NCBI RefSeq assembly: GCF_042477335.2
Contig: NC_091247.1
Location: 2,564,501 to 2,628,500, forward strand
Reading direction: 5' to 3'
Length of the DNA: 64,000 nt
Source: Ovis canadensis
Lineage: Eukaryota; Chordata; Mammalia; Artiodactyla; Bovidae
In this document: piece by piece, positions 1-64,000 of the stretch
Layout of the letters: every line of letters begins with the position of its first letter
Position numbering within the stretch: position 1 is the stretch's first letter
Made by a program: the position numbers and the translations under genes
The notes under the pieces: generated by a model
Database searches by the model: none
The model's input: the letters and a program-made list of their open reading frames with translations, nothing else
What the model was told of the DNA's origin: nothing

Positions 1-2285
1 CGGGCAGAGGAGCCGAGGTCTCGTCCTCCAAGAGCCCACGATAGACCCGGCCCAGGAAACCACGGTCACTGCCGGGCCCCCCCTCCCTGCCGGGGTGAGC
101 TGGCCCCGCAGCTGCCTTCGAGGCTGGCTTCAGAGGCCTGCTCCACCCACCCCACCAGCCCCACCCTGCCCCGCCAGAGGGACAGGGCCAGCTGCCTCCA
201 TGACAAATGTCCTCTGGCCATAAAGACTCGCTCAGCCCCTTTCTCCGGAGCCCCCGGAGGCACCATCGCTCCCCTTTGAATTCTGTGTTGGTGTACAGCC
301 GATACCATCCCCGCTTCTGCCTCCCACGTGGCATCTTCTGTGTCCCGACCAGAAGGTGTGAGCCGGCTGGACGCCCCGCTGTGCGCCCAGTCCCGTGGAA
401 CTCCCTGGCCCACACCACCCCATGGGCGAGGGGCTCTGGTCACCACGTGACAGAAGCCCCCCCTGGCCCCAGGGGCCGTCAGCTGCCCCTCCGAGCTCGC
501 GGCCAGGACCTGAGACCATGCATTCCCTGCCAGGCCCCCAGCCCCACACCCCACCCCCACCCAGCCAGGGCCACACGGAGCCACGTCCTGGCAGATGCAG
601 AGGCCGAGTGCCCACTGCCGCGCCTCCCTGCTCCTGGGCACGTGGTCCCTCCTTGAAGCTGACCTGCCCCACCTGTCCCGCAGCAGTGAACCATGGGCCC
701 AGGGGGCAGGTCCCTTCCTGGGCCAGCTCTCCTCCAAACTGCTCCAAACCCCGCCTCCTTGAATCCGAGTTCACAGGCAAGCCTTTGGCCGAGGGCAAGC
801 CAGCTCTGCTGCGAGCTGGGGTCATGGCTGGGACAAGGCAGTCGGGATCGAGGGCACAGACCGCATCCAGAATTTCAGAGCGATGAGGTCTTCCGTCCCA
901 CACAGTGACCCGTGTATTACGGGAGCTTTGAATACATAAGAGACAGCGGACGATGGGACTGGGCTGGGGCTGGGGCTGGGGGAGAAGGGGACCCGCGTCA
1001 CTCTCAGAGTCTGGCCCTGCCGGCCAGAGCCGTGCAGGGGGGCAAGCGTTCTCCTTCCTCTATCCTGGTGGGGTGAGCACCCTAATCAGGCCCCACCTGA
1101 AGCTTCTGCTCTTTCCTGTGCCAGTCATATCCACCACCTGGCTCCTCCCCTTCACCTTTTCTTTCCCTGTGTCTCTTCAAAGGGCGTGGCACCCAAAGCT
1201 CAGCATGGTCCTGTAGTTAGGTCTGACCGGACAGACAGGAGCAGCACTCTCTCCTCCCCTGCTCTGGACACTATATCTCTGTTAATGCCGCCTCGGTGCC
1301 CGCAGCTTTAGGTCGCATACAGCTGCAGCCAGTGGAAGCTCTAAGCTGCCCTCACCTTGGCTCGAGGCACCAGGTAACCCAAGGCTCCCTCTGACCCCAC
1401 CCCACCCCCCACCACAGCGCCCCTGGCATCTCCAGACGTGGACTGCCCTCCTGCACGCCTCTCCATCCTGCTGAGCCGGGTTAACCAAGAGTCCATTGTG
1501 CTGGTCCCCAAGACTGTTTATGCCCTTGAGCTTGTCAAAATAATTACATCACATAATTAAATATTGCTGAAAATGATGAAACATGTAAGCCAAAGGAGAG
1601 AGTTGTCCAGAAATAAGTGGACGGCTTTGAGAATACTGGCCCTTTGCTTTCAAAGTTGATGTGGAGAGACGACCGTCGGAGTCAGGCCGGGGGCTGAGAC
1701 GAGGCGCCGAGTTCAGCGCCTGCACACGGGTGGGTGTGGGGTTGGTGAGGGGGGGCGTCTCTGCCATCTGTCCTCACTCAGACAGAACCTGAGAGTCGCC
1801 AGCCGGTCGTTCTCAAAATGGGTTTCCTTCTGGCAGCACCCTGAGACCAGCCTGGGAGCTTCTTAAGAAAGCAAGCCTCCAACCTCCACCCTGACCGGCA
1901 GACAGGGCAACTTGCAGGCTAGGTCTGCGCCTGCGTCTTCACCAGCCCCCCTCCCAGGGCTCCAGAGGCTCAGTGGTCAGAAGGGTCACTTGCGGGAGAG
2001 GAGGTGTCCCCACTCTGACCAGGGGAGAGCAGACTGGAACCCAAGGGAAAAGGCTCTGGCCTCAGCTGAGCAGATGCTGGGGGAACGTGTGGAGCGTGTG
2101 GGAGGGCCCCCACCTCAGTGGGGCTTTGGGGGACCCTATGGGAGAACGGTTCAGAGCGCCCCCATTTTTCAGATGGGGAGACAGAGGCCTGGGACCGTTC
2201 AGCGGCCCGCCCGAGGTGCCGGCTTGCAGGACCTGGGGCCCCGGCGCTCTGCCTCCCTGCTGACCCCCCGTCGTGGCCCCCGCAG
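1..2285. other. Upstream flank of MYMK exon 2 (probable intron 1)
   Basis: No exon is supported here. MYMK needs a first coding exon of about 135 bases giving the start methionine and 45 residues; I looked for its expected reading frame on the + strand and did not find it, so it probably lies to the left of the window. The stretch is GC-rich with homopurine/pyrimidine runs, plus one AT-rich island near 1540-1640. The overlapping long frames on both strands near 60-900 look like GC-driven chance frames. Confidence 0.6.
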
Positions 2286-5200
2286 CTCCACCACGCCTGC
2301 GCCGGGCCCGGCCTCTCGCTGCTTTGCCTCCTGCGCCACGACGTCCTGGAGTACTTCAGCATCTACGGGACGGCCCTCAGCATGTGGGTCTCACTGATGG
2401 GTGAGTGGCCGCCGCCCGCAGCCCAGCCCTGCACGAGGGGGTCAGGATGCCCCACTGCCCGCCGTCCACCCAGGCCGGCCTGCTGACAGCCCACCCCTCC
2501 GCTCCCCTGAGAGAAAGCGCACGCAGGACGTCAGTGCCTCGACTCCCATTTTTCATAACCATTGGAAACCGTGCGTCTAGAAAAGGCCCCTCACCTCACC
2601 CCGCTCTCTCCCCCGCAGCGCTGGCCGACTTCGATGAGCCTAAGCGGTCCACTTTCGTGATGTTTGGCGTCCTGACCATCGCCGTGCGGATCTACCACGA
2701 CCGCTGGGGCTACGGGGTGTACTCTGGCCCCATCGGCTCGGCCATCCTCATCATCGCGGCCAAGTGGGTGCGTACGTGCGAGCCTCAACGCTCGGGCCGC
2801 CTCCCCTGGCGGAGACTCTTCCCTCTCGGGGTCTCAACCCACCTCCCATCTCGTGGGTCAGCAGGCTGGACACAGGGCCTCAGCTAACGCACAGGAAGTG
2901 ACTGTCGGCTGCCCCCGCCTTGCAGACCTAGTTTGTATCATGTCTGGACTCACCAGCGCTGGATCTAACCCAAGTTACTTAATCTCTCTGCCGCATTTTC
3001 CGTATCTGTGAAATGGGTGTTACGGTTCAGTACCTGCTTCACAGGGGTCGGTTCAAAGATTAACTGAGATAAAGCACTCCAAGGACTGGCATGGAACCTG
3101 GCTTTTAATATGCTCAGCAAATAGGAGCTGCTATTATAGGCATCGCTATCGTTATTATTATTGAAGAGAATGGCTGGTTTAGAGATGCAGCGTCAATTGG
3201 AAGTGGCCTGGGTTAATCTGGGAAGACTTCCTGGAGGAGGTGAGCCTTGAGCCTGGTTCCAATGAAAAGGGAGGATGTAGTATGAGGTCCACAGGAAGAC
3301 GGGGTCACTCGTGAGCACGCAAGCAGCCTGAGCCAGAGTTTCCAACACCGATGGCCCTTCGCTGGGCACACAGGAATCTAACACTCACAAGGCCTTTTAC
3401 ATACGGTCCCCAGGCCTCGCCCATCCAAGGGCCCTCCTGGCTGCAAGGACTGAAACCCACGCAAACTAGTCCAAGTGAAAGAAGGTGTTTGGCAGAGTAG
3501 ACCCAGGGTACTTCCTGGGCCCCCAGGGCAGGGTTAAGGAACTGCGCCTCGAGGGGACCAGACACAGACCTGGGAAAGAGGTGGGGCTGGGCAGAGGATG
3601 AGAAGGTGCCCAGTGACCCACTGTGCAGTCTGGGGAGGGAAAATGAAGTCCTGGGGGTGAGCTTTCCAAACGCTGCCCTCCTCCCTGTGCCCAGAGAGTG
3701 GAGGATTTAGTTTGCCGTCTGGTTAGTGAAGAAAGCAAGGCTGGGAGGTCAGCGACTTGACAAGAAGTCACGGCAGGACAAGCAAGGCCAGGCTGTGACT
3801 CCTCACATCTCGGGCAAGCCAAGCTGGCCCCACGCTGACCCGGGAGGCCCTCAGAGAGGCGAGGGGAGGCAGCGCGCTGGGGTCTGACTTGTCTGGACCC
3901 GAGGAAGGGCCACGTTAATTAACATTCTGGAATGCATAAACACAGAGAGCTCCCCTCTCTGATAATTCACTCCCTCCCTGGCAGGAAGTGGGATAAAGGC
4001 TCCTTGTTCTGCCCTGAAGGGCTGTCCCTCCTCCAGAATCTTGACCCGTCTGGCTCTGGGCTGGATTCTAATTAGCCGGGAGAGAAGTCCCTTGCCTGTG
4101 CCCCCGTGAAGCCCCACGGGGACCCAGGCTGCCTGCTTCCCTCCATCTGGGGCTCAGATTGTGTTTTCTAGACCATTGAATGTGCAGCTTATTTTGGCTT
4201 TTCCAGGGCGGTTGTTTCCTGGAATGAGGGTGCATTTTTCTCCCGGAGCCTCGTCCCTTCCTGAGCAACGGTCAGGGAGAGGAAGGCAGAGAGATGGGTG
4301 ACCAGAGCTGGGGGAGGGGCCAGGCCGGGCACCCCCTGGGGCAGGGGCCTCGAGTTCCAAGGTGCTGGGTGGGCTGAAGGAGGCCTCCTGGGTCCCCGGG
4401 CACCTGCGCTCAGAGTCACACTGTCTAGCCGTGCCCGCACACCACCTGCGACTTTGCAGGTCCTGAGTCCTCACCAGTGGTGGAAAATTCCAGAAAACTT
4501 AACACCAGATATCGGTGCAGGATTTATTTCTCTGCAAAACCGGCCCTGACCCAGCAGGAAGCTACTCACAGTCTCTGTGAGACGCTGGAGGTGGGGTGTC
4601 CGCCACCCAGAGCGTGTGTGACAGCGGGCTCCCTTGCTGGAATCCGAAACGCCCTGCCGGCTGTGGCAGTCGCGGCTCGGGTTCTCTGGACGTGGACCTG
4701 CTTCTTCTTCATCTGTTTAGCGAATGTGAACCCACGTCTCTACTTTCTACTTGAGTCTTACTCTAGGCAGCCCAGCTGAGGCACAGCCGTCTCACGTGCT
4801 GGGAAGGTTTGTCTAAGAAATGCTATGATGAGTCGGTCCACTTTGAAAGTGGCCAGAGGTCTCGCGGGGTCGGCCACACGCACCCCACTCTCTCCTGCGG
4901 TCACGCTGGAGGGCGGGTCCCACACCGCCGTCACCCTTTGGCTGGAGAACACCATGCAACTGGTCTCCTGGGGCTGGAAATTTGAAGGGTTTCTCCAAGA
5001 GGCAGATGGGGCAGGGGGTCTTTCTGGGGTCAAGGGGCTGAGGGCAGCCGCAGTCCGCCCACCCAGGCAGGGCCTCCCGTGGGTCCTGCAGCCATGGAGC
5101 CCGATGCGTCTGGGCCCCTCCCCGAGCCCCGCTCCCCGCCCCCCCGAGGGTGCCCGGGGTGCGAGTGCCCGCGGCCGGGGCCTGAGGCTCTCCCTTTGGC

Positions 5201-6073
5201 CCCGTCCCCGCAGCTGCAGCAGATGAAGGAGACGCGGCGCCTGTTTCCGGACAAGAGCGTGTACGCCCAGCAGATAGGCCCCGGCCTCTGCTTCGGGGCC
5301 CTAGCCCTCATGTTGCGCTTCTTCTTCGAGGTATTCTGGGAGGGGGTGGGGAAGGAGCCCCCCACAAAGGCCCTGGCCAGCCCCAGCCTGCTTGGCCTGA
5401 GGCTGGATGGGGCCGCACCCCTCCAGGAGGCTCCAGCAGCACCCCACTCCTGCTGACACCAGCACCCCCGTTCAGTCACAGCCTGGTCCTTCCCCGGCAC
5501 CACCAGCATCTCCAGGGGCGGGGGGTACAGACAGCTTGCACTTGGTTGGTGCACAGCCCTGAAGGAGCCACACCTGGAGGAGGGGGGAAGAGGGGAAAGT
5601 GGGGGGAAGACATGGCGGGGGGAGGAGCCCCACCCCACCGGCAAAGCCCTGGTGAGTCAGCACAGACCTTCGGTGGTCTAGGCATGGAGGGCAAGACCAC
5701 CATGCGCTGGACAGTGACAGGAAGCCTCTTCGGGGGGATACTTGGCCAGACTCCCAGGGACGAGCTGGGTGGTTGGGGAGGGGCACGCTGACCCTGGCAA
5801 GTGCCAGGTCTCACCAGGCCCGAAGCCCAGGGCGGGGGGGGCGGGGGGAGTGTGACGGGTGGAGGAAGACTGGCCTTGGGGCGGGGGCTGAGGCCACAGA
5901 CGGGTCCCGCTCCGCCCCCGCAGGACTGGGACTACACCTACGTCCACAGCTCCTACCACTGCGCCCTGGCCATGTCCTTCACCCTGCTGCTGCCCAAGGT
6001 CAACAAGAAGGCCGGAAGTGCAGGGGCCCCCGCCAAGCTGGACTGCTCCACCCTCTGCTGTGCCTGCATCTGA
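2286..6073 (+). CDS. MYMK: Myomaker, 3' coding exons (partial; exon 1 outside the window)
   Basis: Myomaker is a multi-pass plasma-membrane protein of muscle precursors that drives the hemifusion step of myoblast fusion, working with myomixer. Four coding exons are visible: 2286-2400, 2619-2767, 5214-5330 and 5924-6073, all with AG/GT borders and in a continuous frame, giving 176 residues that match human residues 46-221 almost throughout. Recognisable blocks are LHHACAGPGL at the start, ALADFDEPKRSTFVMFGVL, the HDRWGYGVYSGPIG stretch, QQIGPGLCFGALALMLRFFF and DWDYTYVHSSYHCALAMSF. The protein ends STLCCACI; the matching C-terminal cysteines in mouse and human are palmitoylated and needed for correct localisation. 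Several hydrophobic helices fit the seven-helix CREST/PAQR-like fold. The first 45 residues and promoter are not in the window. No AATAAA was seen in the 600 bases after the stop. The next gene, SLC2A6, is on the same strand 31 kb away. Confidence 0.95.
2768..5213 (+). other. MYMK intron 3 (between the second and third exons seen here)
   Basis: A 2.45-kb intron. It holds a MIR copy near 2935-3170. A lower-GC block at about 3885-4260 has several TAAT/ATTA cores, a GGAATG motif (reverse of the MCAT core CATTCC) and TTCC motifs. The rest is unique GC-rich DNA. An open frame that runs into exon 4 from 5079 is intronic read-through. Confidence 0.6.
2935..3170 (+). repeat. MIR SINE remnant
   Basis: The order of motifs is that of MIR: an AAGTTACTTAATCTCTCTG-like block near 2972, a CTGTGAAATGGG block near 3006, then ATTAACTGAGATAAAGCACT and a GCATGGAACCTGGC block. 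Old and diverged. Confidence 0.75.
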
Positions 6074-6683
6074 CCGTGCATTCTGGCTCTGAGCCCCGCC
6101 CTGCCCTGTCCCCGGCCTGCCAAGAGCGCCCCGTCCTGCCCGACCTGGAGGAACATCCCTCCTCGGAGCCTGAGGCCTCTCCAGGGCTTCGGGAAGCACA
6201 GGCCGGGCGCTTCTTGAGAACCCACTCATTTGGTTTGTACTGGGTGCTAAGCACCACGCTGGAAAGAAAAGAACTTTCTCCCTTCTCCTAGGCCAAGGTC
6301 CTGGCAGATGGGAGTGTCTGCAGAGCCCTGGAGCCAGCATCTGTCCCCCTACAACCCGCCCAGTCCCAGCGACAAGGGGCCTGCCCGCCGCCCCTGGCCT
6401 TGTGCTCCCCACGTCACCTGCCACCTGCTTTCTCTTGGCAACCGGTCTCCCCACTCCTGAGCTGTGCCTTAGGCTCAGCTCACCAGGGTCAGCCAGGCCA
6501 CTCTGGCGCTTGCTGCCCTTCCCGCCAGGCCCCTGAATCAAGCCATCTCCATGTCCTGTCCACCCTCATCATTTCATCCAGTCCTCAAAGCAAGTCTGAG
6601 TAGATGGCAAGTTCAAGGCACAGAGGTACCCTACTTTGATGGGAGAGAAGGTTGGAAAGTGATGTAGGGTTAAGGTTATAGTA

Positions 6684-6770
6684 TGAAAGTCACTCAGTCA
6701 CGTCCAACTCCGAGACCCCATGGACTGTAGCCTGCCCGGCTCCTCTGCCCATGGGATTCTTCCGGCCCAG
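6684..6770 (-). mobile_element. Bov-tA/BovB-tail fragment
   Basis: Short antisense piece of the common bovid SINE body: AGTCACTCAGTCACGTCCAA followed by ACCCCATGGACTGTAG and a GGCTCCTCTGCCCATGGGATT-like block. The tRNA-related end is missing. Confidence 0.8.
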
Positions 6771-8807
6771 AGCTCGAGACGGCAGCACTGACCTCAGCCC
6801 ACAGTCACCGGGCCTGGCACCACTTAGGGGAACCTCACTCAGGAGTGCCCTCAGGGCTTTCGAGATCCCACCCAGGGTGGGCCCGGGTCCAGAACCCCTA
6901 GCAAGACCGCCGGGCCCCCAGACTGGCCCCACGGGGCAGGGCTTGCCGCCATGTGCAGAGGTCAGCCCGCTCCCATTCAGGGCCCGCTGGCACCGCCCGG
7001 CGGTGGGGGCGGGAGCTGGCTGCCCAGACATCACCTCACAAAGCCGAGGCTCCCAGCTTCCCGAATGATCCGGGCACATCCATCAGGCAGGAAGTTACCT
7101 ACACCTGTCTGGGGCCTGTTTGTGTTTCCAGACGTGCAGCTACCCACGTCTGTGCCCACCACAGAGGGCAGCCCCTGGCGTGTCCTCAAGTCACCCCAGC
7201 CACGCTTCAGGGGCCGGGAGAGAGCTGGCCCCGAGGGCGGGGGACCAGGCGGACCCCACAGCCCAGCCTCCGTGTGTCCGTGGGCCCCCTTGACTGCCCA
7301 GGGGTCCCGCATCCTGGGGGGCCTGGACACCCACAACCCGGCCCTGGCCCCACCCCTTTCCGCTAGCGACAAAGTAGCCTGCCTGCACTCAGGGTCCTCG
7401 CCAAGCCTCGTGGGGCGAGAGCTGGCTCGTCACAGCTCCAGGGCCATCAGCCAGACGCGGCCCCACAGGCGGGCCCAGGGGCGGGCAGGTGACGCCTTGA
7501 TCGGCTTCGGGCTTGCTATGGGGGTGTGAGCACACGTGTGCACACACAGACATGCACACACACCTGAAGAGACTTCAGGTCTGCCCCTCTGGTCCCGTCT
7601 CCCAGTTCTGCAGGGGGAGATTCCCGGCTCAGCACCAGGTGGTAAGGACAGGCTCTGGGGGCCGCTCGGGTCGGGGGAGCCAGGCAGCATCACTCCATAA
7701 ATCTGCAAGGTGGCTGGCCTCTGCCCACTGCCTGCCGCCATCCCCCGACCATCCCCTCAACCCATCACCTCCCGCCCAGCCCCCCCGGGCCCCCCCAGCG
7801 AGCACGCCCCGGCTCCCAGCCCCGCGGCAGTGCAGCGCCTGGAAAGTTGGAGGCCGCAGCCTGCTCCCGAGCAGGGAGGAGGCAGGGGCCTGCCAGGCGC
7901 GTAGGGGCTGCACCCACAGGCTGCTCACTGCGGCTGCCCTGATTTATGAGGCCGTCTGGGAGCCTGGCCAAGTCTGTAAGTCATGGACAATTAGGAGGCG
8001 CGCTCCAGGCCTCAGCCCCGTCTGCCTCTCGGGCTCCAGGCCCGACTGCTCCCCTCCTGAGCACCGCTGGCCCCCGCGGAGAACCCCTCGGAGGGTCCCA
8101 GGGGCGGGTCCTGAGCCCACTTTGCAGATGAGGACCCTGACGGCCAGGGAGGTGGCAGCTGGCCCTCGTCCCTTGGGCACAGACCACTGAGTTGGTAGTG
8201 GTGCCCGGGGTCTTGCCAGACATCCCAGAGGCGTCTTCTTCTGGCTTGAAGGAACACTTTGGCATCTTGTGGGGTGAAGGGGTCTACCCAAGGGGCTGAG
8301 GGGTCTACCCAAGGGTCAGAGGGGAGTGCCCAGGAAGGGGACCGGGAAGAGAGGCAGCCTCCTCCACACCTCAAGACCGACGAGGACCAAGTGCTATCGC
8401 CTTCAGGCTCCAGCACCTCCAATCAGTGTCAGGGACTCCTGGGGTCTTCAGGTCCCTGGAATCTGAGACTCAGGTCCCTGGTGCAGGAAGCGCCCCACCC
8501 CAGGCCATCCCGGGCCACCTTGGGCTCCAGACAGGACTGCCTCTCCCACCCAGCCCCGAGGCAGGGAGGACTGGGGTCCCCGAGTCCTGAGACTTCCAAC
8601 AGTGAGTGCCTGAAAACATCCTCTGAGATGTCACTGGAGGCCGCGAGCGGTGACGTGCTGCGGAACTTGCTTTAACGGTAGAGACGCTCCCCCGGCCCAG
8701 GCAGCATCCGCCAGACGCACAGGCCCTTGAGCCTCTCAAACGCGCCTGGCAGAGCTGGCTCTTTAAATGCCAGCTGAGTCTAATTGATCTGAACATCAAT
8801 AGCCACA

Positions 8808-8990
8808 CGGGTAGGGTTGCAGATAAAATACAGGATGCCTGGTTCTATTTGAATTTCAGATAGTAGATGATTATCTTGCCTCAGTGTGTCTTAAATTTGG
8901 GGCACGCTTGCAGGAGACCTACCTAAAAATGACTCTCTTCCTCTGAAATTTAAATGTAACCCAATGTCCTGTGTTTTATGGGGCATCCAG
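8808..8990. mobile_element. Palindromic old DNA-transposon remnant (MITE-like), family not named
   Basis: The left end reads GTAGGGTTGCAGATAAAATA and continues with a CAGGATGCC and TTTGAATTTCAGAT block. The right end carries the reverse complement of this order (CTGAAATTTAAATG then TGTCCTGTGTTTTAT). Opposed ends of this kind mark a non-autonomous, hairpin-like DNA element. I recognise the consensus as a known mammalian type but cannot name it with certainty. Confidence 0.55.
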
Positions 8991-10189
8991 CCCCCACGGC
9001 TAGCAGCTCCCCGCACGGCAGGGCATCTGCAGAAGGATGGGCAGCTCCCTGGACATGTGGGTTTGGGTGCCCAGGGTTCACCTAGGCGACACAGTCAGGG
9101 AGGCTGCAGCGCCCAGTGCAGGCGAGGCAGGGGCTGGGCGAGGCGGGGGCTGGGCCGGTATAGGCCCACACTGGCCTCTCGGGGCCTGGGCTCGGCTTCC
9201 AGACCCTGCGGAGTAGCCGATGCCCTGCCGAGCACACGGATGCCCCGGGCCCAGGCACATGGCCGCCTCTCCCCAGCACACTCGCAGCCCCGTCGGGGGA
9301 GGAGGAGGGGGGCGTGGCGCACACCTCCGGCGGCCCAAACGGAGAAGTATTATAAACATTTGCAACAACGTAGACAAAACAGTCTATTGTAGCGGGCCCC
9401 TCCGCCTCCCCCAGGAGCTGGGGCGAGGCTGGCATGGCGAGGGGAGGGCTCGGCCCCCGCCAGGGCGTCCTCTGTTTGCACAAGCGGAGGTGTTTTCGTC
9501 TGAGGGCAGTCTGCACGCTGTAGCCTTTGTCGTGTCTGCTACTGAGATTTCCTGTCTCTGCTACTCTCTTCCCCAGGAAGACCATCTGAAACCCAAAACT
9601 TCTACTGCCCCTTTTTAGAAACGGCTTTGCGGCTCGCCGTCTCCTGCATCCCTGCCTGTTCCGCCTCCTGCTGCGCGGGGCTGCTGCGGTTGTAGTTAGG
9701 GGAGGCCTGCTGGGTGCTGGTGCTGGGGCAGGAATTCGCCCTGGTCTCCGCCGCAGGGTCTTGGCGGCAGGAGCTGCAGGGAGGAGGGCCAGGTATGTGG
9801 GCAGGACGATTCTGCAGAGTCGGCAGGAAGCCCCGGGGTGTAAAACTCAGGCCTGCAGTTTAGCTGGTTGGCGCGGCTGTGAGCTGAGAGCCGGGGTCCG
9901 CAGAGACACATGGCCCATGCCCTCAGGGACCTGGCCACCCCTCTCGAGGCTCTGTGCCCTGGAGCCTGGCTCTTCCCATCCCTGCGCCCGCTTTCCCCAC
10001 TTTGACGGGGAGCGGCAGCCTCTCCCCGCCCGACGCTCAGGCCCATGAAGGTGAATTAGGTCAGAGGCTGGCTGGACTGAAGAGGTCTTGGGAATGAAGG
10101 GAAGGAGGCAGAAGCAGGAGGCGGGAGGTGGGGCCAGGGGCGCTGGGAGGCAGTCAGGGTCCCACCTGTAGTTTCCCACTGCGTCCCCA

Positions 10190-10335
10190 GGCAGGCTCAC
10201 TGAGTCCCCCGGGTCCTCTCCCCCTCAATTCGTCCATTTGTAATAGCGCTCACTTCGCGTGGGTTTTTCCAAGATTAAATGAGATTATTGAGAGCAGAGC
10301 ACCAGAGAGTGTTTCTTTAAACGTCACCACTTAGT
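10190..10335 (+). repeat. MIR SINE remnant
   Basis: A CCATTTGTAATAGCGCTCAC block followed by AAGATTAAATGAGATTATTG and GAGCAGAGCACCAG follows MIR order. Diverged. Confidence 0.55.
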
Positions 10336-11465
10336 GGTGTCGCTGTCATCCTCAGTGGTCACGGACGGAAAAGGAGTCTCTCGAAGGTAAGCAGAGGACC
10401 CTGACTCTCGGGGGACGCTCACCCCCAAACACTCCCATTGGACAAGGAAACAAAATGCTTCAAGACAAGCGTTTATTATGCATGAAGGGATTAAGCAAGG
10501 CAGGCTGCTCGGAAGAGGCAGGTTTGAGGCCGAAACTAGCAATGCAAGTGGACGGAACCATGTGGGCCTTCGCACACCTGGCCCTCGGACCTCTCCGGGG
10601 ATGGCTTCCCAGTTCCGCACTCGGAGTGTAACCGTCTCCCTGAGCTCCTGCACCCTTCCTCAGAGCGGAGAGAAAACCGCTGCTGACCTGAAGGAGAGAC
10701 GGTGCCAACAGCTGAGAGGGGAACGGTCCCTGCTCCAGTCGCTGGCGTGGGTGCCACGGAAATCACCGAGACGCATCCCGGGAGCTCCAAGGAGCGCTGG
10801 CTCAGGACATCTCGGCACAGGAAGAATTCAGAGAGAGGCAAAGCGAGAGAACGGCGATTTAGGAGAGCAGGACGCTTAGGAGGCTTACGAGTGGGTGGGC
10901 GAGAGGGAGCCGCACCCCGAGAGCTTAGTGGGCTGCAGTGTTGCAATCAAAGGCAAAGTTTGGGGGGAGAAGACCCCCTTCTTCCTCCCTCTCGAGGAGA
11001 CCTCACGCTTGCATCATCAGCCCCCCTCCACGTCAGGCAGCAGGGTTGCCTTGTCCGCACGTGGTCAAGCCAGGACCGTCTCGGCACCATGTAAATGAGC
11101 AGAAGGTGGTGACGTAAGCTACAACAGGCGAAGGGCCTCAGGTCTCGGTAGGATGCCGCCTTTCCCTTATATTCTTGTTTCCAGTGTGCCCCGAGGAGCA
11201 TGTCCTAGGAATCGTTAACTCGCTGAGCTCCCGGGCAGGGTGTGGGGCTCACGCCACCGTGGTTTTATGGTTCCGGGGCACATCTCGGGCTTCTGCCACA
11301 CGGCTTTGTTGCTCGGCAAGCCAGCTTGGTTTTGTGGTCACGCGAACCTGCTTTCTTGAGTGATCATTAACTTCCACGGGTCTCCAGGACTTTTTTTTCT
11401 TTACTTAAAATCCCCTAGCGGGATTAACTGTGTAATCCCCCTCTACTCTGCCCCTAACACCAGAA

Positions 11466-11668
11466 CAGGGCTTCCCTGGTGGTGGTAAAGGGTCCGCCTG
11501 CCAAGGCAGGAGACACAGGACATGTGGTTCGATCCCTGGGTCGGAAAGATCCCCTGGAGAAGGAAATGGCAACCCACTCCGGTATTCCTGCCTGGAGAAT
11601 CCCATGGACAGAGGAGCCTGGCAGGCTTCAGTCCATGGGGTCGCAGAGAGTTGGACACAACTGAGCGC
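11466..11668 (+). mobile_element. Bov-tA SINE
   Basis: Nearly complete, sense: a GGCTTCCCTGGTGGTGG head, the GGTTCGATCCCTGGGTC B-box-like region, then the body with AACCCACTCCGGTATTCCTG and a TTGGACACAACTGAGCG tail. Confidence 0.93.
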
Positions 11669-14417
11669 AGGTCACCAGGGCAAGAGAGGTGATTTCGTCT
11701 GGCGACTCAGGGTCCAGAGGCAGAGGAGGAAGCCGGCCGCCCTGCGTGGGCACCGAGCGGTCCCCCAGCCCCTCGGTTCACCAGGAACCAGGCAGACCTT
11801 CCAACTTCCACGGTCTAGCGGGGACAGCAGAGCCAGGAATAAGAGGCGAGGGCTGGGGGTCAGGAACATCCCTGCAGAGGGTGTGCTGTTCACTGACTTC
11901 AAGGAGACGGGGCGGAGCTCCAGGAAGAGGGTGAAAGGTCAAACAGGTACATCTGGGAACCGCAGGGTCTGAGTGGCCATGGATGGCTGTGGACAGGGCG
12001 AGGTTGAGAGTGGATGGATGGCTCCCGAGGGCCCAAAGGCTCTGTGGGAGGATTTTAGGGGGTCAGGTCCCACTGCTGTGAGAAGGGGGGCAAAGCCCAG
12101 GGAAAACAACAGAGGCTGCCTCCCAGCAGGAGGCCCCGGTGGGCCTGGTGAGGGCAGAGGAAGGGGGTGTGGGGGAGAGGGCAGTCCCTGAAAGAGGGCA
12201 GGCAGTGGGTGCACCGGGCTGGCGAATGCTTGCTGGCCGCCTGGCTGCCCCCCAGGGAGGTGTGTCCGTATCCTCTGAGAGTCCAGGAAAGTCATCGGAA
12301 GCTTCTGAACAGTTGGTTGTGCCAGCTAGCGTAGAGTCACGGCCAGCCCCAGGTCGTGGTCCCTCACCCTCCTGCATGATTGTGGGGAGGCGGAGAGAGA
12401 GGTGAGGACCGGCTGGCCCAGCGGGCAGCGGGTACCACGCATGCCAACGTCATGCCCAGAGGGGCCAGGAGGCATCTGAGTCCCTCTGAAGTCTGAGAGC
12501 TCAGTTGGAGGGTCTGAATCCGCACCCAGCTCATACTTACCCAGTGTGGGTCAGACCAGTAAATAGGCACCTCTTTCCATATCTGCTGTGGTGACTCCTG
12601 GAAGAGCCCATGCTTGATAGATGGCTGGTCTGTGACCTCAGAGGCTTTAGCCTTGACCCCTGGCTGACTTGTCCTCGCAAAAGCAAGAGAAAGGGGAAGG
12701 GGCCGGCTTGGAGTGCCCACTCCCAGGGGCCATGCAACCCTAGGCGGCCTTCAGCTCCCAATATCTCCAGAAACAGGGGCCCCTGCTCATCCTGCTGGGG
12801 CCATCCAATGGCACCTCCCCTGTGTCCCTGCCCCGGCTCAGGAGGGCCTGCAGAGGCACACAGGAGCCCCTTCCACCAGCGAAGGGGCGCCATGCTGTGG
12901 AGTACCGCCCCTCCCCCACAGTGCAGAAGCAGAGGCTAGCGGCTCCACCTAGTCCTCCGGGAACTGGGCCACAGCTGGAGAGACTCAGGGCCCAGGCCAG
13001 GAGGCAGCCAGAGGCGGCTGCGACCACCCCACGTTCAGGGCCAGCCTGGGGGCCGTGGAGAAGGAAGCGGCCGGCGAGTGCCTACAGCCGCACATCCAGC
13101 CTGCCGGCCGCCTTGTCTCCCATCAGGGCGGCTGGGCCCCCGGCGCCTTCACCGGGAACTTTTCGTTCTCATGGGAGCCTGTTGGCTGAGAGCCCCAGGT
13201 GGAGCCCAGTGAGCGGGCGGCCGTGGCCACATCTGGAAGAGGTTTGGCAGAGCCCCGGGCTCCCCGCGCCACAGCCGCCAGCCTCGGAGCTGCAGCTGAT
13301 AAGCGCCCGCCACCGGCTGGGACTCCAAGAACCTGTTGGGCCCAGACTCACAGCCCCAAGTCCAGGGGTGGGCGAGGGGGCCAGGGGCACGGGGCACTGT
13401 GCCAGTTCCAGAAATCGCATCACGGCAGGCCCCAGTCGGCAACCTCACTGGCTCCAAGGGCCGGCTCATCCCTGCTGCAAACGCCTGCTTTTCTGCACGA
13501 GGTTCCCAACGCTGTGTCCTAGGGATGGGCGTCGTCACCCCCCACGTCAGACTCCAAAGCCTGGAAGGGGCTTGCACACCTGTGATCAGCCCTTTGTCCC
13601 CATGCTTCTTGGCCATCCCCCTGCACAGACTGGCAGGTATGGATGGCCGTGTGTGACTGTGTCTGGGGTCTCAGACCGAGAGATCTGAGACGTTACCCTA
13701 TCTGGCTTGGGGTTTCCCCATCCAGCTCGGACGTCCCTGGGCTTCCTGTTGCCACGGAAGCCTCACTGAGGACCAACCAGCCAGGCCACCGAGCGCTGCA
13801 CCCAGCCGTGAGCGCTCAGCGAACTTGGCTGCTGGGTTCTTGGCCACCTCTGTGCAGTGGTGACCCCCTCCAGCTGCCTGGGGGCCCCAGGGAGCCTCCT
13901 CCTACCCCTACCCCCACCCACAGCCAAGTCTGGGGCACGACTGATCAAACTGGCAACCCCGGCAAACAAACCAGGGCAAGAACCAGAAAAGGAGCAGGAA
14001 GCGGAGGAGGCGGAAGGAGCCGAAAGACGAACGCAGCCCACACCTCGCCTGCCGGACGCTTGCCCGCGCGGCTTTGTGTTAATACGAGCTGACTCCTGGC
14101 CCCTCAAGCTCCGCGACAAGCCTTGAGATCCACCTTACTTTGATTTCCATGAAGACGTGTTCTTGATTCATTTGTGGACAAGGGGATTCTCAGGCTATTT
14201 TACTGTGGTCATTATTACTGATTTCTGACTGGTCCTGAGTTCAGCCGATGCTTCAAAATGGGCTGTGGTCACTTTACAATCGAGGGCGTGTGGTCAGTGC
14301 CCTGGGGGCCATGGGGGAGCCTGGTCACACTCTGGAGGGGCCACTGGAGCCGGCGCGCCCGCTGTTTCACTCAGACCGTCTTCGTCCTGACTAGGTGGTT
14401 GATGCCACTTGCCTGTG
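11669..14417. other. Intergenic unique DNA
   Basis: No supported gene. GC-rich, with several overlapping chance frames of 100-290 codons on both strands that show no domain, no splice logic and no hydrophobic pattern. A purine-rich block lies at about 13980-14035. Confidence 0.5.
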
Positions 14418-14612
14418 TCTGGTGCTCACTCAGTCGTGTCTGACTCTTTGTGACCCTATGGCCTTTGCGACCCACCAGGCTCTTCTGTCCTTGGGATTCT
14501 CCAGGGAAGAATACTGGAGTGGGTTGCCATCCCTTCTCCAGGGGATCTTCCCAATCCAGGGACTGAGCTCTGGTGTCCTGCATTGCAGGCAGATTCTTCA
14601 CTGCTGAGCCGC
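14418..14612 (-). mobile_element. Bov-tA SINE
   Basis: Antisense copy: CTCACTCAGTCGTGTCTGAC at the left, GAATACTGGAGTGGGTTGCC in the middle, and the tRNA-related head near 14590-14612 (TTCTTCACTGCTGAGCCGCC). Confidence 0.92.
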
Positions 14613-14895
14613 CGTTTAGAGGGTTTGTAAATCTCATGATCTGGGACACACAGCCTTTAGAACAAAGGATGTCAGGGCAGTTGGTTGTCCACAGTCAGAA
14701 ACCTCACACCCTGTCCCCAAAATTAACCCAAAGAACCAGAAGGCTTCCAGCAGAAAACATAAGAGAAAGTCTTTGTGATCTTGGGTGAGGTGCAGAGTTC
14801 TAAGGTAGGACACCAAACGTGCAATCCATCCAAAAAACATCAATAAACTAGACTGCACAAAATTTAAAGCTTTTGCCCTTCAAAAGCCATCATTC

Positions 14896-15250
14896 AGTCA
14901 GTTCAGTTCAGTTGCTCAGTCGTATCTGACTCTTTGTGACCCCACGGACTGCAGCACGCCAGGCTTCCCTGTCCATCACCAACTCCCAGAGTTTACTCAA
15001 ACTCATGTCCATTGAGTCAGTGATGCCATCCAACCATCTCATCCTCTGTTGTCCTCTTCTCCTCCTGCCCTCAGTCTTTCCCAGCATCAGGGTCTTTTCC
15101 AACGAGTCAGTTCTTTGCATCAGGTGGCCAAAGGATTGGAGTTTCAGCTTCAACATCAGTCCTTCCGATGAACACCCAGGACTGATCTCCTTTAGGATGG
15201 ACTGGTTGGACCTCCTTGCAGTCCAAGGGACTCTCAACAGTCTTCTCCAA
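14896..15250 (-). mobile_element. BovB LINE 3' fragment (antisense)
   Basis: Begins with the tandem TTCAGTTCAG tail typical of the BovB 3' end and continues through GTGATGCCATCCAACCATCT and AGTCTTTCCCAGCATCAGGG to TTGCAGTCCAAGGGACTCTC. On the - strand this is the C-terminal end of the RTE reverse transcriptase frame ([20 protein letters not shown]). Truncated at its 5' end. Confidence 0.93.
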
Positions 15251-15277
15251 CATATTTGAAGGATGTATACAGAATAA

Positions 15278-15488
15278 GGGTTTTCCTGGTGGCTCAGATG
15301 GTAAAGTGTCTGCCTGCAATGAGGGAGACCGGGTTCAATCCCTGGGTTGGGAAGATCCCCTGAGAAGGAAATACAACCCACTCCAGTACTCTTGCCTGGA
15401 AATTTCCATGCACGGAGGAGCCTGGTAGGCTACAGTCCATTGGGTCATAAAGAGTCGGACACAGCTGAGCGGCTTCACTCACTTCACT
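15278..15488 (+). mobile_element. Bov-tA SINE
   Basis: Sense copy with a GGTTTTCCTGGTGGCTCAGA head, a GGGTTCAATCCCTGGGTTGG box and an AAGAGTCGGACACAGCTGAG tail. It sits directly after the BovB tail, inside the split L1. Confidence 0.93.
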
Positions 15489-15855
15489 TTGTACACAATA
15501 AAGACCTTGAACATACAAATAAACTTTTAAAGCTCAATGAGAAGACAGACAACTGAAGAAAAAAAAATGGGCAAAAGATTTCGACACTTCACCAAAGATT
15601 TACGAATGGCCCATAAGCAAATGAAAAGATGCTCAACATCCTAAGTCAACAGGGAAACGCACTCACACTACGGTGGCTATAATCACAACGACAGCACTTC
15701 ACGCAGACAGAATCATCCAATTCCCACAAGAGGTAAAAGTAGAGAGGCTGATCGTGACTGCCTAGGACTGGGGGTGGGGAAGCAGCACTCGCCTACAGAT
15801 GGGCACAGGGGGAGTTGGCGGGGAGGGTGGTGGGCGCTTCTTGAAACTGGACTGT

Positions 15856-16126
15856 AGGACTTCGCTGGTGGTCCAGTGGATAAGCGTCCACCTGCCAGTG
15901 CAGGGGACACCAGCTCAAGCTCTGGTCCGGGAAGATCCCACATGCCGGGGGTCGCTAAACCCGGGCACCGCTAACTGCGGAGCCACCCGCTCCAGCTCCT
16001 GAATCCCGTGTGCCTGGAGCCTGTGCCCTGCGCCGAGAAGCCTGGGCGCTGCCGTGAGGAGCAGCGCTCGCTTGCCGCAACTGGAGAGCCCGACACGACC
16101 ACGGAGACCCAGTGCAATCAAAAACG
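15856..16126 (+). mobile_element. CHR-type tRNA-derived SINE
   Basis: The GGACTTCGCTGGTGGTCCAG head with GTGGATAAGCGTCCACCTGC is the tRNA-derived part of the cetartiodactyl CHR family. The longer CHR body follows (GAAGCCTGGGCGCTGCCGTG, GCAACTGGAGAGCCCG) and ends in an A-rich tail. Confidence 0.85.
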
Positions 16127-16483
16127 AGCTGGAGTGTCGTTCCATTCACAAAAACATTGGGTTTAACGTGGGTGCACTTATGGCGTGGAAACTGCACGTC
16201 TAAACCCGTTTTTCGGCAATTCTCCCATTCCACACGGTGGACTTGGGGCTTCTCCTTCTAGTTCTGCCAAAGTTTGCTTCATAATATATCTTGAGGTTTA
16301 GGTACATCCGAAAGAAGAACAGTTCTATCTTCCCAATAAACTGATTTCTGTTTATTACTAAGCAAGGAGTGAACGACTCTTTCTAGCAGTTCTTTTTGGC
16401 TTACAGGGTGTTTTTCTTTTTTTTCCCCCAAACTTTAAACTTTTTATGTTGCACTGGGGTATAGCTCATTATAGCTGAATACT

Positions 16484-16752
16484 CACAGGAAGGACAGATG
16501 CTGTCACTGAAACTCTAGTATTTTGGTCATCTGATGTGAACAGCCGACTCACTGGAAAAGCCTCTGATGCTGGGAAAGATTGAGGGCAGAAGGGGAAGAG
16601 AGCATCAGAGGATGAGACGGCTGGATGACATCATCAGTGCAATGGACATGAACTTGGGCAAACGGTAGGAGATGTGATGGACAGGGAGGCCTGGCGCGCT
16701 GCAGACCTGGGGGCGCAAGGAGTCGGACACGACGGGGCGGCTAAACAACAAC
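16484..16752 (+). mobile_element. BovB LINE 3' fragment with target-site duplication
   Basis: Sense tail of BovB: GAAGGACAGATGCTGTCACT, GATGCTGGGAAAGATTGAGG, a GATGAGACGGCTGGATGAC block and a GAGTCGGACACGACGGGG end. The 8-base ATAGCTGA is found directly before (16471) and after (16753) and fits a target-site duplication. The flanks together look like one older interspersed repeat, probably L1-type. Confidence 0.85.
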
Positions 16753-16764
16753 ATAGCTGATTAA

Positions 16765-18172
16765 CAATGTTGTGGTAGTTTCAGGCGAACAGAGAAGGAT
16801 AAAAGTGTGTTTTCCTGATGTGAAGACAGTCTTTTCCAACATTCTCTGGCTTAGTATTTGCATAAATGCTTCCTTTCTATCTTCGTGCATCTTTATGTCT
16901 TAGGTAAGTTTCTTACAAAGATCAGCTGGATTTTGTCCTTTTTATCTGGCCTGAAATCATAAAGTTTCATCACTGTAACTTTTAACTGTTCTATTAGTTT
17001 CTATGTATTGTAATCGTCAATAGAGTTGGACTTATTTCTACCACCTTATTAATATCTTGTCTTTTTCATGTTTTGTTTTCCCTCTCTTTGCCTTCTGAAT
17101 TCTCGAGCTTCTTTGTCCTGCCCCTCTCTCCATTGGTTTAGAATTTATGCACTCTATTTCCATTCTTTTAGTGATTGTATATCGAAGTTGATTCTAAATT
17201 AATACTTTTTCTTCTCTTTTAGAACCTATTCGTTCCAACCAACCACACACGCCCCATCCCTGCAGCTTTAAGGACAGCCTTACCTTGCGTGTTGCCCTGT
17301 CCTCATTTAAACCCCACACAGCACTTTTGCCGTCCACGTTTATCCAGATGTGCCCACATGCATAACAACGTCTTTGACTTCCGTCCTCTCTAACATTCCT
17401 GTCATCCTTTTGGGGTCACTTTCCTTCCGCCTCCAGTACGTCCTGTAAAACTCTCTCCAGCGCAGCTGCTTGTGGGACGCTTTCTTGGTTTTCCTTTGCC
17501 TGTTACCGCTTTTCTCTGTTGACTTTTGGGCCAGGAGCCTTCTGCTTGTGGCGTTTTGACGATACCACTTCTCTATTTTCAAGCTCCCGTTGTTGCTACT
17601 GAGAAGTTGGCTTTCCACATCAGAGTCCTTGAAGGCGACCTGTGTGTCCTCTCTGTCTCAGGGCTTCTGGCCTTGGTGCCCTGCATGTTCACTCTGAAGT
17701 GAAGAGGTGTGGACCCCGGGTTCTCATGGTGCTTGAGCTTCCTTGGGCTTCTTGTGCTTGCGGTCAGCTGTCTCTCATTGAATTTGCAGCTGTTCCAGCC
17801 TTAATCCTCTGCAAACACTGCCTCTGCGCCTCTCTGTCTCTCTCTTTATTCTCTGGAGCTCCAGCTAGCAATATACCTACCCTCTCACTCCAGCCTCTGT
17901 GATCTTTGTTTTCATATTTCCCAGGTGCAAGTTTCCTAATTCCTTTGAGTTTATCCTTCAGGTCACTGATTTCTCTCCAGTTGTGTCTAAGCTTGTTGTT
18001 ACATTTATCCTTTGATTTTTAATTTCAAGCATTGGGTATATTTTACTTCTAGGAGTTGGCTTGCTATTTACTGACGTATTCAAGTCTCTCTTATTTTTTC
18101 TATAAATCATATTCACTTTGTTTTCTGGGCCTGATAGTTTTAACATCTGAATTTCCTGCCGATCTGACTCTG
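16765..18172. other. AT-rich block without genes, probably an old interspersed repeat
   Basis: About 1.4 kb of T-rich DNA, quite unlike the GC-rich surroundings, with no supported gene. The texture suggests an antisense ancient LINE or similar repeat, later cut by two Bov-tA insertions. I cannot name the family. Confidence 0.45.
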
Positions 18173-18381
18173 CGTGCATGCTCAGTCGCTCAGTCGTGTC
18201 CAGTTCTTTGCGACCCCATGGACTGTAGCCCACCAGGCTCCACTGTCCGTGGACTTTCCCAGGCAAGGATGCTGGAGTGGGGTGCCATTTCCTCCTCCAG
18301 GGGATCTTCCTGACCCAGGGCCTGAGCCCGCGTCTCCTGTGTCTCCTGCACTGGCGGCTGATTCTTGGCCACAGGTGCCGC
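18173..18381 (-). mobile_element. Bov-tA SINE
   Basis: Antisense copy: GCTCAGTCGCTCAGTCGTGT, then GACCCCATGGACTGTAGCCC and a GGGGATCTTCCTGACCCAGG block. Confidence 0.92.
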
Positions 18382-18454
18382 CGGGGGCTCCGGCTCTGCT
18401 GCCTCCTATTTTGGTCCGCTTTCACTCACGGTGCCTTGTTTTCTCGTGTATGTG

Positions 18455-18666
18455 AAAGTGAAAGTGTTAGTCGCTCAGTCGTGTCTGACTCTTCGTGACC
18501 CCACGGGCTGTAGCCCGCCAGGCTCCTCTGTCCATGGGATTCTCCAGGCAAGAATACTGGAGTGGGCAGCCTTTCCCTTTTCCAGGGGATCTTCCCCACC
18601 CAGGGATGGAACCCAGGTCTCCTGCATTGCAGGTGGATTCTTTACCAGCTGGGCCACCAGGGAAGC
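18455..18666 (-). mobile_element. Bov-tA SINE
   Basis: Complete antisense copy, well conserved, running from GAAAGTGTTAGTCGCTCAGT to the tRNA head CTGGGCCACCAGGGAAGC. It lies about 75 bases from another copy in the same orientation. Confidence 0.95.
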
Positions 18667-18770
18667 TTGAGTACATAGTGAGCATTTGCTGAGTTGCTCA
18701 TTGGCTCTAGGGCTCTGTGAAATGTCTCTGAGGCTTGAGATGCAGGTGGATTCCTTTAGAAAGTGCTTGC

Positions 18771-18990
18771 AGGACTTCCCGGCGGTCCAGGGGCTACGAC
18801 TCCGCACTTCCAATGCAGGGGGCCCTGGTTTGACCCCTGGTCAGGGAACAAGAGCCCCCGCACACACCTGAGCGTTCCATGCTGCCACTAAAAGCGCCCA
18901 CACGCCGCAGTGCAGATCAAAGGTCCCGAGCGCTGCAGCTGAGACGGGGGCGGCCAAGGAAACACACAGCTCTTCAAAAAGAGAGAGCGC
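18771..18990 (+). mobile_element. CHR-type SINE
   Basis: Head AGGACTTCCCGGCGGTCCAG, then CGCACTTCCAATGCAGGGGG and CCCTGGTCAGGGAACAAGAG. The body is diverged and the 3' end A-rich. Confidence 0.8.
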
Positions 18991-19825
18991 TGGCGATCTG
19001 AGAAGCCTTTAAACTGAAATCCCTCGTTTGCAGTTTGGGGATAACTGAGAGGAGATGGATTCAGGCTGTACCGGCCCCGAGGGCGATTCTGTGACGGTGG
19101 ATCCTTAGAGCCCAGTTCCTCCTCTCCTCAGCTCCCAGGCCTGAGACAGCAGGGCCGATGCGCTACCTCGAGGCCAGGCCCAGCGCAGCTGGATGCGAGG
19201 TTGAGCCCTCAGGAACCCTGGGTGCATCGAGGTGGTCCTCCCTTGGGCCCCCAGGACGCCCTCTCTGCGCTTTGTCTTCTGACCCTGAGGTCAAAGGGCG
19301 TCAGAAAACAAGAACAACAACAATAAGACCAAACAGACAAACAGACAGACAGACGAACGGACAGACGATGCCCCGGTTCACCCGCCAGGACAGAGACGCT
19401 CCGACTCTTCCAATTCAACGCTAGGGGACAGGCTGCTCTTCCGCCGGCATAGCCAGTGAACCACAGGACCAGCCGTCCGTTGGTGACCACAGCTTCAGTC
19501 AGCCAGTCCGCGGGGGTCACGCCCCAGGAACGGCACGGCCTCGCGGAGGACCACCCAGTGCCTACTCCTCCCCTCTGACAGTCCTCCTGGCCGGACGCCG
19601 CACTGAAACTCCGAGCCAGGCCGGCGGGAGGCGTGCCTGGGCTCACGACCGTGGCTCTCTCCATCCTAAGGATCAATCCATTCAGCACTTTCGCTCACAC
19701 TTGGGGGCAGCAGCCTCATGTTCCCCCCTCGAAGCAGAGCCGGTTTTGGCTTGGCTGCTCCCCTCTGGGCCCCCACTTTCGCCAGCCTGCCCTGAGGACT
19801 CTGCACCTCCTAGCCAGCTCAAAGG
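18991..19825. other. Intergenic DNA with a small ACAG microsatellite
   Basis: No gene supported. A short (ACAG)n-like run lies at about 19334-19365 (CAAACAGACAGACAGACGAA). The 159-codon - strand frame over this stretch shows no recognisable domain. Confidence 0.5.
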
Positions 19826-20034
19826 GTCTCCCAAGTGGCTCAAAGGTAAAGAATCCACTTGCCGATGCAGAAGCCACAGGAGACACAGTTTCGATCCCTG
19901 GGTCTGGAAGATCCCCTGGAGGAGGGCATGGCGAAGCACTCCAGTATCCACGCCTGGATAACTCCATGGACAGAGGCTCCTGGTGAGCTACAGTCCATGG
20001 GGTCACAAAGAGTCAGACATGACTGAGCGACTGC
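19826..20034 (+). mobile_element. Bov-tA SINE followed by a CA microsatellite
   Basis: Sense copy with a TCTCCCAAGTGGCTCAAAGG head and a CAAAGAGTCAGACATGACTG end. A (CA)n-type microsatellite grows from its tail at 20035-20070, as often happens at SINE 3' ends. Confidence 0.93.
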
Positions 20035-20091
20035 TCACACACACAGGCACACACGCGCACACATACGCAGCCATCTCAAGGCAGCATTCAA

Positions 20092-20220
20092 GAAGTCCCT
20101 CCCTGGAGGTCCAGTGGTGAGGACTCTGCTCGTTCACTGCTTAGAGCCAGGATTCAATCCCTGATCAGGAACTAAGATCCCACAAGCTGTGCAGTGTAGC
20201 CAAAAAAAAAAAAAAAAAAA
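20092..20220 (+). mobile_element. CHR-type SINE with intact A-tail
   Basis: tRNA-derived part only (CCCTGGAGGTCCAGTGGTGA, GGATTCAATCCCTGATCAGG, AACTAAGATCCCACAAGC), ending in an 18-19-base A run at 20202-20220. The long pure A-tail suggests a relatively young copy. Confidence 0.88.
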
Positions 20221-20369
20221 GACAGCTTTCAAGATGAATATCTTATTTTACCCAGAATGTGTAGCTACTTTTAGTGAGAGGGTGTATACAGGTTCTTAAG
20301 TGGGTGTCGTGATGGGAACAGATGTCTTTCACCTTTATTTTACAGATGGGGAGACTGAGGCTTAGCACG

Positions 20370-20576
20370 TTCGTGAGTGCGCAGTCCTGTCTGACTCTTT
20401 GCAACCCCCATGGACTGTAGCCCGCCAGGCTCCTCTGTCCGTGGGATTCTCCAGGCAAGAACACCAGCACGGTTTGCCATTTCCTCCTCCAGGGGATCTT
20501 CCTGACGCAGGGATAGAACCTGGGTCTCCTGAATTGGCAGGTGGATCCTTTATCACTGAGCCATCTGGGAAGCCCA
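20370..20576 (-). mobile_element. Bov-tA SINE
   Basis: Antisense copy: TGGACTGTAGCCCGCCAGGC, TCTCCAGGCAAGAACACCAG and a TATCACTGAGCCATCTGGGA head. A short MIR-like block (TTTTACAGATGGGGAGACTG) lies just before it at about 20338. Confidence 0.93.
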
Positions 20577-22228
20577 GCTGAGACTTGGGGACACTCATAA
20601 TTCACAGACTCTAACCTCGGAACCCAGACAAACTGCCTCCCGGGTCTATGCACTTAACCGCTGCCGTTGGCTTGCAGAGGCGCGGGCAAGTGCTCAACGA
20701 ATGAGTCAGTAATTGGTGAGTTCATTCATTCACACATCAAATATTCATTGAGCTTCTTCAATTTGCTACACGGTCTGAGGGCCTGAAGATACTGCAAGGG
20801 CCCAGGGTGACATCACTGCCCCCAGAGAGTTCACATTCCAGAGGCCGTCAGGGATGGTCAGAGGCTCTGCATCTCTGCAGAGACCTCGGCCCGCGCTGGC
20901 CACTCCAGCAGGGCCTCAAGTCTGGGACCCCTCCTCTACGCGGGAACCCACTAAGAGGAGTGGGGGGACCCCTCCTCTAAGTGCTCATGCCTCTGGGAGG
21001 CCACAGAAGTGACCCTGCTGACCGTGGGAACCCCGGGGCCAGGCCAGCTCTGTGATTTCCCAAGGTTCGTGGCCGAGCTGGCCTTGAACCCAAGCCCATG
21101 ATTTTCCACCCTGTCTCCATCAAGGTGAGAGCTCCAACAGGATTCAGGTGAGCGATTCCAGGCTGACATCTCTGGGCCCAGGAAGGGCAGCAGCCACAGC
21201 GGTCAACTGGCCTCCCTCCACTGGTGACCCTGGTGGTCACGATGCAGGAGTTACCAGTCATTCCATCAGAAGCTGGCGTCACTCCTAAATTCACTAGCGT
21301 GACACCTTTGCCTGCAGGCGAAGGGCACCCCAGGGACTGGGCTGTAGACAAACCTCAGCTCTGATGCTCCCCAGAGGACTCGGCACTTGCCCACAGTTCA
21401 GCCAGCCAAGCAGCCTCAGCCTCCACCATTACCCACTAGAGTCCTGGATCCCCGAAAGGGACCCCACACCCGTGTCCCTTGGTCAGCCGAGCAGCGGGGG
21501 CGGACGGTGGTGCTCCGGGAACAGCTGGGCACAGCTGCCTCCCAAGGATACTGCCCCCGGCGCGCCTGGAACACAGGGTCAGACGCCATTCATTCCCCGC
21601 ACGGGCCCCACTCCAGCAGGCCAGGCCAAGGGACGGCGTGTCCTGGGGGTGGGCTGGCCCCCGGCCCAGCCTGACAAAGCAGTGGCGGGGGAACAGAACT
21701 CCAAACCCGAGGAACACGGGCCTCCTCTCTGCAGCTGCCACCCCGAGCTGGGCGCTGTCTGTGGGGCAGGGTGGCGTGCTGGCCCTGGAGTGGTGGGGGT
21801 GGGGACGGGGAGGTGACCCGAGCTTCTGGAGCCCAGGGCTGTGGCTCCCACCCCCGCCTGCTCCGGAGCCAGCACTGGGATCCGGGGACCTGGTGCAGCT
21901 TGTCCCGGAACCCTGCACACAGGCCACCGCAGGCCATGGGGCACTGCCCTCCCAGCCCCCGCCCAGCCAGTCAGGTGCTGGGACCAGGTCACCGTCCGTC
22001 TCCAGCTAGAATCCCCACATTAAACCCCCCTTGCCCATCAGACCTGCAGCCTCGGGTGGGAGTGACAGCAGGGGGGTCTGGCTTCAGTGGCTCCCTGGCT
22101 CCGTCTTGCCACATGCCCACCCTCACTCCCAGAGCACTTTATGCTTCCATCGGGAAGTGGGCGGAGGTGAGTGGATGTTCGTGTGTAGTTGTGACGTGTG
22201 TTGGGGGAAGGGGTGAGGGATGGGCAGC
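20577..22228. other. Intergenic DNA
   Basis: No gene supported. An old LINE/MIR-like motif (CAAATATTCATTGAGCTTCT) lies at about 20735-20760. The rest is unique, turning very GC-rich after 21.4 kb, with overlapping chance frames in several phases. Confidence 0.5.
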
Positions 22229-22531
22229 AAGGTAAGTGGGTGGGGGGTGAATGGGGGGTGGGGGTGAGTGGGGGTGAGTGGGGTGAGTGAGGGGTGGGGT
22301 GAGAGGGTGAGTGGGTAGGGGTGAGTAGGGGTGAGTGGGGTGAGTAGGGGGTGAGGTGAAAGGATGAGTAGGTGGGGGGTGAGTAGGGGATGGGGTGAGT
22401 GGGGGTGAGAGGGTGAGTAGGTGGGGGTGAGTGGGGTGAGTGGGGGTGGGGTGAGTGGGGGGTGAGAGGGTGAGTAGATGGGGGGTGAGTGGGGTGAGTA
22501 GGGAGTGGGGTGAGTGGGGGAGTGAGGGGGT
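22229..22531. repeat. G-rich minisatellite, units of GTGAGTGGGG type
   Basis: About 300 bases of imperfect short units (GTGAGTGGGG, GTGAGTAGGGG, GGGTGGGGTGA, GAGAGGGTGAGTAGGTG), nearly free of C on the + strand. A higher-order order of AGAGGGTGAGTAG-like blocks recurs. The strand bias gives an artificial proline/threonine/histidine frame on the - strand. Runs of three to six G are spaced closely enough for G-quadruplexes. Confidence 0.95.
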
Positions 22532-22947
22532 TGGACGTCATCTTCCCAGCACCCGGCCGCCCTATGCGCCCCTCTGCGCGCCCCCCCAACCTGCTCTCAT
22601 CCTGCCTGCCTGCCTCTCCCCTGAAGGCCTCCCAAAGCGCGCCTGCTCCCTCTCCCGCCCCTGCTCCCTCTCCCGCCCCTGCCCCGCCTCTCGCCCCTCT
22701 TGGTTGCTAAGGCAGCTCTTGCATCCAGATGAGCATCACCCCCTGAGACCCCTACCCCCCGCCGCTGACCTGGCCTGCCTGCAGCTCCCAGCCCTGCCGG
22801 CAGCTGCCGCCCATCAGCCTCCGACAGAGGAGAGCTTCCTGGTGTTTCATTCATTTTCACTTCACTTTTTTTTTTTTTTTTACCACATAAGCAATACATA
22901 GGTAGGCGCAGCTTTGGTCAAAGCAGCCATTTAACTCTCTTACAAAG
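22532..22947. other. C-rich spacer with a short tandem and a T-run
   Basis: Contains a tandem of CCCTCTCCCGCCCCTG at about 22650-22690 and a 17-18-base T-run near 22866-22883, the likely tail of an antisense element. No gene seen. Confidence 0.5.
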
Positions 22948-23070
22948 TGGGAATTCCCTGGCGGTCCAGTGGTTAGGACTCTGCACTTTCCCCCAGGCCC
23001 AGGGTTACTTCCTGGTCAGAGAGCTAAGATTTCGCAAGACGTGAGGCCAAAAACGTATAAATAAAGAATA
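22948..23070 (+). mobile_element. CHR-type SINE
   Basis: Head GGGAATTCCCTGGCGGTCCA with GTGGTTAGGACTCTGCACTT, then GGTCAGAGAGCTAAGATTTC and an A-rich end near 23055. Confidence 0.88.
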
Positions 23071-23331
23071 ACTCCAGTCATTGTAGAAAAATTCAAACGT
23101 GGTGAACAAAAAGACCGTCCAAAGCACCTGAGGTCGCTGGCACGTTTCTCTGCAAATGGGCGGCTGGCGAGGTGCCGAGGCGCCAGCCGGAGAGCTCACT
23201 CCATCCCCAGACGACCCTGAGAGGGGGGCCGCTCTCCTCACCACTTACAGTGAGGGGACAGAAGTGCGAGGTCAACGGTCAAGGGCGCCGATGGCTGGGA
23301 ACCCGTGGGAACACCACAGGCTGTCTCTCCT

Positions 23332-23468
23332 GTGACCACACCCCGTCCCACTGACCACGCCCCATCTCTCTGACCACGCCCCATCCCTCTGACCACGCCC
23401 CCATCTCTCTGACCACGCCTCGTCCCTCTCACGGCACCGGGTCCCTCTGACCGCGTCCCCATCCTTCT
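23332..23468. repeat. 19-20-bp tandem array with GC-box/KLF-like units
   Basis: About seven units of the type TGACCACGCCCCATCTCTC in head-to-tail order; the last two are degenerate. Each good unit carries CCACGCCC, a core bound by KLF/Sp-family factors, next to TGACC. Confidence 0.9.
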
Positions 23469-26400
23469 AGGTCGGCTGCTGAGCCCTTTCTCAAGTCTGT
23501 TACCTCACAGGGTGGACAGACGCTCTGAGAGGGGGGCCCTGTGGGGACAGCCCGGCCCTGGGACCCCTTCCCCGAGGCCAGGCCGGCTGCCCCCACCCCT
23601 GGCTGAGGCAAGAAGTCCAGCTCCTGACAGAGGAGAGGCCAAGTCCACTCAGCGCAGTCTCCCAGAGGCGAGGGGCTGGTTCCAGGTCTCTGAGGCTGCA
23701 GTCCAGGTCCGCCAGCGTCGGGGGAGCAACGGAGGGGTCTGCCCGGCAAGGACGCTGCCTGGACCTCAGGCTGAGACGTAGGGCGTAGGTGAGCTGGGCT
23801 TCCCACTTGGCAAGTCCCGTCCAATGGACAGCATCACGAGACTGTTGCCCCAGCAGAGTCCAGGGGACCGGTGCGCTCAGCACACACAGAGAAAGCCAGG
23901 GCCGGGTCCTGCAGCCAAGCCACGTCTGGACCCTGAAGAGCACCACGTCTCGCAGGCAGAGAGGGGGCCACGGGGCGACAGTCAGAGGACGCGCCTGGAC
24001 CACGTCAGTCTCCAGCCTCAGTGGGCGAGCTGCTCCGGGGGCCATCCTGCTGTTAATACTCTCATGCGGGGAGCACATCGCTTCTGCCGATGGCGTGCTC
24101 ATACAGACCTCATTCCCAGGAGATGGTCACCAGGGCCCCTGGCGAGCTGAACTGGAGGAAGGCCAGTGAGCCATGCACGTAGGCTGCCCACCTGGTGGAT
24201 GCTGGGGAGGCCCAGGCCTGGCCAGGATCCCGGGCCGTCCAGCCCACTCTCAGCCCCTCCCACAGCCAGGCCTGCTCCTGGGGAATGTTCCAGAGAGAGT
24301 GGGAATCCAACCCCAACAACCAGCAGCCCCCTCCCCTTCTGCCACCACCCGACTCCAGACCTTCCACTGCAAGCAAGCCCATTGCGCCGTCCCTTTAAGG
24401 ACCACAGGGACCCAGGCTCCATCCTTCAGGCCTAAGAAAGCAAACCCAGCTCCTCACCTGTGAGCCAGAGCCGGGCTCCTCCAAGACCCCTCTCCTGGGG
24501 CGGCTACTCTGTCAGCCCCGAGACCTCAGTCTTGCCACGCTGGACAGCCCCTGAGGCCCTGGCCTCCGCGGGGCTCCCGGCTCACAGACCCGCCAGGGGT
24601 TGCATCTCCCCAGACGGAGCCTCCAAAGGCCGGGGGCGGCGGAGGGCAGGCCCCCCGGCTGCTTCTTTCCCTGAGATCGCAGCCACAATTCCAAACACAC
24701 GAGGCCGTCCAGGCCGACAGAGCAGCTGGGAGCCAGGCCTCAGCTGGGGAGACAGCGGACATAAAATACACATGCGGCCCCACGAGGCCACCCCACTCCT
24801 GGCTCAGCCCCAGTGTCCAAGGCTGCCGCTCGACAGCCCACTCGGCCTCAGGCTCCAGACGCCCCGGATCCCGCCCTGGGGCCTCACGAGCACCCGGCCT
24901 GTCCCTGCAAGCCAGCACCCAGCCCCCTACTCGGGCATTTACAGAGCTCAGGCGCCCTCGATTGGTGCCAGGTGTGGGTGGCCCCCATCCAGGCCGGCTC
25001 CCGGGCCCCCTCCCACGTGCCCTCTTGCTGAGCTTCTGTCTCCCCCAGCAGAGCCCGAGCCCCCCCAGGGCAGGGCCGGTCCAACCCACCGCTCGGCCGG
25101 GAGCCGGGCACGAGCAGTCCCAGAGGAGGCTGTGGCCAGTGTTCAAAGCCCAGGGCCCCCAGCCAGCCTGTCCCACAGGAGGCGGGAGCGCACGCGTGTC
25201 CAGCCACCCTTGTGGGTACAGTGGGCTTGGCCTCCTAGCCTCCCTCCCCCGGGGGGCAATGAGCATTCTGGGCCCCCTGAGAAGAAGAGCCGGTGGGAAA
25301 ACAGGGTCAGCCACCAGCTCAAGCAGGGAGGACCCCTGCCCCAGGGGTGCCGCCCATGGTGGGCACGTGGCCCCCGGTCCCCGGACATTGGGGTGCTCAG
25401 CCTCCAGAGCCCACTCAGCTCCCACCCCGTCTCCTCCCCCCGGAGACTCCTGGCCCTCCTGGAAACTCGCTGGGGGTGGTGCTGAGGCTGGTAGAGAGGT
25501 CGGGGTCAGAAGCTCGCCTGAGCCCAGGCGGGGCGCCTGCCCAGCAGGTCAGGGCGCCTGCCCAGCAGGTCAGGGCCGCCGGGCTCCCAGCCCCAGGGCT
25601 GCAGCCTTCCTCCGTCTCTTTGCCTATGGCCAGTGGGTGTCCCTGAGGGCTGGTCAGGGGGCAGAGGGCGGCCTGGGCCCGGGATGAAGCCCACCAGGTG
25701 GAATCCAGCCTCCCACGACCCCGAGGTCCTCCCTGGGACAGCGTGGTGGTCCTGGTGGAGACACTGGAGTCACGGGGCTGGGCTGCAGACCCACGGCCAC
25801 ACAATGGAGCCCCTCAGAGACGAGGGCCCGGCCTGGCCTGCTGCTGTGGCCTCTGGTCCGTGGCACTGAGCGAAGCCTGGGGGAAGGGGGAGACCCCTGG
25901 GGGCAGATCCCGCCTGTTATTTGGAGCCCCCAAGCCCTGCTACTGCAGATCAGGGTGAGCCCACCCCCCACAGACGAGGGCCAGAGCCCAGGCACAAAGC
26001 CCTGCAGCCACCTCCCAGCACCGGGACGTCAGCTGGTCGCAGGGCAGCTCTGAGCCTTGGAAGACAGACTCCACCCCTCCACCGGGTTCTCAGTGTCTGC
26101 ACACAGACTAGCGCTCCAGGGCGCCGACGGACAGCAGCTGCGAGGGACGGCCCTCGCTGACCCCTCCTCCTCCTCTGCCTCTCCAGGGACCCCAGTGGTC
26201 CAGTCCTGGGGGACCCCCACGGGGCGCCCAAGCCCCCTCCCCTCCCCCAATCTCGAGCTGCCCTCGGGTCTCCCCGGTGGAACATTGTTGACATACTCTA
26301 AGCCGTCAGCAAAAGAAGATGAGAATTCAGTAATTGCTTTTGGCAGGGAGTCCCTGGGCCAGCACAGGGGCCAAAAATAACCGAGGAGAGGGTTCCCGGG

Positions 26401-28170
26401 CCACCTGCGGCCTCAGTGCGGGCTCTGTCTGAGCGCTGGAGAGGGGCCCCGTCGCAGGGCAAGGTGGGCGCAGGGTGGGCTGGAGGGACACGGGAGCAGC
26501 GGGGACGGAGCGAGGCTGTCGCTTCCAACATCGCAAAGCAGGGAGCGACTGGCCGTCCAAAAATACGTGACGTCACTCTCTAGCAGGAGGAGCAGCTGCT
26601 GGGCGACTCTGCGGCCCACACATAGTTGGCTGCATCCCGGGAGAGGGTGTTGGCTGAGGCCATGAAAAGGCGGAAAAAAACGCCAGGCTGGCCGGCCACG
26701 CTCGGCCCCAGCCCCGCCCTCCCCAGGCCCGGCCAGTGCTGGCCGCAGGGGAGGGGCGTGAACCCCAGGGTGGTGGGAACCGGGGTCATGGTGCACCTGG
26801 CCAGGGCGGAGGGCGGGGCGGGGGGACCCTGGGTCTGACCCTTCCCAGTGCAAAGGCCAGAGCAGGAAGGAACGCGCTTCACCGGTCAGGCCTGACCCAA
26901 GTCCACGTCACAGGACCAGGCAGGGGCAGGCAGCCAGCACGGAGACCGGCCAGCCTTGCCCCAGCCTTTGCTGTTGCCCCTTCTTGCCCCAAGCAAGACA
27001 CACCTGCCCATGAGGCGTGCCCGGCCAGAACCCCGAGAACGTCCCCGGAAGCATCTGCTGGGGGCTGTCTGGCCGGCTCTGTGGTGAGGAGACCAGAGGA
27101 GTCCAGCCATGGTCGGGCTCTGGGGACTGGCCACCCCGCACCATGGAGAAAGCTGATTGTCCCCTCTGCCCGCCCGCCTGCCTGCCTCTGGTGCCAGCCC
27201 CTCAGCCCCCACCCCTTGAGGGGAGGGGGTTTCCAGCATCACCTCCCTCCTGCCTCTTTAACTCTCACCTTGCCAAGGACGCAGGGCAGGAGCAGGTCTC
27301 AGACACGGGCCCTAGAGGCCCCCGCTCCCTGTGGGAGACCAGGCCAGCTGTCTGGGTCCCCTTGTCCTTCTCCCCTCAAGAGATGCCTGAAGGCCTCTGA
27401 GGACCATTCCCCAGTGCCCCGGTGCCCTGGGGCCCAGCACAGAAGAGGGGGCCCAGGTCTGGAGCACACCCACAAGCCTGCCCCTTCAGTCTCCAGGCCA
27501 CTTCCACAGGGAAGGAGGAGTCGATGGTCCATAGCAGTTAGCAGTGCTTGAGGCTGCGACACCCAGAAAGCCAGCCCACACAACAAGGTGCCCAGCCTCC
27601 ACACCCCCAAAGAACCAGCTCCTGCTTCATCCCTGCTCATCATCCTCGCCTGGGCTCCCACCTCCTGCTTGCAAGAGGGCTGCTGCACCGCCAGGCAACA
27701 CGACTGAATTCCAGGCAGGAAGAAGGGGATAGGACCCGAAGCCTTGCTAATCAGGAAGGCGGCCCTCTCTGGACACTCGGGACTAACCACACCCCTGGCC
27801 AGAAGGGACTCACGTGGCCACCCAGCTGCAGGGCGGCTGGAGGGCCTGTGAGTTGAGTAGGCACGCTGCCACCCCAGACACCATCAGGGCCCTCTTGGGA
27901 AGGAGGCAGAATGGAGTAGAGGAGCAGTGTGGTCCCACTGACCCGCGGACTGATGAGGAAAGGAGACTCGGTCTGGGGTTCGCCCACGGCCACAGAGCTG
28001 GAGAGAGCTTGGCGGAGAGGAAGCCATGGAAAAGTCTCTCCCCCAGGGTAGGGCCTCCAGGCCCTAGGGGCCGTTTGAACCCTGCCTGGCAAACACGCAC
28101 AAGCTCACACCCAGGCTACGAGGAAAGAGGCCAGCTCCATGCCATCCCCAGGCTCCCGTAGCAGCGCCAG
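23469..28170. other. Intergenic GC-rich unique DNA
   Basis: No gene supported in this 4.7 kb. Many long frames overlap on both strands (the longest is a 341-codon + frame at 24460-25485), but all are proline/arginine-rich, change phase freely and lack any domain. A 21-base unit is repeated about twice at 25532-25576 (GCGCCTGCCCAGCAGGTCAG). A lower-GC patch with a TTGCTTTTGGCAGGGAG block lies near 26290-26350. Confidence 0.5.
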
Positions 28171-28222
28171 ACAGAGCAAACGCACACGTGTACGTGCACA
28201 CACGCCTGCTTGTGTCACACAA

Positions 28223-28484
28223 GTACATGCGGGCATGCGTGCTAAGTCGCTTCAGCCGTGTCTCATTCTCTGCAACCCTAGGGCCTGCAGCCCGCCAGGC
28301 TCCTCCATCCATGGGGATTCTCCAGGCAAGAATACTAGAGTGGGTTGCCAGGCCCTCCTCCAGGGGATCTTCCCGACCCGGGGATCAAACCTGGATCTCC
28401 CGCACTGCAGGCAGGTTTTTTTTTGGGTTTTTTTTTGTTGTTTGTTTGTTTGTTTGTTTTTACCGCTGAGCCACCAGGAAAGCC
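28223..28484 (-). mobile_element. Bov-tA SINE with an internal T/TTTG expansion
   Basis: Antisense copy (GTGCTAAGTCGCTTCAGCCG, GGGATTCTCCAGGCAAGAAT, GGGGATCTTCCCGACCCGGG). Where the usual element has a short TTCTTTA it carries about 40 bases of T-runs and (TTTG)n at 28417-28460, then resumes with ACCGCTGAGCCACCAGGAAA. Confidence 0.92.
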
Positions 28485-28485
28485 C

Positions 28486-28735
28486 ACAGAAGTACATGCA
28501 TGCATGCAGACACACACGTTCGTGGTACACATATATTCACGTACGTACATGGGCGTGCATACGTACATTCACGCACGCACGCACGCACGCACACACGAGC
28601 ATGTGTGCGGAGACGGGAGTCCATAGGTTCACGTGTGTGATGTGCGTGTACATGGGCGGCGCACACGTTTGCAGCCCGTGGGCACAGATGTGTATATGCA
28701 GACACACATGTACACATACATAGTCACACACAAGC
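28486..28735. repeat. Alternating purine-pyrimidine microsatellite region
   Basis: Mixed ACAC, ACGT and CACG repeats, with a clean (ACGC)n run at about 28570-28592. A similar but shorter patch lies at 28175-28222, so the two flank the Bov-tA copy; the SINE probably inserted into an existing repeat. Confidence 0.85.
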
Positions 28736-30492
28736 TGCCAGCTCCCAGATCCTTCTCTGCCAAAGGGTCTGTTCCAGGAGCAGGCCTCCAGCCCCAGCCC
28801 GGCCCTTCCTCTCACCCTTGGCAACGTCCAGCCCGCCAAAAGCCCAGACTTCCCCAATTTCAGGCATCTGGCTGCACCAGCACCATTGGAGAGAGGGAGA
28901 CGGAGCAGCAAAAACCCCAAAGGGAACCACAGTGTTTCTGAAATGGGTCACTGAATCGCACAGAGCAACGCTTCCCTCACAGGCACAGTTCCTTTCTGGA
29001 CCAGCTTCGGACAGACCCCGTGCCAGCCTCGGGTTGGGGGCTGGGAGTGCAGAGGGGGTTCCGTGGCCTGGAAGAACCACAGGGGTGGGCCGGAGGCCAT
29101 GCTGCGGCCACTGACACCCCAATGAAGCCACGCGGCATTTTCTGGGGCCTTTTCTGGGGCGCTGGACAGAAATGCAAACAGGAGGCTGCTCACAATCTGC
29201 CCTCACCCTGCGTGGGGCAGCGGGCAAGGCTGAGGCCTCGGGCAAGGTCCGGAGAGGCCGCTTCTCCCTGGAGAATGGAGGATTCTGCCTCAGGAGGGGT
29301 CCTGACAAGTGCTTGCTCAGTGAGAGTCGGGACGGTCCCAGGGCCTCCAGCCCCGACCTGAAGGTCTCCACGGCCCACCCATCCCCAGAAATGCACATCT
29401 TCCCCACCAAGGCCCAGGGAGGACCGCTGTGGGGCAGAAAGGCCCCGTGACCCTGGGCAGACGCCCCCTCCCCGCCCCTGCCACCCCCTCCCCGCCCCCC
29501 CGCCCCGACCTTAGGCACGATTCTTCCCCACGCCCTCTGCCTCCTTCCCGATGCTGTTTCAGATCATAGATTCGGAAACAGGAAAAGAACGCAAATAGAA
29601 AATGGCAAAAGAGGTTCCCTCTGGGTAACGAGAGGTATGTATGCTTGTCCACAGTCTCAAATTTTTAAAAATAAAACACCTTCAGTTCCCGGGCCCTGAT
29701 GGAAACCCCAGAGGGCTCTCAAAGCAAATGGCGTGATTCTCAACTTCAGCCACCAGGTGGCGGCCAAGACCAGCGCATCCCGCCTTGGACCCGCCTCAGC
29801 GCCGGGGAGGGCGTGGGGCTTCCTCCCGGGGTCCTCTGGGTCCCAGGAGGTAGGAGAGGGCGACACCCGGAGGGAGACTGTCAGCTGCGGAGGGCCACAG
29901 AATTCCTCCCTCCCGGTGGGCCCTCCCGACAGTGCCCAGGGGCAGGGAATGCCACCCTCACTGGATGACTGGGGAGCTGAGGTTTGGGCTGGGGCAGCGC
30001 CTTTTCCACCCTGGAACGGGCCAGCGTGGACAGAGCCTGAGCTGCAACTCTCGTCTCCCAGCTCGACCTAACCCACTCCACAGACACCCAGGGGTCGCCT
30101 GGCTTCACTGGCTGCACTCAGGATGCAGGGCCGGGGGCGGGAGTGGGGGGAGGCGCAGCCAGCCATGGCCTGCAGCAAGCCAGGATGAGCCGGTTTTGAG
30201 CCCGGTTGGCCTGAGCACTCGCAGCCGCCCCGGACCTCGTAGTCCATCTTCCGCAGTCACCCCCAGGGGTGAGGCTGCAGCAGCGGCCTTCTGCAGCCGA
30301 GTCCAGGACTCATCGGGGTTCCTGCACTCCAGGGATCCAGTAGCTGGGGGCCCTTGGGGGCCTCCTGGGGTCCCACTGGGGTTGCCACAGGCAAGGGCGG
30401 AGCGCTGGGTGCAGGGTTTGGCCTAGGGCACAGCTGGGAGGCTGTGCCATGCCCGGCCCAGGGACACCCTGACCCTGGCTCGGGAACCCACG
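28736..30492. other. Intergenic DNA
   Basis: No gene supported. A LINE 3'-end-like A/T-rich patch lies at about 29570-29680 (TTTTTAAAAATAAAACACC). A strong CTCF-like motif is at 29750. The rest is GC-rich unique DNA with chance frames on both strands. Confidence 0.5.
29750..29761 (+). promoter_or_regulatory. Predicted CTCF core motif
   Basis: CCACCAGGTGGC fits the CTCF core CCASYAGRKGGC at every position and is followed by GGCC. It lies roughly midway between MYMK and SLC2A6. Sequence match only; occupancy is unknown. Confidence 0.45.
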
Positions 30493-30705
30493 TCAGCGGG
30501 AGTCTCGGGGGGCGCTGTCCCATACCAGCCAGACGGAGAGCAGGAGGAACAAGAGGACCAGGGCTGCAGCCAGGGTCAGAGAGGGCACCAGGTCCGAGTC
30601 CTCAGGGCCGGGAATGACGTCAGCCGGGGCACGGTGCAGGGCGGCCCGGGCACCAGACAGCTGGGTGTTCGAGACCTTCTCCCCGGGAGGCCCGGGCTGG
30701 CCCAT
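30493..30705 (-). CDS. Candidate small single-pass membrane protein (last exon of an unrecognised gene)
   Basis: I do not recognise this protein. The frame gives 70 residues: a polar, proline-containing N-terminal part starting MGQPGPPGEK, then an acidic stretch (GPEDSDLVPS), one strongly hydrophobic helix of about 22 residues (LTLAAALVLLFLLLSVWLVW) and a short charged tail DSAPRDSR before the stop. Directly before the ATG the - strand reads CTCTCATCTCCTCCTCACAG, a very good acceptor with polypyrimidine tract, so the frame may be a last coding exon joined to an exon further right. Such a clear helix is unlike the arginine/proline-rich chance frames around it. No upstream exon, promoter or nearby poly(A) signal was found on this strand. 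It could also be a chance frame or a relic. Topology would be a short C-terminal tail with the longer part on the other side. Confidence 0.4.
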   Translation of the reverse strand: MGQPGPPGEKVSNTQLSGARAALHRAPADVIPGPEDSDLVPSLTLAAALVLLFLLLSVWLVWDSAPRDSR

Positions 30706-31770
30706 CTGTGAGGAGGAGATGAGAGACAGGACTTCCTCTGGGAGGGGCCCACCTCACACCCCCCGCCCCTCCCATCCGTCCCCCCATCACGGCAGGAGCC
30801 AGGGGCCGAGAGGTGCCACCGGGCAGTGACTCCCTGAGCCTCACTGTTTTCCTCTGTGAAATGGGGACGCGGAGGACCACAGAGGGAGGGCAAGGACCAG
30901 ACGCGACAGCCCCGGGGGCCACCGTTGGCCCCGCCAAGCTTCCCACCTTCCCCCTCTCAATGACGGGGCCAGAGGTCAGGTTCAGCCCCACTGCTCCCTT
31001 CCCCGAAGACCTTTCCCCCTGTGCCAGGGAGTCTGGAATGCAGCTCGGTTAGTTTCCTGGGCAATTGGAAGCCAGCGGACGCGTCTGGAAGGCCCTCCTC
31101 ACACTGCAATAGGGTTCGCAGCAAGACTGCCAGCTGCTCTCCGCCCGCACGGCAGCGAGGCCGGGAGCACCGGCTGTCCACCTGACAGATGAGAAAAGCG
31201 AGGCTCGCTCCCGGAAGCGCCCCCGGAGCAGGATTCCCAAGAAGCCCGAGCCTGGCAGAGGGGGTCGTGGTGGCCTGAGACGCCACCCTCAGCCTCCCGC
31301 ATGGGGAGGACCAGGTTTGGACTGGGCTGGTCGCTTGTTAAGCCCCAGGCCCTCGATCAGCCAGCAAGGTCCAGGAGACACGGGGTGTCTCTGCCCAGCG
31401 TCTCTGCCCAGCCCCTCCCAAACCCCCAGCCCCACTGTTCTGCAGGACAGTTACCTTCCAGCCATCGGGGCTCCCACGTCCTGGGAGAAGCCTGCCCCAG
31501 AGCTGCCATGTTCCCCAGGGACAAGGGCCAGTGGGTGGTGGCCTGAATGGTCACCTCAGCGGCCGCCTCTCCTCTAAGGAAACCAACCCCTCTGGGGCTT
31601 CCCCCAGGGCGTGGCTATAGCTGGAGGCGGGTGTGAGCCCCCCCACCGCCAGGTAGGTGTGTCCAGGGCCCTCCCAGGCCCTGCGGAGCCAGGTGCCTCT
31701 TTCCCCAGACAGCACTTTCTGCTTCCTCTCAGCTGAGGCTTCCTCGTGGGGGCTGAGGGAAGAGGAGGTC
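30706..31770. other. Intergenic DNA
   Basis: No gene supported. MIR-like blocks lie at about 30820-30865 (CTGTGAAATGGGGACG) and 31180-31200 (CTGACAGATGAGAAAAGCGA). The rest is unique. Confidence 0.45.
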
Positions 31771-31868
31771 CTTCCGACTCTGCGACCCCGTGGACTCCCC
31801 GCCAGGCTCCTCCATCCATGGGATTCTCCAGGCAGGAATACTGGAGTGGGTAACCACTTCCTCCTCCA
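31771..31868 (-). mobile_element. Bov-tA SINE fragment
   Basis: Antisense body only: CTGCGACCCCGTGGACTCCC, GGGATTCTCCAGGCAGGAAT, ACTGGAGTGGGTAACCACTT. The tRNA head is missing. Confidence 0.88.
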
Positions 31869-32156
31869 AGGACAAAGGGCAGACTCAATTCCAGTCGGCA
31901 AGGGGCTTCTAGGCACTGGCTGTGTGCCCATGCTGTGCCATGTGGGCGGGGGGGGGGGTGGTGGGTGGGAGCGGTGGAAGAGGGGTATAGGCCCACCCCA
32001 GCGCCAGGGCCAGGTTCTGGAGCAGCCCATCTGGGGCAGACCCAAGTGGGAGGGTTCAGAGGCCGGAGGACCAGAGAAGTGATCTTTGCTGAAGGAAGTT
32101 ACCCCTTACCGGCAGAGGCGCTCATCCCGTCGCTAATTTTAAAAGCAGAAAAGGTA

Positions 32157-32295
32157 AGGGCTTCCCTGTTGGTCCAGTAGCTAAGACTCCATTTTCCCAG
32201 GGCAGGGGGCCTGGGCTGGAACCCGGGCCAGGGAGATAGCTCCCACCTGCCAGAACTAAGATCCAGTGCATTCAAATAAATAAATATTTTTATAA
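32157..32295 (+). mobile_element. CHR-type SINE
   Basis: AGGGCTTCCCTGTTGGTCCA head, GGCTGGAACCCGGGCCAGGG box and an AATAAATAAATATTTTTA end. It lies about 50 bases left of a BovB copy. Confidence 0.85.
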
Positions 32296-32343
32296 GCATA
32301 TTAGTTTGGGGGGAAAAAAAGCAAAAAGGTGTGAAATAACCTT

Positions 32344-33312
32344 CAGTTCAGTTCAGTTCAGTCACTCAGTCGTGTCCGACTCTTTGCGACCCCATGAATC
32401 GCAGCATGCGAGGCCTCCCTGTCCATCACCATCTCCCGGAGTTCACTCAGACTCACGTCCATCGAGTCCGTGATGCCATCCAGCCATCTCATCCTGCCCC
32501 CAATCCCTCCCAGCATCAGAGTCTTTTCCAATGAGTCAACTCTTCGCATGAGGTGGCCAAAGTACTGGAGTTTCAGCTTTAGCATCATTCCTTCCAAAGA
32601 AATCCCAGGGCTGATCTCCTTCAGAATGGACTGGTTGGATCTCCTTGCAGTCCAAGGGACTCTCAAGAGTCTTCTCCAACACCACAGTTCAAAAGCATCA
32701 ATTCTTTGGCGCTCAGCCTTCTTCACAGTCCAACTCTCACATCCATACATGACCACAGGAAAAACCATAGCCTTGACTAGAGGGATCTTAGTCGGCAAAG
32801 TAATATCTCTGCTTTTGAATATACTATCTAGGTTGGTCATAATTTTTCTTCCAAGGAGTAAGCGTCTTTTAATTTCATGGCTGCAGTCACCATCTGCAGT
32901 TATTCTGGAGCCCCAAAAAATAAAGTCTGACACTGTTTCCACTGTTTCCCCATCTATTTCCCATGAAGTAGATGGGACCAGATGCCATGATCTTAGTTTT
33001 CTGAATGTTGAGCTTTAGGCCAACTTTTTCACTCTCCACTTTCACTTTCAAGAGGCTTTTTAGTTCCTCTTCACTTTCTGCCATAAGGGTGGTGTTATCT
33101 GCATATCTGAGGTTATTGATATTTTCCCGGCAATCTTGATTCCAGCTTGTGTTTCTTCCAGCCCAGCGTTTCTCATGATGTACTCTACATATAAGTTAAA
33201 TAAGCAGGGTGACAGTATACAGCCTTGATGTACTCCTTTTCCTATTTGGAACCAGTCTGTTGTTCCATGTCCAGTTCTAACTGCTGCTTCCTGACCTGCA
33301 TACAGATTTCTC
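32344..33312 (-). mobile_element. BovB LINE, 3' half of the reverse transcriptase region (antisense)
   Basis: About 970 bases, the longest BovB piece here. It starts with the (TTCAG)n 3' tail at 32344. On the - strand, 33314-33060 encodes reverse-transcriptase palm sequence (GVHQGCILSPCLFNLYVEYI) and 32942-32358 encodes the C-terminal part ([44 protein letters not shown]). The frame is broken at least once between these parts, about 21 bases near 32495 are missing relative to the other copies, and the endonuclease and 5' end are absent. It is a dead 5'-truncated copy but well conserved, so fairly young. Confidence 0.96.
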
Positions 33313-34342
33313 AATGCCCACGAAAAAAAGATTCATGAGCAATTCCAGCTTCATCCACTTGATAACCTTAGAAACCCCATAAGAAGGGGCTGTGAACAAG
33401 GAGAGTCATACAAGATTTATCCTTTAGCCCCAAACTGAAAATGGCCTGTCCAGGAGGGGAACCCCTCCTCCTGCCCTTCTTCATTATTTCAGCTGGTCTG
33501 ATAATTGAATGGACACAAGACAGATCAGGAGGAAAACTAAACGAATTGAATTTCACACATACAGTGCTCTCGTAGACATAGAACCCAAAGAAATGACCGA
33601 AGGCAAGAAGCCTTTATGTTTTTTAGACAAAGAAACAACAAATCTGTCAAGAACTGACAAGACAAAGACACTTAGGCTTGGGTACCAGTTAGTGAAGAAA
33701 CTGGGCGGGTTTGTTACCAGTCTTGGTGCCCTGATTTCCCCATCTCTGGGGATGAGCCTGACTCTCTGCCTCCTGGTGCAAGAAGGCTAGCTTCCCCACG
33801 GGAAATTCATTCCCTTCTTTCACAGGGACAGAGAGTAGGGGCAGGGCCTCCTTCGGCATCCACTGCTTTCCTCAAGTAGCCTAAATTCAGAGTAATCAGC
33901 CGGCCACTTTGCATATTTTAGGGTGACTTGCCCTGAGCCCCGTGAAACCCAACCACCCGTAAAAGAGTGGTGCTCACACACACAGCAACAAGCAGAGTAA
34001 GCCACTAGAGAACACAGCACAGATGAGTCTCGCAGACGCACCGCTTAAAGGAAGCCAGAAAGGAAGCACGCGCCCTCCAGGTCTCTTTCTGTGAAGCTCT
34101 AGGAAAGGTGAATGCAGTCGACAGTCGGAGACGGACGACCAGCAGCTGCTTAGGGGTGGGGGAGGCATACTGACTGGGAAGAGGGATTCTGGAGGGTGGT
34201 TCTCTGTCTCAACTGGGGGCCAGGGGGTGATACAGTTGTCAACACTCATCGACCTGCACACTTAAAGTGAGTTCATTTTCCTGTGTGTGTAGATTGTCCC
34301 TCAATAAAGCTGACTTTAAAAGAAAAACAACAACAACCACCT
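33313..34342. other. Intergenic DNA with a LINE tail
   Basis: No gene supported. At about 34200-34330 the order CACACTTAAAGTGAGTTCAT then CTCAATAAAGCTGACTTTAA resembles the 3' end of an old L1 on the + strand. Positions 33313-33800 are repeat-like but unnamed. Confidence 0.45.
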
Positions 34343-34442
34343 GGGGACTTCCCTGGTGGTCCACTGGTTAAGAACCCACCCGCCAGTGCAGGAAACGTGG
34401 GTTCAATCCCTGATCCGGGAAAATCCCACATAGAAAAAAAAA
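34343..34442 (+). mobile_element. CHR-type SINE (short)
   Basis: GGGGACTTCCCTGGTGGTCC head, GGGTTCAATCCCTGATCCGG box and an A-tail at 34433-34442. It was inserted in or next to the L1 tail. Confidence 0.9.
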
Positions 34443-34626
34443 TTTTTTTAATGGGAAAAAACTGGGGGGATGGGGAAGAGCCAAAAACAAGAGCAGGAGT
34501 CCATTCAAGAGTTTCAAGAGTAGGGCAATCCAATCCACAAGGACAGAAGTCAGTGACGGGACCTCAGGAGGGCCCACGTGACTGGAAAGAGGTGCCTGGC
34601 GCTCTCTGGGGGTGATCAGAATCTTC

Positions 34627-34791
34627 TTTTTTAATATGTATTTATTTGGCTGTGCCGGGTCTTAGTTGCCGCATGCAGGATCTTCAATCTTCATTGAAGC
34701 ATATGGGATCTAGTCCCCCAACCAGGGATCGAACCTGGGCCTCCTGCATTAGGAGCTCAGAGTCTCAGCCACTGGACCACCAAGGAGGTCC
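34627..34791 (-). mobile_element. CHR-type SINE (antisense)
   Basis: Begins with the T-rich reverse tail and TTATTTGGCTGTGCCGGGTC, then CCAACCAGGGATCGAACCTG, ending at the head CACTGGACCACCAAGGAGGT. Confidence 0.9.
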
Positions 34792-35082
34792 CAGAAGCCT
34801 CTTTCGTGATCTGAGCTGCAATTCCTGGGGGGCACACAGAAGTTTACTCATTGTGCCATACGTCTGACATGTTGCTACTGGGCTTAGATTTGGCTGCTTG
34901 AAGCTTGCAATCCAATACTTAAGGAACAAGTGTTGGTAGGAAAGGAAAGCTTGCTTTGTATAGGAGGCCAGCAACCTGGGGGAGAAGGCCGACTCGGGTC
35001 CAAAAGCCAGCTCCGCTCGCTGCTCGGGGGATTTCGGGATTTTCACAGGTGACAGAGGGCTTCCCAAGGGCTGGGCCGCGTT

Positions 35083-35289
35083 GTGGTTAGTCACTCAGTC
35101 CTGTCTGACTCTTTGCGGTCCAATGGACTCAGCCCACCAGGCTCCTCTGTCCATGGGGGTCCTCCAGGCAAGAATACTGGAGTGGGTTGCCATGCCCTCC
35201 TCCAGGGGATCTTCCCAACCCAGGGATCAAACTCAGGTCTCCTGAATTGCAAGTGGATTCTGTACCCTCTGAGCTATGAGGGAAGCCCA
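35083..35289 (-). mobile_element. Bov-tA SINE (left arm of an inverted pair)
   Basis: Antisense copy: GTTAGTCACTCAGTCCTGTC, then CAAGAATACTGGAGTGGGTT and CTGAGCTATGAGGGAAGCCC. Its tRNA head abuts the head of a sense copy. Confidence 0.95.
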
Positions 35290-35437
35290 GGTGGTAGAGA
35301 ACTGGCCTGCCAGTGGAGGAGGCATACCAGACACACGTCGCCACTCCAGCATTCTTGCCTGGAGAATCCAATGGACAGAGAAGCCTGGCAGGTTATAGCC
35401 CATAAGGTCACAAAGGTTCGGACACAACTGAAGTGAC
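35281..35437 (+). mobile_element. Bov-tA SINE (right arm of an inverted pair)
   Basis: Sense copy sharing GGGAAGCCC with its neighbour, then CATTCTTGCCTGGAGAATCC and GTTCGGACACAACTGAAGTG. About 45 bases of the middle are missing, so this arm is shorter. Confidence 0.93.
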
Positions 35438-37079
35438 TTAGGTGGAGGGAGGGGGCCACATACCGAAACAGCACAGTCAGGTCCAACAATCATCTTGAAA
35501 TTGGTCACACAGTGGTCTCATCGGCGTCATCTTAAGTACAGTTAATTTTCAGTTCCGTGATTGGCTTGGGTCCATTTCTTTGAGGCCTGCAGCACCTCCT
35601 GTCGTGGCTACGGTCTGGTCATCAAGGAGTTAACTCCTTCCACCTGATGGGGGTTTCAGAATCAGCCAACAGCTCACAGGAGATGACTCAGAGTATTATC
35701 TATAGCCTTTGAGGAGGAACTAAGAGGTCCTTGACTTTGTTTAATGACTAAACTTTATTATTTTTCCTGTTTGCTTTTCTTTGCTTCTGCATTTTTTCCC
35801 CTTTCTCTGAATGAATTCATTCTATGGCTAACGTTTTTCTATAGACAAAAGGCAGGTGATGTTCTGTCCTGGGAAAGCCCCATCGGGTCCTGCTCAGAGT
35901 CAATGTCTTCTATCTCAATTTTCAAACTACGGTCATGAGGACCACGCAGCATTGTAGCTGGAGTCACCACTTATTGGATGTGCTGAGTCCAAAGACTATG
36001 TCCCTGATAGCAAGAAGAAAGTGCTTAAAATCGTGAAGTGTCACACGATCCGATGCACATCCAGTGTGCAAATATGCAAACAGGTACGTGGAGAAAAGAG
36101 GGGAAGCTGAGGCTGTTGGCAGAGCGCGTGGTTTTCCCACGTCTCTGCTTTGTCTATTCTAATATATATGGTTATATCTACTTCGATGAGTATAAAAGAG
36201 AATTGTAACAACTTCTTAAAACTCTTTGCTATTTTGACAGATACAATTTGGAAATAATCCAAATGCTCAACAACGAAGGATCGGTTTTGAAATATACGTG
36301 GACGTCCATTCAGTACAATAGGGTCTGATCCATCTTCCTCTCTCCTCTCTGAAAAAGTCCAAAGGGAGAGTTGACACTAGTGACTCAGTATTTTTTGTCA
36401 TTGCTGTGTGGTGTGTGCGTTCGTGTGTGGGCTGGGTTGGGTTTTTTATTTGGTTGGTTGGGGAGTTTTTTTAGGTTGGACTTCCAGGGAATTTTCAGTT
36501 TCCGCTTTTCCTATTTGTGAATTGTATCTTATTACCTGGATGATTTGCTGCAAGCCCAGGTTACTCCCCCAGTCAGAAATAGGAAAATATACAAGTCTCG
36601 CCCACAGGAACCGCCACCCCCTCCTGCCTTCATGCCACACACCCTGGCTGAGGGGCCCCTGGATCTGGCGAGCCTGCCAGGTCTCACCGCGTTAGGGGAC
36701 TGCGGTGACTCCAGACGCATTGTGGCAGGGAGAGGGCGTGGAGCGCAAGGCGGAGCCCACGGCCTTCCTTCGAAGGGGCACAAATATCCCCTGGGTGACC
36801 CTGACGCCTTGCGGCCCCTCTCTGGGTTTCAGCTTCCCCCAGCTTATACCAACTGGGCCCCGGGTGGGATGCAGGGATGCGGTCTACGCCCCCAGGGCTG
36901 GTACCCAGCCTGCACCAGGCCCCGCACGACTTCCAAGAGTCTCCCCCCGTGAAGGGCTCCTATCTGCCTAGCGAGCCCTGCTGCCTCCAAGGGCGCACGA
37001 GGGGCCTGCGGCGTCCAGGGAAAACCCTGCCTCCCGGTTCCGGTTACTCCGGCCGGGACGCGAGTCGGCTCCCGGGGAA
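35438..37079. other. AT-rich spacer leading into the SLC2A6 CpG island
   Basis: No gene supported. At about 36230-36325 AATTTGGAAATAATCCAAAT follows the 3' end of an old L1. Positions 35500-36000 are repeat-like AT-rich DNA of unknown family. From 36.6 kb on the sequence turns GC- and CpG-rich. Confidence 0.5.
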
Positions 37080-37304
37080 AGCCCGGCCGCCCCACCCAGC
37101 TCCGCGCCAGCATCCTCAGCATCTGCACCACTCGCGGCCGCCCCATTGGCCGACGCCCGCTCGGCAGGGCCGCCCCGCAGCCAATCGCGGCCGGGGGGCG
37201 GAGCTCCGGGCTCCGCCGGATGCTTCCATCCGCTGCGGCCCGACGCGCCTCTGGACAGAGCCGCCCCGGCCACTCGCGGCGCGCCCGGGCGGGAGGAGCC
37301 AGTC
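37080..37304 (+). promoter_or_regulatory. SLC2A6 CpG-island promoter and 5' UTR
   Basis: CpG-dense DNA before the SLC2A6 start codon. An inverted CCAAT box (ATTGG, 37145-37149) and a direct CCAAT (37181-37185) are followed at 37193-37200 by GGGGGGCG, a GC-box-like run. No TATA box is seen, as expected for a dispersed-start CpG promoter. NF-Y and Sp1 are the likely factors. The start site is probably between about 37210 and 37290. Confidence 0.7.
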
Positions 37305-40300
37305 ATGCAGGAGCCGCTGCTGGGAGCCGAAGGCCGGGACTATGACACCTTCCCCGAGAAGCCGCCCCCGTCACCAGTGGAGAGGACGCGGGTCGGGTGA
37401 GAGTCGTTTGGCGTAGGGTCTGCGGGTGGAGGATGCGGATGGCCTGGTAACCTCCAGTGGGCACCTAGCTCCCCGACCTTGGGCCTCCACTGACTGTCTG
37501 GGAGTGGCCCCCAAGGGACCGCCTCGTTCCGACACGCTAGTCCGGGTCCCCCCCGAGTACTAGGCCAGCCCCCAGCTGGCAGAGACAGGACCATGGATGC
37601 CCAGGGAAGGTGAGGGGTTTGCCTAAAGTCAAGCAGCAAGCCTTCTTGCGTGGCAAAGCTGGGGGCAGACGCCAGGGCTCCTGTTCTGGGAACAGCGCCC
37701 TGCACCCGTGTCCCAGCCCCAGCAATGAGCTGTCCTCATGCCCCGGGGGCTTCCCCAGGAAGCTGGTGCTCAGGCCCGGGAGGTGCCAGTCTGACCAGCT
37801 CTTGACCCAGCTGTCCCCAGCACTGCCCTCTGAGCAGGCATCCATTGTGCTCAGGCCAGGCAGCAGTTAGAAGTGGGGGTACTCAAAGATCCTGACAGCG
37901 CTGCACCGCCCCCACACACACCAGGGTCCTGCAGAACAAGAGAGTGTTCCTGGCTACCTTCGCTGCTGTGCTGGGCAATTTCAGCTTCGGGTACGCCCTG
38001 GTCTACACGTCCCCCGTCATCCCCGCCCTGGAGCAGTCCTTGGATCCAAACCTGAATCTGACCAAAACCCAGGCATCCTGGTTCGGGGTAAGTGCCATGC
38101 TCTGAGCTAAGGGACAGGGCAGAGGGACCGGGGACCCACTGCACTCTGTCCCCAACTAGGAAACCAGCCCCCTTCCCCAAGCAAAGCCACAGGACCCCCT
38201 CCAGGGCCCTGGTCTGCCCCTCCCCCATCCACCCCAGGTCGGCAGCAGGGGTGGGGGGTAGTGAGGCCAGACAGTGGCTCCGAAATGAAAGCGGGAAGTG
38301 AAAGCTGATGGAGAAGGCGTGGGAAGGAGCAGGTGGGGAGGTGTCCCTTAAGATCTCTACCCAGCGGGGCTGAGGGTTCCCCAGACTGCCCCCCACAACA
38401 GAGCAGGCACCTCCCTGGACAAGGGGAGGCAGGACACTCTGGTACTGACGGGAAGAGCACTGCTGGGCCACAGGGGTGCCAGGAGAGATGATGGGCATGT
38501 GGGTAGGAAGAGCATGGGTCCTCGGACTCCCAAGTGCCTAGAACTGCTGTCTTAGTAGCCTTGGATTTGCAACCTCAGCATATTAGCTAAGATAATAACA
38601 CCCAACACGCGCTCTGCACCTAGGCTGTGCCGGGCCCCTGCTTGGCACTTCCCACGAGAGCTTGTTCACTCCGGGGCCAGCCCTGTGAGGTGGGTGCCAC
38701 TGCTTTCCCCATGATGTAGCTGCAGAAACTGAGGCTCAGGCTCAGCAGGATGCCCAGGTTGCTAACTGGGTCCAACTCCCTGTGTGCTCAGCAGGGAGTC
38801 CGAGAACCCCAAACCTTAGAATCCCAAGGGCTTCAAGTCACAGAACCCTCCTCTCTGCTGTATGACAGTACTAGGCGTTTAAACATCCAGCTGGATAGAA
38901 CCACGGCAGACACCTGTTGTGGCTTCCCTCACAAACAGCTGTCTGTGTGCTGCTTGTACCCCTCTGGGGACAGGAGGCTCACTACCATCCAGAGCCCCAG
39001 TCCTGCAGCCCAGGCTCCCGGGACAGCCTGGGAGAGCAGCTGTCTCTAGGCTCTGATGGGGTCGGGGTGGAGGTGCTGGGTGCCCAGAGCGCCCAGACAT
39101 GCCTGCCCCGCACCCTCCTCTGCAGTCCGTGTTCACCCTCGGTGCGGCCGCCGGGGGACTCAGTGCCATGGTCCTCAATGACCTCCTGGGCCGGAAGCTC
39201 AGCATCATGTTCTCAGCTGTGCCCTCGGCAGCCGGCTATGCGCTGATGGCGGGCGCCCACGGCCTCTGGATGCTGCTTCTGGGAAGGATGCTGACGGGCT
39301 TCGCAGGGGGGCTCACAGCTGCCTGCATCCCGGTAAGGCCAGGACTGCCCAGCCTGGTCCCTTCACTGCCTCAGTATTTGCACTGATCACCATGAGCTGA
39401 GGGCTCCTGGCTTTGGAGGCTCCCCCCCACAATCCAGGGGGATATGTTTGCCAGGGAGCCTCAGCTCAGCACCCCCAGGGCAGCTAACATGGGGGAAATG
39501 TGACACCATGCCCCAAGTTGCCCCCAGTCTGGACTCCCCAAACTTCCTGTCTTGAGGCCTGGCAGACTCGTTGCTCAATCAGAGAAAATCCACATTGAGC
39601 AACGTCAGGGAGGAAAAGGAAGTCCCTGCCCTGCACCCCTCCTGGGACCCAGCATGTTACCCATCGATCCCACATCGGGACTGGGCAGGCCCAGCTGGGC
39701 ACGAAGCCCTAGCTCAGGGGAGCGGAGGCCAGAGTCTGGGGGCCCTCGGGCCTGTCAGGGCTGAGTGGTTCTGCCCACTTGACTGTTCAGGCAGCTGAGG
39801 TCCTGCTGAGATCACGACCAGGGTGAGAACCCATGGAAGCCCCCACTCCCTTGCTTCCCGGGGCTCACTGGGCCACCCTGTTCATCCTAGCCGGGCCCGG
39901 CACATGTGCTCAGCAGAGGCCGGGTGGGCTGTGTCTTGCAGGTGTACGTGTCTGAGATTGCTCCCCCCAGCGTTCGTGGGGCCCTGGGTGCCACGCCCCA
40001 GCTCATGGCGGTGTTCGGGTCACTGTCCCTCTATGCCCTTGGCAAGTATCATCCAGAGGCACGCAAAACACCTCCTGCGTGCAGGCTGGGGGGTAGGGGG
40101 ACGGGGCCGCTGAGCAGCAGGGGCCGGAAGGCACAAGCCAAAGCGTGAGTCACTTAACCGGGTCCCACTCTTTGGGGCCCCATGGACTGGAGTCCACTTG
40201 GCTCCTCCGTCCATGGGATTCTCCAGGCAAGAATATTGGGGTGGGTTGCTATTCCCTTCTCCAGGGAATCTTCCAGACCCAGGGATCAAACCCAGGTCTC

Positions 40301-43300
40301 CTGCATTGTAGGTAGACGTTTTTACTGTCTGAGCCACCCGGGGAAGCCCGACCCAAGAGAGGAAGGGACAAACCTGCCCACGAATGAACCCGCTGCCGGG
40401 AAGCCAGGGGTGGTGGCTGCCATTGTGCCGCACGCCTCCAGGCAGTTCCCTGCCCCTCTGGTCACGAGGCCCCACCCCTAACTGGGCCCTGAGGGTTCCC
40501 TTAGCCTGGCAGTCTTGTAAACTGTCTTAATAGCAGAATGATTTCTGGCAAATAGTCTTAGGTGGGAAGTCCATAGATTGAAGTGATCAGGTCTATGGCC
40601 ATAACACCCAGAATGCGCCCGATCTTGTCAGATTTCAGAAGCCAAGCAGGGTCGGGCCTGGTTTATACTTGGATGGGTGAAAAGTGATCGGAGTGCGGCC
40701 GGCTTGCGGGGGGTGGTCAGTGTTTGCTGGTAGAGGCCCCCAGGGCCTTGCTGCTCAGGCTACTCCTCCATCACCCTGCTGTGACCCTTGGGGCCCTCCA
40801 AGGACCTGGGCCCTTTGATCAGAGTGCAGCCCGGCTTGGAGCAACCAGGGTAGGCTTCCTGTAGGAGGCGGCCCTGGGACTAACCCTTGAAGCCAAGTGA
40901 GGCTGCTCAGAGGCCCCCCGATGGGAGGGGTTGTGTCCAGCCCCGCCCCAGCCCCTCACAGCTCCTGTCCGCAGGCCTGCTGCTGCCCTGGCGCTGGCTG
41001 GCCGTGGCCGGGGAGGGGCCAGTGCTCGTCATGGTCCTGCTGCTCAGCTGTATGCCCAACTCCCCTCGCTTCCTGCTCTCCAAGGGCAGGGACACAGAGG
41101 CGCTGCAGGCGCTGGCCTGGCTGCGAGGGTCCGATGCCGACACCCGCTGGGAGTTCGAGCAGATCCAGGACACCGTCCAGAGACAGGTGTGTGCAGGGTG
41201 GGTGTCCTGCAGCGCTGTGGGACACGGGCCTTTCACGCCGATGGCATGAGCCTCGGTTGCTTTTCCTGGGAAGTGGGGATGAGAGCAGTTCCCACCTCCA
41301 GGAGCAGGGGGTGGGGGCAGGACCTCTCGGGGTCTGGCCCAGGGTGTGTATGCGCCGCACCATGGATGCCCGGGGACCCGGCCATGTTGTCAAGCAGGGG
41401 GTCTGCCTCAGCCCACCCACTGACCCGGGAGCCTGGGTCCCTTGGGGGTCCCCACAGCTAGGGCTACCCCAGTGACAGGGACCTTTCCTGGAAGAGGGAA
41501 GAAGGGAGCCTCCTACCTAGCCCCAGGCAGCCCAGGCCAGGGTGGCTCCAGCCGGAGGGCCCGGCACAGCCCCCCGCAGCGGCAGCCTCGTGTCTGCAGA
41601 GCAGCCCCCTGTCGTGGGCCGAGGCCCGGGACCCCCACATGTACCGCCCCATCGTCATCGCCTTGCTGATGCGCTTCCTGCAGCAGCTGACGGGCATCAC
41701 GCCCATCCTTGTCTACCTGCAGTCCATCTTTGACAGCACCGCCGTCCTGCTGGTGAGAGCGTGCCCCCGCCCCTCTGCCCCCGGGCCCAAGGAGGCCGTG
41801 CCCGCTGAGCACCTGCCCTGTCCGGGGCCTCGGGCGCACCCACATCTCGTAACTATTTCTGTGCGCCCGCTTGTCCTGAGTAATGTTTGTAAGGCTTCCA
41901 TGTTGTAAGCAAGATACTCAGAATTACAAGGGAGACCAGACTTCTAGAAGAACTGACCCCGTGGGAGCCACAGATCCCAGGTTCCGGGCATCTGTCACTC
42001 GCTGAGGAAGTCAGTCCCCCCTGCCCCCCTGCCAAAACCTCAGCTTCCTCCTCTGCCAACTGGAGATAATAGCCAGCAGGCCTTCACCCGCCTGTCCTGG
42101 GCTCAGAGATGAGATGCGATGTGAAGATTAGGGGCAGTGGCGCCAGGATCCAGTGCCAGCCCTGGGCTTATTGGTGGGCATGACGGTTGTGCCCCCTGCC
42201 AGCACGGCCCCGCGGGCTGGGCTGGGTGACTGGCAGAAAGCCGCTGAGCCCGGGGCCTGACCCTGCGGAGCCTCGGGGGTTGGGGAGAGGCCCAACAGGC
42301 TAGGGTGGCTTGGCCTCAGGGCCCCCTCCTCGCAGCCCCCCAAGGACGACGCCGCCATCGTGGGTGCCGTGAGGCTCCTGTCCGTGCTGATCGCCGCCCT
42401 CACTATGGACTTGGCCGGCCGCAAGGTCCTGCTCTTCGTCTCGGGTGAGTGCGGGTGGTCGCCTGCGTGTCCTCCCTTTGCTCCTTCAGCTGCTGCACTC
42501 GCAGGCCTGGGTCACAGCTGCCCTGCCGGGTGGGCTCGGTCTGCCCGGCACCTGGCGCAGGGCCGGACGTCCAGAAAGGCCGGCTGGGGCTCACGGGAGT
42601 GAACTCGCACACTGGGTGTGGCAACCCAGATGCTGGCGGGGTGGGAGCGGGCGGCACAGGGCGCAGGGTGCCGAGGGGCTCGGGCTCACGGGGTCCCGGC
42701 CCCCCGAGGGCCGCTGGTCTGTCCACAGCCGCCGGCATGTTTGCTGCCAACCTGACCCTGGGGCTGTACGTGCATTTTGGTCCGAAGTCTCTGGCCCCCA
42801 ACAGCACCGTGGGCCTGGAGCGCGCGGCCCTGGAGGGCACAGAGCAGCCCCTGGCCACGCCCACCAGCTACCTCACCCTGGTGCCCCTGCTGGCCACCAT
42901 GCTCTTCATCATGGGTAGGGGTGCCCGTGGAAGGGTGGGGGGCGGGCCAGCGTCATGTTCGGATGGGCTGGGGCGCTGCCGTCTCGGTGGTTGGAGAGGG
43001 TCTCCCAGCTGCTCCAGGGAGACACCGAGGCCTCCCCCGGCCCCTGGACAGGGTCTGAGCGCACCCTTTTGCCCCTCACCCCTGGCAGGCTACGCCATGG
43101 GCTGGGGCCCCATCACCTGGCTCCTCATGTCAGAGATCCTGCCCCTGCGGGCGCGTGGCGTGGCCTCGGGGCTCTGCGTGCTGGTCAGCTGGCTCACCGC
43201 CTTTGCCCTCACCAAGTCCTTCCCGCTGGTGACGGTGAGTGCTCGGCCCGCAGGCCCCTCCGGCCGGTGCCGGGGGCCCATGAGAAGGCGTCTCCTCCGG

Positions 43301-44306
43301 CCGGTGCCGGGGGCCCATGAGAAGGCGTCTCCGTGTGTCCCCTCGGCCTCAGCACATGCTCCCTTCACACCAGGCCAGGGACTGCCACGTGACAGCGTGA
43401 CGAAGGCTCTTTCGGTTCAGCAAACACTCGGCTCAGGGAACTGTTGGGGGGAGTCAGGCAACTGACCCCCAGACCGAGGTGAAACCACAGAGCCAGGCCT
43501 GCCTGCCCTGCTGCACCCTCCCAGGCAGTGAGCACGGTCCTCCCTCCGGTGGGCAACTTGGGTCTCTCAGCCGAGCGCTTCCCCATCCTAACTTGACTCT
43601 TGGCTCAGATTCCCAGCGGGCCTTGGAGCCAACCAGAGTCCCCAGTCCCCGGGCGGGAGGACCTGATGCGGACAGCTTGGGCAGGGCCTGTCCTGGTGCA
43701 GTCAGTGCATCAGGGCAGGGCGGGGGCACCTACAGCTGGTGCCAGGAGAAGGCAGAGCGATGGTGGAGAGGGGGTGTTGTTGGCAGAGCAGGAGCCTGTC
43801 CCAGGCCACGCGTGGTGGTGAGCCTGCTGCATGCAGGCGCGTGGGAAGGCTTCGAGTTAAGGTGGGCGTTGGGACCTGGGAGAAAGAGGCTGGTGTCTGG
43901 GGCCAGGGTGGGCTCCAGCTCAGAGGAGGTGGTCAGTCCCAGGGCCCAGCACCAGAGGAGGGCTGCCTGCAGCCCTGGGGGCCCTCGAACACCCTGCTAA
44001 AGTGACTGGATATCCTGCCGATGGTGGGGAGCCCCCGGGTATCTGACCGGGTGATGCGATGGACCTCTGCCCCCGCCCCTGGCTGGCTGGCACGAGCCGG
44101 GCCAGAAGCTGGCGCTGGGCTCCCCGTGACCCGTGCACTCTTCCCCCTAGAACGCCTTCGGCCTGCAGGCCCCCTTCTTCTTCTTCGCCGCCGTGTGTCT
44201 GGTGAACCTGGCCTTCACCGGCTGCTGTGTGCCCGAGACCAAGGGCCGGTCGCTGGAGCAGATCGAGTCCTTCTTCCGCACCGGGAGGAGGTCCTTCCTG
44301 CGCTAG
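37305..44306 (+). CDS. SLC2A6: Solute carrier family 2 member 6 (GLUT6), complete
   Basis: Facilitative hexose transporter of class III, found in lysosomal and other internal membranes of leukocytes and spleen. Ten coding exons: 37305-37396, 37925-38087, 39126-39332, 39942-40041, 40975-41186, 41600-41752, 42336-42444, 42729-42914, 43089-43234 and 44151-44306. They join in frame to 507 residues, the human length. Visible hallmarks: the N-terminal dileucine retention signal in [15 protein letters not shown] after helix 2; [14 protein letters not shown] in place of the usual [18 protein letters not shown] in helix 7; LAGRK; an N-glycosylation site NST in the long loop before helix 10, a class III feature; [20 protein letters not shown]; and [12 protein letters not shown] after helix 12. 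Intron 4 (40042-40974) uses a GC donor (G|GCAAGT). All other introns are GT-AG. A CpG promoter lies upstream, and the gene converges on CACFD1. Confidence 0.97.
38575..38790 (-). repeat. MIR SINE remnant in SLC2A6 intron 2
   Basis: Antisense MIR order: GATAATAACACCCAACACGC, TGCACCTAGGCTGTGCCGGG, CAGAAACTGAGGCTCAGGCT. Confidence 0.65.
40138..40349 (-). mobile_element. Bov-tA SINE in SLC2A6 intron 4
   Basis: Complete antisense copy: CCCCATGGACTGGAGTCCAC, GGGATTCTCCAGGCAAGAAT, CAAACCCAGGTCTCCTGCAT, TGAGCCACCCGGGGAAGCCC. It starts about 95 bases after the GC donor. Confidence 0.95.
40591..40707 (+). pseudogene. 5S rRNA pseudogene in SLC2A6 intron 4
   Basis: GTCTATGGCCATAACACCCA at 40591 matches the 5S start (GTCTACGGCCATACCACCCT), and GAAGCCAAGCAGGGTCGGGC plus TACTTGGATGGGTGA match the internal control region and the stem beyond. 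About the first 90 bases align; the 3' third is too diverged to fold as 5S. A dispersed pol III pseudogene, not a working gene. Same strand as SLC2A6. Confidence 0.88.
42040..42140 (+). repeat. MIR SINE fragment in SLC2A6 intron 6
   Basis: AACCTCAGCTTCCTCCTCTG followed by AACTGGAGATAATAGCCAGC and GAGATGAGATGCGATGTGAA follows MIR order. Diverged. Confidence 0.5.
43255..43328. repeat. 37-bp tandem duplication in SLC2A6 intron 9
   Basis: Two nearly identical 37-base units (core CGGCCGGTGCCGGGGGCCCA, then TGAGAAGGCGT), starting about 20 bases after the exon 9 donor site. Confidence 0.9.
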
Positions 44307-44310
44307 GGAG

Positions 44311-44360
44311 CGGCCCCGCCGGAGAGAGCCCCGCCGGAGAGGGCCCCGCCGGAGAGGGCG
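44311..44360 (+). repeat. Short tandem in the SLC2A6 3' UTR
   Basis: Three copies of a 15-16-base unit GCCCCGCCGGAGAG(G/A) directly after the stop codon. Confidence 0.9.
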
Positions 44361-44875
44361 GTGGAGCTGGGCTCTGGCCCCGAAGCTGCACCCTGCACCC
44401 AGGAGGCAGCAGCAACCCACCACCGGCAGCCCAGGCACAGGGGGGCAGCCCAGAGGCCTGACAGCCCCCGGAACACGTGCCGGCCCCGGGCAGCCCCGGG
44501 CAGGCGGCACCGCCGTCGAGCGTTGTCACACACTCACCCGCCGGACCTGCCAGCAGAGGCGGCCGTCACATGGCCTCGGGCCAGGGACAAGGCCTCGCTA
44601 GGAGACCTCGTGCTGAGGATAAACGGGGCCAGTGCTGGTGGACTGGCTCTGCACAGGGACGCCGCCGCCCCTGTCCGGCTGCTCCCATCACCTGGTGGCC
44701 GCGTGGGTACCAGGACAGGAAGCTGCACCTGTGAGGCCTATGGACACCACAGGGGACGTGCTGGACGCCCACCGGCCAGGGCACAGGACCCTGCATGGAC
44801 TCTGCCTCCTACACCCGCCCCGCTTCTGGGAACAGGAAGCACTTGAGGGCGAGCTGTGTTCACCCTATTTATACC

Positions 44876-44881
44876 AATAAA
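44876..44881 (+). terminator. SLC2A6: SLC2A6 polyadenylation signal
   Basis: AATAAA 570 bases after the stop codon, followed by a GT/G-rich stretch (GGGAGTGGGGAGTACTC). The transcript end is expected near 44895-44905. Confidence 0.85.
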
Positions 44882-44904
44882 TGAGAGGAGGGAGTGGGGA
44901 GTAC

Positions 44905-45222
44905 TCCCGGTGGGGGAGCCCCCCCCAGCAGCCAAGCCAGACCCAAGACTCAGCCAAGGTCACCAGAGCCTGCTACCCCAGGCCACCCCAGTCTGCCCAC
45001 AGTGAGGCAGAAGGAAGGGGCGAGGGCTCCGTGAGGTTCCAGCTCCTCCTAGCTGTGCGCTCAGAAGAGCCACCTGCGCCGTCTGAGATGCTGGGAGCAG
45101 GCGGCACGGCACCCCGATTACCTGGCGGGTTCCCCCGGGTTCCCCCTGTTCGGCTGCTCTGGGGTCGGGGTGTCCCTTCTGGACCAGAGGGAAAAGGTAA
45201 CGAGCAGAGCACGGGAGCAAGC
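44905..45222. other. Short spacer between convergent SLC2A6 and CACFD1
   Basis: About 320 bases separating the predicted 3' ends of the two genes. No gene, repeat or further poly(A) signal is seen. Confidence 0.7.
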
Positions 45223-45241
45223 GTACAGACCGCCACCGGGC

Positions 45242-45247
45242 TTTATT
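45242..45247 (-). terminator. CACFD1: CACFD1 polyadenylation signal
   Basis: TTTATT on the + strand is AATAAA for CACFD1, about 1.47 kb after its stop codon. Cleavage is expected near 45222-45230. Confidence 0.8.
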
Positions 45248-46714
45248 GCTCAAAACACAAGCCAGACACGGAGAGTCGACAAGGAGCACGGGAGGACAGA
45301 GCCCAGACCCCCAGGGTGGGCAAGTCCTGGCTCCCTCGGTGGGTGACCTGCCCACTCTAGCCTGTGACCCAGGGGCTGGAGGGCCTCCCTAACACCCGCC
45401 CAGCTTCCTCACAGGCCAGAGCCACAACCCTGCTCCACACACAGCCAGCTCTTCCCTCCCGCAGCAAGGAGACCCCCATCGGCAGGAAGGACTCCGTCAG
45501 CAGGGAGACGCCTCTCAGCAGGGAGACCCAGCAGAAGCAGGAGTGACCCCAGAGCCCCACTTCCTGGGGAAGGATGAGCCAGGAGGTGGGCAGGGCCCTC
45601 GCTGCTCCAGGGAGGTAGACAGTCTGATCCACGGCACACGCACACACACGCACACACACGCACACACCCTGCCGGCCTGGAGAGGCCTACAGCCCACAGC
45701 CCTTTGACCCCGGCGCAGGCCTAAGGAAGATGGTCCCAGAGGACCCCTGAAGGCACGTGTCACGCCGGGCTGGCCGCACGGTAGACCCTGCCACCCCAGA
45801 GCTCAGCCCAGCTGAGGGCTGGGGGCATGCTGCTATCCCCGGGACAGGGCCTGCCTCCCAGCCGCCAACCCTAGCAACCCCCAGAGATGAAGGTCCGTCT
45901 GGAAGCAAAGACTGGGTGCAGCCCTGGGGCTGGCTCCAGAAGGCGGGCGCAGCCCCCCAGGCTCCTGGGAGGAGCAGGGGTGGAGCCCCAGAGCCGCGCA
46001 CGGCTGGCCCAGGCGGGCCAGGCCCAGGGGAGAGGCCTGCTTCTGTGCTCGTCCATGGTGCCGGGACCAGAGGCCGGAGCACACCCCAGCCAGCGGTCAG
46101 GCTGCCAGGGCTGCCGGCCGGGGCACTGGAGGGGCGTCTGGGGGCTCCCATGGAGGAGACTGGCGGGGCCTGGGCGGTGGTGGAAGGCCAGACAGAAGCG
46201 GCCCAGGCAGCTCAGCTCACGGGGTATGCTCCTGCCTGGGAGGCCAGGAGGCCCGAGCGGATGTACCCCCACATGGAGATGGCACCCACATCCCCAGGAG
46301 CAGCTCCTCCCAGGCCTCCAGCTGGTCACAGTGGGTGGTCCCGCCAGCCACTCGAAGTCTCGAAATCCACCCCGTGGCCTGTGGCCGGCCAAGCCAGGCC
46401 AGCTGGAAACAGTGGGGCCAGGAGGGTGTCTGTGCAGAGCCCTGCAGCTGGTCACCCCGAGGCTCCCTCTGGTCACCCTGCTGCTGCTGGTGAGGCCCTC
46501 CGAGCCCTCACCCTGCCCCTTGGCACTTGGCTCAGGGTGATGCCAAGGGCGGGGCGTGGCGGGGGGCAGAGAGAGGACTCCGGGCGTGGGGACAGGTGAG
46601 CAGGACTGAGAGAACCAGACGTGGGCTCCTCCCCAGACCCCTCGGGGTCCACGCTCCTCGGCACAAGCTCACTCAGACCAGGAGGCGGGCGGGGGCAGGA
46701 GGGCCCCAACTCCC
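45248..46714 (-). other. CACFD1: CACFD1 3' UTR
   Basis: Continuous GC-rich sequence from the stop codon to the poly(A) signal. A (CACACACG)n-type microsatellite lies at about 45637-45667. The long frames on both strands here (for example 280 codons at 45757-46599) show no domain and are taken as chance. Confidence 0.7.
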
Positions 46715-54641
<7,927 letters not shown>

Positions 54642-54865
54642 GTCGCAGGGAAGCGACAGGAGCGCGGGCATCAGGGCCTCGGGACTCCCCCCTCCCTCCC
54701 TGGATAGACGGACGACCGCTGGCGGTGGCCAGGGGTTTCCTGGAATCGGGTGTGGATGTGGAGCCCGACTGCGGCCAGGGAATCCCCGTTGTGCGGTGGG
54801 CTGGGTTTTCAAGCCGTGTTCGGGCACTTTGGGTAAAGAAAACGCTACTCAGACGGAACGCTCAG

Positions 54866-54871
54866 TTTATT
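54866..54871 (-). terminator. ADAMTS13: ADAMTS13 polyadenylation signal
   Basis: TTTATT on the + strand is AATAAA for ADAMTS13, 234 bases after the stop codon at 55105. It is the only canonical signal seen in the 3' flank and gives a short 3' UTR. Confidence 0.8.
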
Positions 54872-55104
54872 GGTACCCGAGGGGCTGGAAGAGTCCCGCC
54901 TCCCACCCCCTCGTGTTCTGTCTGTTGGAGGAGGCACTCAGACACCAGAGTCAGCTCACCAGGGCTGGACGGACACCTGCCAGGTGTTCATAAATGTCAG
55001 GCACCTTCCTTTCCCTACTGGTACTGGGAGGAGGCATTCCACTGTGTCCACCGAGCAACTTAGGGATGCGCTTAGAGAGGAAGCTGAGGCAGGGGATCGG
55101 CTGG

Positions 55105-58100
55105 CTAACGAGCTCTTGTGTGGAGGGTCCAGTACTGGCCCCGAAGGCTGGCGTGTGCTTCCAGGAAGCCCTGGCTAAACTCCATCTCTGCCTGGCTGCC
55201 CTCTGACTCCCAGTAGAGCGTCTGTTGCCCACGAAATGCCGTTGTCCTCAGGCTGTGGATGTCCCGGATCTGGGAGAAAAGAGGCAGCCCAAAGGACCGA
55301 CCGCAAATAATAATTAGCATAAGCACTTAATGTGTAAAGTATCGTACACCCAGGTCACACAGCAGCCCATCACGAAGACGCTGTTATTCTACCTGAGCAA
55401 CTGAGGCTCAAAGAAGTTGTACTCCTTCCTCAAGGACACACAAGCCAGAATGCCAGAGCTGGGATCTGAGCCCAGATTTGTACAGAGGCCAGACAGCCTC
55501 CTGCAGGGAGCTGATACCTTACAGAGGCCAGTTCTCCCAGAACACACGAAAGCTCATCGAGGGAGGGCTTGGCCTACTCTTCCAGTAAAATTATCTGATG
55601 CGCTAAAATTATGCTTCAGTCCTGGGTGAACCGGCTGTCTACATCAGCCAGTTCCTGTATTTCATTCTTGTAGGGAGCTCAAGAAACATTTGCTGGGAAA
55701 TAAGCGGAGGAAACTTATCTCCCGTTCATTCACTGATTTTGAGGATTTTGGTCTGAAGTAGACTCAGTGGGCCCAGCAACCCTCCAGTCCAGTCCCTGCC
55801 CCTGTCCCCAGGACGGCTGTCGAGAATGGTGGCAGAAGTCAGCCCCTTCCTGTCCCCATCCCAGCAGCCTCACCAAGATATAACTGGCATCAGTTCCCTC
55901 AGCTCTGGTGCCGCTGTCCACGGTCAGGGCATGGATGGCGATCCTGGCCCGCGGGGCCACGTCGATGAAGATGCGACAGCCCCCCACGTTCCTCCCACCC
56001 GGACTCATCGATGGGCTCAAGATTTCACCCCGGGGTCCGAAGAGCTGCGTGTCACATCCTGCAGGGGAGAGCAGGTGGACAAACTGTGTGTGGACCATCT
56101 CACACACAGAGGATGCCCCAGGAATGGCTGCTCCTGGCAGAGGCCAGGGCAGCTCACAGCTGGGCAGCAGTGGGGATCAGTGCGGCACCACGGTCAGGAT
56201 CAGGGGCCCCGGCAGAAGTCCCCACTGAACCCCACCTCTACCACTTCCTGGCTGGGTGACCCTAATGAAGGCTTTAAATGCTCCGGGCTTCAGTTCCTTC
56301 TGCAAAGTGAAGGGAACAGGAGCACACACTGGGCAGGACAGACTTTAAGAGATCTCAGCGAAGTCACACGTGCAAGAGAGCTTTACACCGACCCGGCCCG
56401 GGGGCAGCCCTCCTGAGTCTCCCCCAAGGCAGGTGCCTGTGCGTGGGGAGCCTGGGAAGTGAGGAGCGAGGACCAGGCCGGCAGCCAGGGCCTGTGCTCC
56501 ATGCTGAGGGGCCAAGGAAGAAGGGTCCCAGGGTCCCACTTCCCATCTGAGGTCTGGGGGGCCCAGAAGTGCCTGGAACCCTGAGGGAAGCCACCTTCCA
56601 GCAGCTTGGGCTGCAGGAAGAGGGCAAGACCCCCAAAGCAAGCCAGAGGGCTATCAATGGATGCGCTGGGGCCCCAGGCTTGCAGGGCTCCCGGCCACTG
56701 TCCTGCATTTAAGGTATGTGTGCACACACACCCTGCTCTGCAGAGGATGAGCCAAGAGGACAGTGCACTCAGTGGGGCTGGGCAAGGCAGCATGCAGAAG
56801 GCCCTTAAAGGATCCTAAAGGACCTGAGTGCCAGGCCAGGGTGTGGGGCCTCGGTGGTCTGAGGGAGGGTGTGAGCCCTTGTGCCACGGGGCCCCAGAGG
56901 AAGGGAGGCCGCACAGCTCAGGACCCTGTCCTGGGCACACGTGCAGGGGTGGGGTGTCGGGGGGTCCAGGAAGGCACTGCATTTCATTCGCAGTCAGCTC
57001 ATTACTTTGTCGACAAAGGTCCGTCTGGTCAAAGCTACAGTTTTTCCAGTAATCACGTACGGATGTGAGTTGGATCATAAAGAAAGCTGAGTGCCGAAGA
57101 ATTGATGCTTTTGAACTGTGGTGCTGGAGAAGACTCTTGAGAGTCCCTTGGACTACAAGGAGATCAAACCAGTGAATCCTAAAGGAAATAAACCCTGAAT
57201 ATTCGTAGGAAGGACTGATGCTGAAGCTCCAATACTCTGGCCACCTGATGCAAAGAGCAGACTCATGAGAAAAGACCCTGATGCTGGGAAAGATTGAGGG
57301 CAGGAGGGGGAGGGGGCAACAGAGGATGAGATGGTTGGATGGCATCACCGACTCAATGGACGTGAGTTTTGAGCAAACTCAGGGAAATAGTGAAGGACAG
57401 GGAAGCCTGGCGTGCTGCCGTCCGTGGGGTCTCAGAGAGTGGGACACACGGAGAAACCGAACAGCAGCAGCAGCTCAGTCCTCCGTCTGCCTCGCCCGCC
57501 AGTCCATCAGGACTGGCCCCACTGGCAGGTTCTGGGCGGGTGGGGAGGCTCCGCTGCCTCGCCGTACCTCGGTGGAAGGCTCCCGGGGCAGGCTGGCTTG
57601 AGTACCGTAGCAGCACTCCGCCTCCGGGCCGCACAAGACGCTGCCTCACCAGCAGCGTGTTGGCTTGGGAGCTGAAAGCCATGCCGGCCGGCTTCCCGCA
57701 CATCTTCCTCCACACGAGCCTGCCCCAAAGCAGCAGCATCTCCCCTGGGGAAGGGGCAGTGCAGTGAAGACCCAGCAGCAGCCCAGTGGCCTGGCGCAGA
57801 CTCAGCTGAGTTCAGGTCCCGACACGCCCACTTACTGGCCATGCAACACTAAGGAACTCCATGTATAACTTAATCTCTTCTAACCTCAGTTTCCTCATCT
57901 GTGAAATGGGGACAACCACACCCCAGTCCTCAGCTGGCTGTAGTGATTACACGTGGGGAGGCACTTGGAGCATGCTCCCAGGCATGGGGCACCCTCGAGT
58001 GACTCTCACTGGCACCCCCAGACCCTGGCACTGGCAGCAGCTGCTCCTGTGGTCCAGACATACCAGCACTGCAGTTGAGAGAACCCTCCAGGACCCGGAG

Positions 58101-61100
58101 GGTCACCACTTCACCCAGGGGCCGCCCGATGGCCGCCGCACAGTCCGGCCGCGTCGTGCCTCGCATGTCGATGATTCCCGTTGGCTCGAGGTGCTGCCGG
58201 CCACAGACACCTAGCCCACGAGCAGCAGGAAGGCAGGTGAGCCGCACTCCCAGGCGGGGCGTCCCCCGCAGGGCAGGGCCAGGGGAGGAGCCTGGAAGCT
58301 GGGGTGGCTCATGTCCTCCCAGGCCCCACCGGAAGCCTTCTCGGGTGGGAAGGGGGCTGCGTGGGCCAGCATATCACCACCCCAGGCACAGAGCCACGCC
58401 TGCTGCGCCAGTGGGTCACACAGGCAGGGCTTCTGACTCTCCTCAACCTTCGGGTCCCTCTCCCCAATGATAGTAAAAGTGAGCTTGCGCTTCCCCAGTG
58501 AGGCAGAGGGCCCAGCCTCCCAAGCCCACCCCTCCAGTTCAGCTGCGCTCAGCCCAGCGTCCAGAGTCCTGCAGTCACAGGTCCACCCCCCTGAGAGGTC
58601 CCCATGAGGAGCGCAGTCTGACTGTCCCCGGTGAAGACGCCTTTGCCCCCCCTCCTGCAGCACCCCCACACAGAAAGAAGGAATCAAACTAACCGGTCTC
58701 CACTGGGCTTTCCTGGGGCCTGGGCAGGTGTCCTCGAGCTGGGGAGAGGAGGCGGGTGTGGGGCTGGGCCCACTCCGGGGGCGCGGCTGTGGCAGCTGTG
58801 GTCTGGCCTGGAGCAGTGGCTTCCTCATGGGGCGCCGGGCTGGCCGTCCCCTGCCCCGTGCAGGGCCCGGCCTGGCAGCCCCGCACGGTCACCGGCTTGG
58901 GAAGGTGCTGGCAGAAGTCGGCGGGCACAGGCACCCGGGCCCGGGGCCCTAGGCAGGCGTCGTGCCGAAGCTGGATGCCCTCCCCACAGGAGACGGAGCA
59001 CTGCCAGGGAAGAGGGACAGAGTGAGGCTGACCCTGCCAGGGCGAGACAAGCACAGCGGTTGGCCAGAGGCCAGGCAGGATCCGATATAATCTCTGCCCA
59101 ACGCAGGAGGCGAGCGTATGTACCCATTCTCCAGACGAGAAGACTGAGGCTCAGAGAAGTCACCCTGCAAGGGTCACAGAGAGAGGAGGAGCATGGATTC
59201 AAACCCGAGTCTCTCCCCGTCGCCCTCCAGGCCTCGCTGTCTCCAGGCCCCAGAGTGGGGACCCGTGGCTTCCTCCCCCTGCCCTCCATCACTCACTGCA
59301 GCGCAGCGTCCGCCCTGCCTGCCCGCCCCGTGCCGCCTCTTCCAAGAGATCATCTCTCCACCCTGGATGCCCAGGCTCCTGACGCTGGCGGCTGTGTGCT
59401 CCGCCTCTTCTCCCCTCCGCGCTGTGAGCGAGCCCCTCCAGGGGGAGGGACCCAGCCCTGTCTACCTTCGTCTCTCCAGGGCTTTGCAAGGTGCTGGGCA
59501 CAGGATGGCAGCTGCTCTCCTTCCGGAGTTATCAGCCCTTCATCTTCTGACGTCTCCAGACCTCGGGGCCTCTGAAGGCCTACCTGTCCCCGATACCTCT
59601 AGGTCTTCCATCCCTCGGTGTCCTAACAGGCCTGGCTCTCCCCCTCCTTTCAGGGGATCACAACCCCCTGCCCAAGGTCCCCATGCGTGAGGACCCTCGG
59701 CTGACACACTGGCCGGCCAGCCCCAGCTGCAGCGCTTACCTGTGTCCAGGCGCTGACATGCCACCGGTAGGCGCAGTCGGCGACGATGCAAGGGATGCTG
59801 GCCTGTGGCTGCACGAGGCCCGCGCAGGCTGCCCTGTCCACCTCCGTGTCCTGGCCGCGGTCCAGCCGCACACAGGCCACCGAGCGAGTGGCCGTGCCGA
59901 GCCCACAGCTGGCTGAGCACGGGCCGAGAGACGTGACTTTCCACCTGCAGCAAGAGAAGACCCCAGGGAGAGGTTCGGCTCCCCCAGAGGTGGCACTGCC
60001 CAGGGGGGCTTCTCGGACGGCCAGCCAGGAGCAGTTCCGAGGCCCCTGGGGGGGTCCAGCAGCACAGTCCCTGGGCCCCTCCTGGCTGATCACCAGGCTG
60101 AGTGGCACGGGGGAAGCTCTGCAGGAAAGAGAGCTCTGTTTCCTTAAGAAGGTCCCCTTTGTCACAGAACACCCGTGGCACCAGCTGCTGGCTGGGTCAA
60201 GAACAGGGACGGGGCAGCCGTGCCCTGGGATGATGGACAGCTGATCTCCGTCCCCATCATTCACCCCTGCACATGGTGATTTATCATCTTTCAGCAAATG
60301 ATGACAACTGGTACATTCAGAGCCAGGGCTGAAGCCAGGCAGGCTGCCCTGGGGCCTGGAGTCCTAATCACTACCCTAGGCTGCCCCAGCCCCGAGACCC
60401 GAGATTCCCCCTCCCAACCGCGTGCCTCCTGCGGGCTTGGCGCTGTTCCAGGTGCTGAGATACCGCCGGGAACCAGACCAAGTCCTCCCCACCCGCCTTG
60501 GAGCACACACAGGTCTCCACCTCGTGACGTTTGGGGCCGGATAGGTCTTTGTCGCGGGGCCATCTGAACAGTGAAGGGTGTGTGTAGGGGCACCCCCGGC
60601 CTCCACCCACTAGATGCCAGCAGCAGGTCGCCCCACCCCCACCCGCGTTGTGACAGTGTCTCGGGGGGACCCCCTGCCTCCCTGTGATGGCACTTCGAGC
60701 AGAGCCAGGGGAGGGATTTCTGAGGAGACAAATACAAGAGCAGCAGGAAGGCAGGTGCACAAGCATCGCCTGGAATGTTCCAGAACATCACGGAGGCCAG
60801 GGTGGCCACAGGGACACTCCAGGGGTGAGTGGAGCTCCTGTGTGCACGAAATTCCCATTTTAAAAATCCCAGATCATCTCAAATATGATGCGCAAAAATA
60901 AATGGAGTGCACGTTTTAGCGTGAGCAAGGAAATCAAGGGACACAGGTATGGACAGCAAACGGATCATAAAGTTACACCGATTAAAACACTTTGACTTGG
61001 GGGTGGCGGTAGGTGGGGTATAAACCAACAGAGTCTGGTAGGAAGCCTCACACAGGTCCGACACAGGAGAAGTCAGGTGCAATGAAGGAGGCAGCTCGCA

Positions 61101-63344
61101 GGGGCAGGGGGGATGCAGCCAAGGCCGCCGCTAGCCGGTGATTTGGAAAAACGTTTTGCTCCCCTGCTTTGCACGCATGCTAAGATGCTTCAGTCGCGTC
61201 CAGCTCTTTGTGACCCTACAGACTGTGGCCCTCCAAGTTCCTCTGTCCATGGGATTCTCCAGGCAAGAATACTGGAACGGGTTGCCATGCCCTCCTCCAG
61301 GACATCTTCCCAGCCCCGGGATCGAGCCTGAGTCTCATGTCTTCTGCGTTGGCAGGCAGGCTCTTTACCACTAGCACCACCCGGGAAGCCCCCTACTTTG
61401 CAACAGACCCCAGATAAATCACAGATGAGTTTAAAGGTTTCAGCGTAAGTGAAGCCGTCCTGCGGTGGCATACTTCTTTAAAACCATGGAGACAGACAGA
61501 GGAAACAGATACGGAAGCATCTCTGAAACCTGGTGGTGGGACGCAGGTGAGCTGCATTCTTTTCTGGACGTTTCTGAGTGGCACACAGGAGCACTGCGTT
61601 ATCTAAAGTGCTAAGTTGCCAAGAGAAGCCGCGGGGACACCGGGAGCTTCCCCACCAGGCTCCCATCCGTCTCCGGATGCCCCTGGCGGGACCCGCGCTG
61701 TCCCCGTGGCCTCGAGCGCTCGGCCCCGGGGGGACAGCCCTCGGGCTCTGCTCAGATGCTGCCTCCTCCACCGGGAAGCCCCCAGCCCCACCCCCGTTAG
61801 AACCAACAGCGAGTGAGTTTGCTGGAATGACCCCGGATGCAGCCTGCCAGGAGGGGGTGCGGGTCCTATTTCCGGTGCCCCTGAGACGCCCGCCCCGTAA
61901 CCCCCACGGCCCGGCCCCACGTCAGCACTTGGCAGGCGCTGAGGCTGCCCACTGCCCAGGCTGCCCACTGCCCAGGCTGGGGCTGCTGACCTGGGCGGGC
62001 AGGGCTCCGGGCTGCAGGCCTCCTGCTGCTCTGGGCGGGGCAGCCCCTGGCACTGGGTGTCCGGCAGGATCTCCTCGTCCGTGTCCTCCCCGTGGGCCCG
62101 GGCACAGTACAGGATCCTCTGCGCCACCCCTCCTCCACAGCTCAGGCTGCAGGCCGCCAGCTTGTACCGCCACCTGGGGCAAACAGGAGTCAGGGGGCGT
62201 CCAGGGGGAGCCCGGCTTCCCCTCACGTCCACCCCAGACCGGAAAGGGCCTGGAAAATGTTCTCTCTCCGGGGAGTCACTGTCTCCACCGGGAGGAGCAG
62301 TGCAGGGGACAGAGAACATTCAGAAGACCCCGCTTTGCAGAAGGGGAAGTTGAGGGCAGAAGCGTCCAGAAAAGCAATGGGGAAGGGGCCGGGCACTCAA
62401 GGGGCCCTGCAGAGACATCGGTCTCCAATAGGAATCCCAGCCTCACCATCACCCGGACCCGCCCCGCCAGGACTCCCAACCTTCTTCCCCACTGTGTTTC
62501 CACGTCACACCAACACTGTCCGTCAGATTCTACGTATACACACATACATATATATATCTTCCCATCAATCTTCTTTGTCATGCGTCCCCCCGCCCCCAGC
62601 CCCCGGCGTCTGCTCCGTGAGCACGGGGCTGCCTGACTGTCTTGTTAGCGGTGGTGTCCCCTTGTGACAGCGCAGCAGCTGGGCATAGCAGGTGCCCAGT
62701 AAAGAGCAAGTGATGAAAAACAAGCCACCAACCGCATGTGCCCACAGCATTCCAAACCCTGTGTGATAAAGCCCCCACCCCCCAGTCTTCTGTGCACCAG
62801 CATGACCGACCCCCTCCTGCGGGTGAGGACGCGAAGGCTTAGGAGCTAATGGGAGGTGATGATGCCACCCTGCAAGGATGCCCACCTAGGACTACCTGCC
62901 TCCTTAGGGAGGGGCCCACCTGGCAGGGCAGGGCTCCGGGCTGCAGTCCTCCAGGGTCCTAGGCCGGGGCATGGGCCAGCACTTGGAGTGAGGCAGGGAG
63001 ACGAGGCGGCCTTGGTCCATCCTCACACATCGAACAGCCAGTGGCACCTGCCCGCCTCCACAGGTCACTGGGCACGGTGCCAAGGCTCGGGTCTCCCACC
63101 TGCAGGGAGGGAAGGCCAGCGCTCCATAGGGAGCCGCAGCCAGGCTGGAGCTCCTTCCTCCTGGGGGCAGCCAGACCGCTGCCCTTCTGCACGCCCTCCC
63201 TCCCTCGGACTCACCTGGCCGGGCACGGGGCAGCCTGGCAGGCCTCCCGCCGGCTCCCGGGCTTGCTTGCCAGGTCACACAGCTCTTCCCGGACGGGTGT
63301 CCTGAGGGCAGGGTCCATGCACACGAAATGCAGCTCCGCCAGGC
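55105..63344 (-). CDS. ADAMTS13: ADAMTS13, C-terminal exons (partial; 5' part beyond the right edge)
   Basis: Secreted metalloprotease that cleaves von Willebrand factor in its A2 domain; this window holds the distal TSR and CUB domains used for docking and autoinhibition. Coding exons 5' to 3': 63344-63215 (end of TSR5), 63099-62920 (a TSR not found in human), 62173-61991 (TSR6), 59944-59740 (TSR7), 59000-58694 (TSR8 and linker), 58210-58064 and 57744-57568 (CUB1), 56058-55874 and 55269-55105 (CUB2 and stop). All have AG/GT borders and join in frame for 558 residues. Landmarks: [108 protein letters not shown] and [17 protein letters not shown]. The catalytic, disintegrin, Cys-rich and spacer domains lie outside. 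Relative to human, the residue matching Cys1275 is leucine and the tail after YWTL is about 14 residues shorter. Confidence 0.96.
55315..55505 (-). repeat. MIR SINE remnant, last ADAMTS13 intron
   Basis: Antisense MIR order: CACCCAGGTCACACAGCAGC, AGCAACTGAGGCTCAAAGAA, GCCAGAGCTGGGATCTGAGC. Same orientation as the gene. Confidence 0.7.
56225..56325 (+). repeat. MIR SINE fragment
   Basis: CCCACCTCTACCACTTCCTG, GCTGGGTGACCCTAATGAAG and CGGGCTTCAGTTCCTTCTGC follow MIR order on the + strand. In an ADAMTS13 intron. Confidence 0.6.
57000..57474 (+). mobile_element. BovB LINE 3' fragment in an ADAMTS13 intron
   Basis: ATTACTTTGTCGACAAAGGT, GTTTTTCCAGTAATCACGTA, GCTTTTGAACTGTGGTGCTG, GATGCTGGGAAAGATTGAGG and a GCATCACCGACTCAATGGAC block give the last ~470 bases of BovB, antisense to the gene. 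Several small gaps put it in more than one frame. It ends about 95 bases from a CUB1 exon (57568). Confidence 0.93.
57790..57990 (+). repeat. MIR SINE remnant in an ADAMTS13 intron
   Basis: AACCTCAGTTTCCTCATCTG then TGAAATGGGGACAACCACAC is a well-kept MIR core; GAGGCACTTGGAGCATGC follows. Confidence 0.8.
59090..59235 (-). repeat. MIR SINE remnant in an ADAMTS13 intron
   Basis: CCCATTCTCCAGACGAGAAG, ACTGAGGCTCAGAGAAGTCA and GCATGGATTCAAACCCGAGT are an antisense MIR core. Confidence 0.75.
60290..61173. other. ADAMTS13 intron, unique part
   Basis: Intronic DNA between the TSR6 and TSR7 exons. No exon supported. It turns AT-richer at 60.85-61.0 kb. Long frames here have no domain. Confidence 0.5.
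61174..61391 (-). mobile_element. Bov-tA SINE in an ADAMTS13 intron
   Basis: Antisense copy: GCTAAGATGCTTCAGTCGCG, GGGATTCTCCAGGCAAGAAT, ACTGGAACGGGTTGCCATGC and the head CACTAGCACCACCCGGGAAG. Confidence 0.94.
62174..62919. other. ADAMTS13 intron between the extra TSR exon and the TSR6 exon
   Basis: Unique intronic DNA with a small TA/CA-rich patch at 62530-62562 (CACACATACATATATATATC). No exon seen. Confidence 0.6.
62920..63099 (-). other. ADAMTS13: Extra thrombospondin type-1 repeat exon of ADAMTS13
   Basis: A 180-base exon between the TSR5 and TSR6 exons. It encodes [39 protein letters not shown] and [12 protein letters not shown]: the six cysteines, the CxxxCGG core and the CxPxPC end of a group 1 TSR. 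The acceptor (CTTCCCTCCCTGCAG, read on the - strand) and donor (CCAG|GTGGGC) are good. Both borders cut a codon after its second base, as at the neighbouring TSR exons, so inclusion or skipping keeps the frame. Human ADAMTS13 passes from the TSR5 end CPAR (Cys951 region) straight to WQYKL of TSR6, so this exon has no human counterpart. Confidence 0.85.
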
Positions 63345-63455
63345 CTGTGGAGGAAGGAGGAACCCCGCGCCCCGAGAAGGGGGTCAGCGAGGACTGTGGG
63401 GGCCCCAATCTCTGGACAGCTGTAGCAGATGAGGCCTCCCTGGATTTGAGTCCCG

Positions 63456-63571
63456 GCTTCCCTCAGAGCTCAGTTGGTAAAAAATCTGCCTGCAATGCAG
63501 GAGACCCCAGTATGATCCCTGGGTCGGGAAGATCCCCTGGAGAAGGGATAGGCTACCCACGCCAGTATCCT
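63456..63571 (+). mobile_element. Bov-tA SINE, first unit of a tandem pair
   Basis: Sense copy with head and first part of the body (CTGCCTGCAATGCAGGAGAC, GGGTCGGGAAGATCCCCTGG, CCAGTATCCTTG), then directly followed by the head of another copy. In an ADAMTS13 intron. Confidence 0.92.
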
Positions 63572-63767
63572 TGCGCTTCCCTTGTGGTTCAGCTGGTAAA
63601 GAATCCACCTGAAATGCGGGAGACCTGGGTTCAATTCCTGGGTTGGGAAGATCCTCTGGAGAAGGGAAAGGCTACCCACTCCAGTATTCTGCCTGGAGAA
63701 TTCCATGGACTGTATAGTCCATGGGGTCGCAAAGGGTCGGACACGACTGAGCGACTTTCACTTTCTG
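63572..63767 (+). mobile_element. Bov-tA SINE, second unit of a tandem pair
   Basis: Complete sense copy (TCCCTTGTGGTTCAGCTGGT, GGGTTCAATTCCTGGGTTGG, AAGGGTCGGACACGACTGAG) with a TTTCACTTTC end. Antisense to ADAMTS13. Confidence 0.95.
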
Positions 63768-63850
63768 CCACCTACCAGCTGTGTGACCTTGGACAAGTGA
63801 CTTAACCTCTCTGAACCTCAGTTTTTTCATCTAATGGTGCCCGACTTGGA
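63768..63850 (+). repeat. MIR SINE fragment
   Basis: CCTACCAGCTGTGTGACCTT, GGACAAGTGACTTAACCTCT and a CTCAGTTTTTTCATCTAATG block follow the MIR centre. It starts exactly at the end of the tandem Bov-tA pair, so that pair inserted into the MIR. Confidence 0.85.
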
Positions 63851-63896
63851 GGGATATTTATCAAGATTTTTCCAGGAGACTAGACAGTGCTTGACG

Positions 63897-64000
63897 GGCT
63901 TCCCAGGTGGCTCAGTGGTAAAGAACCTGCCTGCTAGTGCAGGAGTCAGGGGAGACACGGGTTCGTTCCCTGGGTCAGGCAGATCCCAGGGAGAAGGAAA
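63897..64000 (+). mobile_element. Bov-tA SINE, cut by the window edge
   Basis: GGGCTTCCCAGGTGGCTCAG head and GGGTTCGTTCCCTGGGTCAG box. The body continues past the last base. Confidence 0.93.

Follow-up and report, generated by a model that had tools for sequence, protein, structure and literature searches.

The ADAMTS13 locus of the sheep Ovis canadensis raises the question of whether the protease of this animal carries one thrombospondin repeat (TSR) more than its human counterpart. The distal half of the gene lies on the minus strand of the window, i.e., the whole stretch of 64,000 nucleotides that was analysed, and the rest of the gene continues upstream. The initial annotation had placed an additional exon between those of TSR5 and TSR6 and had described it as 180 bases long and phase symmetric, with six TSR cysteines and good splice sites; this description was borne out by the sequence, and the coordinates given for the extra exon and for the adjoining exons (63344-63215 and 62173-61991) were correct. 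By a TSR model, the sheep gene contains nine TSRs, the extra repeat included (Table 1). The possibility that human ADAMTS13 already has this repeat was checked in three papers (PMC6706451, PMC8051872, and PMC7082964), the accessible portions of which describe one TSR and seven further TSRs, eight in all. The human gene has 29 exons, with a TSR7 residue falling in exon 24, according to the accessible text of PMC7082964.

Table 1. Features of the distal part of sheep ADAMTS13. The TSR coordinates were obtained with one TSR model; numbers above 64000 extend the scale of the window upstream.
Feature	Coordinates	Strand	Remarks
TSR1	74774-74682	minus	15.1 bits, TSR model
TSR2, two exons	67482-67253	minus	TSR model
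TSR3	66698-66546	minus	TSR model
TSR4	65621-65472	minus	TSR model
TSR5, two exons	64792-63223	minus	TSR model
Exon with second half of TSR5	63215..63344	minus	donor CAG/GTGAGT
Intron between TSR5 exon and extra exon	63100..63214	minus	115 nt, from exon boundaries
Extra-TSR exon	62920..63099	minus	180 nt, phase 2-2, ADAMTS13
Extra repeat, model match	63077-62928	minus	TSR model
Intron between extra exon and TSR6 exon	62174..62919	minus	746 nt, from exon boundaries
TSR6 exon	61991..62173	minus	model match 62154-61999; nearest genomic relative of the extra exon
TSR7 exon and start of TSR8	59740..59944	minus	TSR7 model match 59922-59773
TSR8 coding stretch	58860..59003	minus	TSR model
Three coding stretches, CUB1 and part of CUB2	55874..58209, outer limits approximate	minus	PDB 7b01 match

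The CUB stretches matched human ADAMTS13 CUB1-2 (PDB 7b01) at 124 of 171 residues (73%; E = 8.7e-79), and a spacer stretch upstream of the window gave an 82-residue match to human ADAMTS13 structures (3ghm and 6qig). That the extra exon is part of another gene was rejected, since the flanking CUB and spacer stretches are those of ADAMTS13. When the PDB was searched with TSR5, the extra repeat, TSR6, TSR7, and TSR8, no ADAMTS13 TSR2-8 structure was found, and the 5 matches obtained (thrombospondin-1 and circumsporozoite fusions) were weak. The last ADAMTS13 coding stretch and its stop are located at about 55105-55270; the human protein extends some 17 residues further at its C terminus. At the other end, a G-rich repetitive stretch (about 75840-74900, upstream of the window) abuts the TSR1 exon, with 528 codons open in frame. 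A second repetitive stretch, with a recurring 'YAN' in its translation (about 54600-54050), directly precedes a small-membrane-protein-like start, which we take, from human gene order, to be that of a putative CACFD1.

The extra exon is on the same strand as the TSR5 and TSR6 exons and in compatible phase. Its acceptor AG occupies positions 63101-63100 and its donor GT positions 62919-62918, each boundary is in phase 2 (split codon AG/G, Arg), and the uninterrupted reading frame encodes 60 residues, making up one complete TSR. Because both ends are in phase 2, either inclusion or skipping of the exon leaves the ADAMTS13 frame intact. Scored with position weights that were not fitted to these data, the acceptor reached 11.6 bits (99.6th percentile among 2,112 AG sites in 30 kb) and the donor 8.3 bits (98.5th percentile among 1,603 GT sites in 30 kb). 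Acceptor and donor scores were 11.8 and 12.4 bits for the second exon of TSR5, 9.3 and 7.0 bits for the TSR6 exon, and 11.4 and 11.2 bits for the TSR7 exon, and the splice signals of the extra exon are thus inside the range of its neighbours, with the acceptor one of the better ones. These values bear on the reading that the intact exon is mostly skipped or confined to a minor isoform, in which case the usual plasma protein would have eight TSRs. Such a reading would fit the frame being kept when the exon is left out, the donor being weaker than those of TSR5 and TSR7, and the shortness of the preceding intron (115 nt), but both the donor and the acceptor outscore those of the TSR6 exon.

In its translation, the extra exon matched the Pfam family TSP1_ADAMTS (PF19030) with 38.4 bits (E = 1.5e-9; curated cutoff, 23.8) over the full profile (positions 1 to 55 of 55). 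Its six cysteines and its N-terminal Trp (Trp1) are in register with those of TSR6 and TSR7, and a search of the repeat for a WxxW motif found none. The repeat carries one CxxTCG motif (CPVTCG), the O-fucose motif of TSRs being CxxS/TCG in the accessible part of PMC4448532. Among the nine repeats compared (TSR1 partial), TSR4 alone is without CxxS/TCG and has CSSACG. With a leave-one-out HMM, built from the other TSRs of the gene and without the extra exon, the latter scored 30.2 bits, which was higher than TSR4 (29.0 bits) and the second exons of TSR5 (24.9 bits) and TSR2 (23.5 bits). The top score in 20 Markov-2 simulated 84-kb sequences sharing the trinucleotide composition of the real DNA was 15.0 bits, and an origin of the extra exon as a chance ORF was rejected on this comparison; the top real stretch outside the ADAMTS13 TSR exons scored 7.5 bits. 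AlphaFold2, run on a three-row alignment, gave a strand-rich, fairly confident model of the repeat (best mean pLDDT, 84.0; pTM, 0.54), with pLDDT values of the five models running from 84.0 down to 61.1. Foldseek returned 46 weak matches to this model at E values up to 10 (none with E < 0.001), in which CD22 ranked top and TSRs of TRAP, semaphorin-5A, and BAI1 were mixed with many unrelated folds, so that these matches neither support nor harm the assignment. Judged from its sequence, the extra exon is very likely a real coding TSR exon of ADAMTS13 at the gene level.

When the extra exon is skipped, the O-fucose residues of sheep TSR5 to TSR8 are spaced 58, 62, and 60 positions apart, and with the exon included the first step becomes 118 positions. 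The human O-fucose serines, which we take to be residues 907, 965, 1027, and 1087, show the same spacing (58, 62, and 60), and the extra exon therefore looks like a clean 60-residue insertion between TSR5 and TSR6 relative to the human protein. Downstream of this difference, six sheep coding stretches lead from TSR7 to the stop, as do exons 24 to 29 in the accessible accounts of the human gene, and the sheep gene would have 30 exons versus the 29 given there for human, provided that the rest of the gene agrees. The earlier proposal of nine TSRs instead of the human eight is thus very likely right at the gene level in this one genome, by the HMM and the human count in the papers, and may hold for the mRNA. 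According to the accessible text of PMC8051872, citing Muia et al. (2019), TSR number between Spacer and CUB varies among vertebrates, and sheep ADAMTS13 would likewise differ in its repeat count over this part of the protein. No ninth TSR in ruminant ADAMTS13 was found in the titles and abstract beginnings of open-licence papers among the matches listed; the extra exon may already be annotated in gene databases.

In a DNA search of the 2.97-Gb genome, the extra exon matched itself only and is thus present as a single copy. A six-frame protein search of the genome yielded 12 matches at E values up to 1; the match of the exon to itself ranked first, followed by TSR6 (5e-6), TSR3 (3.5e-5), and TSR7 (0.0018) of ADAMTS13; E values of the remaining eight were 0.0086 or worse. 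The TSP1_ADAMTS profile occurs in at least 100 places in this genome, but TSR exons of other genes, which share this profile, scored worse than ADAMTS13 TSR6, TSR3, and TSR7 where they matched the extra exon. That a TSR of a different ADAMTS gene had inserted here was rejected because the best non-self matches were these three repeats, and for the same reason the extra repeat was most likely made within ADAMTS13.

The extra repeat is 45% identical in protein sequence to TSR6, 37% to TSR3, and 30% to TSR7, and pairwise identities among eight repeats (TSR2 to TSR8 and the extra one) were 22 to 46%. Values of dN were 0.52 (95% interval, 0.35 to 0.80) between the extra exon and TSR6, 0.57 (0.40 to 0.80) between the extra exon and TSR3, and 0.68 (0.47 to 1.03) between TSR6 and TSR3. 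Within these wide intervals, the extra exon is about as distant from TSR6 and TSR3, both of which are common to human, as these two are from each other, which favours an origin before the ruminant-human split and a loss in the human line. The identity of 45% to the nearest paralogue compares with the 73% found between human and sheep CUB stretches. In a tree of 99 TSR rows, the position of the extra repeat was without resolution, and a scan of IMG/VR and GTDB contigs for a copy from another mammal gave pattern matches and no confirmed relative.

The similarity of the extra exon to TSR6 is mosaic, which leaves doubt about an old duplicate. In the first part, 47 of 96 bases matched TSR6. The match rose to 57 of 78 bases over the last 26 aligned codons and to 30 of 33 over the final 11, and the similar 3' portion includes an uninterrupted 21-nt stretch of identity; the 3' ends of the two exons (62918-62997 and 61989-62068) showed 74% identity over 80 nt. 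An origin of the coding, used exon within the ruminant or artiodactyl line, as a copy of the TSR6 exon that then changed fast, would account for this 3' end and for the nearest relative adjoining the extra exon, and the dS to TSR6, with a lower bound of 0.44, leaves some room for a duplication in the ruminant line. However, without the last 11 codons TSR6 (dN, 0.69; dS, 1.00) is no closer to the extra exon than TSR3 (dN, 0.61; dS, 1.09), the first part and the protein are no more similar to TSR6 than stated above, and a short conversion tract would explain the 3' similarity. We consider such a recent gain unlikely. From the comparison with TSR6, the 3' end is possibly a small gene-conversion tract, a younger duplication also fitting, and the codon distances do not mark the extra exon as a clear young copy of TSR6 or of TSR3. 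Between the exon gain and the human loss that had both been put forward for the difference, the codon distances thus favour loss, the TSR6-like 3' end leaves doubt, and an old origin followed by loss in the human line appears likelier than a recent gain.

No defects were seen in the frame, the cysteines, the Trp, the O-fucose motif, or the splice sites of the extra exon. In a neutral-decay simulation (1,500 runs per rate, with assumed rates), in which an exon counted as intact when it retained the frame, the splice dinucleotides, the six cysteines, and the Trp, the share of intact runs was 44% at a rate of 0.02 changes per site and fell to 12% at 0.05, to 1.3% at 0.1, and to 0 of 1,500 at 0.2; none was intact at 0.3. 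A recently dead pseudoexon whose decay has yet to show would be in keeping with the proportions at the two lowest rates, but every feature inspected is free of defects, and we hold this explanation to be very improbable. Predominant skipping, which the weaker donor might suggest, must likewise contend with an intact frame and a full set of cysteines that, going by the simulation, are hard to explain without use; it seems improbable to us. Should the age of the exon match its divergence, it would, judging from the simulation, have been used over most of this period. For purifying selection this is an argument, from one genome and a simulation, and not proof.

On balance, we favour the explanation that the extra exon is a real ADAMTS13 exon, an old internal duplicate that was kept in sheep and lost in human and that encodes a rod segment sparing the clasp between Spacer and CUB. 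A duplication inside ADAMTS13, most likely before the ruminant-human split, would have produced the exon, purifying selection would have retained it in the sheep line, and the human line would have lost it. Whether nine TSRs are ancestral in mammals, with one between TSR5 and TSR6 lost in the human line and perhaps throughout primates and rodents, is in our judgment evenly poised.

A TSR is a compact rod, and one more would extend the arm from Spacer to CUB. In the distal tail, the extra TSR would form a further rod segment, compact, disulphide bonded, and carrying O-fucose, and would lengthen this arm while leaving the Spacer-CUB clasp unbroken. Sheep and human share the spacer loop RRYGEEY without change and differ at one residue of the CUB1 patch LLLWGRLxWRK; the residues important for the clasp were those named in the accessible part of PMC8051872, and the part of the clasp that was compared (spacer loop and CUB1 patch only) looks conserved. 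The same text reports that ADAMTS13 latency is retained across vertebrates despite variable TSR number, which weakens the initial suggestion that an additional TSR could change shear response or autoinhibition. Given this reported latency and the conserved part of the clasp, the extra TSR is expected to be a tolerated spacer that leaves autoinhibition unchanged and has at most a mild effect on the reach to VWF.

Variation in TSR number among vertebrates is already published, as the accessible text of PMC8051872 indicates, and the sheep repeat is a useful but modest difference. A natural nine-TSR enzyme would provide a test of arm length in autoinhibition and in docking on VWF D4. Most structural and shear work on ADAMTS13 rests on the human and mouse enzymes; if nine TSRs are indeed ancestral, these enzymes would be a shortened form, and sheep, perhaps with other large-animal models, would have a longer arm that reaches VWF differently. 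Sheep and other large animals are used for blood-pump and VWF studies, and if the distal arm of the sheep enzyme is longer, VWF cleavage under shear may not transfer directly from these animals to human.
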